This document shows positions 1 to 64,000 of a stretch of 64,000 bases of DNA, piece by piece. Origin of the DNA: Polynucleobacter sp. MWH-UH23A (GTDB lineage: Bacteria; Pseudomonadota; Gammaproteobacteria; Burkholderiales; Burkholderiaceae). Under the pieces are notes generated by a model, which did no database searches, was not told the origin of the DNA, and saw only the letters and a list, made by a program, of their open reading frames with translations. Position numbers and translations under genes: made by a program. Location of the stretch: contig NZ_CP099572.1 of the NCBI RefSeq assembly GCF_040409805.1, forward strand, positions 1,922,001 through 1,986,000. Direction: 5' to 3'. The stretch's first letter is position 1; each line of letters opens with the position of its first letter.

Positions 1-392
1 ACTACGATGACGATGCTTCAATCGATATTGATTTGCCTCGCATGCGTCTTTTTCAGCCAGGTAAGGCGCCTGTTACCGTTAGATCAAATACTGGACATCT
101 GGATGGCGACCTAACGATTTTGGAGCTATTTGATAACGCATCAATCTACAGACCGCCTCAGCCTGCTAACGCAACAGAACCTGCAACGCTCAGAATGCTT
201 GCCTCATCTAGCTATTTCAAAGTGCTGATTAACGATGATATCGTTCAAACCGATAAACCTATTACGCTTGAACAGGGCATGTCGGTGATGCACTCTACCG
301 ATGGCGGAACATTTGACAATATCGCGCAAAGCATGACTTTGTCAGGGCAGGTAAGAGGTCGAATTGAACGCGCCCCACGCAATGGCCAATAA
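1..392 (+). CDS. lptC: LptC, LPS export periplasmic/inner-membrane protein (5' truncated)
   Basis: The reading frame is open from the left edge (first full codon at base 3) to a TAA at 390-392, so this is the C-terminal part of a gene that starts outside the window. The visible 130 or so residues match the beta-jellyroll of LptC, including an RMRLFQPGK stretch and repeated short beta-strands. LptC is a bitopic inner-membrane protein that hands lipopolysaccharide from LptBFG to LptA. The call rests mainly on the sequence character and on lptA and lptB following directly (10 bp gap to lptA). The N-terminal membrane anchor cannot be seen. Confidence 0.85.
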   Translation, partial: YDDDASIDIDLPRMRLFQPGKAPVTVRSNTGHLDGDLTILELFDNASIYRPPQPANATEPATLRMLASSSYFKVLINDDIVQTDKPITLEQGMSVMHSTDGGTFDNIAQSMTLSGQVRGRIERAPRNGQ

Positions 393-401
393 AATACTCA
401 C

Positions 402-953
402 ATGATTCGACTCTCAACTTTCTGGGCTGCATTTTGCCTCCTTCTATGCGTGAACTTTGTTCATGCAGAAAAAGCTGATCAAGATAAGCCAATCATCCTT
501 GAAGCCGAGAGCGTTTCAGTAAATGATGTTCAGCAGATTTATGATCTCAAAGGCCAAATTCTGCTAATTAAGGGCAGTATGGTTGTGACGGGTGATGATG
601 GTCATATCCAAGTCGATCCTGAAGGCTATGAATTTGTTGATATCAAAGGTACCGCTGACACTGCTGCAAGCTTTAGGCAAAGAAGAGAGGGTTCAGCTGA
701 TGAGTTTATGCAGGGACATGGCACTCAGGTTACCTACAATGCAAAAACAGAGTTACTAACCATCACTGGCGATGCCAGATTAAAGCGTTTATTAAACATG
801 CAGATGCTTGATCAACTGCAAGGCTGGAAAATTGAGTACGATGACATTACTGAACGTTATCGCGTAACACCACCAAGCAGCACAAAACCAGAGGACCTTC
901 CCTTGGCAAGAGCAATCCTTTCACCAAGAAGAAAAGCCACACTAGAAAAATGA
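402..953 (+). CDS. lptA: LptA, periplasmic LPS-bridge protein
   Basis: A 183-residue protein with a Sec signal peptide (residues 1-22, ending VHA) followed by an OstA/LptA-like beta-jellyroll with the typical start [11 protein letters not shown]. LptA oligomerises across the periplasm and carries LPS from LptC to LptD in the outer membrane. Length is normal for the family. The stop overlaps the lptB start by four bases (ATGA at 950-953), which indicates translational coupling inside the lptC-lptA-lptB operon. The C-terminal tail (about residues 155-183) is polar and basic and probably disordered. Confidence 0.93.
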
Positions 954-1717
954 CAACGGATCAAGCTCAAGACAATTCAACTGCAACACTCAGCGCCCAT
1001 AAATTACAAAAACGTTATGGCTCAAGAACCGTAGTACGCGATGTTTCGGTAGAAGTGAAATGTGGTGAAGTGGTTGGACTTCTGGGACCAAATGGTGCCG
1101 GCAAGACCACCTCCTTTTACATGATTGTCGGTCTAGTGCCGGCAGATGGCGGTCAAATAGTGCTAGATGGCAAAGACATCACACATTTACCTATCCATGA
1201 GCGCGCTCGAATGGGTCTTTCCTATTTGCCTCAAGAAGCATCTGTTTTCAGAAAACTCAATGTTGCTGAAAATATTCAAGCCGTTCTGGAGCTCCAAGTT
1301 CAAGGCGGCAAGCCATTAAGCAAAGCCGAGATTACTAATCGATTAGATGAGCTCTTAGGAGAACTTCAAATCGGCCACCTGCGCAATAATCCAGCACTGT
1401 CTCTTTCGGGTGGTGAACGTAGACGCGTAGAAATTGCTCGAGCTTTAGCTTCACAGCCTAAATTTATTTTGTTGGATGAGCCCTTTGCCGGTGTTGACCC
1501 CATTGCCGTTGGGGAAATTCAGCGAATCGTTCGTTTCTTAAGAGACCGACAAATAGGCGTTCTAATTACAGACCATAATGTTCGAGAAACCCTCGGTATC
1601 TGCGATCATGCCTACATCATTAGTGAAGGTAGCGTTCTAGCAGAAGGTCAGCCAGATCAAATCATCCAAAATGACGCGGTTCGCCGGGTCTACCTGGGTG
1701 AGAACTTCCGGATGTAA
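950..1717 (+). CDS. lptB: LptB, ATPase of the LPS export ABC transporter
   Basis: A 255-residue ABC ATPase with all key motifs: Walker A GPNGAGKT (46-53), Q-loop Gln95, signature LSGGE (152-156), Walker B FILLDEP (172-178) and switch His209. It powers extraction of LPS from the inner membrane with LptF and LptG. The short N-terminal extension (about 12 residues) is polar. It is translationally coupled to lptA. In most Burkholderiales rpoN comes next; here a 201 bp gap leads straight to hpf. Confidence 0.96.
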
Positions 1718-1821
1718 TTCCCCATCCTTGTGCAAAGCGCAGGGCTTCTATCCGTATAAGTAGTAAAAAAATCCCTTTCTCCTCTTGGATTTGGGCAAAT
1801 TCGCTGATACGCTGGAGGTTC

Positions 1822-1908
1822 ATGCATTACTTCTCAAAAAAAACAGCTCAAATTCTACAGGGGCATGCTGCGCACCCCAGCTACAGCTATGCGCAGGCTT
1901 TGATATAA
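1822..1908 (+). CDS. possible 28-residue leader peptide upstream of hpf
   Basis: ATG at 1822, TAA at 1906-1908, preceded by GGAGG at 1814-1818 (spacing only 3 bases, tighter than ideal). The peptide is MHYFSKKTAQ... ending ...SYAQALI and resembles no family I know. Its stop codon overlaps the start of the hpf Shine-Dalgarno (AAGGAG at 1907-1912), and the 7 bp hairpin at 1868-1896 lies inside it, so translation of the short frame could influence hpf. It may equally be a chance ORF; there is no conservation evidence. Confidence 0.25.
   Translation: MHYFSKKTAQILQGHAAHPSYSYAQALI
1868..1896 (+). promoter_or_regulatory. inverted repeat before hpf RBS
   Basis: CTGCGCA (1868-1874) and TGCGCAG (1890-1896) are perfect 7 bp complements with a 15-base loop. 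The stem ends about 10 bases before the hpf Shine-Dalgarno. There is no following T-run, so it is not a standard terminator; an mRNA structure affecting hpf translation is possible. Confidence 0.35.
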
Positions 1909-1918
1909 GGAGTCGCTA

Positions 1919-2242
1919 ATGAATTTAAAAATTAATAGCCGTCATGTTGAAGTTACCCCCGCCATGCGAACACATCTAGAGGCCGGCTTAGCGAAAATTC
2001 GAAAGCACTTCGACCATGTTATAGATGCCTCAGCATTTTTAGTCGTTGATAACGCCAAAGAAAAAGATCTACGTCAAAGCGCCGAGATCACCATTCACCT
2101 CAAAGGCAAAGAATTATTTGCCGAAGCCCATAACGCCGATCTTTACCACGCCATGGATGCCGTCGTTGACAAACTGGAGCGCCAGGTCGTTAAACATAAG
2201 GAAAAGATCCAGGATCATCATCACGAAAAACGTTTTGAGTGA
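1919..2242 (+). CDS. hpf: Ribosome hibernation promoting factor (short HPF/YhbH)
   Basis: A 107-residue protein with the HPF/RaiA fold from MNLKINSRHVEVTPAM onwards and a His/Lys-rich tail (KHKEKIQDHHHEKRFE). Short HPFs bind the 30S decoding site in stationary phase and promote 100S dimers. The start is fixed by AAGGAG at 1907-1912. The gene leads the hpf-ptsN-hprK-rapZ string, the standard proteobacterial neighbourhood of the nitrogen PTS, here without rpoN. It lacks the C-terminal dimerisation domain of long HPF. Confidence 0.93.
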   Translation: MNLKINSRHVEVTPAMRTHLEAGLAKIRKHFDHVIDASAFLVVDNAKEKDLRQSAEITIHLKGKELFAEAHNADLYHAMDAVVDKLERQVVKHKEKIQDHHHEKRFE

Positions 2243-2275
2243 TCTCCAGCGTCAGGACACCTATAATCATTTCCA

Positions 2276-2737
2276 ATGAATGCCCTGACTAATCTTTTCA
2301 CCCACGACTGCATCGCATTAGACAATCCTGCTAAAAACAGGGCTGATGCGTTTGCAGCCGCTGGAGCACTATTTGCCAAGCAAGTTGGTATCGAAGCAAG
2401 CTCAGTCATCGAGTTCTTAAACGCTCGTGAAGAATTGGGCTCAACCGCCCTTGGAGCAGGAGTCGCCATACCGCACGGTCGAGTAAAAGGATTAAAGCAA
2501 CCGGCAGCTGCGCTTATTCGCCTCAAAGACCCAATTGAATTTGCCGCACCCGATGGCGAGCCTGTCAAAACCCTCATATTCCTATTGGTGCCTGAGAAGG
2601 CAACACAGCAACACCTAGAAATTCTCTCCTCGATTGCGCAACTGTTATCAGATGCGGATGTTCGTGAAATATTGAACACCTCTACCGATACAACAAAAGT
2701 TTGTGAGCTGTTGCAGCATTGGGGTAATACAAAATGA
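2276..2737 (+). CDS. ptsN: PTS IIA-Ntr regulatory protein
   Basis: A 153-residue EIIA of the fructose/mannitol-nitrogen family. The phospho-acceptor is His67 in GVAIPHGR. It takes phosphate from the PtsI-HPr relay and regulates other proteins (known targets in relatives include K+ transport and sensor kinases) rather than sugar uptake. It lies 33 bp after hpf and overlaps hprK by four bases (ATGA, 2734-2737). Its likely phosphodonors, ptsH and ptsI, are about 33 kb away in this window. Confidence 0.95.
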
Positions 2738-3720
2738 CACAGCCATTACTCCTAGATGGAGTAACTGCTCAGCAGATTTTTGATGACAATGTCTCCGATC
2801 TCAAGCTATCTTGGATCGGCGGCCTTGAGGGTGCCGATCGAACCTTTCCGCCTGAAGCAGTCAAGGCAGCGGCCGCCAGCTCTGACCTTGTAGGTCACTT
2901 AAATCTTATTCATCCAAGCCGTATACAAATTTTTGGCGAACAAGAAGTTGATTACCACGCAGCCTTGGAGCCCAAACAAAAACAGGAGCAAATTGCGAGC
3001 CTGATTTCAAAAACACCGCCTTGTGTGATTGTGGCTGATGGCAAGACTGCTGATCCAGATCTACAACTGTTCTGCCAGCGATCTTCAACACCATTATTTA
3101 CAACGCAAATTTCTGCAGCAGAGGTGATTGACCATCTGCGCACCTATCTCACCAAAATCGGCGCCCCACAAATCACGATGCATGGCGTCTTCATGGACAT
3201 TCTGGGATTGGGCGTCTTGCTTACTGGTGAATCTGGTTTAGGTAAAAGTGAATTAGGCCTTGAGCTGATTTCACGCGGCCATGGTCTTGTTGCTGATGAT
3301 GCGGTTGATTTTGCACGACTTGGCCCAGATTACATTGAGGGCCGCTGCCCAATCATTCTCAGAAATCTACTAGAAGTTCGTGGTCTGGGCTTACTCGATA
3401 TTCGTACTATCTTTGGTGAAACTGCGGTACGCCGCAAATTAAAGCTTCGCCTCATTGTTCAACTCGTTCGCAGAACTGATGGTGAATTTGAGCGGCTTCC
3501 ACTGGAAGATCAACACGTTGATGTCTTGGGCGTGCCCATTCGTACCGTAAAAATCCAAGTGGCAGCAGGTCGAAACTTAGCCGTCCTTGTTGAAGCAGCA
3601 GTACGCAATACGATTTTGCAACTGCGCGGTATTGATACCCTAAAAGAATTTATTGAACGCCAGCGTATTCAAATGAATGCTGAGGCAGATTCGACAAAGT
3701 CCCAAGGACGCCTGCTGTAA
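2734..3720 (+). CDS. hprK: HPr kinase/phosphorylase
   Basis: A 328-residue bifunctional HprK. The catalytic domain has Walker A GESGLGKS (165-172), the His-containing MHGVFMDI just before it, and the K/P signature [12 protein letters not shown] (about 212-223). It phosphorylates or dephosphorylates HPr on Ser46, and the ptsH product in this window has that serine. Start overlaps ptsN. Length and N-terminal domain are normal. Confidence 0.96.
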
Positions 3721-3723
3721 GTC

Positions 3724-4614
3724 ATGCAAATCAATCTGATTACCGGAATCTCAGGCTCAGGTAAATCAGTTGCCCTGAGGGCATTCGAGGATGCTGGATA
3801 CGATTGTGTCGATAACCTTCCTGTATCTTTATTGGAAAATCTGATTGACACCCTAGCACGAGAAAATAGTGAACGAGTTGCTGTAGCGATCGATGCGCGC
3901 CGTGGTCAATCTATTGCCGAACTCCCCTCAATTCTTGACACCCTAAAGCGCAAGCATCAAGTCAGGGTTGTATTTTTAAATGCTGATACCAACACCTTGG
4001 TACAGCGATTTTCAGAAACACGGCGTCGACATCCTTTATCAAGCGATGCCGAACAATCACAATCAGCCACTTTAATTGAGGCAATTGATAAAGAACGGAA
4101 TCTACTTGAGCCCCTACGTGCGCAAGCCCACAGTATCGATACCAGCAATCTTCCTGCTCACGCCCTGCGCTCTTGGATTCAAGACCTCCTGAAAGATAAA
4201 CCTGTTGGACTCACCGTTATTTTTGAATCCTTTGGTTTTAAAAAAGGTGTCCCCAGTGAAGCAGACCTTGTTTTTGATGTACGCTGCCTCCCCAATCCTC
4301 ACTATGACAAAGTGCTCAGACCACTTACAGGTAACGACAAACCCGTTAAGGAGTTTTTAGAGAAAATTGCTGAGGTTGTGAGCATGGAAAGTGACATTAC
4401 CCAATTTATTGAGAAATGGTTGCCCCATTACATCGCGGATGGACGTAGCTACTTAACAGTTGCCATAGGTTGCACTGGTGGGCAGCACCGCTCAGTCTAT
4501 TTAGTCAACCGTATTAGCGAACATTTCCGAGCCAAAAAAGATCTGATCGATTTGCAGCTTAATTTTTTAGATCGTCATCGAGAACTAGACTCAATCCCTG
4601 CAACAAAATCTTAA
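3724..4614 (+). CDS. rapZ: RapZ, RNase adapter / nucleotide-binding protein
   Basis: A 296-residue P-loop protein of the RapZ/YvcJ family with Walker A GISGSGKS (8-15), a DARRG motif, and the conserved C-terminal domain (GCTGGQHRSVYL, RHREL). In enterobacteria RapZ recruits RNase E to small RNAs controlling GlcN6P synthase; in betaproteobacteria its role is less defined. It follows hprK after 3 bp. Its last 56 bases overlap the 3' end of mutY on the other strand. Confidence 0.94.
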   Translation: MQINLITGISGSGKSVALRAFEDAGYDCVDNLPVSLLENLIDTLARENSERVAVAIDARRGQSIAELPSILDTLKRKHQVRVVFLNADTNTLVQRFSETRRRHPLSSDAEQSQSATLIEAIDKERNLLEPLRAQAHSIDTSNLPAHALRSWIQDLLKDKPVGLTVIFESFGFKKGVPSEADLVFDVRCLPNPHYDKVLRPLTGNDKPVKEFLEKIAEVVSMESDITQFIEKWLPHYIADGRSYLTVAIGCTGGQHRSVYLVNRISEHFRAKKDLIDLQLNFLDRHRELDSIPATKS

Positions 4615-5701
4615 TAGGCTGTGGCAAACCATAGCGGCCCAACTGCCTGATGGGCACCCATCGTAAGTCTTCACCTTTTGGCTCCAAACTTCGAGAAGCA
4701 GCTACCTCCCAAATCTGCATCCACAATCGTCTATGGGTAAAGACATGTTTAATCTGAGGGCCTAGAGTTGTACCTTTACAAGCCTTCTGCCATGAGGCTA
4801 TGTTTTCATTTGGCAAAGCCTCTTCAAATATATTTTTGAACGCTGGTAGTTTTCTTTTTTTATCAGACTTTACAACCCAAGCTGATTCTGGCAAGGACCA
4901 TAAGCCGCCCCAAATGGCTTTGCTCGGACGCTTTTGTAACAGGATGGAATTGCCGGACCGAATCAGCAGCATATCGCAATCAAACTCAGGTGACTTTGCT
5001 TTCACTGTCTTGTGTGGAAATGAGAGTACTTGATTGCTGAGATTCGCTTGGCAATCTTTTTCAAAGGGGCACTTTTGCTCATTACCAAGACAAACTGGCT
5101 TACGAGAGGTACACCAAGTAGCACCAAAATCCATTAAGGCCTGAGTGTAGACAGGCATATCTGAAGGCTTCTTTGGCAATAACTTATCTGCCAAATTCCA
5201 CAAGCCATCGTTAACAAGCTTATTTTGTAATGCGCCTTCTACTGCAAATAAACGAGCCAATATTCGTTTAACGTTAGCATCCAGAATTGGCGCTCTTACA
5301 TGAAAAGCAAATGCCGCAATAGCCCCTGCCGTTGATAGACCAATTCCCTTTAATTTTTCAAGTAAAGCAGGATCACTTGGAAACTTTCCATTGAACTCAT
5401 TAACTACTTGCTGCGCACACGCATGTAAATTTCGCGCGCGAGAGTAATACCCCAAGCCAGCCCACTCCGCTAGCACTTCATCTATATGCGCAGCAGCTAG
5501 TTTTTTTACTGTTGGAAAACGTTTCATAAAACGAGGGTAACGCTCTAATACGGTAGCCACTTGTGTTTGCTGTAGCATGATTTCTGAGACCCAGACAGCG
5601 TAGGGGTCTCGAATGCCTTGCCACGGCAAACCAGATCGGCCATAACGAGAATGCCAAGTAATTAACTTCTGCGAAAAAAGATCAACTAACGTTTTTGACA
5701 T
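4559..5701 (-). CDS. mutY: A/G-specific adenine DNA glycosylase MutY
   Basis: A 380-residue MutY that removes A paired with 8-oxoG. Visible features: catalytic Glu40 in WVSEIMLQQTQV, helix-hairpin-helix near 118-130, Asp141 in ILDANVKR, four clustered Cys (197, 204, 211, 217) for the 4Fe-4S site, and a C-terminal NUDIX-like 8-oxoG recognition domain (from about 240). Cysteine spacing is C-X6-C-X6-C-X5-C; the E. coli-type pattern is C-X6-C-X2-C-X5-C, so four residues are inserted. The start overlaps the mutM end by 16 bases and the stop overlaps rapZ. Confidence 0.95.
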   Translation of the reverse strand: MSKTLVDLFSQKLITWHSRYGRSGLPWQGIRDPYAVWVSEIMLQQTQVATVLERYPRFMKRFPTVKKLAAAHIDEVLAEWAGLGYYSRARNLHACAQQVVNEFNGKFPSDPALLEKLKGIGLSTAGAIAAFAFHVRAPILDANVKRILARLFAVEGALQNKLVNDGLWNLADKLLPKKPSDMPVYTQALMDFGATWCTSRKPVCLGNEQKCPFEKDCQANLSNQVLSFPHKTVKAKSPEFDCDMLLIRSGNSILLQKRPSKAIWGGLWSLPESAWVVKSDKKRKLPAFKNIFEEALPNENIASWQKACKGTTLGPQIKHVFTHRRLWMQIWEVAASRSLEPKGEDLRWVPIRQLGRYGLPQPIKILLQGLSLVLDDDLKN

Positions 5702-6522
5702 GTAGGGCAGAAGTAGGTAGATCGTTGCCCTTGCACGATTTGTTTAATCGGTGTTTTGCACACTTTGCATGGCTGATCTTTGCGATCATAGACTTTGGTT
5801 TGCACCATGAAATGGCCAGGATCGCCATCGCTATTCACAAAATCTTTCAGGCTACTGCCACCTGCGGCAATTGCTTTTTTCAAAATGAATCTAACTGCTT
5901 CAGCCAATCGAGAGCACTGAGGGCGCGTTAATTTACCCGCTGGTTTTGCTGGATGAATTCCTGCCTTGAACAAACTTTCAGAACAGTAAATATTGCCGAC
6001 GCCAACAACCACTTGTCCTGCCAATAAAAATTGCTTTACAGCGACACTATGATTTCGAGAAGATTGGTACAGTAACTCTGCGCCAAGCTCACCCTCAAAC
6101 TCTTGAGAAAAAGGCTCAACGCCTAGTTTTTGCAAGAGCAGATTTTTCTCTATAGGCCCTTTTGATACCGGATGCCATAAAACCGCTCCGAATTTTCTTG
6201 GGTCATGTAGGCGTAAGCTCAAACGCCCAAACTCCAAAATCACACGATCATGGGGTTTCAAAGGCTCTTTAAGAGGAAGTACTCTTAAAGTTCCCGTCAT
6301 ACCTAAGTGAATCAATAAATGGCCAGTGGCAAACTCAATTAATAGGTACTTTCCTCTTCTCTGAATATCCTTCACCTTTTGCCCAAGCAATAGCTTGGAT
6401 AGATTTTTAGGGACGGGCCAACGTAAACGCCCATCCAATATCTGGACGGCGGAAACGGCTTGTCCCTGAAGATGCGGGGCAATACCCAATCTGGTGACTT
6501 CTACTTCTGGAAGTTCTGGCAT
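5686..6522 (-). CDS. mutM: Formamidopyrimidine-DNA glycosylase MutM/Fpg
   Basis: A 278-residue Fpg beginning MPELPEVE, so Pro2 is the Schiff-base nucleophile and Glu3 is present. The helix-two-turn-helix region is followed by a C-terminal zinc finger (CKVC ... CPTC). It excises 8-oxoG and FaPy lesions. It is followed by an overlapping mutY on the same strand, so both enzymes of the 8-oxoG (GO) repair system are made from one transcript. Confidence 0.97.
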   Translation of the reverse strand: MPELPEVEVTRLGIAPHLQGQAVSAVQILDGRLRWPVPKNLSKLLLGQKVKDIQRRGKYLLIEFATGHLLIHLGMTGTLRVLPLKEPLKPHDRVILEFGRLSLRLHDPRKFGAVLWHPVSKGPIEKNLLLQKLGVEPFSQEFEGELGAELLYQSSRNHSVAVKQFLLAGQVVVGVGNIYCSESLFKAGIHPAKPAGKLTRPQCSRLAEAVRFILKKAIAAGGSSLKDFVNSDGDPGHFMVQTKVYDRKDQPCKVCKTPIKQIVQGQRSTYFCPTCQKR

Positions 6523-6557
6523 AAATGAATTGTAGATTCGCAGATTAGAATGTGCTT

Positions 6558-8027
6558 ATGAGCAAATTATCATTTTTCTCCCTGGTGATCCTGACTGGCG
6601 GAGCTTTGCTAATCGGCTCAGCTCGAGCTCAAACGGATGAAGCGCCAACAGGGCAAGCAGTCTTTGAAGTTTTAGCCTCTGAGATAGCATTGCAACGGGG
6701 TGAGGCAGGCCTAGCCTATAACACCTATATGGAAATGGCTCGGCAATATAAAGATCCTCGCCTCGCTCAGCGAGCGATGGAGATTGGCATTGCAGGTGGT
6801 TCGCCTGAGCTTGCTTTACAAGCCGCCAAGGTTTGGGATAGCCTAGCGCCCGCTTCCGATACCAAACCCAAAGAAGTATTTATCACCCTTCTGATTCTGA
6901 ATAATCGCTGGTCCGATGCGGTGAAACCGGCGGTTTCCTTGCTACGCCAACAAACACCTGCTCAGCAAGAAAACACGCTTGTGCAACTACAAGCATTGCT
7001 AGGCAAAGCCAAGAATGAGTCTGAAGCTTTGCGCGCTTTTTATGAGATCGCTTCGAATGCAAAACTAAGTCCCAAGAATTTAAGTTTGCTTTATACCTAT
7101 GCCATGTCAGCCGAGAAAGTTGGTCGGGTTGATGTCATGGAAAAAACTTTGCGAGAAATTTTGCGCAAGAGCCCCAATGATGTGAATGCTCTTAATGCCC
7201 TTGGCTACTCTCTTGCTGATCGCAATACTAAATTACAGGAAGCATTTGCACTTATTAGTAAAGCGCATCAACTCTCCCCTCAAGATGCTTTTATCCTAGA
7301 TAGTTTAGGTTGGGTAAATTTCCGTCTTGGCAAAAATGAGCTTGCACTAGAACAATTACAGCAAGCATTTCGGATGAAGCCCGAAGCAGATATAGCCGCA
7401 CATACTGGTGAAGTTTTATGGTCCATGGGACGAAAAACTGAAGCAGAAGCCATGTGGCAAGAGGGTCAAAAATTAGACGCCAATAACACTACTCTTCAAG
7501 AAACTTTAAAACGCTTAAAGCCTGACTGGTTAAGCCCAACTCAAGCCCTAAAGGGCTCATGGGATGGACGTTTTGCCGTGAAGGTTACGGGCCTAACTGA
7601 GGCCCAAAATCAAGGGGGTTCTGGTGGCTTTACCTTAGTTCAAGACAATCTCAAAGATACTCTTGAGATTCGCAACCCTGTCGGTGGAGCAATTGCAAAA
7701 ATTACGATTACTCCAGGAGAAGCCACCCTAGAACGAGATGGTCAAATCACTAGCGCGATTGACGCCGATACTCTGGTGCAAAACACTTTAGGGCTTCCCT
7801 TGCCAGCAAGAGGTTTATCGAATTGGCTAAGGGGAGAAACTCGTCCAGGTAGCGAAGCTAGCATAGAGAGAAATAACAAGGGGCAGGTAAGCGAAATTCG
7901 TCAAGATGGATGGAATTTACGCTACACCTGGAGCGATTTGAACCGTCTCGATAAGTTAACGATGACCAGAAGCTCAAACATCGGATCGATTGATATTCGT
8001 CTTGTTTTTGATCAAGCAAATGAGTGA
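6558..8027 (+). CDS. lolB: TPR protein fused to a LolB domain, no lipid anchor
   Basis: One uninterrupted frame with a Sec signal peptide (ending SARAQ), TPR-type helical repeats to about residue 325, then a LolB domain to the end. LolB hallmarks are GRFAVK, EIRNPVGGAIAKI, a TLGLPLPARGLSNWLRG segment and IRQDGWNLRYTW. LolB accepts lipoproteins from LolA at the outer membrane and is normally a lipoprotein itself. The whole translation has no cysteine, so there is no lipobox. Context (lolB-ispE-prs) supports LolB. ATG 6558 is preferred to an in-frame GTG at 6552. It overlaps ispE by 8 bases. Related genomes usually have separate TPR and lolB genes here. Confidence 0.85.
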   Translation: MSKLSFFSLVILTGGALLIGSARAQTDEAPTGQAVFEVLASEIALQRGEAGLAYNTYMEMARQYKDPRLAQRAMEIGIAGGSPELALQAAKVWDSLAPASDTKPKEVFITLLILNNRWSDAVKPAVSLLRQQTPAQQENTLVQLQALLGKAKNESEALRAFYEIASNAKLSPKNLSLLYTYAMSAEKVGRVDVMEKTLREILRKSPNDVNALNALGYSLADRNTKLQEAFALISKAHQLSPQDAFILDSLGWVNFRLGKNELALEQLQQAFRMKPEADIAAHTGEVLWSMGRKTEAEAMWQEGQKLDANNTTLQETLKRLKPDWLSPTQALKGSWDGRFAVKVTGLTEAQNQGGSGGFTLVQDNLKDTLEIRNPVGGAIAKITITPGEATLERDGQITSAIDADTLVQNTLGLPLPARGLSNWLRGETRPGSEASIERNNKGQVSEIRQDGWNLRYTWSDLNRLDKLTMTRSSNIGSIDIRLVFDQANE

Positions 8028-8904
8028 TGCCATTCACAGCGAGCTAGTACTGGAATCACCTGCCAAGATCAATCTGTTTTTACATATTGTGGGCCGCAGA
8101 CCTGATGGATACCACCTACTGCAATCAGCTTTTCAGCTAATCGATTGGTGCGACACGATTACGCTCAAGCAAATTTCAGAAAATGAAATTCGTCATGCAA
8201 ATCCAATCCCAGGTGTTCTGCCAGAGCATGATCTTGTAGTGCGTGCAGCCGCGCTCTTGAAAGATTTTTGTCAAATCAAGGCTGGGGTAGAAATTCACCT
8301 CAAAAAAGAAATTCCAATGGGCGCTGGTTTAGGCGGAGGGTCATCCGATGCAGCCACTACCTTAATTGGCTTAAATAAACTCTGGGGGCTTGGCCTCGAT
8401 ACCAATACACTCTGCAAACTTGGTCTCCAACTTGGGGCTGACGTTCCTTTCTTTATTTTTGGCAAAAATGCTTTTGTAGAAGGTATCGGGGAGCAATTAC
8501 AAGAAATCAGCCTAGATCAGCGCGATTTTTTGGTGATCTTTCCCAATCAAGGCATCCCAACTATTCGCATCTTCCAAGACCCTCAATTGACCAGAGATCA
8601 CGGTCAGATTACAATAGATGGCTTTCTTGCATCGCCATGGTCCAATCTTTCGAATGATTGCCAGGCAGTAGCGATGCGGATATGTCCTGAAGTGAAGCAT
8701 GCTTTGAATTGGATTAGTCAGGCAATACCGGGTTCTGAGCCCCGTATGTCAGGCTCCGGAAGTAGCGTTTTTGCCATCTTAGACCCTAAGATTGAGCGCG
8801 AAAGACTGGAAAATCTTCTACAAAATCTTCCTAAAGGGTGGAAAGGTCGGGTTGTTCGGGGGCTAAACAAAAATCCCGCTTACAATTTGATTTCTTCAGA
8901 TTGA
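8020..8904 (+). CDS. ispE: 4-diphosphocytidyl-2-C-methyl-D-erythritol kinase
   Basis: A 294-residue GHMP kinase of the MEP isoprenoid pathway. It has the N-terminal SPAKINLFL with Lys16, the glycine-rich ATP loop PMGAGLGGGSSDA (99-111), and the C-terminal MSGSGSSVFA motif. ATG at 8020 is the best start; a longer in-frame start at 7990 would extend into the LolB coding end. The frame overlaps the upstream stop by 8 bases, so translation is probably coupled. tRNA-Gln follows after 5 bases. Confidence 0.95.
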   Translation: MSDAIHSELVLESPAKINLFLHIVGRRPDGYHLLQSAFQLIDWCDTITLKQISENEIRHANPIPGVLPEHDLVVRAAALLKDFCQIKAGVEIHLKKEIPMGAGLGGGSSDAATTLIGLNKLWGLGLDTNTLCKLGLQLGADVPFFIFGKNAFVEGIGEQLQEISLDQRDFLVIFPNQGIPTIRIFQDPQLTRDHGQITIDGFLASPWSNLSNDCQAVAMRICPEVKHALNWISQAIPGSEPRMSGSGSSVFAILDPKIERERLENLLQNLPKGWKGRVVRGLNKNPAYNLISSD

Positions 8905-8909
8905 GCTGT

Positions 8910-8986
8910 AGGGGAATCGCCAAGCTGGTTAAGGCACTGGATTTTGATTCCAGCATGCGAAGGTTCGAATCCTTCTTCCCCTGCCA
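8910..8986 (+). tRNA. tRNA-Gln (anticodon UUG)
   Basis: A full cloverleaf with encoded CCA: acceptor AGGGGAA (8910-8916) pairs with TTCCCCT (8976-8982), discriminator G, then CCA. The anticodon stem CTGGA/TCCAG encloses the loop TTTTGAT, giving anticodon TTG. The T arm is GAAGG-TTCGAAT-CCTTC. It sits between ispE and prs, a position conserved in Burkholderiales, and is probably processed from the same transcript. Confidence 0.96.
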
Positions 8987-9040
8987 AATACTGTAGAAAT
9001 GACAAAGATAACCTTTTGACCCTACAAAATCTCTATAACT

Positions 9041-10006
9041 ATGTCCTCCACCAGCTCAGATTTATTGACTTTATTTACAGGCAACGCAAATCCGATTTTG
9101 GCGCAGGCCGTAGCCAAAGAACTAAAGTTACCACTGGGCAAAGCTTTTGTTGGCCGTTTTTCTGACGGTGAAATTCAGGTTGAGATTCAAGAAAACGTAC
9201 GCGGCAAAAATGTCGTGGTTATTCAATCAACCTGTGCCCCAACAAACGACAGCTTAATGGAGCTCATGATCATGATTGATGCGCTAAAGCGCGCATCTGC
9301 AAGTCGCATTACCGCTGTCATTCCCTATTTTGGATATGCCCGCCAAGACCGCCGCCCTCGCTCGGCTCGCGTGGCAATCTCCGCCCGCATCGTAGCGAAT
9401 ATGCTTCAGTCTGTTGCAGGTATTGAGCGCGTGCTCACTATGGACTTGCACGCCGACCAAATTCAGGGCTTCTTTGATATTCCTGTAGATAACATCTACG
9501 CCTCGCCTGTTTTATTAGCAGACTTGCAAGCGCAAAAAACACATAAGGATTTGATTGTTGTATCCCCTGACATTGGCGGCGTTGTTCGCGCTCGCGCCAT
9601 GGCAAAACAACTAGGCACTGATTTAGCGATTATTGATAAGCGTCGTCCTAAAGCAAACGTTTCTGAAGTAATGCATTTAATCGGTGAAGTAGAGGGGCGT
9701 CACTGCGTAATCATGGATGACATCATCGATACAGGTGGCACACTTTGCAAAGCGGCCGAAGCGCTCAAAGAACGCGGCGCTAAGGGCGTAACTGCTTACT
9801 GTACTCATGCAGTTTTATCTGGTGGTGCGGTAGCGCGTATCGCTGCCTCCGAGTTGGATGAGCTAGTGGTAACTGACACCATCCCTCTGACAGCAGAGGC
9901 CTCAAAAGTCAGCAAAATTCGCCAATTGTCTGTAGCCCCATTGCTTGCCGAGACCCTGTCCCGCATCAGCAAGGGTGACTCAGTCATGTCTATGTTCGCC
10001 GAATAA
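9041..10006 (+). CDS. prs: Ribose-phosphate pyrophosphokinase (PRPP synthetase)
   Basis: A 321-residue class I PRPP synthetase making PRPP from ribose 5-phosphate and ATP for nucleotide, His and Trp synthesis. Visible motifs: DLHADQ with metal ligand His137, flexible loop KRRPKAN (200-206), and the PRPP-binding [10 protein letters not shown] (225-234). Length is normal. It lies 54 bp after tRNA-Gln and is followed by rplY. Confidence 0.97.
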
Positions 10007-10092
10007 GCCAAAAAAACGCTGTTTTAACCCCCTTTTGGACTGTTTCTGGGTGTTTTTTTACCGTTTATAGGTGAAAAACATCGTTCCCACGA

Positions 10093-10098
10093 TATAAT
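10093..10098 (+). promoter_or_regulatory. candidate -10 of an rplY promoter
   Basis: A perfect TATAAT lies 57 bp before the rplY start. No good -35 is seen at 16-18 bp upstream (GGTGAA at 10070-10075 is poor). The position downstream of prs suggests an internal promoter for rplY. Confidence 0.35.
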
Positions 10099-10106
10099 TT
10101 ATGGCT

Positions 10107-10130
10107 TTTCCGTTTGGTCGCGAACGGAAA
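10107..10130 (+). promoter_or_regulatory. hairpin in the rplY leader
   Basis: TTTCCGTT (10107-10114) and AACGGAAA (10123-10130) form a perfect 8 bp stem with an 8-base loop TGGTCGCG. It lies between the candidate -10 and the rplY Shine-Dalgarno (AAAGGGA, 10141-10147). No T-run follows, so a terminator is unlikely. It may be a leader structure acting on translation of the L25 gene. Confidence 0.4.
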
Positions 10131-10154
10131 TTAACCTCAAAAAGGGAATTTAAT

Positions 10155-10805
10155 ATGAAAGTTGTCGCCTTTGAAAGAAGCGTACAGGGAACGGGTGCGA
10201 GCCGCCGTCTGCGCAATTCTGGAAAAACTCCAGGAATCGTTTACGGAAGCAAAGAACCAGCCTTGGTTATCGAGTTAGATCACAACGCTTTATTCCATGC
10301 TCTCCGCAAAGAAGCATTTCACTCATCTATCCTGGATTTGGAAATTTCTGGCAAAACACAAAAGGTGTTGTTGCGTGATTACCAAATGCATCCATTTAAG
10401 CCATTGGTTTTGCATATTGACTTCCAGCGCGTTTCCGCGACTGAGAAAGTTCACATGCGCGTTCCATTGCACTTCACTAACGCTGAAACTTCAGCTGCTG
10501 TGAAATTGCAAGGCGCTGTTGTAAGCCACATCCTCAATGACATCGAAGTTTCTTGCTTACCAGCAGACTTGCCAGAATTCATTGAAGTGGACTTAAGCAA
10601 GATTGAAGTAGGTCACTCAATTCATGCGAAAGACATTACTTTGCCAAAAGGCGTTTCATTGGTATTGCACGTTGAGCAAGAAAACCCAGTGATCGCAAAC
10701 GCACGTATTCCAGCCGTTAAAGCCGCTGAGACTGAAGAAGCTGCTCCAGCAGCTGCCGCAGCTCCAGCAGCCGCGCCTGCTGCTGATGCCAAGGACAAAG
10801 CTTAA
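10155..10805 (+). CDS. rplY: 50S ribosomal protein bL25 (CTC/TL5 form)
   Basis: A 216-residue long form of bL25: an N-terminal 5S-rRNA-binding domain (about 1-95) plus the C-terminal CTC domain, ending in an Ala/Pro-rich tail typical of betaproteobacteria. ATG at 10155 with AAAGGGA upstream is the right start; an in-frame start at 10101 would put a leader hairpin inside the protein. It lies between prs and pth, as usual for the order, and ends at a strong terminator. Confidence 0.96.
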
Positions 10806-10830
10806 TTTATTAAGATTTACCAATGCATCC

Positions 10831-10859
10831 AAAGCCCGCGCAAGCGGGCTTTATTTTTT
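10831..10859 (+). terminator. rho-independent terminator after rplY
   Basis: AAAGCCCGC (10831-10839), loop GCAA, GCGGGCTTT (10844-10852), then a T-rich run to 10859. This is a textbook intrinsic terminator separating rplY from pth. Confidence 0.92.
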
Positions 10860-10918
10860 GAGTAATCTTTTGCTTGGATTTTTTTGTCGAAACTATTTTA
10901 TATCTTTAAACTCCCACC

Positions 10919-11500
10919 ATGAGCAAATTAATTGTTGGCCTTGGCAATCCTGGCGATGAACACGAAGAAGATCGGCACAACGCCGGCTTTTGGTTTGTCG
11001 ACGCCCTCGCAAAACAATTAAATGCCCGCTTTGAAACTGAAAAACGCTTTCATGGAAAAGTGGCTAAAGCAAAATGGGAAGGGGAAGAGCTTTATCTTCT
11101 AAAGCCGACCACGTATATGAATTTGAGTGGGCAAGCGGTTGGCGCTTTGTGCCGTTTTCATAAAATCAATGCTGAAGATATTTTGGTGATTCAGGATGAG
11201 CTTGATTTAAAGCCTGGAACCGCTCGATTAAAACTAGGTGGTGGCACTGGCGGCCATAATGGCCTTAAAGATATCCAGGCACACCTTGGGACCCCTCAAT
11301 ATTGGCGTTTACGTCTGGGTATAGGTCATCCACGAGATTTGGCTGGCGATGGGCACCCAATGGATGTAGCTGACTATGTTCTGCGCAGACCTCAACTAGC
11401 CGAACAAAAACTCATTGATGCGAGCATTGAAAATGGTTTACAAATATTGCCGCTGTTTTTGAAGGGCGATCCCCAAACCGCCATGATGGAGCTTCACTCT

Positions 11501-11509
<9 letters not shown>
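10919..11509 (+). CDS. pth: Peptidyl-tRNA hydrolase
   Basis: A 196-residue Pth that cleaves peptidyl-tRNA dropped by ribosomes. The bacterial signature is intact: Asn10 in VGLGNPG and catalytic His20 in RHNAGFWFVD, plus KPTTYMNLSG and GGGTGGHNGL. Since the rplY terminator precedes it, a promoter should lie in 10860-10918 (TTTTTGTCGA/TATATCTTT region), though I cannot define it. Confidence 0.97.
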
Positions 11510-11785
<276 letters not shown>

Positions 11786-11800
11786 TTATACCAATCTGAC

Positions 11801-12313
<513 letters not shown>

Positions 12314-12334
12314 TTATCGGCTACACGCAAGAGT

Positions 12335-12970
12335 TTAGCCTCTTCCACTCCGAAATAGGCAGGCTTTTACCTGTCCAGCCTCTAAGTACTTTCCACAATG
12401 CCAAGAGGGCAATAGGGACTCCACTTCTTCACGCGAACGATTTGCAGGAAATTCCACATAAATTCCGCCCCCCATAGTGTCATCACATACTCTGGCAGCT
12501 TCGTGCACTGCGCGATTCAATAAGTCCGAATCCTGAAAGGGGGGATCAATAAAGATCAAGTTGACAGATTTATCGGGTTGCCCTTTGAGAAATTCCAAGC
12601 TATCGCCTTGCATGATTTCTACCGAACCTGTTGCTGGAGATGACTTCAGTAAATCAAAATTTTTCAATAAATTGGCGTGTGCTTTTTTATCTTTCTCAAA
12701 AAGAGTAACCGCACTTGCACCACGAGATGCAGCCTCAAAACCTAGAGAGCCTGTACCCGCAAATAAATCTAAGCATCTCAAGCCTGTTAGATCCTGCCCT
12801 AACCAATTAAATACAGTTTCACGAATACGATCGGTTGTTGGGCGCAAACCCGGCAAGTCTATTACGGTGAGCAAGCGACTTCTCCAGTTACCGCCAATAA
12901 TCCGCACCTTCTTTGGCAGCTCGCTCTTCAAGGATTTCGGTTTATTTATTTTGTGCTCCCAACAAAACAA
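12335..12970 (-). CDS. rsmD: 16S rRNA (guanine-966-N2)-methyltransferase RsmD
   Basis: A 211-residue Rossmann methyltransferase with the RsmD start RIIGGNWRSR, the SAM loop CLDLFAGTGSLGFEA and the catalytic IDPPF motif. It methylates G966 of 16S rRNA. The ATG at 12970 gives a 29 bp overlap with the upstream M16 peptidase; residues 1-20 look unconserved, so a later start cannot be excluded. Confidence 0.92.
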   Translation of the reverse strand: MFCWEHKINKPKSLKSELPKKVRIIGGNWRSRLLTVIDLPGLRPTTDRIRETVFNWLGQDLTGLRCLDLFAGTGSLGFEAASRGASAVTLFEKDKKAHANLLKNFDLLKSSPATGSVEIMQGDSLEFLKGQPDKSVNLIFIDPPFQDSDLLNRAVHEAARVCDDTMGGGIYVEFPANRSREEVESLLPSWHCGKYLEAGQVKACLFRSGRG

Positions 12971-14279
12971 TCTTCATCCGATCCATAGCGAGATATTTTT
13001 GAAAGGCTGCAGTCACTTGATCTAAGGTAACTGCTTCTACCTGCCTGGTCCAGACCTCCATCGTATCCAAAGGTAGATCATTCCAAACAATCGAAGAAAC
13101 GTTGTCCAATAATTTTCGATTGTTGTCTATTCGTAATGGATAACCATTGACTAAATTTGCTTTAGCAGCAACTAACTCAGAATCCGTTGGGCCCTTGGTG
13201 ATGAAATTTGCAATCGTCTCGGTCATGACCTCAAGAGCCATAGACCCCTGATCACTCTTAGTCTGCAAGCCCGCCTGAAAAATGCCAACATCTTTTCCAG
13301 GAGAAAAATAGCTAAAGACGCTATAGGCTAAACCACGCTTCTCACGTACCTCCGCCATCAATCGTGATACAAAACCTCCGCCCCCCAAAATGTAATTACC
13401 TACCAATAGAGGAAAGTAATCTGGGTTACTACGCGTAACAGCAGTCATTCCCATGGCGATGTGAGCCTGTTGAGAATCAAATGGAATAGTGACCTGACGC
13501 TCAGCTAATGGCTCTACAGGAGAGCGCTGCAATTGCGGGAGCGCAGGAATAACTGCGCCAGATTGAGGAACCCTCTTTAATAAACCTTGCACAATCTCAT
13601 TTGCTTGCGCCTGATTAACATCCCCAACAATATTGACGATCATGCGATCGCCTCGATAAAAGCGCTTATGAAACTGCGCGAGCTCAGCAGAAGTGATTGA
13701 AGAAACCGATTTAACCGATGGGCTCTCTGCTAAAGGATACTTACCGTAAACCATAGACTTAAAGCGACGTTCCAAGACATATTCTGGCTTTGTCTCCGCC
13801 TCAAGCAAGCTTGTAATGGTGCGCTGCTTTTCACGAGCAACTATATTGGCATCGTAAGTTGGTGCACTCAACATAGCGGCGGCAAGCTGGACTGCTCGAT
13901 CACGTAAGTCTTTTCTGCTCAAACTACGAATACGCAAAATGGCACGTTCGCCACTGACTGAGAAGCTAATATTCGCCCCAAGATCAGCAATCTCATCAGC
14001 AATTTGCGCTTCACTTAAAGGGCCTTTTTCACCTCGAGCGCCATAGGTCATTAGGCCAGCGGTTAAATCCGCCAGACCACTTTTGCCCGCAGGATCGTAG
14101 CGATCACCAGCGTCAATACTGACCTCAATATCCACCATCGGTAAAAACTTGGTTTGCACAAGATACGCTTTTGCACCTTGGAAAGACTCTAATTTTTCAA
14201 TAGGCAAAGTCGCACAAGCATTAGTCAGCAAGCCGAAAATTGATAAAAAAAGAATAGATATTTGCTGAAGGAGTCTCAT
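12942..14279 (-). CDS. M16 family peptidase-like subunit, non-catalytic
   Basis: A 445-residue exported M16 (insulinase-like) protein. The N-terminus has a hydrophobic signal with LTNACATLP, so it may be a lipoprotein (Cys22). It lacks the HXXEH zinc site but keeps the M16 fold and the R/Y substrate-binding region (GGGGFVSRLM..REKRGLAYSV). It presumably pairs with the catalytic subunit encoded immediately upstream (ATGA overlap at 14276-14279), as in processing-protease heterodimers. Confidence 0.88.
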   Translation of the reverse strand: MRLLQQISILFLSIFGLLTNACATLPIEKLESFQGAKAYLVQTKFLPMVDIEVSIDAGDRYDPAGKSGLADLTAGLMTYGARGEKGPLSEAQIADEIADLGANISFSVSGERAILRIRSLSRKDLRDRAVQLAAAMLSAPTYDANIVAREKQRTITSLLEAETKPEYVLERRFKSMVYGKYPLAESPSVKSVSSITSAELAQFHKRFYRGDRMIVNIVGDVNQAQANEIVQGLLKRVPQSGAVIPALPQLQRSPVEPLAERQVTIPFDSQQAHIAMGMTAVTRSNPDYFPLLVGNYILGGGGFVSRLMAEVREKRGLAYSVFSYFSPGKDVGIFQAGLQTKSDQGSMALEVMTETIANFITKGPTDSELVAAKANLVNGYPLRIDNNRKLLDNVSSIVWNDLPLDTMEVWTRQVEAVTLDQVTAAFQKYLAMDRMKIVLLGAQNK

Positions 14280-15643
14280 GGCTTGCCCACTTTATCGCCT
14301 GATTTACGAGCCTGTGGATCTAATATGGCAATTGTTAATTGATCATCCACTAAGTATTTTTTAGCGACGGCTTGCACCTGCTCAGGAGTAATCGATTGCA
14401 TTCGTTCCAACATAGAATCGATTTCTCTCCAAGAAAATCCAGCCATTTCTGTCCCACCAATTTCCATTGCCTGACCAAAAATAGAATCGCGCTTATAAAT
14501 TTGATCAGAAAGAATCCGAACTTTAATACGCTTGAGCTCAGACTCTAAAATACCGTTTTTCTTAATCTCATTAAGTGCTTTGCGAATGCTCGATTGCGCT
14601 TGCTCTATTGTCTTTCCCTTAGCAAGGGTGGCGCTAATCACAAATAACGCTGGACCTCGAGAAATCATGTCATATCCAACACCAATATCATTCACTACTT
14701 TTTCTTGCTTTACTAAGCTTCGATTGAGGCGCGCATTGTCATAACCGTCCAAGACCGCTGTTAATAACTCAAGCGCATATGAATCTGGCTCATCAAGCTT
14801 GCCTGGCTCAAGTCGAGGAACCTTCCAGGCCATAGTGAACTGAGCGCTATCCGCCGGAGCCTTTACTTGGACTTGCTTCATCCCTCTCTGTACTGGCTCA
14901 ATTTGTGGTTTACGAACAGGAAGTTCTTTGGCAGATACAGCGCCGTAATATTTTTCTACGATCGCCAACACCTGCTGAACATCCACATCACCAGCAATGA
15001 CTACAGTCGCATTATTTGGCTTATACCAACTACGATACCAATCGCGCGCATCTGAAGCTGTCATGTTTTGTAAATCATTCATCCAGCCAATAACTGGATG
15101 ACGATAAGGAGAACTCATAAATGCAGTTGCCATTAGGGCTTCGTTTAGCAAACTACTCGGATTATCTTCTGTTCTTAGGCGACGCTCTTCCATCACTACT
15201 TGGATTTCTTTTAGGAATTCAGCATCGTCAAAATTTAAGTTAGACATGCGATCAGCCTCTAACTTGATCACCTCTTCTAATTTTGATTTTTCTACTTGTT
15301 GAAAATAGGCTGTATAGTCGCGCGAAGTAAAGGCGTTCTCACGCCCACCAACTGCAGCAACCAAACGCGAGAATTCCCCCGCCTTTACCTTGTCAGTCCC
15401 TTTAAACATCATATGCTCAAGAACATGGGCAACACCTGTTCTGCCATTTGTCTCGTCCATAGAGCCCGCACGATACCAAACCATATGCGCAACAGTCGGC
15501 GCCCGGTGATCTTCGCGCACAATCAACTTGAGACCGTTGCTTAGTTGAAATTCATGTGTATCCGATGGATTTTTATCTGCCGCCCAAGAAAATTGAGTAA
15601 ACAGCAAGAATAGGAAAGAAATTCGGAGTAAATTGGAACGCAT
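14276..15643 (-). CDS. M16 family zinc metallopeptidase, catalytic subunit
   Basis: A 455-residue exported protease with a signal peptide (1-21) and the inverted zinc motif HVLEH (73-77), with Glu129 in KLEADRM as probable third ligand. Substrate unknown. It is first in a unit with the non-catalytic partner and rsmD-coaD-ferredoxin on the same strand, and is divergent from ftsY across 63 bp. Confidence 0.92.
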   Translation of the reverse strand: MRSNLLRISFLFLLFTQFSWAADKNPSDTHEFQLSNGLKLIVREDHRAPTVAHMVWYRAGSMDETNGRTGVAHVLEHMMFKGTDKVKAGEFSRLVAAVGGRENAFTSRDYTAYFQQVEKSKLEEVIKLEADRMSNLNFDDAEFLKEIQVVMEERRLRTEDNPSSLLNEALMATAFMSSPYRHPVIGWMNDLQNMTASDARDWYRSWYKPNNATVVIAGDVDVQQVLAIVEKYYGAVSAKELPVRKPQIEPVQRGMKQVQVKAPADSAQFTMAWKVPRLEPGKLDEPDSYALELLTAVLDGYDNARLNRSLVKQEKVVNDIGVGYDMISRGPALFVISATLAKGKTIEQAQSSIRKALNEIKKNGILESELKRIKVRILSDQIYKRDSIFGQAMEIGGTEMAGFSWREIDSMLERMQSITPEQVQAVAKKYLVDDQLTIAILDPQARKSGDKVGKP

Positions 15644-15706
15644 CTGCTAAATCACCATATCCCAAGAATTAAATTGATAAGATGCAAGGATTAAATTGTA
15701 TCGATT

Positions 15707-16597
15707 ATGTTTGGATTACGTAAAACCCTAGGATCTCTATTTAAATCAAGCAAATTAGATGATGCTTGGTTTGATCATTTGGAAGAATCACTCATTCAGA
15801 GTGATGTGGGTTTGCCTACGACCGAACAATTAATGGCTAAGCTGCGCAAAGCCGCTAAATCGGAAAAAGCATCTAGCGCACAAGAGCTACAAGCATTGCT
15901 AGTTCAAGAGGTTACAAGCTTATTACAAAGTCTTGAGCCTAGCCCGAATCCTTTATTTACAAGCACTTCAAGCCATATTCCTGAAGTATGGCTAGTAGTT
16001 GGCGTCAATGGCGCAGGCAAAACAACCACTATTGGAAAGCTTTGTAAGCTCTTTCAATCTCAAGGCAAATCGGTGCTACTGGCAGCAGGTGATACCTTTC
16101 GAGCTGCTGCACGAAATCAATTGCAAGAATGGGGTGGACGCAACCAAGTTGACGTTATTACTCAAGAGGGCGGGGATGCAGCAGCTGTTGCACACGATGC
16201 AATTCACTCTGCAGTCTCTCGCAAAAATGATGTTCTGATTATCGACACTGCAGGTCGCCTTGCCACTCAAGACCATCTGATGGAAGAGCTCAAGAAAGTC
16301 AAAAGAGTGATTGGCAAAGCCCTTCCTGGAGCACCTCACCATACCCTTCTAGTTCTAGATGGCAATACCGGACAAAATGGCTTAAGCCAAGTAAAGGCAT
16401 TTCATGCTGCTCTGGGCCTTACTGCAATCATCGTTACCAAGCTTGATGGCACCGCTAAAGGGGGTGTTATTTGCGCCCTAGCCCAAACCCTCAAAGATGG
16501 CCCCAAACCAGCAATCTTGGCACTCGGTAAGGGTGAGGGAATTGATGATTTAGCCCCATTCAAAGCAGGGCAATATTCCTCTGAATTATTCAATTAA
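15707..16597 (+). CDS. ftsY: Signal recognition particle receptor FtsY (short form)
   Basis: A 296-residue SRP GTPase with G motifs GVNGAGKTT (99-107), DTAGR (180-184) and TKLDGTAKGG (244-253). It docks ribosome-SRP complexes at the membrane. It begins directly with the amphipathic MFGLRKTLGSLF segment and N domain, lacking the long acidic A domain of E. coli FtsY. A weak TTGATA-17-TGTATC promoter lies just upstream, and no good Shine-Dalgarno is visible at normal spacing. ftsE and ftsX, which follow ftsY in E. coli, are absent. Confidence 0.95.
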   Translation: MFGLRKTLGSLFKSSKLDDAWFDHLEESLIQSDVGLPTTEQLMAKLRKAAKSEKASSAQELQALLVQEVTSLLQSLEPSPNPLFTSTSSHIPEVWLVVGVNGAGKTTTIGKLCKLFQSQGKSVLLAAGDTFRAAARNQLQEWGGRNQVDVITQEGGDAAAVAHDAIHSAVSRKNDVLIIDTAGRLATQDHLMEELKKVKRVIGKALPGAPHHTLLVLDGNTGQNGLSQVKAFHAALGLTAIIVTKLDGTAKGGVICALAQTLKDGPKPAILALGKGEGIDDLAPFKAGQYSSELFN

Positions 16598-16625
16598 TTC
16601 AATAACTTACAACCACTAGAAACCA

Positions 16626-16652
16626 TTAGCACTCTATTGACAAGAGTGCTAA
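16626..16652. promoter_or_regulatory. CIRCE element (HrcA operator) upstream of rpoH
   Basis: TTAGCACTC (16626-16634), nine bases, GAGTGCTAA (16644-16652) is an exact match to the CIRCE consensus bound by the heat-shock repressor HrcA. It lies 41 bp before the rpoH start. A perfect TTGACA (16637-16642) overlaps its spacer, so repressor bound here would block that promoter. Confidence 0.93.
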
Positions 16653-16666
16653 AATGTAAATCTATT
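16637..16666 (+). promoter_or_regulatory. candidate rpoH promoter inside CIRCE
   Basis: The -35 TTGACA (16637-16642) is perfect. The -10 is less clear: TCTATT at 16661-16666 has 18 bp spacing. The overlap with the HrcA operator supports its use. Confidence 0.5.
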
Positions 16667-16692
16667 AACACCTCATATTTATATAAAGAAAA

Positions 16693-17616
16693 ATGGTTCA
16701 AAAGAAATCTGACAAACCGAATTTGCAAAGGCTGCCTGTAGCGCAGGCTGCAGCGGCGTCCGCATTTCCAATGCTGCCATCCCTTGGGGTTGGCACACTC
16801 GATTCTTACATCGCGTACGTAAATCGCGTACCGATGCTTAGCGCTGCGGAAGAGTTACATCTTGCGCAGGAGTTTCGTCGCACTGAAAATGTGGAAGCTG
16901 CAAAAACATTAGTGCTCTCACATTTACGCTTAGTTGTCTCTATTGCTCGTCAATATCTTGGTTATGGCATTCCGCATGCCGATCTCATTCAAGAGGGCAA
17001 TGTTGGCCTCATGAAAGCAGTGAAGCGTTATGACCCCAGCAATGGCGCCCGCTTAGTCTCTTATGCAATCCATTGGATCAAAGCGGAAATTCATGAGTAC
17101 ATCCTCAAAAATTGGCGCTTGGTAAAAACAGCAACAACCAAAGCACAGCGTAAGTTGTTCTTTAATTTACGTAGCAATAAGCCTACCTTGAATTCGCTAA
17201 CTACAGCGGAAGTAGATGCACTCGCAAAAGCTTTGGATGTCAAAGGCTCTGACGTTAAAGAAATGGAAATGCGTCTTGCTGGTGGCGATATTGCGCTTGA
17301 AGGCGATGACATCGATGATGAGGCAGCTTATGCCCCAATTCAGTGGCTTGCCGATAACAGCCAAGAACCAACTGAGCGCATTGCTAGCGCTCAAGCCGAG
17401 GCATTACAAGGCCCCAAGCTTGATCAAGCCCTAATGGCTCTTGATGAGCGCAGTCGCAATATCGTTCAATCTCGCTGGCTAGCAATGGATGCGGATGGTA
17501 ACGGCACCAAGACCTTGCATGATCTTGCCGAGGAGTATGGTATTTCTGCTGAGCGGGTTCGCCAAATTGAAACGGCAGCGCTCAAAAAGATGCGCGGTCT
17601 GCTTGAGGCAGCCTAA
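16693..17616 (+). CDS. rpoH: RNA polymerase sigma-32 factor
   Basis: A 307-residue heat-shock sigma factor. Region 2 (RLVVSIARQYLGYG, DLIQEGNVGLMKAV, SYAIHWIKAEI) is followed by the RpoH box QRKLFFNLR (152-160), the hallmark separating sigma-32 from other group 3 sigmas, and region 4 with a helix-turn-helix near the C-terminus. It directs heat-shock transcription. Its promoter overlaps a perfect CIRCE element, implying that HrcA also controls it. It ends in a terminator shared with the convergent SCO gene. Confidence 0.96.
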   Translation: MVQKKSDKPNLQRLPVAQAAAASAFPMLPSLGVGTLDSYIAYVNRVPMLSAAEELHLAQEFRRTENVEAAKTLVLSHLRLVVSIARQYLGYGIPHADLIQEGNVGLMKAVKRYDPSNGARLVSYAIHWIKAEIHEYILKNWRLVKTATTKAQRKLFFNLRSNKPTLNSLTTAEVDALAKALDVKGSDVKEMEMRLAGGDIALEGDDIDDEAAYAPIQWLADNSQEPTERIASAQAEALQGPKLDQALMALDERSRNIVQSRWLAMDADGNGTKTLHDLAEEYGISAERVRQIETAALKKMRGLLEAA

Positions 17617-17649
17617 TTAAAAGGGTTTTTTACAGAACCCTTTTAATTA
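17614..17649. terminator. bidirectional terminator between rpoH and SCO gene
   Basis: A perfect 14 bp inverted repeat, TAATTAAAAGGGTT (17614-17627) and AACCCTTTTAATTA (17636-17649), with an 8-base loop. A/T-rich ends give a T-run on both strands. The stem's ends are themselves the TAA stop codons of rpoH (+) and the SCO gene (-). Confidence 0.88.
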
Positions 17650-18252
17650 CTTCATTAGTTCTTTCAAATCATGTGCCAAGGTCTCTGGGCCTTGCGCATG
17701 CTTAATGTAAAGACGTAAACGTCCCTCTGGATCAAAGACGTAACTGCCTGCCATATGATCCATCGTGTACGAGCCCGGACTCTTCCCCGGCACTTTCTTG
17801 TAATAAATTTTGAAGTCCTTCGCCACCTTTTCTAAGGCAGCCTCATCTGCTGGACGCAATCCCAAAAAGCGGGAATCAAAAGAGGGGACATACTGCTTCA
17901 AAATTGCCGCAGTATCGCGCTCAGGGTCAACAGTAACAAACAAGACCTGCACCTTATCAGACTGTGGGCCCAACAAACTCATCACTTGCTGCATCTCCGT
18001 TAATGTTGTTGGACAAACATCAGGGCATTGGGTATAGCCAAAGAACATGACTACAACCTTGCCATTGAAATCAGCCAATGTTCTGACATTTCCATCGGGA
18101 TCGAGCAAGCTGAAGTCTTTTCCAAATGCGGTGCTGCCAGTGATATCGATATTTTTAAACTCTGGCTTTGGGCTACATGCGACCAAAATCATTGCCATAG
18201 CAGCAATCAAAAAACTACGTAATGCAAACATATTCATTCCAAATGATCTCAA
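17647..18252 (-). CDS. SCO1/SenC copper chaperone lipoprotein
   Basis: A 201-residue thioredoxin-fold protein with a lipobox (ILVAC, Cys26), the copper-binding CPDVC (Cys76, Cys80) and distant His166 in MDHMAGS. SCO proteins deliver copper to the CuA site of cytochrome oxidase subunit II. It is the last gene of the oxidase-assembly run, overlapping ctaB by four bases. Confidence 0.94.
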
Positions 18253-19142
18253 AGGAAATAGTGATCTATTAGCAATGCTGCAAAGAGCAAGGATAAATAG
18301 GTGATAGAAAAGCGAAATGTCTTTTTAGCCAAAGCATCGCTATATGAGATAAATAGAGCAATCACATATGCTAAAAATATCAATCCCAATATCACGGCTG
18401 AGACCAAATACACCATGCCACTCATCCCGTAAATATAGGGCAGCAAGGTTGCCGCAATCAGAATCAAGGTATAGAGCAAAATGTTCAACAAGGTAAAACG
18501 CTCACCATGCGTTACAGGCAGCATTGGTAAACCTGATTGCACATAATCATCGCGACGATATAAGGCAAGCGCCCAAAAATGCGGTGGTGTCCAAACAAAA
18601 ATAATCAATACCAGAAGCCATGCTTCGGCCGAGAGACTATTAGTGACCGCGGCCCAACCCAAAGCAGGTGGCATTGCCCCCGAAAGCCCACCAATCACAA
18701 TATTTTGGGGTGTTGCTGGCTTTAACAGCCAGGTATAAATCACTGCATAACCAACAAAGGTGGCTAATGTCAACCACATTGTCAGTGGATTACAAAAATT
18801 CCACAAAATTATCATTCCGAGAGAACCAAGAATGATCGAAAAAAGAACAATATGAAACGGTGTTACTTCACCGGTAGCCGAAGGGCGCCATGAAGTACGT
18901 TTCATCTTGGCATCTACTGCCTGCTCTATTAGGCAATTCATGGCAAAAGCCGCGCCCGCCAACAACCAAATACCAACTATTCCGCCGAAGAGGACGGGGT
19001 AAGGCACCATCCCTGGGGTAGCCAAGAACATACCAATCACGGCACAAAAAACGGCGAGTTGAGTCACTCTAGGTTTAGTTAAAACCCAGTATTGACGCCA
19101 ACGTGGCATAGCCTGTTGCTCGCCTGTGTTTGTTATGCTCAT
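18249..19142 (-). CDS. ctaB: Protohaem IX farnesyltransferase (haem O synthase)
   Basis: A 297-residue polytopic UbiA-family prenyltransferase with the Asp-rich region VDAKMKRT and repeated hydrophobic helices. It farnesylates haem B to haem O for cytochrome oxidase. The start at 19142 ([13 protein letters not shown]) gives a four-base overlap with ctaA; a longer in-frame start at 19238 would run back through ctaA without family resemblance. Confidence 0.95.
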
Positions 19143-20242
19143 AGGGGCTTCCAAGAAGTCCAATAACCAATTCTGACCATGCAGAATACCAAAGCGGCAG
19201 AACCTGCTGTATGCATCAGGGCAGCAACTAAGGGCCACTGGAAAACCACATTTGAAATCCCAGTAATAATCTGTAACGCAAGCAGGCCAACCAAGAGCTT
19301 AGCAAAACGATTCAAACTCTCTGTTGCTGGGTTTGACTGTCGTAATACCCGCCAAGCTAAAACCGAAAGCACTAGCAAGACCAAGCATGCAAAGAGACGA
19401 TGCGCCCAATGAATGGTTTGTAAGGCTACTGGGGAAATAAATTCGCCTTGCGCATTCAAGCCAAGCTGACGCCATAGCGTAAAGCCTTCTTGCCAGTTAG
19501 TTTCAGGCCAAACCGAACCAAGACAAGTAGGAAAATCTGGGCAAGCCAACACTGCGTAATTGGTACTCACCCAAGCACCTAAAAATATTTGACAAAAGAG
19601 AATAACAAAAGCCGTTAACCATAAAAAACCAGGAACAGGTCTTACCCGCAGCATTCGTACTGATGAATTTTTTTCAACCCAAATTTGTTGGGCATAGGTA
19701 GTTAAAGCGGCCAATAAAAATAATGCCAAGATTAAGTGAAGGCTAACAATAATGGGCTGTAATTTTAGGGTCACCGTCCAAGCACCAAAGGCACCTTGAA
19801 TACAAACCAACAACAGCAAACCCAAGCTACCTAGTAGCGGGCCTTTGCCCAAAGACCTCAACTTAGTAAATGCCACCCCCACCTGCACCAAAATAAGAGC
19901 GCCAACAGTCATCGCCAAATATCGGTGAATCATTTCAATCCATGCCTTCATTACCGTAACGGGACCATCGGGCAAAAGATGTTCGGCCTGCTTAATGTCT
20001 CCAAGAGCATGTAGGGGATTAGAGCTTCCATAGCAACCAGGCCAGTCAGGACAACCCAGACCAGAATCAGTCAAACGGGTAAAGGCACCAAAAACAATTA
20101 AGTCAAAAGTCATAAATACCAAGACCCAATTGAGCTTTTGAAAGAAGTTATAACCAGGCTTCGTCCACAAATAGGCGAGCGGCAATCCCGCAAATACGAT
20201 TGCAATTAAAGCCAATTCCAAATGTAAGATAAAACTGGGCAT
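19139..20242 (-). CDS. ctaA: Haem A synthase (COX15/CtaA)
   Basis: A 367-residue membrane protein with about eight helices in two similar halves and the conserved His residues of CtaA (for example EMIHRYLAM and [10 protein letters not shown]). It oxidises haem O to haem A, which is used by the aa3 centre encoded upstream. Extracytoplasmic Cys pairs are visible ([22 protein letters not shown]). Start and upstream stop share one base (20242). Confidence 0.95.
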
Positions 20243-20898
20243 TACAAATTCTCGCCCTTGTGGTTTAACTTCAGGAGCTTTTCTAGATCTTTCTTCATGC
20301 CAGCAAACTCTTTAGGGGAGTTTGTTACTGGGAAGTACATCATTTTTGCAGGGCTTGGGTCTACTAACTGAATTTGCTGACCCGCACCCTCTTTATTAAG
20401 CCATGCCTCAAAGTCAGAACGAAGTTTAGGATCTGAGGGAAAAGAGACAATTTTGAAGCCTGCCGCTTTTTCGTCATACGCTTTTATGACTTCTGGATCA
20501 ACAGGCTGACCATCTGTGTTAACCCATAGGAGCTGTAGACGACTTCCCTCTCTCCCCATGGCAACCTTTACTTGACGCATCAAAAATAAGGCCTCAATAC
20601 ATTTCTCATCCCCAATCTTGCATTCGCCAGCAGGACGTGCGATTAAAAGACTCCACTTACCTTTAGTGGTCGTATCGAGCCATGCCGTATTGAATTCTTG
20701 AGCCGGGTAAACCAGAGTGCCTAAATTGGTTTTACCGCCCGCAGGCTTAATTACGTAGTACGTAAAATAGGATGCAATTACTGGGGAGGCGCAAGCCAAC
20801 AGTAACAACAGCATCTGAATACGACCACGACGGGTACGTGCATTGATAGCATCTGAATCTACCTGTGATGCTGGTATCAATAAATCTTTATCGCTCAC
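20242..20898 (-). CDS. SCO-like conserved membrane-anchored protein, function unknown
   Basis: A 218-residue protein with one N-terminal membrane helix (about residues 25-50) and a periplasmic domain that resembles a thioredoxin/SCO fold in layout but lacks CXXXC; instead it has GECKIGDEKC. Proteins like this sit between SURF1 and ctaA in many Burkholderiales and are assumed to help oxidase assembly; that is inference from position. The start is taken as GTG at 20898, three bases after the SURF1 stop (20901); upstream in-frame codons lie inside SURF1. Confidence 0.75.
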   Translation of the reverse strand: MSDKDLLIPASQVDSDAINARTRRGRIQMLLLLLACASPVIASYFTYYVIKPAGGKTNLGTLVYPAQEFNTAWLDTTTKGKWSLLIARPAGECKIGDEKCIEALFLMRQVKVAMGREGSRLQLLWVNTDGQPVDPEVIKAYDEKAAGFKIVSFPSDPKLRSDFEAWLNKEGAGQQIQLVDPSPAKMMYFPVTNSPKEFAGMKKDLEKLLKLNHKGENL

Positions 20899-20900
20899 TC

Positions 20901-21695
20901 TCAATCCCCATGTGCTGCACTTTGTCGCCAATATTGACGCAAACCGCCAGCTAACCAAAATACAAAGCCCGCAAATGCTAATGCAAACCACTGGAAGGCA
21001 TAAGCATAATGGCGATCAACCCCAGTTGTCAGAGGGACCCATTCTCGGACTAGACCATCAGCAACCCCAGTTTCCTCTAAACGCAAAATAAAGGGTGTTT
21101 GTAACCAGCCATGAAGTTGGCCTTCTCGCACTAAATCAAAATTTTGCACAATACGGGGTTTATTTATATCCACATTTAGATCCTCGGAACCTAATGCATA
21201 CACCTTTCCGGGATGAGCAAAAACGATACCCTCAATATTCAAGGTCCCGACGGGAGTCTCAATGCTTGGCAATATCTCTCGATTCTCGTGATTACGTGGT
21301 GCCCAACCTCGATTGACCCAAAGCACCTCATCACGACCCTCCAGCAGAAAAGGCATCATTACATAGAAGCCGGCTTGTGCAGCCGCTCCAGCACCACCCG
21401 CGGGAACAGGTTGCGGACGATTGTCTAGCCAAACAGCAGCCTCAGGAATATATTTACCGCGAGCAATCATGCGACGCTCACTGGCCTCTTCTAAAGTCCA
21501 CGAATGAGTATTTGCATTCAATATCGGCATCTGCTGACGGGCCAACAAATTGGCAGCCAAAGCAATCTTCCCGTGTGCCCTGCCAACCTGCCAAATTCCA
21601 GCCCCACAACCAATAGCAACCACCAATAAGGCTGATACAGTAGCAACTACACGCTTTACTACCAAGGCATCGAAGAGACTGTTTTTACGATTCAA
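20901..21695 (-). CDS. SURF1 family cytochrome oxidase biogenesis protein
   Basis: A 264-residue protein with one membrane helix at each end and the SURF1 signatures (GIWQVGRAH near the N-terminus; WVNRGWAP in the middle; YAYAFQWFALA at the end). SURF1 assists insertion of haem a3 into subunit I. It is divergent from a small DUF2909 gene, 14 bp away, so the ctaB-side genes may be transcribed from a promoter overlapping that gene. Confidence 0.92.
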   Translation of the reverse strand: MNRKNSLFDALVVKRVVATVSALLVVAIGCGAGIWQVGRAHGKIALAANLLARQQMPILNANTHSWTLEEASERRMIARGKYIPEAAVWLDNRPQPVPAGGAGAAAQAGFYVMMPFLLEGRDEVLWVNRGWAPRNHENREILPSIETPVGTLNIEGIVFAHPGKVYALGSEDLNVDINKPRIVQNFDLVREGQLHGWLQTPFILRLEETGVADGLVREWVPLTTGVDRHYAYAFQWFALAFAGFVFWLAGGLRQYWRQSAAHGD

Positions 21696-21709
21696 GATAA
21701 GGATTTGAA

Positions 21710-21922
21710 ATGAAGTGGATTATTCCAATTGTCCTACTAATGATTGTTTTTAGCCTAGGATCAGCTTTGTATTACATGATGAAAGATCGTGGCAATAGCT
21801 CTCGAATGGTTCACTCACTGATGCTACGTATTGGCTTATCAATTGCCCTATTCCTGGGAATTTTGCTGGCCCATTACTTTGGGGTAATCGAGGCAACGGG
21901 AATCAAAGTGGGAACCAACTAA
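21710..21922 (+). CDS. Twin transmembrane protein, DUF2909 family
   Basis: A 70-residue protein with two hydrophobic helices (about 3-22 and 41-60) separated by a basic stretch (MKDRGNSSRMVHS). It matches the DUF2909 type that is regularly embedded, on the opposite strand, in betaproteobacterial oxidase clusters. Molecular role is unknown; an oxidase-related role is only suggested by position. Confidence 0.8.
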   Translation: MKWIIPIVLLMIVFSLGSALYYMMKDRGNSSRMVHSLMLRIGLSIALFLGILLAHYFGVIEATGIKVGTN

Positions 21923-21952
21923 GCTAACAACAAACAAGTGTGCTTAAAACTG

Positions 21953-21981
21953 AATCGGGGCTTACAAGCCCCGATTTTTAT
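21953..21981. terminator. terminator between DUF2909 gene and ctaE
   Basis: AATCGGGGCTT (21953-21963) and AAGCCCCGATT (21966-21976) pair, followed by TTTTTATTT on the plus strand. It terminates the DUF2909 gene and lies just after the ctaE stop on the other strand, where the T-run is weaker. Confidence 0.88.
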
Positions 21982-21986
21982 TTATC

Positions 21987-22841
21987 TTACATCCAGTAAA
22001 CAGCGATGTACAAACCAAGCCATACGACGTCAACAAAGTGCCAATACCAAGCGGCACCTTCAAACGCAAAATGATGCTTAGCTGTAAAGTCACCACGAAT
22101 CATACGGCGCAAAACAATCGCCAACATCGTGCCACCAAGGAAAACGTGAAAGCCGTGGAAACCAGTCAACATGAAGAATGTAGAGCCATAAATGCCTGAA
22201 GTCAGCTTCAAATTCAACTCATGATATGCATGGTAGTACTCGTACACTTGGAAACCCAAGAAAATAGCGCCCAAACCAACAGTAGCAGCCAAGCCAATGA
22301 TGGCTTTCTTCATGTGATTTTCAACCAATGCATGGTGAGCGATAGTAATCGTTACACCAGAGCTCAAGAGCAACAAAGTATTGACTGTTGGAATTGGCCA
22401 AGGACCCATGGTCGTAAATTTCTCAACCAAACCAGCAGGACCGTCATTTGGCCAAACCGCCTGAAAATCAGGCCAAATCAATTTGCTCTCGACATCACCC
22501 ATCCAAGGCATCGCGATGTTGCGAGCATAGAAAAGGGCCGCAAAGAATGCGCCAAAGAACATAATTTCAGAGAAGATGAACCAAGCCATAGACCAGCGAT
22601 AAGAGATGTCTACGTTGACACCGTTCTTGCCAGCATTGGATTCTGCAATCGTGTCGCCAAACCAGTTATAGAGAACGTAGAGAACAAATGCAACGCCCGC
22701 GAGCGTCAAAGGCCCGCCCCACGAGGCGTGATTTACCCATCCAGAAATACCAAAGCCAAAAGCAATTAAGCCAAAAGCTGCCATTGCTGGATGTCTAGAT
22801 AGTCCAGGGACGAAATAGTATGGGGTTGAATTGGATGACAT
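21987..22841 (-). CDS. ctaE: Cytochrome c oxidase subunit III
   Basis: A 284-residue seven-helix subunit III with conserved features (WFIFSEIMFFGAFF, EYYHAYHE, FHGFHVFLGG, WYWHFVDVVW). It stabilises the haem-copper core and proton entry. ATG at 22841 with an AGAGAGAAT Shine-Dalgarno-like stretch is preferred; a TTG at 22859 is in frame. It is preceded on the same strand by DUF2970 and cox11. Confidence 0.95.
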   Translation of the reverse strand: MSSNSTPYYFVPGLSRHPAMAAFGLIAFGFGISGWVNHASWGGPLTLAGVAFVLYVLYNWFGDTIAESNAGKNGVNVDISYRWSMAWFIFSEIMFFGAFFAALFYARNIAMPWMGDVESKLIWPDFQAVWPNDGPAGLVEKFTTMGPWPIPTVNTLLLLSSGVTITIAHHALVENHMKKAIIGLAATVGLGAIFLGFQVYEYYHAYHELNLKLTSGIYGSTFFMLTGFHGFHVFLGGTMLAIVLRRMIRGDFTAKHHFAFEGAAWYWHFVDVVWLGLYIAVYWM

Positions 22842-22870
22842 CTTATTCTCTCTATTCAATCAAAAAATAA

Positions 22871-23065
22871 TCAATGGGACACAACTACTTTCACTATCAA
22901 CAGGAGCACTCCCATAAAAATCAGGGCACCAATAACTCCTGCAATGATAATGTGCACAAAACTCAATGAAGCAACATCTTCCTGCAAACCAGACTTCTTA
23001 CGCACACCTAAAAAGCCCCACATCACGGCTTTCATAGACTGCATAAAACTACCTTTCTTTTTCAT
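22871..23065 (-). CDS. DUF2970 small membrane protein
   Basis: A 64-residue protein with a short basic N-terminal domain (residues 9-30, AVMWGFLGVRKKSG) and one membrane helix (about 38-60). It matches DUF2970, found between cox11 and subunit III in Burkholderiales. It overlaps cox11 by four bases. No biochemical role is known to me; a part in oxidase assembly is inferred from the conserved place. Confidence 0.82.
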   Translation of the reverse strand: MKKKGSFMQSMKAVMWGFLGVRKKSGLQEDVASLSFVHIIIAGVIGALIFMGVLLLIVKVVVSH

Positions 23066-23646
23066 GATGCCAGCCTTGATTTAGGAGCTGGTGGCGTACC
23101 ACCTAAACCCAACTCAAAGAAGGCGTATGACAAAGTAATTGTTTTTACATCATCCGGTAAACCCGCATCTATTACAAAGACTACCGGCATCTTTTTTGTT
23201 TCTTTTGCTGCTAACGTTTGCTCCTGGAAGCAAAAGCACTCTAATTTAGTAAAGAACTCCGTTGCACTTTTAGGCGCATAACTTGGTATTGCTTGAGCGC
23301 GTACTGGGCGATTCTGATTATTGGTTACTTCATAAACAATCTCTGTCATTTCACCAGGGTGCACTTCTAAAAAATTCTTTACTGGCTTAAAGGTAAACGG
23401 GCCACGGCTATTCGAATCAAACTCAATAGTTACTGTACGAGCATAGTTAACTTGCGTATTGCCAACCTTATTAGGACTGAAGGCTCTAACACCATAATCA
23501 TTCTTACTTGTTACTACATTAATTCCAGTGACCTCACACAAGGCCTTATACATCGGAACCAACGCATAACCAAAACCAAACATCATCACAGCCGCAATTA
23601 AGAGCTTCAACAAAATTTGACGATTTAGCGCTTGATCTACAACCAT
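23062..23646 (-). CDS. ctaG: Cytochrome c oxidase assembly protein CtaG/Cox11
   Basis: A 194-residue copper chaperone with an N-terminal membrane helix (about 12-32), Cys37 at the membrane edge and the copper-binding CFCF (137-140). Cox11 inserts CuB into subunit I. It lies between the tiny assembly protein gene and DUF2970, all on the same strand as ctaD. Confidence 0.95.
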   Translation of the reverse strand: MVVDQALNRQILLKLLIAAVMMFGFGYALVPMYKALCEVTGINVVTSKNDYGVRAFSPNKVGNTQVNYARTVTIEFDSNSRGPFTFKPVKNFLEVHPGEMTEIVYEVTNNQNRPVRAQAIPSYAPKSATEFFTKLECFCFQEQTLAAKETKKMPVVFVIDAGLPDDVKTITLSYAFFELGLGGTPPAPKSRLAS

Positions 23647-23658
23647 TTCTACAAGGGA

Positions 23659-23790
23659 TTAACCCAACAAACTCCGTTTAATCAAAATACCAATAAAAAA
23701 TGTCACTACGATACTCACGAGAATCAAGCCCATCCTACGATTGTTCGCAGCTAGGGCTTGCTTCCTTGAATTATTAAATTCCTGCTTCAC
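23659..23790 (-). CDS. 43-residue cytochrome oxidase small assembly protein
   Basis: A short frame starting at GTG 23790, inside the end of ctaD (17-base overlap), and stopping 12 bp before cox11. The product has a basic N-terminus (NNSRKQALAANNRR) and one membrane helix (MGLILVSIVVTFFIGILI). Burkholderiales commonly carry such a roughly 40-residue protein between subunit I and cox11, and that is the main support. An in-frame extension to 23874 lies within ctaD and is not expected to be coding. Confidence 0.7.
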   Translation of the reverse strand: MKQEFNNSRKQALAANNRRMGLILVSIVVTFFIGILIKRSLLG

Positions 23791-25393
23791 GCATTTGCTC
23801 TGCACTAGGCGGATTCTCAAAAGTGTGATGTGGCGCTGGTGAAGGCACGGTCCACTCAAGACCCTTCGCACCATCCCATGGCTTCATTGGAGCTTTTTCG
23901 CCTTTGCCGTTATATGCAGGCAGCACAACGAAGAGCAAGAAGTAAACCTGCGCCAAACCGAAGCCCAATGCACCGATAGATGCAATCGCATTAAAGTCAG
24001 CAAACTGAGTAGGATAGTCAGCATAGCGACGTGGCATACCCGCTAGGCCCAAAAAGTGCATTGGGAAGAAGGTGATATTGAAGAAAATCATAGAAGCCCA
24101 GAAATGGATCTTGCCGCGTGTTTCGCTAGCCATGAAGCCAGTCCACTTTGGACACCAGTAATAGAAGCCAGCAAACATGGCAAACAATGAACCCGCTACC
24201 AATACATAGTGAAAGTGGGCAACGATGTAGTAAGTATCTTGAATGCCGATGTCAATTGGAGCCATTGCGCAAATCAAACCAGTAAAGCCACCCATGGTGA
24301 AAACGAAGATAAAGCCGATGGCCCACAACATCGGGGTTTCAAAGGTCATCGAACCCTTCCACATCGTTGCAACCCAGTTGAAAATCTTCACGCCTGTTGG
24401 AACAGCAATCAACATCGTTGCATACATAAAGAACAGTTGCCCTGTTACTGGCATGCCAGTTGCAAACATGTGGTGAGCCCAAACGATGAATGACAAGATT
24501 GCAATCGATGCAGTTGCATAAACCATTGAACTGTAACCAAACAATGTCTTTCTAGAGAAAGCAGGAACGATTTCACTAATGATTCCGAATGCTGGAAGAA
24601 TCATGATGTAAACCTCTGGGTGACCAAAGAACCAGAAAATATGCTGGAACATAATTGGGTCACCACCGCCAACTGCGGAGAAGAATGAGGTACCGAAATG
24701 ACGGTCAGTCAGAACCATGGTAATTGCGCCAGCCAACACTGGCATCACAGCAATCAACAAGTAAGCAGTGATCAACCATGTCCAGCAGAACATTGGCATC
24801 TTCATCAATGTCATGCCAGGTGCGCGCATATTCAAAATGGTTACGATGATATTGATCGAACCCATGATTGAGGAGGCACCCAATAAGTGGAGGGCAAAAA
24901 TAGCCATATCCATGCCAGGACCCATCTGTGAGGTCAATGGAGCATAGATAGTCCAGCCACCTGAGGGAGCACCACCAGGAACAAGGAATGAACTCAATAG
25001 CAATGTTGCTGCCACAGGAAGAATCCAGAAACTAAAGTTGTTCATGCGGGCAAATGCCATATCTGATGCGCCGATTTGCAAAGGCACCATCCAGTTAGCA
25101 AAACCAACGAAGGCCGGCATAATCGCACCGAACACCATCACGAGGCCGTGCATAGTAGTGAGTTGATTAAAGAACTCTGGGCGCAGGAACTGCAAACCAG
25201 GTTGGAATAATTCCAAACGAATTCCCAATGCCATTACGCCACCTGCCAACAAACTGACAAATGAGAAGATCAAATACATCGTACCGATGTCTTTGTGGTT
25301 GGTTGCAAACAACCAACGACGCCAGCCGTGTGGCGTGTGATCATCATGCGCGTGGTCGTGTGCGTGATCGTGGGTAGTAGAGACTGTGCTCAT
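23774..25393 (-). CDS. ctaD: Cytochrome c oxidase subunit I (aa3-type)
   Basis: A 539-residue 12-helix subunit I. Ligands are visible: His82 (haem a), His258 and cross-linked Tyr262 in HPEVY, His307-His308 (CuB), and the AHFHYV pair for haems a3 and a. It reduces O2 to water and pumps protons. An unusual N-terminal stretch has seven His in residues 8-22 (HDHAHDHAHDDHTPH). It lies 42 bp after ctaC. Confidence 0.97.
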   Translation of the reverse strand: MSTVSTTHDHAHDHAHDDHTPHGWRRWLFATNHKDIGTMYLIFSFVSLLAGGVMALGIRLELFQPGLQFLRPEFFNQLTTMHGLVMVFGAIMPAFVGFANWMVPLQIGASDMAFARMNNFSFWILPVAATLLLSSFLVPGGAPSGGWTIYAPLTSQMGPGMDMAIFALHLLGASSIMGSINIIVTILNMRAPGMTLMKMPMFCWTWLITAYLLIAVMPVLAGAITMVLTDRHFGTSFFSAVGGGDPIMFQHIFWFFGHPEVYIMILPAFGIISEIVPAFSRKTLFGYSSMVYATASIAILSFIVWAHHMFATGMPVTGQLFFMYATMLIAVPTGVKIFNWVATMWKGSMTFETPMLWAIGFIFVFTMGGFTGLICAMAPIDIGIQDTYYIVAHFHYVLVAGSLFAMFAGFYYWCPKWTGFMASETRGKIHFWASMIFFNITFFPMHFLGLAGMPRRYADYPTQFADFNAIASIGALGFGLAQVYFLLFVVLPAYNGKGEKAPMKPWDGAKGLEWTVPSPAPHHTFENPPSAEQMREAGI

Positions 25394-25435
25394 GGATTAC
25401 TCCGGTTTCGTTTTATCTGTATTAGTTAATCTGAA

Positions 25436-26593
25436 TTAGTTGCCGCCGCGTGCGGTAATAATTTCTTGGGTCTGAATGACTTCACCCGTCTTATTACCCC
25501 ATGAGTTACGGGTATAGGTAATGACTGCAGCAATATCGCCATCAGAAATTACGCCAGCCCACTTAGGCATCGCACCTTTACCATTTAGCAAAATATTGAA
25601 TTGGCCAGCTTTAGGACCATTCACTACTTTGCTGCCATCCAACGCAGGGAAAGCGCCAGCACCTTTTCCATTTGGCTGGTGGCATGCGGCACAGTTAGCA
25701 GCGTAGACTTTCGCACCACGCTCTTTCTGCTCGTCCAATGTATAAACCTTGGAAGGATCATCACCTGCAGCACCCATTTCTTTTTTCTTCTGAGCAACCC
25801 AAGCGGTGTAGTCATCTTGTGAAACTACTTTGACAACGATTGGCATAAACGCATGCTCTGCACCGCACAATTCAGAACACTGGCCGCGGAATGTGCCGAT
25901 AGTTTCTGCCTTGAACCATGTATCACGAACAAATCCTGGAATCGCATCTTGCTTAACACCAAATGCTGGGATAGTCCACGCATGGATAACGTCATTTGCA
26001 GTAGTGATCAAACGAATTTTCTTGCCAACTGGTACAACCATCTCGTTATCCACTTCCATCAAATAGGTATTTGATTTTGGTGCAAGGTTGTTGATGGCTT
26101 CGCGTGGAGTAGAAAGAGTGGATAAGAAACTAATGCCTTCGCCTTCGCCCTTAATGTAGTCGTAACCCCATTTCCACTGATAACCTGTTGTCTTAATGGT
26201 GATATCGGAGTTGGTAGTATCTTTCATCGCCACAACTGTTTTCGTTGCAGGCAAAGCCATACCAATAACAATTAATAATGGAATGACTGTCCATACAATT
26301 TCAACTAATGTGCTCTCGTGGAATGATGCTGACTTATGTCCGAGTGATTTGCGATGTTTCAAAATCGAATAGAACATCACACCGAAGACACCCACAAAAA
26401 TCAATGCGCAAATAACAAGCATCATCCAATGTAACCAGTGGATTTCTTGCATGATTTTGGTTGCTGGGGCAGCGAAATTCAGCTGGTTTACAGCTGGGCC
26501 GCCAGGCATGTTTTCTGTTGCATAAGCAAAAGCAGTGCCAAAGGCTGCTACTAAATAGAGCGATGCCCTAGTGACTTTTCCAAATAAATTCAT
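25436..26593 (-). CDS. ctaC: Cytochrome c oxidase subunit II with fused cytochrome c domain
   Basis: A 385-residue subunit II: signal peptide (about 1-25), two membrane helices (about 55-76 and 97-117), a cupredoxin domain with the CuA ligands His204, Cys239, Cys243, His247 and Met250, then a C-terminal cytochrome c domain with CAACH (301-305) and a Met ligand later (GAMPKWAG). The fused cytochrome marks a caa3-type enzyme. It is the first gene of the operon, behind a promoter at 26683-26711. Confidence 0.96.
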   Translation of the reverse strand: MNLFGKVTRASLYLVAAFGTAFAYATENMPGGPAVNQLNFAAPATKIMQEIHWLHWMMLVICALIFVGVFGVMFYSILKHRKSLGHKSASFHESTLVEIVWTVIPLLIVIGMALPATKTVVAMKDTTNSDITIKTTGYQWKWGYDYIKGEGEGISFLSTLSTPREAINNLAPKSNTYLMEVDNEMVVPVGKKIRLITTANDVIHAWTIPAFGVKQDAIPGFVRDTWFKAETIGTFRGQCSELCGAEHAFMPIVVKVVSQDDYTAWVAQKKKEMGAAGDDPSKVYTLDEQKERGAKVYAANCAACHQPNGKGAGAFPALDGSKVVNGPKAGQFNILLNGKGAMPKWAGVISDGDIAAVITYTRNSWGNKTGEVIQTQEIITARGGN

Positions 26594-26682
26594 CTTATTC
26601 TCTGTTTATTGTCGCGGGCACTGCAGCAAAAAACGCCACAAAATGCCCAAAATGCGGTCTCAAGCCAATACATCCAGCGGTG

Positions 26683-26711
26683 ATTATAGGGTTAATTAGA
26701 CTCAACAACAA
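26683..26711 (-). promoter_or_regulatory. ctaC operon promoter
   Basis: On the minus strand TTGTTG (26711-26706), a 17 bp spacer, then a perfect TATAAT (26688-26683). Predicted transcription start is near 26676, about 83 bp before the ctaC ATG. Confidence 0.6.
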
Positions 26712-26726
26712 ACAGGGATAACCCCC

Positions 26727-26747
26727 CTACACCCAATCTTGGTGTAG
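26727..26747. promoter_or_regulatory. 21 bp palindrome centred about -61 from the ctaC promoter
   Basis: CTACACC (26727-26733), seven bases, GGTGTAG (26741-26747). There is no T-run on either strand, so termination of the upstream methyltransferase gene is less likely than binding of a dimeric regulator. Its centre lies about 61 bp before the predicted ctaC transcription start, a typical activator position. The regulator is unknown. Confidence 0.45.
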
Positions 26748-26773
26748 CTTAAAATGATAGTAAGTACTTACAC

Positions 26774-27574
26774 TTAATGAGAATCTGTCCTAGTCTTGAG
26801 CCCAATTTGATTTACGTCAATATAAGCAACGCTATCTTGTGATTTAGAAAGGTGTTTTCCAAGGACCCAGGCATGTCCATAAACTACCTCTAAGGTCAGT
26901 TTTTGGGGCAAATTGCTTATTTCAGCCTCTAAATGAGAGTTTGCATTTGCCAACTTCAAAGCCTCCACATCCCCCAATAAAAGCTTGGGCTCCTTGTAAT
27001 CCAGAGTCAAATACTCCATATCCATTACAGGGTCAGAAAATCGCTCCGCCACCAAAGCATCGCCTAAATCATGCATATCCCAAGGACTTCTTAAATTTTT
27101 GAGCTGTAGGGCGCCACACTGCATTGCACGCAATTCTTTTCCAGTGTCAGGCCCAAGATAGCTAAATACAACGAGGCCACCCTCACGCAAAACACGCCAA
27201 CACTCTCGCAAAAACAATTTGGGATCTGTTAAGTCCTGCAGCAATAAATTACTAAAAACTAAATCTACAGAATTGTCAGGGATATCAAATTTATTAGAAG
27301 CATAAAGTTGTGCAATTGAACTTGTTTTTACACCTCGAAATATTGATTGCCAACTTGCACGAACTTTTACAACCCACAATTGCAGTCTTGAGGATCCGTC
27401 CTCAATGACACTATGAATGCGAGCATGTGGAAAACGCTTTGCTAATATCGCTTGATGATTTCCTGGATAGTCTGGAGTCACCAAAATATCCCGAACATCC
27501 AGCTTCACGATGTCGAGCTTTTGCAGCATACGATCTGCGATTTCATCTTGTAACCATCTGATGGATTGGGTCAT
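26774..27574 (-). CDS. BioC-like SAM-dependent methyltransferase
   Basis: A 266-residue class I methyltransferase; VDLVFSNLLLQDLTDPKLFLRECWRV is cut here to the key part FSNLLLQ (about 103-109), the BioC-type motif, followed by FSYLGPDT. BioC methylates malonyl-ACP at the start of biotin synthesis, but other small-molecule methyltransferases share these features. The N-terminal SAM-binding glycine loop is degenerate. It is divergent from comF over 23 bp, a conserved neighbourhood in the order. Confidence 0.65.
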   Translation of the reverse strand: MTQSIRWLQDEIADRMLQKLDIVKLDVRDILVTPDYPGNHQAILAKRFPHARIHSVIEDGSSRLQLWVVKVRASWQSIFRGVKTSSIAQLYASNKFDIPDNSVDLVFSNLLLQDLTDPKLFLRECWRVLREGGLVVFSYLGPDTGKELRAMQCGALQLKNLRSPWDMHDLGDALVAERFSDPVMDMEYLTLDYKEPKLLLGDVEALKLANANSHLEAEISNLPQKLTLEVVYGHAWVLGKHLSKSQDSVAYIDVNQIGLKTRTDSH

Positions 27575-27597
27575 TAGCTCAGTATACTCAGCGCCCC

Positions 27598-28344
27598 ATG
27601 CGAATTCTAGATAATCTTATTCAATCGTTCAGCAATTCGGTCTTACCAACGGCATGTATCGTTTGCCAACAATATCAATCCGCAGGCATTTGCACTCAAT
27701 GCCTGCAAATGATTTATTACAACTGTCTTTTGCAATATGAATGCTGCCATCTCTGTGGAATTCCATTGCAATCTGCAGAGATTAAGCAACAGAAGTGCAA
27801 TGCTTGCATTGCAGAAGCGCCCTGGTTTGATCAAACGATTTGCCTTGATCGTTATGACGGCCTCCTTCAAGAAGCGCTCCATCAATTTAAGTATCAAAAG
27901 CGTCTTGCATGTGCTCATGGACTTAGCGAGATTTGGAATACAGTACTTGCAAACGAAATTGACGATCGATCGATCGATTATTTACTACCCGTTCCGCTAA
28001 GTCAGAAAAAGCTACTTGCTCGTGGCTTTAACCAAAGTTGGGAGCTTGCAAAAAGAATTGAATGTGGAAAACATCTAAAGAAACTACCCCATGCTCTAAA
28101 ACGATTTCACCATGTAGAGGATCAAGCAGCTAAAAATTATTCTGCGCGACAACATGACATACGCCAGATGTTTTATATTGATACAAAAGATGTCAAAAAA
28201 CTTGAAGGTAAATCTATTGCAGTTTTTGATGACGTTATGACAAGCGGGGCGACACTCAATGAGATCGCACGCACGCTCAAGATGGTCGGGGTGGCTCGAG
28301 TCAGCAATTGGGTCCTATTAAGAACAACTAAACTGAGCCTATAA
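27598..28344 (+). CDS. ComF family phosphoribosyltransferase-like protein
   Basis: A 248-residue protein with an N-terminal cysteine-rich (zinc-ribbon-like) region (CIVC..CTQC..CHLCG..CNAC within residues 20-70) and a C-terminal PRTase fold with the PRPP loop VFDDVMTSGATL. ComF homologues are linked to DNA uptake in competent bacteria, but the housekeeping role is unclear. It lies divergent from the BioC-like gene and 36 bp before trmL. Confidence 0.88.
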   Translation: MRILDNLIQSFSNSVLPTACIVCQQYQSAGICTQCLQMIYYNCLLQYECCHLCGIPLQSAEIKQQKCNACIAEAPWFDQTICLDRYDGLLQEALHQFKYQKRLACAHGLSEIWNTVLANEIDDRSIDYLLPVPLSQKKLLARGFNQSWELAKRIECGKHLKKLPHALKRFHHVEDQAAKNYSARQHDIRQMFYIDTKDVKKLEGKSIAVFDDVMTSGATLNEIARTLKMVGVARVSNWVLLRTTKLSL

Positions 28345-28380
28345 GCCGAGCTCATGAGCTACTTAAAGTAAAGAATTCGT

Positions 28381-28851
28381 ATGTTTAATATCGTTTTATT
28401 TGAACCAGAAATCCCACCCAACACTGGGAACATCATTCGCCTATGCGCCAATACAGGGGCAAAACTTCACCTGATAGAGCCGCTAGGATTTCCAATGGAA
28501 GATGCAAAATTACGACGCGCTGGATTGGACTATCACGAGTTTGCAAGCATTGCAGTTCATCGAAACTGGGCTGAGTTTCTCAAAAATGAATCTCCTAAAC
28601 CACAACATTTATTTGCCTTAACCACTAAAGGTAGCGGAAAGTTTCATGAAGGTAAATTTCAAGCGGATGATTACTTTATTTTTGGCTCTGAAACAAAAGG
28701 TATTACCGATGAGGTTCGGAGTTCAATTCCAACCGAAAATCAATTGCGCCTAGCAATGAAAGACAATAGTCGCAGTCTAAATCTTTCTAATACTGTAGCA
28801 ATTGTTGTTTATGAAGCATGGCGCCAAAATGGATTTATAGGCGGCAAATAA
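28381..28851 (+). CDS. trmL: tRNA (cytidine/uridine-34-2'-O)-methyltransferase TrmL
   Basis: A 156-residue SPOUT methyltransferase. Signatures are the N-terminal [18 protein letters not shown], the FGSETKG loop and the knotted C-terminal [13 protein letters not shown]. It methylates the wobble base of tRNA-Leu isoacceptors. It is convergent with gpsA; in E. coli the two are also near neighbours. Confidence 0.95.
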
Positions 28852-28861
28852 AAACAATTAA

Positions 28862-29884
28862 TTACGATTCAATTTTAGGATCGCGTCCCATTAATTTTTT
28901 GACAGCGTCTTGTGCTTGAAGTTTGCCTGCCAGTACATCACCCATCATGGTGGTGATAGGCATCTCAACGTTTAATCGCTTAGCAAGATCTCCTACAGCG
29001 GCGGCACACAAGACACCCTCTGCGACGTGCCCCAAGTTCGCCAAAATTTCATCTAAAGACTTACCTGATGCCAGCTCAAGGCCAACTCGACGATTGCGAG
29101 AAAGGTTTCCTGTCGCAGTCAAAATTAAATCTCCAACGCCCGTAAGTCCCATGCAGGTTTCTGATTTACCGCCCGCAGCTTTAACTAAACGCATCATTTC
29201 AGCCAAGCCACGAGTTAAGACTGCTGCACGTGCGTTCAAGCCGAGATCTAGGCCATCACCAATACCAGCGGCAATCGCTAAAACATTCTTAACAGCGCCG
29301 CCTAGCTCAACACCAATCAAATCATCACTTGAATAAACGCGCATATTGCCATGATGAAAAGCGGCCTGAACAATTTTGCACAGACGCTCAGATGGGCTGG
29401 CAACTGTTAGCGCACAAGGCATTCCAGAACCAACCTCGTGGGCAAAACTTGGTCCTGATAATGCACCATATGCATGCTGGATGCCGCGACTATGGAGTCG
29501 ATCTTCACGCTCAACCACTTGATGTGGCAACAGGGCTGTTGTTGGCTCCAAACCTTTGCATAGCCAAACAATATTTAATGAATGATCGGCTATCTTCAGA
29601 ACCCGTGCAATAGTTTCTGACAAACCCAACATAGGAGTCGCGATTACCAAAAGATCATCTACCCCCAGTCTTTTTACTGCCGCATCAAAATCACTTTCGA
29701 GGTGAAGATTCTTTGGCAAAGAAATGCCAGGTAGGTAGGCATGGTTTTCGCCGCTTTGAGCAATTGCTCTTAGCTGATCTGCGCTTCGAGACCATAAACA
29801 AACATCTTCTTCACGCAGTTGACGAGCCGCTTGGGAGGCCATTGCCGTCCCCCACGCGCCAGCGCCAAGTAATGTCACTTTCAT
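28862..29884 (-). CDS. gpsA: NAD(P)H-dependent glycerol-3-phosphate dehydrogenase
   Basis: A 340-residue GpsA making sn-glycerol 3-phosphate for phospholipids. It has the Rossmann loop GAGAWGTA (7-14), the GPSFAHEV motif and the active-site GAVKNVLAIAAG with its catalytic Lys. It follows secB on the minus strand, giving the rhodanese-grxC-secB-gpsA order also known from E. coli. Confidence 0.96.
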   Translation of the reverse strand: MKVTLLGAGAWGTAMASQAARQLREEDVCLWSRSADQLRAIAQSGENHAYLPGISLPKNLHLESDFDAAVKRLGVDDLLVIATPMLGLSETIARVLKIADHSLNIVWLCKGLEPTTALLPHQVVEREDRLHSRGIQHAYGALSGPSFAHEVGSGMPCALTVASPSERLCKIVQAAFHHGNMRVYSSDDLIGVELGGAVKNVLAIAAGIGDGLDLGLNARAAVLTRGLAEMMRLVKAAGGKSETCMGLTGVGDLILTATGNLSRNRRVGLELASGKSLDEILANLGHVAEGVLCAAAVGDLAKRLNVEMPITTMMGDVLAGKLQAQDAVKKLMGRDPKIES

Positions 29885-29908
29885 AATGAGTGACTCAGCC
29901 TAGCAAAT

Positions 29909-30433
29909 TTAATTGGGGAGAATGATTTTGCTCTCATCAGCACCATCATTATCAGCGCTGGTTGCGGCCTGTTGTGCCTGCATCAACCTGTGCTCATACA
30001 TGCCGTGGAAATTAATTTCATTCAAGTGGATTGGCTGGAAGCCAGCACGACTGATCACATCAGCCATATTTGAACGTAAGTATGGATACAAAATGGTTGG
30101 GCAAGTGATGCCTAACATCGGATCTATTTGTTCTGCGGGAATGTTATTAAATTCAAAAATGCCGGCTTGATTGGCTTCAACTAAGAACAATACTTTGCCT
30201 TCAACTCGCGCTGTCAGAGTAGAGCTCAAAGAGACCTCAAATAATTCGTCATTAATTCTCTTTACCGCAATATCGACTTCAACTTGCACTTGTGGCTCAG
30301 CTACTACCAAGAAAATCTCTGGAGCATTTGGCTGCTCAAGAGACAAGTCTTTCAAATAGATTCGCTGAATACGAAATGATGGGTCTTTGGATTCAGAATT
30401 TGCAGCACTAGGTGCAGAAGATTGTTCAGTCAT
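29909..30433 (-). CDS. secB: Protein-export chaperone SecB
   Basis: A 174-residue SecB that keeps preproteins unfolded and passes them to SecA. The family core begins at [16 protein letters not shown] and includes the C-terminal [19 protein letters not shown] region. The N-terminal 20 residues and the acidic tail are low complexity. It is followed by gpsA and preceded by grxC on the same strand. Confidence 0.96.
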
Positions 30434-30459
30434 TACAAACTTTCTTAATGTTGTATCTA

Positions 30460-30714
30460 TTAAACCAATAATGGATCAAGCTTACCAGCGCGATCTAGAG
30501 CTACCAAATCATCATATCCGCCAACATGAATGTCGCCAATATAGATTTGCGGGACAGTTCGTCGCCCAGTTCTTGTCATCATCGTTTCACGTTGGGCTGG
30601 ATCACGATCAATCAAGATTTTTTCCAAATTAGTCACGCCCTTTTTTACCAATAGCTTTTCAGCCATCACGCAATATGGGCAAACTTGTGTGCTGTACATC
30701 GTTACTTGAGGCAT
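30460..30714 (-). CDS. grxC: Glutaredoxin 3
   Basis: An 84-residue glutaredoxin with active site CPYC (residues 12-15), the TVPQIYIG cis-Pro motif and the GGYDD glutathione-binding turn. It reduces disulfides using glutathione, whose synthesis genes gshA and gshB are also in this window. It lies 1 bp after the rhodanese gene on the minus strand. Confidence 0.96.
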
Positions 30715-30715
30715 A

Positions 30716-31141
30716 TCACTTACCTTGCTTCACTAAAGGAAGAGCGGCAACTTTCCATGCCTGCACTCCACCTTCTAAAAAACCCACTTCAGCAAATCCA
30801 AGGCTTTTCGCTTCTGCAAGAGCTTTACGCGAATGAGAGCCGGTATCACACACCAACACTACTGGATGCTTGCGATCTAACTTCATACCCTCAATCGAGG
30901 CAGCTAGGCCAGAACGATTGGCTAGTTTTGCACCTGGCAAATGACCAGCCTTATAGGCATCTTCAGAGCGCAAATCAAGAACATATGCCTTGCGACGATT
31001 AATCCAAATAGTAGCCTCTGTCGGCGACAAGCCTTTACCGCTGATAAGCGTAGATAATGTAGGTAGGAAAAGCGCGGCGCCCGATATTAGTAAAAGGGCT
31101 ATAAGCGCTAAATTATCGATTTGCGTGAGAAAGTTCATCAT
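30716..31141 (-). CDS. Membrane-anchored rhodanese-like protein
   Basis: A 141-residue protein with an N-terminal membrane helix (about 10-32) and a rhodanese domain with the active-site loop CDTGSHSRKA. It resembles E. coli YibN, which also precedes grxC-secB-gpsA. Rhodaneses transfer sulfane sulfur; its partner is unknown. It is divergent from gpmA, 19 bp away. Confidence 0.9.
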   Translation of the reverse strand: MMNFLTQIDNLALIALLLISGAALFLPTLSTLISGKGLSPTEATIWINRRKAYVLDLRSEDAYKAGHLPGAKLANRSGLAASIEGMKLDRKHPVVLVCDTGSHSRKALAEAKSLGFAEVGFLEGGVQAWKVAALPLVKQGK

Positions 31142-31160
31142 CAGATTATAGAATGGCTCT

Positions 31161-31850
31161 ATGAAACAACTTGTCCTTATTCGTCATGGCGAATCCGCCT
31201 GGAACCTTGAAAACCGCTTCACTGGATGGGCGGACGTTGACTTGACCCCAAAAGGCACTGAACAAGCACTAGCAGCTGGTGAAAACCTTCGAAAAGCAGG
31301 CTATGAATTTGATATTGCCTACACCTCCGTTTTAAGACGTGCAATTCGTACCCTTTGGCATGTTCAAGACACCATGGACCTCATGTGGATACCAGTAGTC
31401 CATAGCTGGAGATTAAATGAGCGACATTACGGTGCACTCACCGGCTTAAACAAAGCAGAGACTGCGGCTAAATATGGCGATGAACAAGTTCATATCTGGC
31501 GACGCTCATACGATGTTCGCCCACCACTTCTAGAAAAGGATGATGAACGCAATCCAAAAAATGACACGCGTTACTCTAAGCTCAATCCTTCCGACATTCC
31601 TCTTGGTGAGTGTCTCAAAGATAACGTTGAGCGTGTATTGCCACTTTGGAATGAATCCATCGCCCCCGCACTAAAAGCAAACAAGCGTGTATTACTTGTT
31701 GCACACGGCAATAGTATTCGCTCTTTAATTAAGTACCTTGACCAAATGTCTGATGAGGCCATCATGGAAGTCAATGTACCGAACGGTGTACCTCTGGTTT
31801 ATGAATTAGACGATAACCTTAAGCCAATACAACACTTCTACTTGGATTAA
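31161..31850 (+). CDS. gpmA: 2,3-bisphosphoglycerate-dependent phosphoglycerate mutase
   Basis: A 229-residue dPGM of glycolysis and gluconeogenesis, with the phosphohistidine motif [10 protein letters not shown] (His9), [12 protein letters not shown] and the second catalytic His in VAHGNSIR. Length is normal. It is followed 12 bp later by ctpA. Confidence 0.97.
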
Positions 31851-31862
31851 ACCCTGAAAAAT

Positions 31863-33296
31863 ATGCGTCAATTTCTTAAGAACTTTGCACTAATCGCAAT
31901 TGGCTTGATAGCTGGTGTAGCTGCCACTATTCAGCTTTCAGCAACTGCCCAACAAGGCGGGCAACTCCCGCTAGATGAGCTACGTACACTCTCAAATGTA
32001 TTTGCCCAGATCAAGCGGGAGTATGTTGAACCTATTGAAGATAAGCAGCTCTTAACAGATGCCGTCAAAGGTATGGTCAGTAGCCTTGATCCTCACTCTA
32101 CGTTTTTAGATAAAAAAGATTTCACAGAAATGCAAGAGCAAACTTCTGGGAAATTCGCAGGACTCGGAATTGAAATTACTTCTGAAGATGGTGTAGTAAA
32201 GGTTCTCAATCCAATTGAAGACAGCCCAGCCGCACGCGCCGGTTTACAAGCCGGAGATTTAATCACTCGCTTAGACGACAAACCTGTTCGCGGTATGTCT
32301 CTTGACAAAGCAGTGCGCACTATGCGCGGCACCCCTGGTACCAAAATTACCTTAACGGTTTATCGCAAAAGCGAGGAACGTAGCTTCCCAGTAACGATTA
32401 CCCGCGCTGAAATCAAAGTGCAATCCGTTAAAGCAAAAATTGTTGATAACGATATCGCTTGGGTTCGCATTACCAGCTTCCAAGAGCGCACCGTTCCAGA
32501 TCTTGCTAAAAAACTCACCGACCTTGCTAACCAGAATCCAAAGCTAAAAGGTGTCATTTTGGATCTTCGTAATAACGGTGGTGGCCTATTACAAGGTGCC
32601 GTTGGGGTTGCCGCGGCATTCTTGCCTGCGGACTCTGTAATTGTTTCAACCAAGGGGCAAGCGCCAGATTCCAAGCAAGTCTTTAATGCGACTCCAGCAA
32701 TGTATCGGCTTAGCGAACCGGGCGATCCATTGGCGGGTGTCCCACCCATCTTCAAGAAATTGCCGATGGTCGTTTTGGTAAATGCCTATTCAGCTTCTGC
32801 ATCTGAAATTGTTGCGGGTGCCTTACAAGACTACAAACGAGCAACCATTATTGGCAAAACTACTTTTGGTAAAGGTTCTGTGCAAACCGTTCGTCCATTA
32901 ACAAATGATTCGGCCCTCAAAATCACAACCGCTTATTACTACACACCAAGCGGTAAGTCCATTCAGGCGTTTGGCATCAAACCAGATATTCCTGTTGATC
33001 AAAATAAAGATGGCGATCCTGATGATGTATTAATTACGCGTGAGATTGATAGCGAAAAACATTTACGTAATAAGCAATCTGCCGAAGATAAATTAATTAA
33101 GGATCGTGAAGAGCGCCGCCTACAAGAGCTTCAACGCATTGAAGATAAGAATGCTAAGAAAACTCCTGAAGAGAAAGAAAAGGACAAGAACAAGAAGCCT
33201 GTTGAACTGGGTAGCGCTGATGATTTCATGCTCACGCAAGCAGTGGCATTTATTAACGGTCAGCCGGTCAAGCGCTCATCATCCAAGCTTGAGTAA
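31863..33296 (+). CDS. Carboxyl-terminal processing protease, S41 family
   Basis: A 477-residue periplasmic protease: signal anchor (about 8-27), PDZ domain (about 90-175; GLGIEI..AGLQAGDLI), then the S41 domain with the catalytic Ser in ASASEIV and Lys in GKTTFGKGSVQT. A charged Lys/Glu-rich linker lies near residues 400-455. CtpA-type proteases trim or degrade envelope proteins. It lies between gpmA and a moeB-like gene, apparently co-transcribed. Confidence 0.93.
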   Translation: MRQFLKNFALIAIGLIAGVAATIQLSATAQQGGQLPLDELRTLSNVFAQIKREYVEPIEDKQLLTDAVKGMVSSLDPHSTFLDKKDFTEMQEQTSGKFAGLGIEITSEDGVVKVLNPIEDSPAARAGLQAGDLITRLDDKPVRGMSLDKAVRTMRGTPGTKITLTVYRKSEERSFPVTITRAEIKVQSVKAKIVDNDIAWVRITSFQERTVPDLAKKLTDLANQNPKLKGVILDLRNNGGGLLQGAVGVAAAFLPADSVIVSTKGQAPDSKQVFNATPAMYRLSEPGDPLAGVPPIFKKLPMVVLVNAYSASASEIVAGALQDYKRATIIGKTTFGKGSVQTVRPLTNDSALKITTAYYYTPSGKSIQAFGIKPDIPVDQNKDGDPDDVLITREIDSEKHLRNKQSAEDKLIKDREERRLQELQRIEDKNAKKTPEEKEKDKNKKPVELGSADDFMLTQAVAFINGQPVKRSSSKLE

Positions 33297-33304
33297 TCAG
33301 CAAT

Positions 33305-34063
33305 ATGAATGATGAGCAGTTGCTTCGCTATTCAAGGCATGTATTGCTTGAGGATATCGATGTTCAGGGCCAAGAGAAGTTATTGCATGCCCATGCGTTA
33401 ATCATAGGCGCCGGGGGTTTAGGTAGCGCAGCTGCACCATACCTAGTAGCTGCAGGTTTTGGGAGAATTACTCTCGTTGACCATGATGTTGTAGAGCTCA
33501 CTAATCTACAACGACAAATCATGCATACCGAGCAAACAATTGGCAAAAGCAAAGTAGCTTCTGGCCAACAGTTCCTAGGGCAACTTAACTCTGGCGTTAA
33601 AGTTGATATTTTTCAAGAGAGAATTACGACTAATCTACTTGAAAAGCTATTACCAACAGTTGATATTGTTTTAGATTGCACCGACAACTTTAAAACTAGA
33701 CAACTGATTAACGCGGCTTGTGTTCAATATCAAACACCACTCGTTTCTGGCTCTGCTTTGCGCTTTGATGGGCAGGTTTCTGTGTTTGATCCCCAAACCA
33801 AAACCTCTCCTTGCTATGCCTGCATCTTCCCCCCTGAAGAAGAATTCGAAGAAGTCAGTTGCTCGAGCATGGGCATCTTTTCTCCGCTAGTTGGCATCAT
33901 CGGCGCCATCCAGGCCGCGCAAGCACTACAGGTCATTATTGGCTTCGGGGAGTCATTAGTGGGGCGAATGTTGCTCTGGAATGCTCGCACCACACAAGTA
34001 GATCAAATCAAAATTACTCGCAACCCCGACTGCCCAGTTTGCGGAAAAAATCACTCTAGCTAG
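33305..34063 (+). CDS. ThiF/MoeB/HesA family adenylyltransferase
   Basis: A 252-residue E1-like enzyme with the ATP loop GAGGLGSAAAPYL, the catalytic Asp in LDCTDNF, and the zinc pairs CYAC and CPVCG. It activates the C-terminus of a ubiquitin-like sulfur carrier (MoaD or ThiS). Without moaD/thiS nearby I cannot choose between MoeB and ThiF. Its end overlaps the ptsI end by four bases on the opposite strand. Confidence 0.88.
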   Translation: MNDEQLLRYSRHVLLEDIDVQGQEKLLHAHALIIGAGGLGSAAAPYLVAAGFGRITLVDHDVVELTNLQRQIMHTEQTIGKSKVASGQQFLGQLNSGVKVDIFQERITTNLLEKLLPTVDIVLDCTDNFKTRQLINAACVQYQTPLVSGSALRFDGQVSVFDPQTKTSPCYACIFPPEEEFEEVSCSSMGIFSPLVGIIGAIQAAQALQVIIGFGESLVGRMLLWNARTTQVDQIKITRNPDCPVCGKNHSS

Positions 34064-35808
34064 GAGAACAAACGCTCTAAGGCTTTTGCTTGAGCTTCAG
34101 GCTCGTAAGCCTTAAGAACACGTGGGAAGCGAGCCTTTAAAATACCCGCATTAGCCTGTAGAATTTCTCGCTTGACAAATAAAAGCTGACTGAAGTGCAT
34201 AGAGAAATCAGTCAAACCCATCGCAAGCAATAACTTCGTCAAACTGGGATCCCCGGCCATCTCTCCACAAACCGCCACAGGCACACCAGCACGCTTTGCT
34301 TGATCAATGATGTTGGCAATTAAATTCAGAATTGCGGGATGTAATGGGTCATATAAATGCGCCACTGCATGATCTGCGCGGTCAATGGCTAAGGTGTATT
34401 GAATTAAGTCATTGGTGCCAATAGATAAGAAATCAAATCGCTCAATAAACAAAGGAAGCACTAATGCAGCTGCTGGAATCTCAATCATGGCACCCACTTG
34501 AATATTGGGGTTAAATGACTGTCCACGCTGCAGTAACTGCTGCTTTGCTTTTTCAATTAGACGAAATGTTTCATCAATTTCTTTTGCATGAGCAAGCATT
34601 GGAATCATGATGCGTGCTTGGCCGTGTGCAGAGGCACGCAATATTGCCCTTAGCTGCGTAAGGAAAATTTCTGGCTCTGTTAAAGACCAACGAATAGCCC
34701 TTAAACCTAACGGTGATGTACCGGTTTGCGATACATCAGCACCACCCATACCCAATGCCTTATCAGCACCAACGTCAATCGTCCGAATATTGACTGGCAA
34801 ACCATGCATGAGGTCTACAACACGACGGTATTCTTGATACTGCTGTTCTTCGTCTGGCAAGGCTTGCTTGCGATCCATGAATAAAAACTCAGAACGGAAT
34901 AAGCCAACACCGACCGCACCTAACTTCACCGCTTGTATAGCATCTTCAGGTAACTCGATATTGGCAAAGAGCTCAATATCAACACGATCTAAAGTTTCTG
35001 TTTTAGCGTGCTTTAACTGTTGAAGTTTTCGTGCATCCTTTGCGGCCTGAGTTTGTAGCTTGCGATATTCGGCTAATAATTGCTCATCCGGAGCAACAAC
35101 GACCACGCCTTGCTCGCCATCCAAAATAAGCCAGTCGCCATGACGAATCATTTCGCTGGCATGACGCACACCAACTACCGCCGGAATTTCCATGCTGCGC
35201 GCAACAATCGCAGTGTGAGAAGTTTTTCCACCAAGATCGGTTACGAAACCAGTAAACGCATGATCTTTGAAGCGCAACATGTCATGCGGAGCAATATCAT
35301 GGGCAACAATGATGGACTCGACACCCACATCGCTCGATGGCAAGAATTCGGTCTCGAGAGTATCTTTTTGTGAATTGATTGCCTTAATGACGCGCTCTGC
35401 AACCTGACGAATATCATTCGCGCGTTCTTTTAGGTAAGGATCTTCAATTTCCGCAAACTGCTCAAGAAGGTCATTTAGCTCCGTAGTCAAAGCCCAGGCG
35501 GCATTCAGTCGTTGCGTCCGAATTAACTTAAGCGGTTTTTCTGCAAGGGCAGGATCTGCCAAGATCATGCCATGCACATCCAAAAATGCAGCCATCTCCT
35601 GAGGCGCATCTTTAGGCAAGCCTTGGCGCAACTGATCAAGCTCTAAACGCACTTGATCGAAAGCATCTAATAATTTTTTAGCTTCTGCATCTTCTTTGCC
35701 AGGCTCAACTAAATAATGACTAACCTCTAATGCTGCACGTGAAATCAGCACGGCCTTGCCAATGGCAATACCCTTTGATACTGGAATTCCGTGCAATGCA
35801 AATGTCAT
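34060..35808 (-). CDS. ptsI: PTS enzyme I (PEP-protein phosphotransferase)
   Basis: A 582-residue enzyme I with the phospho-His GGKTSHTAIVARS (His198), the HPr-binding N domain and the C-terminal PEP-binding TIM barrel (GTNDLIQYTLAIDR, Cys in VCGEMAGDP). It starts the phosphorelay to HPr. It lies 2 bp after ptsH. No EIIB or EIIC is nearby, so the relay is regulatory here, not a transporter. Confidence 0.97.
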   Translation of the reverse strand: MTFALHGIPVSKGIAIGKAVLISRAALEVSHYLVEPGKEDAEAKKLLDAFDQVRLELDQLRQGLPKDAPQEMAAFLDVHGMILADPALAEKPLKLIRTQRLNAAWALTTELNDLLEQFAEIEDPYLKERANDIRQVAERVIKAINSQKDTLETEFLPSSDVGVESIIVAHDIAPHDMLRFKDHAFTGFVTDLGGKTSHTAIVARSMEIPAVVGVRHASEMIRHGDWLILDGEQGVVVVAPDEQLLAEYRKLQTQAAKDARKLQQLKHAKTETLDRVDIELFANIELPEDAIQAVKLGAVGVGLFRSEFLFMDRKQALPDEEQQYQEYRRVVDLMHGLPVNIRTIDVGADKALGMGGADVSQTGTSPLGLRAIRWSLTEPEIFLTQLRAILRASAHGQARIMIPMLAHAKEIDETFRLIEKAKQQLLQRGQSFNPNIQVGAMIEIPAAALVLPLFIERFDFLSIGTNDLIQYTLAIDRADHAVAHLYDPLHPAILNLIANIIDQAKRAGVPVAVCGEMAGDPSLTKLLLAMGLTDFSMHFSQLLFVKREILQANAGILKARFPRVLKAYEPEAQAKALERLFS

Positions 35809-35810
35809 TC

Positions 35811-36080
35811 CTATTCGCCTTCTCCAAAGCGATCATTAATTAATGCAGTGAGAGCTTCCATAGCTTCATCCGCTTTTTCACCAACAGTCTCAAGCGTAAC
35901 AGTGCTACCAATTCCAGCTGCCAACATCATCACACCCATAATACTTTTGGCATTAATTTGACGACCATTGCGTGACAGAAATATTTCGCAAGGAAATTGG
36001 GCTGCTAGCTGAGATAGCTTGGCTGAGGCTCTCGCATGTAAACCCAATTTGTTAATGATCTCAATTTCAGCAACAGGCAT
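35811..36080 (-). CDS. ptsH: HPr phosphocarrier protein
   Basis: An 89-residue HPr with phospho-His15 (NKLGLHARASA) and the regulatory Ser46 (NAKSIMGV) used by HPr kinase, which is encoded at 2734-3720. Having both sites means HPr can be switched between the enzyme I and HprK branches. It lies between the EIIA-Man gene and ptsI on one strand. Confidence 0.97.
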   Translation of the reverse strand: MPVAEIEIINKLGLHARASAKLSQLAAQFPCEIFLSRNGRQINAKSIMGVMMLAAGIGSTVTLETVGEKADEAMEALTALINDRFGEGE

Positions 36081-36098
36081 GTTTTTCTTCTCTCCTAT

Positions 36099-36521
36099 TT
36101 ACGCTTGGCTTACTTTTGCACCTAAGCGCAAAATACCGTTCTGGCCACCAGCCAAAGCCTTTTGGGCTAACTCTTCGAGATCTTCGGTGCGATGAGAAAC
36201 GCAACGCATTAGCATCGGAAGATTTAGCCCAGCCAAAACAACCACGGGCGTATTTAATCCTGATAGCGGACCCAAGCCCTCTAGCTTAGAAGCCACGTTT
36301 GCGGGTGTCGCACCCATCACATCAGTCAAGATCAAAACACCGTTACCCGAATTCACTCCATAGGCAGCTTTTAAGACTCGGTCAAAACTAGCTTTGACAT
36401 CTTCATGAGGTGGAATATCCACAGCCCGAATACGCTCAGGCAAAGCACCAAACGTATGCTCTACAAATCCTAGCATTGCGCTGGCTACAGGGGTATGCGC
36501 AACAATTACAATTCCTGCCAT
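36099..36521 (-). CDS. PTS EIIA component, mannose family
   Basis: A 140-residue EIIA-Man domain protein with the phospho-acceptor His9 in IVIVAHTPVA. Sugar transporters of this family need EIIB, C and D, none of which is present, so it is probably a regulatory terminal acceptor from HPr. The ATG at 36521 follows the gshB stop (TAA, 36525-36523) by one base; a start at 36542 would overlap gshB and add unconserved residues. Confidence 0.92.
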   Translation of the reverse strand: MAGIVIVAHTPVASAMLGFVEHTFGALPERIRAVDIPPHEDVKASFDRVLKAAYGVNSGNGVLILTDVMGATPANVASKLEGLGPLSGLNTPVVVLAGLNLPMLMRCVSHRTEDLEELAQKALAGGQNGILRLGAKVSQA

Positions 36522-36522
36522 G

Positions 36523-37464
36523 TTATGACACCGCCCTTTCAAGCGCCTTTAACCAAAATTGAGGTACATCAAAATGGGTTTGATCTGTTATTTCAACAAA
36601 ACAGGTCGGGCTAGTCACATTAATTTCAGTAAGACGACCGCCGATCAAATCCAATCCCACTAAGAATAAACCGCGTTGATTCAAAATAGGGGCTAACTTC
36701 TCTGCAACGTGTTTTTCAGCATCCGTTAAAGGCATTGCAACTCCTTTGCCTCCAGCTGCCAAATTACCTCGAATTTCTGCGCCCTGTGGAATACGAGCTA
36801 AAGCGAACGGCGCTACTTCGCCACCAATCAGCAATACACGCTTATCGCCTTGGGCAATCTCCGGCAAAAAGCGTTGAACCATCAATGTTCTTGCGCCGTT
36901 TTCGCCAAGCGTCTCAACAATACTTGCCAGATTTAAACCATCAGCACCAACTCTAAATACACCCATCCCACCCATGCCATCAAGGGGCTTAATCACGATG
37001 TCACGATGTTGACGATGAAACTCTTCAACCGCACTTAACTCTCGAGTGACTAATGTCGGTGGAATTAATTCAGGGAACTCAGTAATGGAAAGTTTTTCAG
37101 AATGATCGCGGACCGCGCTTGGGCTATTAAAAACTTTTGCGCCCTGTCTAACTGCCGCAGAGAGCAACCAAGTTGTATTCAGGTACTCAATATCAAACGG
37201 GGGGTCCGTCCTCATAAGCACAGCAGAGAAAACATTTAAGGATCGTGACTCAAGTTCACCCAATTCATACCAAGACGAGGAGGTTGGCTTAATGACTAAG
37301 CTCTGACAATCAGCAACTACTAAATTGTCTTTCCATAGAACATTGCGACTTTGGCAAAACCATAAGCGATGACCCGCCTCTTGAGCAACACGCATCATCG
37401 CTAGAGTGGAGTCTTTCTTTATCTTGAAAGATTCTAGAGGGTCCGCAATAAATAAAAGATCCAT
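36523..37464 (-). CDS. gshB: Glutathione synthetase
   Basis: A 313-residue ATP-grasp enzyme joining gamma-Glu-Cys and Gly. Visible: the N-terminal LLFIADPLESFKIKKDST, the ATP-grasp KPLDGMGGMGVFR loop and the C-terminal INVTSPTCFVEI. It lies between gshA and the PTS genes, all on the minus strand, so glutathione synthesis and the PTS relay may share transcripts. Confidence 0.96.
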   Translation of the reverse strand: MDLLFIADPLESFKIKKDSTLAMMRVAQEAGHRLWFCQSRNVLWKDNLVVADCQSLVIKPTSSSWYELGELESRSLNVFSAVLMRTDPPFDIEYLNTTWLLSAAVRQGAKVFNSPSAVRDHSEKLSITEFPELIPPTLVTRELSAVEEFHRQHRDIVIKPLDGMGGMGVFRVGADGLNLASIVETLGENGARTLMVQRFLPEIAQGDKRVLLIGGEVAPFALARIPQGAEIRGNLAAGGKGVAMPLTDAEKHVAEKLAPILNQRGLFLVGLDLIGGRLTEINVTSPTCFVEITDQTHFDVPQFWLKALERAVS

Positions 37465-37488
37465 ATAGTTTACGGCTCTATTGGCGGG

Positions 37489-38787
37489 TTATGCCGCCTC
37501 CATATCAGGATCGGTTCTCTCTAGCTCCAACGATGCAGCCAGCAAAGCTAAACGAGCAACAACACCATACAAATAGAATCGATTTGGTGCCGCACTACCT
37601 GGCTTAGCAGATAGATCGGGCATCGAGTTTTGCTCAAATGCTAGCGGAACAAAATGCATACCTGGAGCGTTGAGATTTTCATCGGGGCCACGATCAGTAT
37701 GAACGCGATAGAAACCACCAATCACATATCGATCGATCATGTAAACCACTGGCTCTGCAACAGCCTCATTGACTTTCTCAAAGGTGTAAACCCCTTCCTG
37801 AATCAATACATCACTAACCTCAAGACCTTCTTTGACAACACTCATTTTGTTGCGGTCTTTGCGGTTCAGGCCTTTAAGCTGGGCTGGATCATTCACCACC
37901 ATCACGCCCATGCCATAGGTGCCAGCATCCGCCTTCACAACAACATAAGGCTTATCTTTAATGCCATATTCACGATATTTCTTAGCAGTCTTTTTTAGCA
38001 CTTGCTCTACAGCCGTCTGAAGTTCATCTTCACCCTTGCGCTCATGGAAATTGATATTTGAGCAACTTGTGAAATACGGATTAATCATCCACGGATCAAT
38101 ATCAACAACTTTTGCAAACTTCTTAGCAACTTCTTCATACGCAGCAAAGTGATTGGACTTACGACGCACATGCCAACCAGCATGCAAGCCTGGCAATAAA
38201 TACTGTTCGTAGATATTCTCTAAAATTGGAGGAATGCCCGCAGACAAATCATTGTTTAGCAAAATAGAACAAGGATCAAAGTCTTTCAAGCCCAAGCGTT
38301 GTTTCTTCAAACCCAAGCGCGACAGAGGCTCCATAAGGAGTCGATTACCATCTGGCAATTCAATCCAAGTTGGCTTCTTAATCTCTTCAGAAAAAGTTCC
38401 TAGGCGAACATTCAATCCTGCTTGACGCAAGATTGAGGACAAGCGAGCAATGTTTTGGAGATAGAAGGTATTACGAGTATGACGCTCTGGTATCAATAGT
38501 AAATTTTTGGCTTCTGGACAAATCTTCTCGATAGCAGCCATCGCAGCTTGCACTGCCAAAGGCAACATTTGCGGAGAGAGATTATTAAATCCACCAGGAA
38601 ACAGATTGGTGTCGACTGGGGCCAGCTTGAAACCGGAATTTCGTAAATCAACCGAGCAATAGAATGGCGGCGTGTGCTCTTGCCACTCAAGCCTGAACCA
38701 GCGCTCAATAGTTGGGGTTGCTTCAAGCACCTTTGACTCAAGTTCGAGCAAGGGGCCACTTAGGGCGGTAATGAGATGTGGAACCAT
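37489..38787 (-). CDS. gshA: Glutamate-cysteine ligase
   Basis: A 432-residue enzyme of the betaproteobacterial/Acidithiobacillus GshA type rather than the E. coli type. It has VVVKADAGTYGMGVMV, INPYFTSCSNINFHE and NRFYLYGVVARLALLA stretches typical of the family. It makes gamma-glutamylcysteine, the first step of glutathione synthesis. It is followed by gshB after 24 bp. Confidence 0.92.
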   Translation of the reverse strand: MVPHLITALSGPLLELESKVLEATPTIERWFRLEWQEHTPPFYCSVDLRNSGFKLAPVDTNLFPGGFNNLSPQMLPLAVQAAMAAIEKICPEAKNLLLIPERHTRNTFYLQNIARLSSILRQAGLNVRLGTFSEEIKKPTWIELPDGNRLLMEPLSRLGLKKQRLGLKDFDPCSILLNNDLSAGIPPILENIYEQYLLPGLHAGWHVRRKSNHFAAYEEVAKKFAKVVDIDPWMINPYFTSCSNINFHERKGEDELQTAVEQVLKKTAKKYREYGIKDKPYVVVKADAGTYGMGVMVVNDPAQLKGLNRKDRNKMSVVKEGLEVSDVLIQEGVYTFEKVNEAVAEPVVYMIDRYVIGGFYRVHTDRGPDENLNAPGMHFVPLAFEQNSMPDLSAKPGSAAPNRFYLYGVVARLALLAASLELERTDPDMEAA

Positions 38788-38817
38788 TCCACCATTGTAA
38801 GATTTTTAAAAGAAAGA

Positions 38818-38839
38818 CGCGGGATCCTAGGATCCCGCG
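38818..38839. terminator. perfect 22 bp palindrome, amtB-side terminator
   Basis: CGCGGGATCCTAGGATCCCGCG is fully self-complementary. On the minus strand, reading out of amtB, it is followed by TCTTTCTTTTAAAAA, so it probably ends the glnK-amtB transcript before gshA. Confidence 0.7.
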
Positions 38840-38890
38840 CTTAAAATACCGAACAGCCCTTAAAAGCCATCCGGTGAGGGGTAAAGCAGA

Positions 38891-40375
38891 TTAAGACTCG
38901 TAGGCAGACTCGCCATGAGAGGTGATATCCAAGCCTTCGCGCTCTTCTTCTTCCTTCACACGTAAACCGATCACGATATCGATCAATTTGAATGCAATGT
39001 AAGAAACTACGCCAGACCAGATCACAGTGGTAATTACACCCTGCGCCTGAATCCACAATTGGCTAGCAATAGAGTAATCAGGAGCAACAGCGTTCGCTAC
39101 GTAATCCCACACACCTGAACCACCCAACGCAGGGTCAGCGAATACGCCGGTCAATAAAGCACCAGTAATACCGCCTACGCCGTGAACACCAAATACGTCC
39201 AAGCTGTCATCAGAGCCAAGGATTTTCTTGAGACCAGTAACACCCCAAAGACAAACTACGCCAGCGATCAAGCCAATGATGATTGAGCCCATTGGGCCAG
39301 CAAAACCAGCTGCAGGAGTAATTGCAACTAGACCCGCTACGCAACCAGATGCAGCGCCCAGCATAGAAGGCTTGCCTTTAAGAACCCACTCAGCAACAGA
39401 CCAACCCAACACTGCAGCAGCAGTTGCCAAGTAGGTGTTTACGAATGCCAATGCAGCGCTTCCGTTTGCTTCGAGTGCAGAACCTGCATTGAAACCAAAC
39501 CAGCCAAACCACAAGAGTGCAGCACCAGTCATTACATAAACTAAGTTATGTGGCTTCATTGCTTCTTTACCGTAACCAATACGCTTGCCGATTACAAATG
39601 AACCTACCAAACCAGCGATCGCGGCATTGATGTGCACAACGGTGCCGCCAGCAAAGTCGAGAACACCTTTCTGCCACAGCCAACCAGCACGAGCAGTAAT
39701 AGCTTCGAGCGATGCAGCATCTTTGATGTCATCTGGACCAGGCCAGAACCAAACCATATGAGCGATAGGCAAGTAGCTGAATGTGAACCAAATAACCATG
39801 AACACTAGGATTGCAGAAAACTTAGCACGCTCAGCAAAAGAGCCAATGATCAAGCAGCAAGTAATCGTTGCAAACACTGCCTGGAAAGCCATGAATACAT
39901 ATTCAGGAATCACAACACCCTTACTAAAGGTTGCCGCAACTGAATCTGGATTCATGCCACCCAAGAACAGACGATCAAGCCCACCCAAGAATGCCCCGCC
40001 TTCCGTGAATGCAAAGCTATAACCGTATATAGACCAGAGCACTGTAATCAAAGAGAAGACCATGAAGCATTGCATGCAAATGGAAAGAATATTTTTGCTA
40101 CGAGTTAAGCCACCGTAAAACAAAGCTAAGCCTGGAAGTGTCATCAATAACACTAATGCAGTGGAAACCATCATCCATGCTGTATCAGCTTTATTGCACT
40201 TTTCAGAGCAAAGTACAGGCGCAGGTTCTGCAGCTGCTGGTGTTGCGGCAGGAGCAGTAACTGCTGGCTTTTTAACTTCATCAGCGTGCGCTGGCGAAGT
40301 CACCATTACGCCAGTAGCGCCAATAGCCAAGGCCATCGCGCCACCAGCAACAAGTCGTTTCATCCAAGTTAACAT
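38891..40375 (-). CDS. amtB: Ammonium transporter AmtB
   Basis: A 494-residue Amt channel with a signal peptide (cleavage after PAHA, residue 31), an Ala/Pro linker, then 11 membrane helices with Amt signatures (LALFYGGLTR, FNAGSALEANG, DVFGVHGVGGITGALLTG). It moves ammonium across the inner membrane and is gated by GlnK. ATG 40375 has AGAGAGG upstream; an in-frame start at 40546 lies inside glnK. It follows glnK by 13 bp. Confidence 0.96.
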   Translation of the reverse strand: MLTWMKRLVAGGAMALAIGATGVMVTSPAHADEVKKPAVTAPAATPAAAEPAPVLCSEKCNKADTAWMMVSTALVLLMTLPGLALFYGGLTRSKNILSICMQCFMVFSLITVLWSIYGYSFAFTEGGAFLGGLDRLFLGGMNPDSVAATFSKGVVIPEYVFMAFQAVFATITCCLIIGSFAERAKFSAILVFMVIWFTFSYLPIAHMVWFWPGPDDIKDAASLEAITARAGWLWQKGVLDFAGGTVVHINAAIAGLVGSFVIGKRIGYGKEAMKPHNLVYVMTGAALLWFGWFGFNAGSALEANGSAALAFVNTYLATAAAVLGWSVAEWVLKGKPSMLGAASGCVAGLVAITPAAGFAGPMGSIIIGLIAGVVCLWGVTGLKKILGSDDSLDVFGVHGVGGITGALLTGVFADPALGGSGVWDYVANAVAPDYSIASQLWIQAQGVITTVIWSGVVSYIAFKLIDIVIGLRVKEEEEREGLDITSHGESAYES

Positions 40376-40388
40376 TTTGAACCTCTCT

Positions 40389-40739
<351 letters not shown>

Positions 40740-40752
40740 TCAGAGGTGGAAA

Positions 40753-41640
40753 TTAGAAAGTCTTAGTTAAAGAAATTAAGCCTGTGGATTTACCCAAGTT
40801 CTTGCCTTGTGGGCTGAGGTAGGTATAGGATCCTCCATAGGTAGCAGCGTTTGTACCGACATATGCAAGGGCAGCCGATAAACCTCCTCCAAAATCTTTA
40901 GTAATTCCTAACTTCCAATCAGTATAAGAATACAAAGTGCTATTGCTAACGTTTGGTGTAGAGGATGCAGCAGGCTGATTTCCAGCAACATACTGATATC
41001 CAACATGTCCATTTAATGACAGACCCCATACGCCAGTGTCGTAATTTAAAGTTAAGTCTGGATAATATGAGCCAGTAGAATTAACGTTTCCAAATAAAGT
41101 GCTAACAGCATAAGATACTTTTGCAAATCCAGTCACAGGACCAAAAGTAAAGTTTTGTGCCGCATAAATTTCAGTGGTGTTTGGATTTGCCATCACATTG
41201 CTTGTGGGATAACCCGAGGTTGGATAAAAGTACTGCAAAACACCAACATCTGTTGCAAAACCTTCACCAATTAACTCTTTCTTGTAACCAGCATAGAAGT
41301 CCATCTCAATGGGCGCAGAAATTGACTTTGTAGTGTACCCAGAGTTGACGCCGCCTGTTGATGTTGAATCACTGATCCAGCTAATCGAGCTGTTCCAGTT
41401 TCCGATGTAGAAACCACTCTCATGAGCGTAATCAAAACCTCCTTGAATCGCTGGCTTAAAGTTTGATTGGCTGATACCACGATAGCGGTAGTCATTAACA
41501 ATCGTTACGTTTGCAGCGATTGGGCTACCAGCATCTTCTGGATCGGTTGGTGTGTCAGCAGCAAACGCAGCCGAACACGCCAAACCTGATAGCAATGCAA
41601 CTGCTGCTGCAGAAATTGCTCTCTTATGTAAAGTTTTCAT
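40753..41640 (-). CDS. TorF-like outer-membrane beta-barrel protein
   Basis: A 295-residue exported protein with a Sec signal peptide (1-28, ending AAFA) and alternating aromatic beta-strands ending in a C-terminal Phe (SLTKTF), typical of outer-membrane barrels of the TIGR02001 kind. It heads a unit with glnK and amtB, so uptake of a nitrogen source or ammonium across the outer membrane is plausible; no substrate can be read from sequence. AAGGAG precedes the ATG. Two NtrC-like palindromes lie 113-152 bp upstream. Confidence 0.85.
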   Translation of the reverse strand: MKTLHKRAISAAAVALLSGLACSAAFAADTPTDPEDAGSPIAANVTIVNDYRYRGISQSNFKPAIQGGFDYAHESGFYIGNWNSSISWISDSTSTGGVNSGYTTKSISAPIEMDFYAGYKKELIGEGFATDVGVLQYFYPTSGYPTSNVMANPNTTEIYAAQNFTFGPVTGFAKVSYAVSTLFGNVNSTGSYYPDLTLNYDTGVWGLSLNGHVGYQYVAGNQPAASSTPNVSNSTLYSYTDWKLGITKDFGGGLSAALAYVGTNAATYGGSYTYLSPQGKNLGKSTGLISLTKTF

Positions 41641-41752
41641 GTATTACTCCTTACTGTTTGTAATCAAAAAAGGGATTAATGCTTATTGCATGGGGTGATG
41701 ATGAAGGGCAGGCCTCTATTGAATTTCCAGCCATTCCCCTTATTAATGCCAT

Positions 41753-41769
41753 TGCACTCTTTTAGTGCT
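41753..41769. promoter_or_regulatory. NtrC-like palindrome 1
   Basis: TGCACT-CTTTT-AGTGCT, a perfect GCACT/AGTGC inverted repeat with 5 bp spacing. The known NtrC consensus is close to TGCACC-N5-GGTGCA. It is centred about 120 bp upstream of the barrel-protein start and 23 bp (about two helical turns) from site 2. Confidence 0.55.
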
Positions 41770-41775
41770 TTTTAT

Positions 41776-41792
41776 TGCACCGATAATGTGCA
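41776..41792. promoter_or_regulatory. NtrC-like palindrome 2
   Basis: TGCACC-GATAA-TGTGCA, one base from the NtrC consensus half-sites. It pairs with site 1 on the same helical face, the usual layout of an NtrC enhancer, upstream of the OMP-glnK-amtB unit. No canonical -24/-12 sigma-54 promoter was found between the sites and the start codon. Confidence 0.6.
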
Positions 41793-41902
41793 TTTCTTCA
41801 ATTTTTAGGCTTTTTTGGCGTTTTTCCCCATTTTTGGTGCCTCAAATTAAAATATGAATGTGTATCTTTTACGCAACTACTAATCTCACTAAAGAACCCA
41901 TC

Positions 41903-42160
41903 ATGCAAAAACCTGGCGAAATCCTCGAGCAAATTCAACGCATCGCTAACGACATGCAAAACAAAGTAGGGGAAGCAATTCGCAATTCTCCGGCTCAAGA
42001 AATTGAAAAAAATGTTCGAGCCATGATGAATCAAGGTTTCCAAAAAATGGATTTGGTTACTCGTGAAGAATTTGAATTGCAAACAAAGGTTCTTGCCAAG
42101 ACCAGAGAAAAACTAGAGGCACTAGAGGCAAAGGTTGCCGCTCTAGAGCAAATAAAGTAA
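41903..42160 (+). CDS. ubiK: UbiK/YqiC family ubiquinone biosynthesis accessory factor
   Basis: An 85-residue protein (MQKPGEILEQIQRIANDMQ...) ending in a coiled coil (about 50-83). It matches the UbiK/BMFP family, which forms coiled-coil trimers and assists the soluble ubiquinone-synthesis complex. ATG 41903 is preferred to an in-frame start at 41858, whose leader is unconserved. It is divergent from the OMP-glnK-amtB unit across 262 bp. Confidence 0.9.
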   Translation: MQKPGEILEQIQRIANDMQNKVGEAIRNSPAQEIEKNVRAMMNQGFQKMDLVTREEFELQTKVLAKTREKLEALEAKVAALEQIK

Positions 42161-42190
42161 TTGCTCGATTGATTTAATTACCTAGTGTTT

Positions 42191-42793
42191 TTAGTCAGGA
42201 TAAAACTCGTTAAAGAAGTTTGCGTATTCTTCTTTTGCTAAAAGTGTCTTTGCGTCACTGGTATTTGCATTGGAGTGCAATACCGATACTTGATATAGCA
42301 GCACATTCTTATTGTCATCTGCTCTTGTAATCCACCGAACTCGCATTACTTGCTGAGCTTTGCTGGTTTGATTAAAGACAATATAATAGTCAGTTGTTGC
42401 AATACGCTGATGTTGGCTGTTTTGGAAATAGGCTGGCTCACTAATTACAGATCCTCCAGAGGCTTTCGCTCTATCCAATAAATTACTTTGTAACTGTTTC
42501 GTGATTTTTTGTACTAAATCGGTATTCACTTGTTTCGCAGGAATATCAATTGAACTGATGGAGTAAATATCATCATCTATCTTGACGGCTTCGAGAGTCT
42601 GACGAAACTCTTGATCGCCAATTGGAATCTGACGCTCTAACTTGTCTGGCTTACCTGGAAATAAGGCTGTATATCGTTGCTCAGGCGATTGCATTGTTCG
42701 CCAGTTGAGCTTTGGACTGCAAGCAACTAACAGTAGAAAAAGGGTTGCAAGTAGGTAAGACCGAACAAGACCCTTAAACAACACCCGCTCCAT
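42191..42793 (-). CDS. Hypothetical lipoprotein
   Basis: A 200-residue protein with a signal peptide and lipobox (LLLVAC). The mature part has alternating strands ([32 protein letters not shown]) and no family I recognise with certainty. ATG 42793 overlaps the end of lipA by 20 bases; a GTG at 42784 is also possible. An in-frame extension to 42907 lies in lipA and is not expected to be coding. Convergent with ubiK. Confidence 0.7.
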
Positions 42794-43784
42794 GTGCCTG
42801 CTGATCAGCGTGATAGCTAGAGCGCACCATAGCGCCCACTGCCGCATGAGAAAAGCCCATTTCATAAGCCTTTTCTTCAAACATTTTGAATACATCTGGA
42901 TGCACATAGCGTGTCACGGGCAAGTGATGACCCGAAGGCGCAAGATATTGACCAATAGTCAACATATCAATATTGTGCTCGCGCATATCACGCATGACTT
43001 CCAATATTTCTTCATCAGTTTCACCAAGTCCAACCATTAATCCACTCTTAGTTGGAATATGTGGAAAGCGCTCTTTGAACTCTTTCAATAGCTTTAAAGA
43101 ATTTAAATAATCTGCGCCTGGACGAGCCTGCTTATACAAACGCGGAACTGTTTCTAAATTGTGATTCATGACGTCTGGCAAACCTTTGGGGGCATGCTCA
43201 GCAAAAATATCCAATGCCTTATCTAAACGCCCACGAAAATCTGGCACCAAAACCTCTATGCGAGTAGTTGGCGATAGTTCACGAGACTGCGTGATGCAAT
43301 CTACGTAATGCATAGCACCGCCATCGCGTAAGTCATCGCGATCCACACTAGTAATGACTACATAGTTCAGCTTTAAGGCTGCAATAGTGCGAGCCAAATT
43401 CGCTGGCTCTTTTTGATCGAGGGGATCAGGTCTACCATGACCTACGTCACAAAACGGACAACGTCTTGTGCACTTGTCGCCCATGATCATGAATGTCGCG
43501 GTACCTTTACCAAAGCACTCGCCGATATTTGGGCAGCTTGCCTCTTCACAAACTGTTACTAATTCGTTTTCACGCAAAATCTTTTTGATTTCAGCAAAAC
43601 GAGAATTTCCGGAGGCGGCCTTCACCCGAATCCAGTCGGGCTTTTTTAATACTTCTTCAAGAGGAACAATTTTGATCGGAATACGAGCAGTCTTCTCACT
43701 CGATTTTTGTTTACGAGTGGCATCGTATTGAAGATCTTGACGTTCTTCAACTGTCTGCTTGGTATCGGATTTATTTATTGTCAT
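42774..43784 (-). CDS. lipA: Lipoyl synthase
   Basis: A 336-residue radical-SAM enzyme with the auxiliary cluster Cys79, Cys84 and Cys90 ([12 protein letters not shown]) and the SAM-cluster Cys105, Cys109 and Cys112 (CTRRCPFC). It inserts sulfur into octanoyl groups attached by LipB. It overlaps lipB by four bases and a lipoprotein gene at its 3' end. Confidence 0.97.
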
Positions 43785-44443
43785 CTGGTGTTATCTAACT
43801 CATTCAAGCTTAGTTGCTTTTGTAAATACTTCAAAAGCACTTGGCTAATAGTGTCTATATTGTCCTTGATCCCGAGAGTTTGCATATCAACCGTCTTTAA
43901 GCCCTCATAACCACAGGGGTGGATACGCCCAAATGCCTCTAAGTCGGTGGACACATTTAACGCCAACCCGTGATACGAGCAGCTTCTAGAGACTTTGAGC
44001 CCCAAAGCAGCAACCTTAGCTCCCACCCACTCACCCGATACTCCATCCTGCTCTGACACATAAATTCCTGGGGCGCCCTGCTTACGCTCAGCTTGCACGC
44101 CAAAATCTGACAGGGTGTCAATCACCGCTTGCTCAATGCGAAATACTAGTTCTTTAACAAAAATTCCTAAGCGCTTCAGATCAAGCAATAAATAAACGAC
44201 AAGCTGACCTGGACCATGATAAGTAATCTCACCACCCCGATCGACCTGAACCATCGGAATTTGATTGCTGGGAGTATGCAAATTACTAGCGTCTCCGGCC
44301 AAACCCAAAGTAAATACCGGAGGATGCTCTAAGACCCAGATCTCATCTGGAGTATTAGCATCGCGTTCCTTAGTAAACGTCTGCATTGCTTCATACGTTT
44401 TAGCGTAATCCGCTACACCAAGATGTTTAACTAAAGCCTTCAT
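43781..44443 (-). CDS. lipB: Octanoyltransferase LipB
   Basis: A 220-residue LipB with [13 protein letters not shown] and the catalytic Cys in HPCGYEG, with Lys in the GAKVAALG region. It moves octanoate from ACP to lipoyl domains, the step before LipA. It lies 9 bp after a DUF493 gene, the standard ybeD-lipB-lipA order. Confidence 0.96.
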
Positions 44444-44452
44444 CGAGTGGTT

Positions 44453-44719
44453 TTAAAGAACAATGCTTACCAATGGATGAGTAGACAAAGTGCGATAAAG
44501 CTCATCTAATTGCTCGCGACTAGTTGCCGTGATAGGCAATGTAATACCTAAATAATTTCCATCTTTTGAAGGTCGCTGCTCTACCTTGCCTTCATCAAAA
44601 GTGGGATCAAACTGTTTTGCAATGTGCACAATGGCAGGCAAATATTCAGGAATATTTTTTCCCATAACCTTGATGGGAAACAGCGACGGATATTCAATTA
44701 GCGATTTTTCTTCAGCCAT
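44453..44719 (-). CDS. DUF493 (YbeD) family protein
   Basis: An 88-residue alpha/beta protein beginning with IEYPSLFPIKVMG, the DUF493 start, and ending STHPLVSIVL. The YbeD family precedes lipB in most Proteobacteria; its biochemical role is unclear, with an ACT-like regulatory fold reported. No catalytic motif is seen. Confidence 0.9.
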   Translation of the reverse strand: MAEEKSLIEYPSLFPIKVMGKNIPEYLPAIVHIAKQFDPTFDEGKVEQRPSKDGNYLGITLPITATSREQLDELYRTLSTHPLVSIVL

Positions 44720-44755
44720 AGCGATGTTCTTTTTTCTTGTTCTGTTCTTTGGGTT

Positions 44756-45472
44756 TTATTGTTTTCGGTGATCTGGCATTCCCAGCCAAGCACCAGTAAT
44801 GATGTTGCGAATGCAATGTAATCTACGATGGAAAAAATGATCGGCTCCAGGAACCACTTGAACTGTTAATTCTTGGGGGCGCGCCCAATCAAGCACATCA
44901 ATCAATGGAATCGTTTCATCCAGTTCACCATGAATCAAAATTGTGTCTGCAGGTACTTGTGCCAAAGTCCATTTGCCCGCAGCACTTCCCACCATGACTA
45001 ATCTCTCAGCAGGTCGACCCAGCTCTGCCAAGCGCTGAACCAAATGACTGCCTACAAAGCTGCCAAATGAAAACCCAGAAACTACCAGCGGTAAAGTGTT
45101 CGCCGAATTAACCCAAGGGTGACTAGCAGTTGCCTCAAACTGAGACCAACTAGATGGGGTTTGCATCCACTCAGTGACATGCAATAAATCTTCTAACTCG
45201 CCAACGCCGTCATCATGCACCCCAGCCGTACCGCCAACGCCACGAAAATTCGGCCGTACACTTACATAACCCAATTGGTTGAATGAACGAGCCATTGTTT
45301 GTGCAACCTTGTTATCCATGGTTCCGCCCATCAATGGATGAGGGTGGGCCACCAATGCTAGGCCACGCACTGCAAAGTTAGGATCGTTTTTCAGCTCATC
45401 CGGAAGATCAATCGACATTTCGATTGGGCCAACAATTCCATCAATCTGAATTAATTTAGTACGGCTATTCAT
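44756..45472 (-). CDS. Alpha/beta hydrolase of the short-esterase type
   Basis: A 238-residue alpha/beta-hydrolase with the nucleophile-elbow GFSFGSFVG, Asp in GELDETIPL and His in PGADHFFH. The N-terminal HPHPLMGG is typical of a bacterial family annotated as alpha/beta superfamily hydrolases. Substrate unknown. ATG 45472 is preferred; an in-frame start at 45490 adds six residues. Confidence 0.85.
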   Translation of the reverse strand: MNSRTKLIQIDGIVGPIEMSIDLPDELKNDPNFAVRGLALVAHPHPLMGGTMDNKVAQTMARSFNQLGYVSVRPNFRGVGGTAGVHDDGVGELEDLLHVTEWMQTPSSWSQFEATASHPWVNSANTLPLVVSGFSFGSFVGSHLVQRLAELGRPAERLVMVGSAAGKWTLAQVPADTILIHGELDETIPLIDVLDWARPQELTVQVVPGADHFFHRRLHCIRNIITGAWLGMPDHRKQ

Positions 45473-45509
45473 ACAAAATACTTTCAACAATAAAAGCGGC
45501 TATATCTAT

Positions 45510-45818
45510 CTAAGCAAGCTGTAAGCGGGCTACAGGAAAGCCTTTAATTAAGTGAGATTGAATAATCTCTTCTACATCCTCTTGATCAATCAAGGTGTAC
45601 CAGATGCCCTCTGGATACACAACCATTACCGGACCATCAGCGCAACGATCTAGGCAGCCTGCTTTATTGACCCGAATTTTTCCAGGGCCCGCAAGACCTA
45701 ATTCTCTAACTCTGTTCTTCGCATACTCAAATAGAGCAAATGCGTTATGACGATCGCAACAATCATCACCATTGCTGCGCTGATTTAAACAAAAGAATAA
45801 ATGATGAGAAAAAGTCAT
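45510..45818 (-). CDS. Thioredoxin-like [2Fe-2S] ferredoxin-like protein
   Basis: A 102-residue protein with Cys residues spaced as in thioredoxin-like 2Fe-2S ferredoxins (CLNQRSNGDDCC near the N-terminus and CLDRCADGPV later). It is probably a small electron carrier. It lies between the VanZ-like gene (12 bp) and the alpha/beta hydrolase, an order often seen in the group. Confidence 0.85.
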   Translation of the reverse strand: MTFSHHLFFCLNQRSNGDDCCDRHNAFALFEYAKNRVRELGLAGPGKIRVNKAGCLDRCADGPVMVVYPEGIWYTLIDQEDVEEIIQSHLIKGFPVARLQLA

Positions 45819-45830
45819 AGATAAATAATT

Positions 45831-46931
45831 TCAGTATTGAGAGTGTGGTTGAGGACGAAATGCGTTGCGAATCATCCAAACAAAAGCCATGGGCAACCAT
45901 ATCACCGAAACCCACTGCATCAACTCATTAAAGTGCAATAGCCGTCCTTGATTCCAATGTCTTAAAGTCAAAATGAAATAAGGATTATCAGGCATTATGT
46001 TAATGACGACAGTGATGCCAATCAAACAACTTATTGCCAAAAACCATTTGGTTCGCTGAGGCAAGCCCAAGGCCCAACGTAAGGCGATGGTTGCTAAAAA
46101 CATGCCCCAAAAAGCACCCGTAGTCAGCCAAATAAAGCTGAACTCAACGCCAAATTGCAGCGCTGTAAAGAAAGTTTTCAGAACAACCGTAAAGCAGAGC
46201 AAGCCATTTAAGATTTGCCACTGCGGCGCTTTGGCACGCATCCCCAAAGAAAGAAGCAAGGCCACACCAAGCCAACAAAAACCAGTAATGAACATCTCTT
46301 GAGCAATTTGATTGACCACAAGAGTTCCCCAATCAATTGAACCAAAAATGACATGTCCCCAAACGCCCACTCCCAGCCATGAACTTTGTGGATAAATTTG
46401 TGACCAAGGAAAAAGCAAAAAGAGCGCACAGACTGCCCAATTCAAACCAAACCACTGATCAAACCTTCGTCGTATTGCGCTACCAGATAACCACTGGGGA
46501 CCTAAAGGAATCGCCAGCAAGGCGCCCAATAGACCTCCAAATACATTTGCCCACCAATCCATCAGACTAGGGATGCGCGTTGGTAACCATGACTGCAAAG
46601 TTTCTACACTCAATGCCAGTGCTGCACTCAAACTAATAGCTATACCTAATGCCACAAAATTTTGCCAACGGGGATATGCAGCGAAAACCAATAAAAATCC
46701 AAAGGGGATATACGCCAGAATGTTTACCGAAACATCGAAAAGGGTAATAAATCGTGGCAAAGGGGCATCAATCCATGTATATGCGCCAATACCGTTATGA
46801 AAATTAAAATCAAACGGGTTTAAGCTCATATATACAATCAACAAGGCATAAACAAGACTCATTGCGCGCGCAAGTGGCATGGCCTGCAATGGCCACAACA
46901 ACTGACGGGGGCGGTGATCTTTTGAATGCAT
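45831..46931 (-). CDS. VanZ-like family membrane protein
   Basis: A 366-residue polytopic membrane protein with about nine helices. The N-terminal half is VanZ-like (LNPFDFNFHNGIG, DVSVNILAYIPFGFLL, SLMDWWANVFGGLLGA). VanZ confers low teicoplanin resistance in Enterococcus, but chromosomal homologues like this have no established role. It starts a three-gene minus-strand unit and is divergent from birA. Confidence 0.85.
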   Translation of the reverse strand: MHSKDHRPRQLLWPLQAMPLARAMSLVYALLIVYMSLNPFDFNFHNGIGAYTWIDAPLPRFITLFDVSVNILAYIPFGFLLVFAAYPRWQNFVALGIAISLSAALALSVETLQSWLPTRIPSLMDWWANVFGGLLGALLAIPLGPQWLSGSAIRRRFDQWFGLNWAVCALFLLFPWSQIYPQSSWLGVGVWGHVIFGSIDWGTLVVNQIAQEMFITGFCWLGVALLLSLGMRAKAPQWQILNGLLCFTVVLKTFFTALQFGVEFSFIWLTTGAFWGMFLATIALRWALGLPQRTKWFLAISCLIGITVVINIMPDNPYFILTLRHWNQGRLLHFNELMQWVSVIWLPMAFVWMIRNAFRPQPHSQY

Positions 46932-46968
46932 TCCACAATTCTAGGTCAGACCTTTCTACAATGGCGAA

Positions 46969-47766
46969 ATGACTGCTAATTGCATCCTCGAACGCGTTGC
47001 CGAGACCAAGTCCACCAATGATGATCTTTTGGAGCGTTGGCGTACGGGTCAGTTAATTGACCCCGTAGCCAGAATTGCCCATAGACAGACTGCTGGAAAA
47101 GGAAGGGCTGGGCGGGCTTGGCTATCGAACCCAGATGACTCCATCTGCTTTTCTATGGCCTACCCCTTCAAGAGAAGCCCCGCACAATTAGCAGGCCTTA
47201 GCCTATTGGTAGGCTTAGCGGTAATTGAAGGCATCGCAAAAGCTTGCGGTCTGGATAAGTCTCTACTTTTGCAAGCCGGTCTTCGTCTGAAGTGGCCAAA
47301 TGATCTGCTGTTAAACAATGCCAAGCTTGGGGGAATTTTGATCGAGGGCGGACAAGCAAAACCCGCTGACCCTAGTTGGATGATTATTGGCATTGGCCTC
47401 AATTTACGCAACGCGAGCTCAATAGAAAAAAATCTTCATGAGGTCGGCACAAAAGTCAGCGCTATTGAAGATTTACTGCCAAAGGATTCGGCGCTACCAG
47501 ACGCGGAGTATCTTTGGTTAAGTTTGCTTGACTCCTTAGAGCAACACTTGCAGAATTTCGATGCCCAAGGATTTACCCCATATCAGCAAGCATGGAGCGA
47601 ATGGGATGCCTATGCAAATCAAGCTGTCTGCCTTTCGGGAGCTGGTAAAGAGCCTATCTATGGTCTAGCAAAAGGCATTGGTGCAGATGGCGCGCTTCTG
47701 CTTGAAAAAGATGAAAAAGTGATTTCAATTTATGCAGGCGATGTTTCTTTAAGAGTGCAGTCATGA
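46969..47766 (+). CDS. birA: Biotin-[acetyl-CoA-carboxylase] ligase
   Basis: A 265-residue biotin protein ligase without an N-terminal helix-turn-helix, so it is a pure enzyme and not a repressor. The biotin/AMP-binding loop GKGRAGRAWL is clear, with KWPNDLL and GGILIEG following. It overlaps coaX by four bases. Confidence 0.95.
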   Translation: MTANCILERVAETKSTNDDLLERWRTGQLIDPVARIAHRQTAGKGRAGRAWLSNPDDSICFSMAYPFKRSPAQLAGLSLLVGLAVIEGIAKACGLDKSLLLQAGLRLKWPNDLLLNNAKLGGILIEGGQAKPADPSWMIIGIGLNLRNASSIEKNLHEVGTKVSAIEDLLPKDSALPDAEYLWLSLLDSLEQHLQNFDAQGFTPYQQAWSEWDAYANQAVCLSGAGKEPIYGLAKGIGADGALLLEKDEKVISIYAGDVSLRVQS

Positions 47767-48575
47767 GCCTATATTTAATTTTTGATGTTGGTAATACGCG
47801 TCTCAAATGGGCTGCCGTGGAGTCCACAAAACAACCATCTGATCAACAAAAAAAATTATGGGATTACTCTGGCTCCATTAATACTCAATCACTGCAGTCT
47901 GCCGAACATCGTGCAGAGTTAGCTGATTACATCTCTAAAACATTACCTAAGCCTGATGTCATTGCTTTTAGTTGCGTTGCTGGTAAAGAAGTAATAAATC
48001 AACTTCAGTCACTATTTCCACAATGGCAAGATATTCAGTGGAAACAACTTGGTGGCGATAGCACCTTTGATGGAATACGTACCCTTTATCAAGATCCAAG
48101 TAAATTAGGGTCTGATCGCTGGAGCGCTATTATTGGCGCCCGTTCCTTATCCAAAACAAATGCGCTCATCATCAATGCAGGCACTGCAACGACTATCGAC
48201 CTACTAGGCTCAAATGGTGTGCACTACGGCGGCTGGATTCTGCCAGGTCTCAGTTTGATGCACCAAAGCCTAGAAGCTAACACGGCGCAACTACCACTTG
48301 CAGTTCGCGATGCATCTGAGCAAGGATTTGGAACATCTACAAACGAAGCCATTATTGGTGGGTGTGATGCAGCACAAATTGGTGCTATTCAATACGCACT
48401 AGATCTGGCTAAACAAATGAATCTGCCAGTAGAAAAAATTTGGTTCGATGGGGGAAACGCAAAAACGCTGATGAATCAAATTCGGCAAGCGAATATACTA
48501 AGCACCCAGAAGATTGAAGTCAGCGAAGGTCTAGTTTTGCGTGGTGTTTGGGCCTGGCTGTTAAAAAATCTCTAA
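47763..48575 (+). CDS. coaX: Type III pantothenate kinase
   Basis: A 270-residue ASKHA-fold kinase with the N-terminal FDVGNTRLKWA phosphate loop and the GTATTIDLL and GGWILPGL motifs. It is the first step of CoA synthesis; coaD of the same pathway is at 11801-12298. The birA-coaX pair is standard in Burkholderiales. Confidence 0.96.
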   Translation: MSLYLIFDVGNTRLKWAAVESTKQPSDQQKKLWDYSGSINTQSLQSAEHRAELADYISKTLPKPDVIAFSCVAGKEVINQLQSLFPQWQDIQWKQLGGDSTFDGIRTLYQDPSKLGSDRWSAIIGARSLSKTNALIINAGTATTIDLLGSNGVHYGGWILPGLSLMHQSLEANTAQLPLAVRDASEQGFGTSTNEAIIGGCDAAQIGAIQYALDLAKQMNLPVEKIWFDGGNAKTLMNQIRQANILSTQKIEVSEGLVLRGVWAWLLKNL

Positions 48576-48599
48576 AAGACAAACAAAGTAGGCAACATC

Positions 48600-49088
48600 C
48601 TAGGAACGTATTTTTCCAAGCAAACTAGTAGTTGAGCGTTCATATAAAAATGGGATGGCAACAGCCTTGCCTCCCCACGTTTTTACCAGCTTAGTCTCCG
48701 CTAAGGTATCGATTTCATAATCCCCGCCCTTGACATAAATATCTGGATGAATTTGCTCAATTAAATTGACTGGGGTTTGTTCAGAAAATACGACCACCAA
48801 GTCAACGCTCTCCAATGCTGCCAGCAATGCTTGGCGATCAGCTTCTACATTGATTGGCCTATCATCGCCTTTGCCTAACATCTTGACCGAAGAATCTGAG
48901 TTAACACCTACCACCATGCTAGCTCCCAGTGCTCGTGCTTGGGCGAGATAACTGGCATGCCCGCGATGCAAAATATCAAAGACGCCATTGGTAAAAACAA
49001 GGGGTCTTGGTAATTTTGAAATACGCTCCTGAAGTTGCGCTGGGGTGCAGACTTTAGACTCAAAAGAGGGCGAAGGATATGTACTCAT
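48600..49088 (-). CDS. rfaE2: D-glycero-beta-D-manno-heptose 1-phosphate adenylyltransferase
   Basis: A 162-residue nucleotidyltransferase with TNGVFDILHRGHASYL and GVNSDSSVK. It corresponds to the C-terminal half of E. coli HldE, as a stand-alone enzyme; the kinase half is not in the window. It makes ADP-heptose for the LPS inner core, fitting with lptABC at the other end. Confidence 0.93.
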   Translation of the reverse strand: MSTYPSPSFESKVCTPAQLQERISKLPRPLVFTNGVFDILHRGHASYLAQARALGASMVVGVNSDSSVKMLGKGDDRPINVEADRQALLAALESVDLVVVFSEQTPVNLIEQIHPDIYVKGGDYEIDTLAETKLVKTWGGKAVAIPFLYERSTTSLLGKIRS

Positions 49089-49178
49089 ACTGCAATATTA
49101 ATAGCTTTGAGTCCCCTCCTGCGATATTCATCAGAATGTCTTAGACTTGGTAGGCATAACTAGAAGAAAAGAGACTTT

Positions 49179-49760
49179 ATGAACCCTAGAGTAAATAGCC
49201 GCCTGACCGCTTGGCTCTTCATATTTTTTATTGGCTTTCCCTTATTTAACAGTGCACAAGCAGCCTCCAGCTGCAGCCCCTTGTTATCCCATACCTTCCC
49301 TCGTCTACAAGATGAGGCTCTTCAAAATCTCTGCCAATACCAAGGCAAGGTTATTTTGGTAGTTAATACCGCCAGCTTTTGTGGATTTACAAGTCAATAT
49401 GAGGGTCTGGAAAAAATTTATGCCAAATATAAGGACAAAGGATTTGTCGTTTTAGGATTCCCATCAAATGATTTTGGGCAACAAGAGCCTGGCAGCAATA
49501 AAGAAATTGCTGATTTCTGCAAAAACACTTATGACGTCAAATTTCCGATGTTTGCAAAGAGCAGTGTTTATGGAAACAATCCAAACCCACTCTTCAAAAT
49601 GCTGATTGCAAAAACTGGCACCACACCAAAGTGGAACTTTTATAAATATTTGATTGATCGCAAAGGTAACGTGGTAGATTCGTTCGGTAGCGTCACAAAA
49701 CCAACAAGCAGTTCTATCACCGATCAGATTGAAAAACTTTTAGAGGAAAAAGCGCAGTGA
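49179..49760 (+). CDS. Exported glutathione peroxidase family protein
   Basis: A 193-residue glutathione peroxidase-like protein with an N-terminal signal peptide (ends SAQA, residue 29). The catalytic residue is Cys68 (TASFCGFT), with the Gln motif FGQQEPGS and the Trp motif KWNFYKY. The catalytic codon is a normal TGT, so it is not a selenoprotein. Being exported, it may reduce lipid peroxides in the periplasm. Its stop overlaps the next start (GTGA). Confidence 0.9.
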   Translation: MNPRVNSRLTAWLFIFFIGFPLFNSAQAASSCSPLLSHTFPRLQDEALQNLCQYQGKVILVVNTASFCGFTSQYEGLEKIYAKYKDKGFVVLGFPSNDFGQQEPGSNKEIADFCKNTYDVKFPMFAKSSVYGNNPNPLFKMLIAKTGTTPKWNFYKYLIDRKGNVVDSFGSVTKPTSSSITDQIEKLLEEKAQ

Positions 49761-51142
49761 GCAAAAAAAGAATTGCCATCATTGGCGCTGGCATTTCTGG
49801 CTTAGGATGCGCATACGCTCTTCGCCAGCAGCCTAACATAGAGCTTACCGTCTATGAGGGTGGGAACCATATTGGCGGCCATAGTAATACTGTTGACTTC
49901 ACATATGAGCACGCTGGCAAGCAATTGTCTTATGGTGTAGATACTGGTTTTCTAGTTTTCAATCGCAAAACTTATCCGCGCTTAGTGAGGCTATTTGAAG
50001 AGATTCAGGTCCCAATAGCACCCTCTGAAATGTCGTTTTCAGTTTCAATTGATACCTCCGAGAAAAATCCATCCCACCCCAAGCTTGAGTGGGCTGGTAA
50101 TGACATTAATTCTCTCTTTGGTCAGCGATCCAACCTGCTTTCACCCTCTTTCTGGCGCATGACATACGACATCTTGCGCTTCAATCGCCTAGCAACAAAG
50201 TTGGCTCACGATCAAATTGCAGCCGGCCATCAATATTCAGAACCGGATGAAACAATTGCAAGCTTCTTAGATCGCAATCGATTTAGCCAAAGCTTCAGAG
50301 AAAATTATTTTTTACCGATGATCGGCGCAATTTGGTCATGCTCTGTTGAGCAAATGCTCGAGTTCCCGATTCAAACTATGATTCGCTTTTGTCACAACCA
50401 CGGCCTTTTGCAAATTCAGAATCGGCCTCAGTGGCTTACTGTTCGTGGTGGGTCGCGTGAATACGTCAAGCGTATCGTGCATGCCCTAGAACAAAATAAA
50501 GTCACTATCAAGCGAGAGGGTGTATTGCGTGTTAATGCGGCGCAAGATGGATCCGCTGCAGAAGTTATTAGCACCTCAGGATCTGCCTTTTTTGATGAGG
50601 TAGTAATGGCCTGCCATAGCGATCAAACCCTAGCCTTGCTTCACGGCATTGGCCAAGAGGCTAAAGATATTTTGGCTGCAATTCCATATCAAGAGAATCG
50701 CGCCATTCTCCATACTGACACCAACTTTCTACCGAAAACGAAACGTTGCTGGGCGGCATGGAACTACACCGCTAAATCAGGCGCCACACCATCATCCAAG
50801 CAACATGTGAGCGTAAATTACCTCATTAACCTTTTACAGCCCCTACCAAAAGAGCTGAAAGGCACACAAATCATTGTGAGCTTAAATCCCTCCGCAGAAC
50901 CTAATCCAAAATTAGTACAACAAGAAATTCAGTATTCGCACCCCGTGTTTGATATGAAGGCAATTCAAGCGCAAAAAGCATTGCCACTCATTCAAGGAAC
51001 ATCCTCAATCTGGTACTGTGGTGCCTGGACTGGCTTTGGCTTTCACGAGGATGGATTGCGCTCGGGGGAGCTCGTTGCAGAGGCATTAATTGAGGGCCTG
51101 CACTCGCCATTAAATTCCATGCCCAAGCAAGATGCTTGCTAA
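49757..51142 (+). CDS. FAD-dependent amine-oxidase-like oxidoreductase
   Basis: A 461-residue flavoprotein with the N-terminal dinucleotide fold IIGAGISGLG (8-17) and the C-terminal FAD motif GFHEDGLRSGELVAEAL. Such proteins recur beside DUF1365 and Cfa in Proteobacteria and probably act on fatty-acyl chains of phospholipids, but no substrate is established here. Start is GTG 49757, overlapping the peroxidase stop. DUF1365 follows with no gap. Confidence 0.88.
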   Translation: MSKKRIAIIGAGISGLGCAYALRQQPNIELTVYEGGNHIGGHSNTVDFTYEHAGKQLSYGVDTGFLVFNRKTYPRLVRLFEEIQVPIAPSEMSFSVSIDTSEKNPSHPKLEWAGNDINSLFGQRSNLLSPSFWRMTYDILRFNRLATKLAHDQIAAGHQYSEPDETIASFLDRNRFSQSFRENYFLPMIGAIWSCSVEQMLEFPIQTMIRFCHNHGLLQIQNRPQWLTVRGGSREYVKRIVHALEQNKVTIKREGVLRVNAAQDGSAAEVISTSGSAFFDEVVMACHSDQTLALLHGIGQEAKDILAAIPYQENRAILHTDTNFLPKTKRCWAAWNYTAKSGATPSSKQHVSVNYLINLLQPLPKELKGTQIIVSLNPSAEPNPKLVQQEIQYSHPVFDMKAIQAQKALPLIQGTSSIWYCGAWTGFGFHEDGLRSGELVAEALIEGLHSPLNSMPKQDAC

Positions 51143-51928
51143 ATGAATCAAGCAAAGATTAATTTTGGGGTAGTTAAGCATAGCCGCTTAAGGCCAGCAA
51201 GAAATGCGTTCTCTTATGGTGTTTTCACCATCTCCATTCCTATGCGGGCGCGTAAACACGACCCATTTCTTTTGGTTGACTCAGGCTTAAGCGACAATCG
51301 CCCAGGCTTATGTTCTTTCTACGATAAAGATCATGGTCGTGGTGAAACTGATAGCCTTGCATGGATAGAAGAGGTTTTACAGAAGCATGGCATCAGCCAA
51401 ATTGATGGCGAAATTTGGTTGCAGACTTTTCCTAGAGTCCTAGGTTATGTCTTTAATCCCGTCAGTTTTTGGATTTGTACCAATAAAGACAATACAGTCC
51501 GCGCAATATTGGCTGAAGTAAATAATACCTTTGGAGAGCGACACTGCTATTTACTACACAAGGATTCTGGCGAGCAGATCAGATCTGGTGAAACGCTTAT
51601 CAGTAAAAAAGCATTTCATGTCTCGCCATTTTGCGAGGTTCGTGGCGAGTACCAATTTCGGTTTTTGTTCCCCGAAGATAGCCAATCCAAAAGAAATATC
51701 CTTGCCAGAATTGAGCTACATGAAGATGGGCTACCGCTCATAAACACCAGCATCAGCGGAATAGGTCGCCCCCTTACTAAATCTGCTCTATATCTAGCTC
51801 TATTGCGCTATCCCTTGATGAGTCTCGGGGTGATATTTCGCATTCATTGGCAGGCATTGAAATTATGGCTAAAAGGTGTACCCTTTCATTCAAAGCCAAA
51901 ACCACCGAAGTTTGAAGTCAGCAAATGA
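51143..51928 (+). CDS. DUF1365 family protein
   Basis: A 261-residue protein with the DUF1365 signature [21 protein letters not shown] and [15 protein letters not shown]. The family is almost always next to Cfa and the flavoprotein. Function unknown. Its ATG follows the flavoprotein TAA directly and its end overlaps cfa by four bases, so all are one translationally coupled operon. Confidence 0.9.
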
Positions 51929-53220
51929 ATCGCCCAGGACAAAATTTACTTTCACGCCTCAATTTTTCAAATCATAAAAGAGGCGCATCGCATTCACCTA
52001 AAGGTGACTACAGCACAAAATTTATTCTCAACTTACTATCCCAGCTCAATAGCGGCTATCTCAAAATGACTTTGCCGGATGGCCAGGTAAGAGAATTTGG
52101 CAATAAAGCAGATGCGCTGCAAGCTAACATTCAAATCTTCGACTGGATTGTATTCAAGGATCTAATGTCTCATGGAGATATTGGTTTTGCAGAAAGCTAC
52201 ATTCGAGGTGAATGGGATAGCACTGACCTAAAAAAGATTTTAGAACTTGCTGTTCGGAACCGCACCATCCTTGAAAAAGCAATTTACGGCAGCTGGCTTG
52301 GATCCATTTTCTACCGCTTGAAGCATTGGTTAAGAGACAACACAAAATCCGGAAGTCGCAAGAATATTCATGCGCACTACGACTTAGGCAACGCATTCTA
52401 TAGCCTGTGGCTTGACCCTAGCATGAGTTATTCCAGCGCATGGTTTTCTGATAGCACAAAGCAAACTCTTACTGATGCGCAAAGATCCAAAATTAAACGC
52501 ATCTTAAGCTCTCTCAATACCAAGCCAGGTGATCACATTCTAGAAATTGGCTGTGGCTGGGGCGGAGTAATGGAAGAGGCATTGCTCAGCGGTAGATCCA
52601 TCACAGGACTTACTTTGTCTACCGAACAAAAAGCATTTGCAGAAAATCGACTGAAAAACCTTGAGGCTATTTCAGGCAACCAAAATCATTTTGAGGTTCG
52701 TCTACAGGACTATCGCGATTGCCAAGAGCAATTTGATGGGATCGCCTCAGTTGAAATGTTTGAGGCGGTTGGCGAAAAGCACTGGCCTGAGTATTTTCAA
52801 ACACTTGCAAAATGCCTTAAGTCTAGCGGTAAAGCATGTATTCAAACAATTGTCATTGCCGATCATCTATTCGAGCGCTATCGTCACAGTACAGACTTTA
52901 TTCAGCAATATGTATTTCCTGGGGGCATGCTTCCGTCACGTGCTAGTTTTAAAGCTGCCGCCACTAAAGCAGGATTGATAATAGAAAACGAATTTGCATT
53001 CGGGCTGGATTACGCCAAAACACTCTGTATTTGGCGCGACAACTTTAATCACAAACTTCAAGAAATTCGTAATCTAGGTTTTGATGAAGCCTTTATTCGA
53101 CTCTGGAATTTTTATCTTATGTATTGCGCTGCCGGATTTGCTGAACGCAGCATTGATGTTGTTCAATTCACCCTTAGCCACGCATCACCAAAGGCATCAC
53201 CTGATGCCCTGACTTTATGA
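51925..53220 (+). CDS. cfa: Cyclopropane-fatty-acyl-phospholipid synthase family methyltransferase
   Basis: A 431-residue CFA-synthase-like enzyme with a polar N-terminal region, the SAM loop [16 protein letters not shown] and the C-terminal catalytic region ([14 protein letters not shown]). It adds a methylene or methyl group to unsaturated acyl chains. The flavoprotein/DUF1365/SDR setting differs from the stand-alone E. coli cfa and fits an acyl-chain modification pathway. Confidence 0.9.
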
Positions 53221-53993
53221 AGCAAACCGGAATCGATAGCTTCTCAGATAAGCGCATTTGGATTATTGGCGCCTCTAGTGGAATTGGTGAGGCATGTGCC
53301 AGATCACTAATCGACCAAAATGCACGGGTTATTCTTTCAAGTAGACGGATTGAGCGCTTAAATGCAATTGCACAAGACGCAAAAGCTGATCAAGCATTAG
53401 TAATTCCACTAGACGTAACCAATGATGAGCAGTTAGCCACTTCTTATGAAAAGATCATCAACATGTGGGGTGGCATCGATTTACTCTTATTTGTATCGGG
53501 CATCTACACCCCCTTGAGAGCAGATGCCTTTGATATCCATATTGCCGAACAAACTATTGATGCCAATCTTCTTGGGCCCATGAAAGCGGTAGCACTCGTT
53601 CTGCCAAAAATGCTACAAGCACAAAGAGGCAATATTGCGATTGTTGGCAGTGTTGCTGGCTACAGTGGCTTACCTAAGGCTTTGGCATATGGTCCTAGCA
53701 AAGCGGCCATCATTAACTTTTGCGAAATCCTATACTACGACTTGCTCCCTAAAGGCATTGGAGTGCATATGATTTCTCCAGGCTTTGTGGCAACAGAAGC
53801 GACCGCACAGAATGATTTTGAAATGCCAGCCTTAATTAGTGCCGAAGAAGCGGCTTCAGAAATATTAAATGGCATTCAGAAAGGCGAATTTGACATTCAC
53901 TTTCCCAAACGATTCTCAAGATTTTTGAAATTCCTGAGAATATTGCCTTACCCAATCTATTTTTGGATTGTGCGCCGTTTCGTCAAAATCTAA
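53217..53993 (+). CDS. Short-chain dehydrogenase/reductase (SDR)
   Basis: A 258-residue classical SDR with the cofactor motif GASSGIGEA, catalytic Ser (VGSVAGYSG) and YGPSK (Tyr-X3-Lys). A hydrophobic C-terminal segment (FLRILPYPIYFWIV) could attach it to the membrane. It overlaps cfa by four bases and is last in the unit. Substrate unknown; it is convergent with dsbA. Confidence 0.9.
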   Translation: MKQTGIDSFSDKRIWIIGASSGIGEACARSLIDQNARVILSSRRIERLNAIAQDAKADQALVIPLDVTNDEQLATSYEKIINMWGGIDLLLFVSGIYTPLRADAFDIHIAEQTIDANLLGPMKAVALVLPKMLQAQRGNIAIVGSVAGYSGLPKALAYGPSKAAIINFCEILYYDLLPKGIGVHMISPGFVATEATAQNDFEMPALISAEEAASEILNGIQKGEFDIHFPKRFSRFLKFLRILPYPIYFWIVRRFVKI

Positions 53994-54033
53994 AGCCTGA
54001 TTAATCTCGGGCTTGATTAATCATTATTAGCGA

Positions 54034-54675
54034 CTACTGCCGATATTTATCTTTGCGGATTTTTTCTTCAAGATAATCCATCACCGCAATCGCCTTAGCT
54101 TTAGTGCCAGCAATCGATGGTGAGGTTACATACTTACCTTGCATCACAATAGTTGGGACACCGTCGATACGATAAGCCTCGGTCAATTGTTTTGCAGCTC
54201 TAGCCTTTGAAACAACTGCAAAAGAACGGTATGTCGCAAGGAAGGTATTGCGATCAACGCCCTGTGAAGCAACCCAATCTGCAATTTCAGTTTCAGTAAG
54301 TAGGCGCTTATTTTCTTTATGCATCGCATACATCACCTTTTCATTGAGTGCATCGCCTTTGCCCATCGCCTCAAGAGCGTAGTACAACTGGCTATGCGGC
54401 AAGAAATCATCTCGAAATGCTACTGGCACCCTACGGAAAACAACGTCTTTAGGCTGACGCTTAACCCAAGCGCTTAACTCAGGTTCAAAGTCATAACAAT
54501 GTGGGCAGCCATACCAAAAAAACTCAATAACCTCAACTTTGCCTTTTGTCTCTACCGGCTGAGGAACTGGCAGGATGCGGTAATCAAAACCTTCTTCAAT
54601 TTTTTGCGCTTGAACAGCACCACACAAAACTATTAGAGTAAAAGCCAAAAAAATACGTTTGCTCAATGAGATCAT
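54034..54675 (-). CDS. dsbA: Thiol:disulfide interchange protein DsbA
   Basis: A 213-residue periplasmic oxidoreductase with a signal peptide (1-23, ending VQA) and active site CPHC in FFWYGCPHCYDFEP, plus the cis-Pro loop GVPTIV. It introduces disulfides into exported proteins. It lies 9 bp after the SPOR-domain gene on the minus strand, in argS-SPOR-dsbA order. Confidence 0.95.
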   Translation of the reverse strand: MISLSKRIFLAFTLIVLCGAVQAQKIEEGFDYRILPVPQPVETKGKVEVIEFFWYGCPHCYDFEPELSAWVKRQPKDVVFRRVPVAFRDDFLPHSQLYYALEAMGKGDALNEKVMYAMHKENKRLLTETEIADWVASQGVDRNTFLATYRSFAVVSKARAAKQLTEAYRIDGVPTIVMQGKYVTSPSIAGTKAKAIAVMDYLEEKIRKDKYRQ

Positions 54676-54684
54676 ATTGACAGT

Positions 54685-55314
54685 TTATTTACTTGATTTA
54701 ATAAGATTAGATTTAATGCCCATACTATTTAATTTATCGCGAGCTGGACTACTTTCTTCAACGCTCGTGTAGGGTCCAGTTCGAACACGCCACAAAGTGT
54801 TGCCGTCACTTGTTACCTCGCTCAATTGCGCCTGAATTCCTTGAATCGCTAAGGCTGCTTTTTGCGCATCTGCATCTGCCCGCTTTGTAAACGCACCAAC
54901 TTGCAAGAAATAAATCGCATCGCTCTTTGAGTCTACTGAAGAATTAGCCCCATCCGCTGATTTTTTGCCGCCGACCAAATCACCAATTGGGTCGTTAGAT
55001 GCGGGCGCTGGGAGTTTGCCTTGCAAAGGCTTATTTAAATCCGACTGATCAGTCGGGGCGGCTGCCTCACTCTCAGCAGGAGTTACGGGCTTAATTGTCA
55101 TCGGCAAATTCGGTGCACGAACCCCAGGTCTCTCTTGCGGAGTATTTTTGGAAAGATAGAAAGCAATGACAAAAGCAATTCCTAGACCGGCACCCAAGCC
55201 AAGCACAAAACCCAAAATAGTGCCGCCATATTGGGAACTGCGATTTGAAATGTTCATATGGGTGTCTATGTTTTGCTGTTTGAAGCTTGTTAGTTGATTC
55301 GGTTTTTTCATCAT
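54685..55314 (-). CDS. SPOR-domain cell-division protein (FtsN-like)
   Basis: A 209-residue bitopic protein with a short cytoplasmic N-terminus, one membrane helix (about 30-52), a Pro/Ala/Ser linker, and a C-terminal SPOR domain (FLQVGAFTKRADADAQKAAL..) that binds denuded septal peptidoglycan. GAGG lies 5 bases before the ATG at 55314, supporting this start over the later ATG at 55257. Confidence 0.85.
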   Translation of the reverse strand: MMKKPNQLTSFKQQNIDTHMNISNRSSQYGGTILGFVLGLGAGLGIAFVIAFYLSKNTPQERPGVRAPNLPMTIKPVTPAESEAAAPTDQSDLNKPLQGKLPAPASNDPIGDLVGGKKSADGANSSVDSKSDAIYFLQVGAFTKRADADAQKAALAIQGIQAQLSEVTSDGNTLWRVRTGPYTSVEESSPARDKLNSMGIKSNLIKSSK

Positions 55315-55349
55315 ATCCTCATCTTACATATTCACTTCGTTCATTGCCA

Positions 55350-57077
55350 CTACATCTTTGCTGGAGCAGATACCCCTAAGACTCTCAACCCATTTTGCAG
55401 AACCTGACGCGTTGCTGATAACAAGGCAAGGCGTGCAAGCTTCAGGGCTTCATCGTCTACTAATACCCGATCGGCGTTATAGAAGGTATGAAAATCACCA
55501 GCTAAATCACGCAAGTAAAAAGCGAGGGCATGTGGCGCCAATTCTGCTGCTGCATTTGTTAACACCTCTGGATACTCTGCAAGTCGTCTTAACAAATGAT
55601 CCGAAGCCTTGCTTTGTAATAAGGACAAATCTGCGTTGACTAAATCGGCCGGCTTACCACCCCATTGCTGCAGAATTGAACTAATGCGCGCATGTGCATA
55701 TTGCACATAAAACACAGGATTTTCATCATTTTGTTGAAGCGCTAAATCAACATCAAAGACAAATTCAGTATCTGCTTTACGAGAGATCAAGAAGAAACGC
55801 ACCGCATCACGTCCGCGCTGGAGCGCCAATTCTCTCTCTTCGAGAGTCATATCGGGAGTAACGCCGCCAGACCATTCAACTAGATCTCGCACGGTCACAT
55901 AAGAACCTGCGCGTTTAGAAATTTTGACCTCTTCACCATGACGCATCACGGTAACCATTTTGTGCAATACATAATCTGGGTAATCTTTCGGAATATCCCA
56001 GCCACGCTTCTGAGCTACGCCCTGCAAGCCTGAACGAACGCGTGCGATCGTTCCGTGGTGATCGCTGCCTTGAACGTTAATCACTTTCTCAAAGCCGCGA
56101 TTCCATTTACTGGTGTGATATGCCACGTCTGGAACAAAATAAGTAAAGCTGCCATCTGACTTTCGCATCACGCGATCTTTATCGTCGCCGTCATCAGTTG
56201 TTCTGAGCCAAAGCGCGCCTTCAGCCTCATAGGTTTTTCCGATTGCCTGCAAATCTTGAACGATCTGGTCGACACTACCATCGGTATATAAAGATGATTC
56301 CAAATAGTAACAGTCGAACTTCACGCCAAAAGTCTTCAAATCAATATCTTGCTCGTTGCGTAAATATGCCACTGCAAATTTACGGATCGACTCTAGGTCA
56401 TCCTGATAATCAGTCGATGCTTTAAATGCAGAAGCAATTTCTGCAATGTATTCCCCGTTGTAAGCTTGCTCAGGCCAATTGGCATCCCCTGGCTTTAAAC
56501 CATGTAAGCGCGCTTGAACAGACAGAGCAAGATTGGCGATTTGTACGCCAGCATCGTTGTAGTAAAACTCACGATGTACTTTTACTCCCTGAGTAGCCAA
56601 TAAGTTAGCCAGAGCATCGCCGAGAGCGGCTTGTCTACCATGCCCAACATGCAGGGGGCCAGTTGGGTTTGCTGAAACAAACTCAATCATGGCACTACCA
56701 ATCGGTCCAGAGCCCTGACTGACTTCGCCAAAATGAACACCGGATGATAGGATCTCACCAATAACCGCAGTTTTAGCTTGGTTACTCAATCGAAAATTAA
56801 TAAAACCGGGCCCAGCAATTTCGCAGGACGAAATGAGCTGGCCAAAACCAGCCTCTTTTTGCAATCTATCCACCAAGGCTTGAGCTAGATCTCGAGGATT
56901 GAGCTTCCATGCCTTTGAAAGCTGGAGGGCGATATTGCATGCCACATCCCCATGATCGACTGCCTTTGGCCTTTCTAAACGGGGGGTTGGGGCATCATCT
57001 AAGCCACGCTCCTGAGCTAGGCCTTTGAGAGCCGAACTCAACATATCAATTAAACGGTTTTTATTGGTCTGCAACAT
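55350..57077 (-). CDS. argS: Arginyl-tRNA synthetase
   Basis: A 575-residue class I synthetase with the N-terminal Add1 domain, HIGH-type HVGHGRQA, the KMSK-type VKISKRAG and a C-terminal anticodon-binding domain. It charges tRNA-Arg. It begins the argS-SPOR-dsbA unit and is divergent from the DUF1840 gene. Confidence 0.97.
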
Positions 57078-57112
57078 AGATAAGTGAGTTTATCAGGTGG
57101 TAAGCTGTTGAA

Positions 57113-57430
57113 ATGATCTATCACTTTCGCTCTAAAGCTGGTCCGGATGTCATCATGCTGGCTGATCTGACCAAGCGAATCTTCGATATCTTGGGTCGCC
57201 CGCTTGAGCCCAGGGGAATATTGACTGAGGAGCAATTGCCCGCACTAATTACCGCCCTAGAAACCGCCATCTTGAATGATCTCGAGGAACGCAAAAAAGC
57301 GAATGAAAACAAAGATGGTGAATCCGAGAAACCAAAACTAGCAGATCGACTTGGTCAAAGGGCATATCCATTTTTAGAACTCATGAAGCAGGCGCGAGCA
57401 AAAAATGAACCTGTCATGTGGGGCGTTTAA
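57113..57430 (+). CDS. DUF1840 family protein
   Basis: A 105-residue protein ([16 protein letters not shown]...) of the DUF1840 type, largely helical with a Lys/Glu-rich central linker ([13 protein letters not shown]). Function unknown. It is divergent from argS and its end overlaps the metH end by four bases on the opposite strand. Confidence 0.85.
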
Positions 57431-60189
57431 TCCACCAAACTTGCAAGTTGACGACGCACGTCATCAACTGATTGACCACGACGTTTTGCTAAATCCTCAA
57501 CCTGCTCAGAGCTAATTTTTCCAACATTGAAATATTGCGCGTTAGGATGAGCCAAATAGAAACCGCTTACGCTTGACGCAGGATTCATAGCCAGAGATTC
57601 TGTAAGGGTCATTCCGATATCTTCAGACCCAATTACACGCAGCAAATCTTCCTTCACCTCATGTGCAGGGCAGGCAGGATAACCAGGTGCTGGACGAATG
57701 CCGCGATATTCCTCATTGATCATTTGATCATTAGTTAGCAACTCATCGGTTGCATAACCCCACAAATCAGTTCGAACGCGATGATGCATTAATTCAGCAA
57801 AAGCTTCTGCCAGGCGATCTGCTAAAGCTTTCAACATAATGGCGCTGTAATCATCATGCTTTGCCTGGAACTCGGCTACTTTCTTTTCAACACCGTGGCC
57901 AGTAGTTACCGCAAAACAACCGACGTAATCAGCAACGCCGGTATCTTTTGGCGCAACATAATCTGCTAAGCAACGATTCGGCCTACGAACACCATCAACT
58001 ACAGGACGTTCTGATTGCTGGCGCAAGTTATGCCAAACAAACAAAGGATGCTTACGCTCTTCGTCGCTATAGAAAACAATATCGTCGCCAATAGTATTGG
58101 CGGGATAGAAAGCGACAACACCATCAGCCTGAAGCCATTGCCCTTTAATCAGCTTATCCAACATGATCTGAGCATCGGCATAGACCTTACGCGCTTCCTC
58201 ACCAACTACTTCGTCATCCAAGATCGCTGGGAATTTTCCTGCCAAATCCCAGGTCTGAAAGAATGGAGTCCAATCTATGTACTTAGCAATATCGCTAAGA
58301 GCAAAATTCTTAAAGACACGACGTCCAATAAATTTTGGCTTCTCTGGAACATATGAAGACCAATTAATCATCTCGCGATTTTTGCGCGCTTCTTCCAGAG
58401 AGATGCTTGGTGTTGCCTTCTTATTCGCGTGCTGCTCACGAATACGAGCATAGTCATCACGCAAATCTTGAATAAATTTCTTTGCGCTCTCATCAGATAA
58501 TAGACTTGATGCTACAGACACGGAACGAGATGCATCAGGCACATACACAACCGGGCCATCATAGTGAGGCGCTATCTTTACAGCGGTGTGAACTCGTGAA
58601 GTCGTAGCGCCACCAATCATTAAAGGAATTTGACGAGAACGGAAATACTCATCGCGCTGCATCTCTTGTGCAACGTATGTCATTTCTTCTAGCGATGGAG
58701 TTATCAATCCTGAAAGACCGACAATATCTGCATTTTCTTCTTTGGCACGCTTCAAGATTTCCGCGCAAGGCACCATCACGCCCATGTTAGCAACTTCAAA
58801 ATTATTACATTGCAGTACTACAGTAACAATATTCTTACCAATATCGTGCACATCACCTTTGACGGTAGCCATCACAATCTTGCCTTTGGCTTTGGCCTCG
58901 CCACCCGCCGCGATATGTTGACGCTTTTCTTCCTCAATATAGGGTATGAGCATCGCAACAGCTTGCTTCATTACACGCGCACTCTTTACCACCTGCGGCA
59001 AGAACATTTTGCCGGCGCCAAACAAATCGCCTACAACATTCATACCATCCATGAGCGGGCCTTCAATGACCTCGATTGGTCTACCACCCGCGCCCATGAT
59101 CTGCGCGCGTAACTCTTCAGTATCTTCTTCTATAAATGTCGTGATGCCATGCACTAAAGCATGCGTTAAACGCTCGCGTACTGGCGCTTCTCGCCACGCT
59201 AAATTCTCAACCTGCTTAGTACCATCGCCTTTAAATTGATCGGCAATCGCCAAGAGTCTCTCGGTTGGGGTTTGACCTTCTTTTAACTTAAAACGATTGA
59301 GTACTACGTCTTCAACTCGCTCGCGCAGTTCTGGGTCAAGGTCAGCATATACGCCTAATTGACCAGCATTAACGATGCCCATGTCCATGCCGGCTTGAAT
59401 CGCATGGTAAAGAAATACTGTATGAATTGCTTCTCGTACTCGATCATTTCCACGGAAAGAGAAGCTCACATTTGAAACGCCACCGCTGACCTTAGCTCCA
59501 GGAAGATTCTCTTTTATCCAACGTGTAGCGTTAATGAAATCCACGGCATAGTTATCATGCTCTTCAATACCCGTCGCAATCGCAAAGATATTGGGATCGA
59601 AAATAATATCTTCTGCAGGAAAGCCAATCTCATTTACCAGAATGTCATAGCTTCTCTGACAAATTTCTATCTTGCGCTCAAATGTATCAGCCTGACCTAC
59701 CTCATCGAATGCCATCACCACTGTTGCTGCACCATAACGACGTATCAGAGCAGCTTGCTTACGGAAAGGCTCCTCGCCCTCCTTCATAGAAATTGAATTG
59801 ACGATGGGCTTGCCCTGAATGCACTTCAGACCTGCCTCAATCACACTCCATTTTGAGGAGTCAATCATGATGGGTACGCGTGCAATATCAGGCTCGGATG
59901 CAATTAGATTGAGGAAGCGCGTCATTGCCGCTTCTGAGTCAAGCATTGCCTCATCCATGTTGATGTCAATGACTTGGGCACCGTTTTCAACTTGCTGGCG
60001 CGCTACAGCAAGCGCTTCATCAAATTGATTATTCAAAATCATTCGTGCAAATGCTTTGGAGCCCGTCACATTAGTACGCTCACCAATGTTCACGAAGCCT
60101 ACAGCGTCAGTTACATTGAATGGCTCCAATCCAGAGAGCTTCATTGCTGGAATCATTTGCTTCTGATTTTTGTTTTCTATCTTACTCAT
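57427..60189 (-). CDS. metH: Cobalamin-dependent methionine synthase, folate/B12/activation part
   Basis: A 920-residue protein equal to the C-terminal three modules of E. coli MetH: the pterin-binding TIM barrel ([14 protein letters not shown]), the cap and cobalamin-binding Rossmann domain with the [10 protein letters not shown] ligand motif, and the SAM-binding reactivation domain ([10 protein letters not shown]). The homocysteine module is the separate upstream gene. The ATG overlaps that gene's stop by four bases, so both parts are made together. Confidence 0.95.
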
Positions 60190-61247
60190 GCTTCTTCAGC
60201 CTCTTCTCGATAGAAAACTCTCGGCTTGCGTTTTGCAACTGCACTTGCAATCGCGCGAATGTGGTCAGGCGTAGTTCCACAACAACCGCCCACCAAGTTC
60301 ACCAACCCATCTTTCGCAAAACCGTCTACTAAACCCGAGGTAATTTCAGGCGTCTCATCAAATCCAGTATCACTCATCGGGTTAGGTAAACCCGCATTTG
60401 GATAGCAAGATACTGCGGCATCACATATGCGCGCTAGCTCCGCGATATAAGGGCGCATCAGGGCTGCACCCAAAGCACAGTTGAGTCCAAAAGTCAGCGG
60501 CTTGATGTGGCGAAGGCTATTCCAGAATGCTTCTACAGTTTGCCCTGAAAGAATTCTTCCGGAGGCATCTGTTACGGTTCCGGAAATCATGACTGGCAAG
60601 CGCTCGCCTGTCTCTTCAAAGAATTCATCGAGGGCAAACAACGCTGCTTTTGCATTCAGAGTATCGAAAATAGTTTCAACTAAAAATAAATCCACTCCGC
60701 CCGCAAAAAGCCCTTCAATTTGTTCGCGATAAGAAGTGCGCAAAGCATCAAAAGTAATATTGCGCGCACCCGGATCATTTACATCGGGAGAAATACTTGC
60801 AGTCTTTGGAGTTGGACCAATCGCGCCAGCAGCAAAACGCGGCTTATCAACAGTGCCGTACTTATCACAGGCAGCACGTGCGAGTTTTGCCGAGACTTCA
60901 TTCATCTCTCGCGCCAAGCCAGGCATCTTGTAATCTTCTTGAGCTACCGAGGTTGCGCCAAATGTGTTCGTCTCAATAATGTCAGCGCCAGCATCTAAAT
61001 ACTTCTCGTGTATCTCGCTGATGATTTGAGGCTGGGTCAGCACTAATAATTCATTATTTCCTTTGAGGTCGCCAGGATGTTCTGCAAAACGAGTATTTCC
61101 TGGCAGCCCCCGATAATCCGCTTCGGTTAACTTATATTGCTGAATCATGGTGCCCATTGCGCCATCCAATATGAGGATGCGCTGCTTTAAAAGCTCAGGA
61201 AGTGCCTGACCGCGGGTGTAAGGCTGGGACAAACCATTAAATTGCAT
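60186..61247 (-). CDS. metH: Methionine synthase, homocysteine-binding part
   Basis: A 353-residue homocysteine S-methyltransferase domain with [15 protein letters not shown], the zinc ligands Cys in FGLNCALGA and the [10 protein letters not shown] pair. It corresponds to the first module of MetH, here a separate gene. Such splitting is known in Burkholderiales. There is no room for a cobalamin riboswitch upstream: about 75 bp separate it from the divergent phaM gene. Confidence 0.94.
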
Positions 61248-61321
61248 TGCTTAACCGGGATTGATCTCTAGAATCCCTTATTCTATTGGAAAAGCCACCT
61301 TTTATTTACCCTGGAGTCGCT

Positions 61322-61774
61322 ATGTTTGGAACCATTCCCGAATTCAATCAAAGTCTTGAGATGTTTAAAACCATGTGGGGACAAGGCGCAACAGGCCAAG
61401 CTGGACAGTTCCCCTTCACCACGGACGCCTCTAAAGCGGCTGGCGGCTTTGGTGCGGCCTTTCCAGGCATGGACATCGAGGAACTTGAGAAACGCATTAA
61501 GGACCTGAAAAGCGTTGAAAACTGGCTCAATCTCAACCTCAATATTCTGAAGTCCACGATTCAGGGACTTGAAGTACAACATGCAACAATGATGGCCCTG
61601 AAATCATTTGGGGATGCAGTTTCTGCGGCAAGTGCTGCAGCCACACCCAAATCAGAATCTAGCGAGAGTCCTAAAGCAACAAAAGCTAAACCGCGTAAAA
61701 CCGCAACACGCCGTCCTCGCAAAGCTGGCGATCCAACTTACCTCGACGAAGTAGGTAATTCAGATGAGCAATAG
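61322..61774 (+). CDS. phaM: PhaM-like polyhydroxyalkanoate granule regulator
   Basis: A 150-residue protein with a phasin-like helical part (ending ATMMALKSFGDAV) and a basic Lys/Arg/Ala/Pro tail (KATKAKPRKTATRRPRK) like PhaM of Ralstonia, which binds DNA and activates PHA synthase. It matches in layout and length, not by a diagnostic motif. ATG 61322 with a GGAG upstream is preferred to 61286. It overlaps the MBL gene by 89 bases. Confidence 0.75.
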   Translation: MFGTIPEFNQSLEMFKTMWGQGATGQAGQFPFTTDASKAAGGFGAAFPGMDIEELEKRIKDLKSVENWLNLNLNILKSTIQGLEVQHATMMALKSFGDAVSAASAAATPKSESSESPKATKAKPRKTATRRPRKAGDPTYLDEVGNSDEQ

Positions 61775-62771
61775 CCTCACCCATTGCAAAAGTGAGTTGG
61801 TGAATATCGAGTTCTCGTTTAAATAAAACAGGAACAATTTCGCGAGCAGTAATCGGCTTTTGACATGCCGCCAATGCATCTGCCAAACGCTCATCGTGAT
61901 GAGCGTTTAACTGCATGATTCTGGGCTTTATACCAACAAAAGGTTTTCCATGGGATGGCAGCACTAATGTGTCATCTGGCAAGGGTAAATACTTTGCCAA
62001 CGATTGCAGATACAAGCCTAATGGATCAGCATCTGGATCAGCGTCATAAACGCTAACGTTCGTAGAGATCCTCGGCAACAACATATCTCCTGAAATCAAC
62101 ACTTTCAGGTTTTTGCAAAATAGTGATGCATGCTCTGGTGCATGACCATAACCCATGATGACTTGCCAATCATTTCCACCAATGGAAATAAACTCACCAT
62201 CAAGGATGCGGCGATATTGGCGGGGCACACCAGGAACCATATTGCTATAGTAATTTGATCGCGCCCGAATTTTTTCCAAATCCTCTGGTGCGGTTAAACC
62301 ATGCTTTTGAAAATGGTCCGCAGAACCACCGCCGCCTGCACGCGCACCTACCGCTGCGCCACCCTCTTTGCAACTTAACCATTGCGCTGTCAAATAATCT
62401 GTCATGGAAATCCACAAAGGGGCATTCCATTTTTCACATAGCCACTGAGACAAACCAACATGATCTGGATGCATATGCGTCACAATCACACGCAATACCG
62501 GCAAGCCTTCTAATTGAGTTGCAAAAATAGTTTCCCATGATGCTTTTGTCTCATCATTGGCAATACCGCAGTCCACAATTGTCCAACCCTCAATTCCATT
62601 GAATTGATCGCGCAACAGCCAAAGATTAATATGATCTAAAGCAAAGGGTAGCTTCATACGCAACCAGCGAACGCCGGGCGCAAGCTCAATGCTTTGCCCC
62701 ACTGGTGGAAGTTGATCCCCTAATGGATAATGAATGGCATCTTCATTCATGGTTTGCTGTTGCTTACTCAT
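61686..62771 (-). CDS. Metallo-beta-lactamase fold hydrolase
   Basis: A 361-residue MBL-fold hydrolase with THMHPDHVG as the zinc site, downstream Asp/His ligands (YGHAPEHASL, VLPSHGKP) and a C-terminal winged-helix-like domain. It resembles a family of glyoxalase-like or thioesterase-like hydrolases; substrate unknown. Its 3' end lies 89 bp inside phaM on the other strand, coding through phaM's basic tail. Confidence 0.88.
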   Translation of the reverse strand: MSKQQQTMNEDAIHYPLGDQLPPVGQSIELAPGVRWLRMKLPFALDHINLWLLRDQFNGIEGWTIVDCGIANDETKASWETIFATQLEGLPVLRVIVTHMHPDHVGLSQWLCEKWNAPLWISMTDYLTAQWLSCKEGGAAVGARAGGGGSADHFQKHGLTAPEDLEKIRARSNYYSNMVPGVPRQYRRILDGEFISIGGNDWQVIMGYGHAPEHASLFCKNLKVLISGDMLLPRISTNVSVYDADPDADPLGLYLQSLAKYLPLPDDTLVLPSHGKPFVGIKPRIMQLNAHHDERLADALAACQKPITAREIVPVLFKRELDIHQLTFAMGEAIAHLNYLLRRGKLDRQLCEDGVLRFYAV

Positions 62772-62803
62772 ATTTAATTTCTTTTATTGCACTCAAGATT
62801 ACT

Positions 62804-62974
62804 TTGACAACAGTTCCATCACCCTGCATTAATTGGTGCGATATCAACCCTGAAAACGGCTATTGTCGCGGCTGTTATCGCACACTTTCTGAAATCGCAG
62901 ATTGGTCAGAATTACCCAACGAAGATAAACTCAAGATTTGGGAAGCCATCACCACTCGTAAATTGCAAGCTTAG
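62804..62974 (+). CDS. DUF1289 family small cysteine-rich protein
   Basis: A 56-residue protein with the DUF1289 pattern PSPCINWCDINPENGYCRGC and a WSELPNEDK helix. The four Cys suggest metal binding. No ATG fits; TTG at 62804 gives the family's usual start. An in-frame ATG at 62705 would place the start inside the MBL gene on the other strand. Function unknown. Confidence 0.75.
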   Translation: MTTVPSPCINWCDINPENGYCRGCYRTLSEIADWSELPNEDKLKIWEAITTRKLQA

Positions 62975-62999
62975 ATTAAGCTGATCTTCAAGTCATCTC

Positions 63000-63983
63000 T
63001 TAGCGATTCACATCTATAATCAAACGACCGCGCACATTGCCAAGCATCAACTCCTGCGCATACTTTAAAGATTCTTCCAGAGTAATTTCTTGAGAAATTT
63101 CATCGAGCGTCTTCAGATCAACTAATTTACTTAACTGCTCATAAGCGGCAATTCGTTTTTCACGAGGCACTGTAACGCTATTAATTCCATAAAGTGTTAC
63201 GCCTCGCAAAATAAAAGGTGCCACACTTGAAGGAAAGTCCATGCCTTGGGCGAGCCCGCAAGCAGCTACCGCACCATTACTCTTGGTTTGTGCGCAGGCA
63301 TTTGCAAGCGTGTAACTACCGACACTATCTAATACCGCAGCCCAACGCTCTTTAGCTAAAGGTTTGCCTGGCGCTGACAAGCTTGCGCGATCAATAACTT
63401 CACTGGCGCCTAATTTTTTTAGATAATCCGCTTCAGCCATCCGCCCCGTACTAGCAACCACAGTAAACCCGAGCTTACTTAATAAGGTGATCGCAAAACT
63501 GCCGACACCACCAGCTGCACCAGTAACCAAAACTTCACCATCACTTGGTTTGAGCCCATGCTTTTGTAAAGCCATTACACACAGCATAGCGGTATATCCA
63601 GCAGTACCAATTGCAAGGGCTTGTTTTGCAGTAAATCCTTTTGGCAATGGAATAAGCCAATCAGATTTCACGCGAGCCTGTTGAGCCAAACCACCCCAAT
63701 GGCCCTCGCCAACTCCCCAGCCATTTAAAAGCACCATATCGCCCGCCTTAAAGTCAGGACTAGCGCTCTCGATGACCTCTCCCGCAAAGTCAATTCCAGG
63801 AACCATAGGGAAACTGCGCACAACAGGGCCCTTACCGGTAATGGCCAAACCATCCTTGTAATTGAGGGTGGAATAGAGAACTTTTACCCTGACATCACCC
63901 TCTGGAAGGCTGGATTCATCGACCTGACCAAGCTCTGCTCTGTACCCCTGGTCATCTTTATTAATCAAGATTGCTTTAAACAT
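63000..63983 (-). CDS. acuI: YhdH/AcuI family NADPH-dependent acrylyl-CoA reductase-like oxidoreductase
   Basis: A 327-residue zinc-independent MDR-family reductase with LNYKDGLAITGKGPVVRSFP cut to the key part NYKDGLAITGKG, the NADPH loop VTGAAGGVGSFA and VLLNGWGVGEGHWGG. AcuI reduces acrylyl-CoA; YhdH/YhfP homologues act on related compounds, so the substrate is an inference. The upstream promoter region is cut by the window edge. Confidence 0.85.
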   Translation of the reverse strand: MFKAILINKDDQGYRAELGQVDESSLPEGDVRVKVLYSTLNYKDGLAITGKGPVVRSFPMVPGIDFAGEVIESASPDFKAGDMVLLNGWGVGEGHWGGLAQQARVKSDWLIPLPKGFTAKQALAIGTAGYTAMLCVMALQKHGLKPSDGEVLVTGAAGGVGSFAITLLSKLGFTVVASTGRMAEADYLKKLGASEVIDRASLSAPGKPLAKERWAAVLDSVGSYTLANACAQTKSNGAVAACGLAQGMDFPSSVAPFILRGVTLYGINSVTVPREKRIAAYEQLSKLVDLKTLDEISQEITLEESLKYAQELMLGNVRGRLIIDVNR

Positions 63984-64000
63984 GTCTCTTTTCCCCGCAT

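Follow-up and report, generated by a model that had tools for sequence, protein, structure and literature searches.

In Pseudomonas aeruginosa, LbcA switches on the protease CtpA, whose targets are peptidoglycan hydrolases. LbcA is an outer-membrane lipoprotein encoded by a gene of its own. The protein is lipidated at Cys17 (PMC11021448) and is described in PMC8764530 as having 29 helices and 11 TPRs. Its gene is followed by lolB and ispE/ipk, and lbcA is stated to share an operon with lolB and ipk (PMC6050968). NlpI-Prc of E. coli is similar in that a TPR adaptor and a C-terminal processing protease together clear wall hydrolases, an analogy drawn in PMC8764530. However, the same paper describes the two systems as unrelated in sequence, and NlpI-Prc has no LolB part.

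E. coli LolB is described as an essential lipoprotein of the outer membrane, and one that relies on the Lol pathway itself (PMC11784454). Anchorless E. coli LolB accepts cargo and missorts outer-membrane lipoproteins to the inner membrane, as told in PMC10368991. A bifunctional LolA from Caulobacter completes lipoprotein insertion as an unlipidated periplasmic protein (PMC11784454). In this it resembles the protein that we analyze here. Yet the Caulobacter protein is a LolA in a bacterium described there as lacking LolB, whereas Polynucleobacter has both LolA and LolB.

We analyzed a window of 64,000 nucleotides from the freshwater bacterium Polynucleobacter sp. MWH-UH23A (contig NZ_CP099572.1). 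As judged from its sequence, one gene in the window encodes a non-lipidated LbcA-LolB protein. Compared with LbcA, its TPR half is shorter, free of a lipobox and joined to LolB. The relevant features are the following.

6558..8027, + strand: fused lbcA-lolB gene (open frame; LolB and TPR family matches)
6558..6629, + strand: signal-peptide-like start, residues 1-24, with ARA before Gln25, Cys-free (read from the sequence; low confidence of the structure model over residues 1-29)
6651..6845, + strand: helices at the N terminus (residues 32-96), aligned with the beginning of LbcA (weak LbcA stretch; lowest pN/pS)
6846..7517, + strand: superhelix of TPRs (residues 97-320), which in LbcA is longer (LbcA match; modelled helices)
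7518..7559, + strand: linker, residues 321-334 (pN/pS in close pairs; alignment with split relatives)
7560..8015, + strand: LolB domain, residues 335-486
7680..7682, + strand: Val375, the hook residue that corresponds to Leu68 of E. coli LolB
8020..8904, + strand: ispE-like gene from ATG 8020 (open frame; 8-base overlap with the fused gene)
31863..33296, + strand: S41 protease closely related to CtpA, 24 kb downstream of the fusion; the genome has no other S41 match

We take the gene at 8020..8904 to be ispE-like from its sequence and from the gene order.

A product of 489 amino acids is read from ATG 6558 on the + strand (alternative start GTG 6552), and its frame stays open through TGA 8025-8027. 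The sequence-only reading had described an unbroken frame from a signal peptide through TPRs into LolB; there is indeed no frameshift or stop between the halves from 6558 to 8027, and Pfam TPR families and LolB both match this one product, as its fusion claim implies. The same reading's statement that the product holds no Cys at all is true of the window protein. An in-frame TAG at 6546-6548 lies upstream of both candidate starts. Hence there is no space for a lipobox upstream of the fusion, and we reject that candidate. What the earlier reading got right is the TPR-LolB fusion and the loss of the anchor. What it missed is the LbcA identity of the TPR part and the origin from neighboring genes.

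By its similarity to solved structures, the TPR half belongs with LbcA among CtpA adaptors, which is new relative to the earlier reading. Pfam TPR families match residues 177 to 298. Among all solved chains the best relative of this half is LbcA (PA4667; PDB 7rqf, 8sxe) from P. aeruginosa, with an E value of 5.3e-46, and LbcA is also the first Foldseek row. The match consists of a stretch of 143 bits over residues 93-320 and a second, weak stretch of 20 bits over residues 33-211. Over residues 32-320 the structure model contains 17 helices. Residues 33-46 match the CtpA-docking helix of LbcA (LbcA contacts from PMC11021448), and the hydrophobic pattern of that helix is shared: eight CtpA-contact places are hydrophobic or Ala in the fusion by our own mapping, which leaves the contacts Gly46 and Phe48 uncovered. 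A second LbcA elsewhere in the genome was considered and set aside, as just two weak TPR-type matches exist (E 1.3e-5 and 4.1e-4).

The presumed partner is present as well. Compared with P. aeruginosa CtpA, the S41 protease of the window gives an E value of 2.2e-108, and the docking helix LPLDELRT is identical in both. A full-length CtpA homologue occurs in all 61 genus genomes searched.

Constraint on the gene was described by pN/pS from 52 close pairs; the pairs share ancestry and the figures are descriptive. The N-terminal helices have the lowest value of the gene (0.038), and the CtpA-docking helix sits within this most constrained region. The LolB domain (0.058) and the TPRs (0.073) follow. 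The linker (0.137) lies above either half, and the signal peptide reaches 0.287 in the close pairs and 0.652 over 600 sampled pairs.

These values bear on whether the TPR half still serves CtpA. It may instead have abandoned the protease and now only hold LolB at the outer membrane. Repeats have been lost relative to LbcA, leaving two separate match stretches, and a lost anchor needs a substitute. However, constraint is strongest precisely in the N-terminal helices, the pattern of contacts is retained and CtpA is found throughout the genomes searched. We consider this alternative very unlikely.

The linker could also be a cutting site. In that case the fusion would be a precursor, and a periplasmic protease, perhaps CtpA, would cut it into LbcA and a soluble LolB. 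This would fit a linker that is less constrained than either half, and in vitro CtpA slowly breaks down LbcA of P. aeruginosa, as described in PMC11021448. Yet no conserved cut site is seen in the linker alignment, and a freed LolB would still be anchorless, which leaves us strongly doubtful of such a precursor.

Finally, an uncut signal peptide might keep the protein in the inner membrane. The full-length proteins listed do start with a hydrophobic stretch. Against this stand the poor conservation of the stretch in both sets of pairs and, in the window protein, an ARA-Gln end as in cleaved peptides. Besides, inserting lipoproteins into the outer membrane from the inner membrane would be hard. 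Thus inner-membrane retention is exceedingly improbable.

In the LolB half, residues 336-486 match Pfam LolB (PF03550) with 89.7 bits against a cut-off of 23.7, bearing out the assignment of the C-terminal part in the sequence-only reading, and the half is also classed as a LolB fold. It differs from E. coli LolB (PDB 1iwm, PF03550) in having no lipobox or N-terminal Cys and in standing behind a TPR domain. As the earlier reading had proposed, the place of Leu68 holds Val (Val375). Over 46 distinct fused proteins this place is Val in 26, Met in 9, Ile in 6 and Leu in 5, so a hydrophobic hook residue is kept in all of them. A loss of function through Val at this place was considered and dropped on the strength of these counts. 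The exchange is conservative and uninformative.

On the alignments, Leu360 is a more distinctive change than Val375. It is invariant in 25 fused proteins, and eight aligned split LolBs have Trp there. We take it to be the place of E. coli Trp52, from the spacing and from the E. coli letters; there the fusion thus likely differs from E. coli LolB. Trp423, aligned with E. coli Trp117, is kept. In E. coli LolB, Trp52 and Trp117 both belong to the lipid pocket.

The fused state recurs across the genus. The genome (one contig, 2.07 Mb) was searched with the PF03550 profile for a second lolB, which the earlier reading had named as a check, and the fusion is the single match. Within Polynucleobacter, a single LolB match turns up in each of 177 out of 186 genomes, and the nine without are 64-85% complete. 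Each of the 144 genomes with completeness of at least 90% and contamination of at most 5% has exactly one. Among the matches listed for the genus, the frames span 483-505 amino acids except in four genomes: G135 (306 aa), G058 (393 aa), G140 (419 aa) and G152 (149 aa). Those of G135, G058 and G140 begin less than 800 bases from a contig end. The fourth (G152:C41:32767-33177) lies in a 94% complete genome and may reflect a contig end, a broken copy or a split gene. G124, among the same matches, has a stop within the profile match, and the protein as read (498 aa) is still fused. An open frame with both halves is present in 80 of 80 named genus loci, one of them truncated by its contig. This recurrence across genomes and loci rules out a sequencing or assembly error.

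Cysteines were counted in 80 uncut fused proteins (79 loci and the window). Cys is absent altogether from 54 of them and occurs beyond residue 45 in 2; one protein (L139) has a signal peptide with a string resembling a lipobox. Hence the lipid-attachment Cys is not conserved. With no lipobox either, the missing N-acyl anchor claimed for the window protein is upheld.

Relatives show where the two halves come from. We collected 49 loci from the family outside the genus. The TPR gene and lolB are adjacent on one strand in 44 of them, and these 44, from 43 genomes and 17 genera (L052 and L096 cover one and the same site), were used for the neighbor and lipobox counts. In the other five, BLAST with a cut-off of E 1e-4 detected no TPR gene (L090, L091) or no LolB (L092, L093, L095). 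With mechanically assigned starts, the two genes overlap by 4 bases in 12 and by 1 base in 4 of the 44 loci. Every LolB of these 44 has a lipobox, 41 by pattern and three by eye (L082, L089, L097). In the alignment, the linker of the fusion takes the position of LolB signal peptide, lipobox and tether in these split relatives. Since the TPR part is an LbcA-type adaptor encoded next to lolB in relatives, it did not arise as a substitute for the anchor.

Of the family's TPR proteins whose start is in reach, 16 of 17 lack any lipobox string within their first 80 residues, a weak count because several TPR starts are over-extended. From these sequences, unlipidated LbcA may precede the fusion. Two LbcA-like proteins from other families of the order (L120, L135) differ from those of the window's family in that lipobox-like strings stand at their start.

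A tree of TPR block plus LolB contained 17 fused rows (L001 and L061-L080 without identical ones) and 42 split rows (without L087 and one identical row). All fused rows lie on one side of one branch (100/100), and this unrooted tree needs a single change; several rows have long branches and the sister group of the fused rows is unsure. A single origin of the fusion, at the base of Polynucleobacter, is probable.

We propose the following working of the protein. The neighbors lbcA and lolB would have fused in frame, with loss of the signal peptide, lipobox and tether of LolB. The product would be exported by Sec and probably cleaved by signal peptidase I, giving a soluble periplasmic protein. 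Its N-terminal helix would dock on CtpA and switch the protease on, and the TPR superhelix would present substrates, by analogy peptidoglycan hydrolases. The LolB domain would receive lipoproteins from LolA, whose gene is present in the genome, and put them into the outer membrane. As no lipid holds the fusion at the membrane, contacts of its TPR half with other proteins, together with the membrane affinity of the LolB hook, would have to position it. We hold this model of a soluble fusion that both activates CtpA and inserts lipoproteins with moderate confidence. Both jobs are probably retained.

Targeting is the difficulty, because anchorless E. coli LolB is reported to missort lipoproteins. 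The TPR half may replace the anchor, the LolB half may have changed its job, or LolA may insert lipoproteins alone. A further, rather doubtful idea is that the two halves act on each other. Growth of the outer membrane and opening of the wall would then be set together, with LolB brought into place by protein contact. If so, the gene-fusion argument implies that LbcA and LolB also meet where they are separate neighbors.

The fusion was looked for beyond the genus in two drawn samples. Among the matches listed for 300 genomes of the order (four from the genus), only those four are open over both halves; rows such as G532 cross the TPR/LolB junction but hold stops. Among those listed for 187 genomes of the class (one from the genus), only the window's own match spans both halves. 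Both inferences assume that fused proteins outscore TPR-only proteins. A protein search found 635 sequences, and among the 120 listed all five with an organism name belong to Polynucleobacter.

LolB itself is missing from some genomes. In a draw of 160 genomes from the window's family, LolB was matched in 151. The nine without (G203, G213, G192, G247 and five of 0.2-0.5 Mb) are 93-99% complete. Some of these genomes measure 1.1-2.0 Mb, so more than one loss of LolB may have occurred. In another family of the order (f17), LolB is matched in none of 16 genomes. A short LbcA-like TPR protein was seen in nine of them (L111-L119; 328-398 aa with mechanically assigned starts); over the TPR half, identity is about 40%. 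Thus LolB can be lost.

Such absences, in f17 and in the window's own family, where several of the genomes are very small, lend something to another explanation: the LolB half is no longer a general insertase, LolA inserts alone, and the LolB pocket grips lipoprotein substrates for CtpA. Along with the anchor, the half has lost the Trp of the presumed Trp52 place, and the Caulobacter LolA is described as able to perform both steps in E. coli (PMC11784454). But the LolB half is strongly constrained and keeps an aliphatic hook and Trp423, and we regard a loss of insertase function as unlikely.

A LolB that is strongly constrained yet lipid-free across a genus would show that the anchor is replaceable. 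Polynucleobacter hence offers a natural system for asking how the final step of lipoprotein delivery is targeted, and one gene may serve two envelope jobs. The joining of LolB to a CtpA adaptor suggests that lipoprotein delivery is linked to the control of wall hydrolases. This link is testable, as LbcA-CtpA activity appears connected to phospholipid transport in a 2025 report (PMC12569750).

A literature search by titles and beginnings of abstracts found no report of an LbcA-LolB fusion. Public databases already label the product LolB; the word "lipoprotein" is unfit for it.

Two minor observations concern other places in the genome. A single LolC/E-type permease scores above the cut-off (G000:C1:1506151-1507395), which suggests a homodimer of the LolF type in place of a LolC-LolE pair. 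In many proteobacteria rpoN stands between lptB and hpf. In the window, about 200 bases (1717-1919) separate the lptB-like and hpf-like genes, and rpoN is absent at this place.
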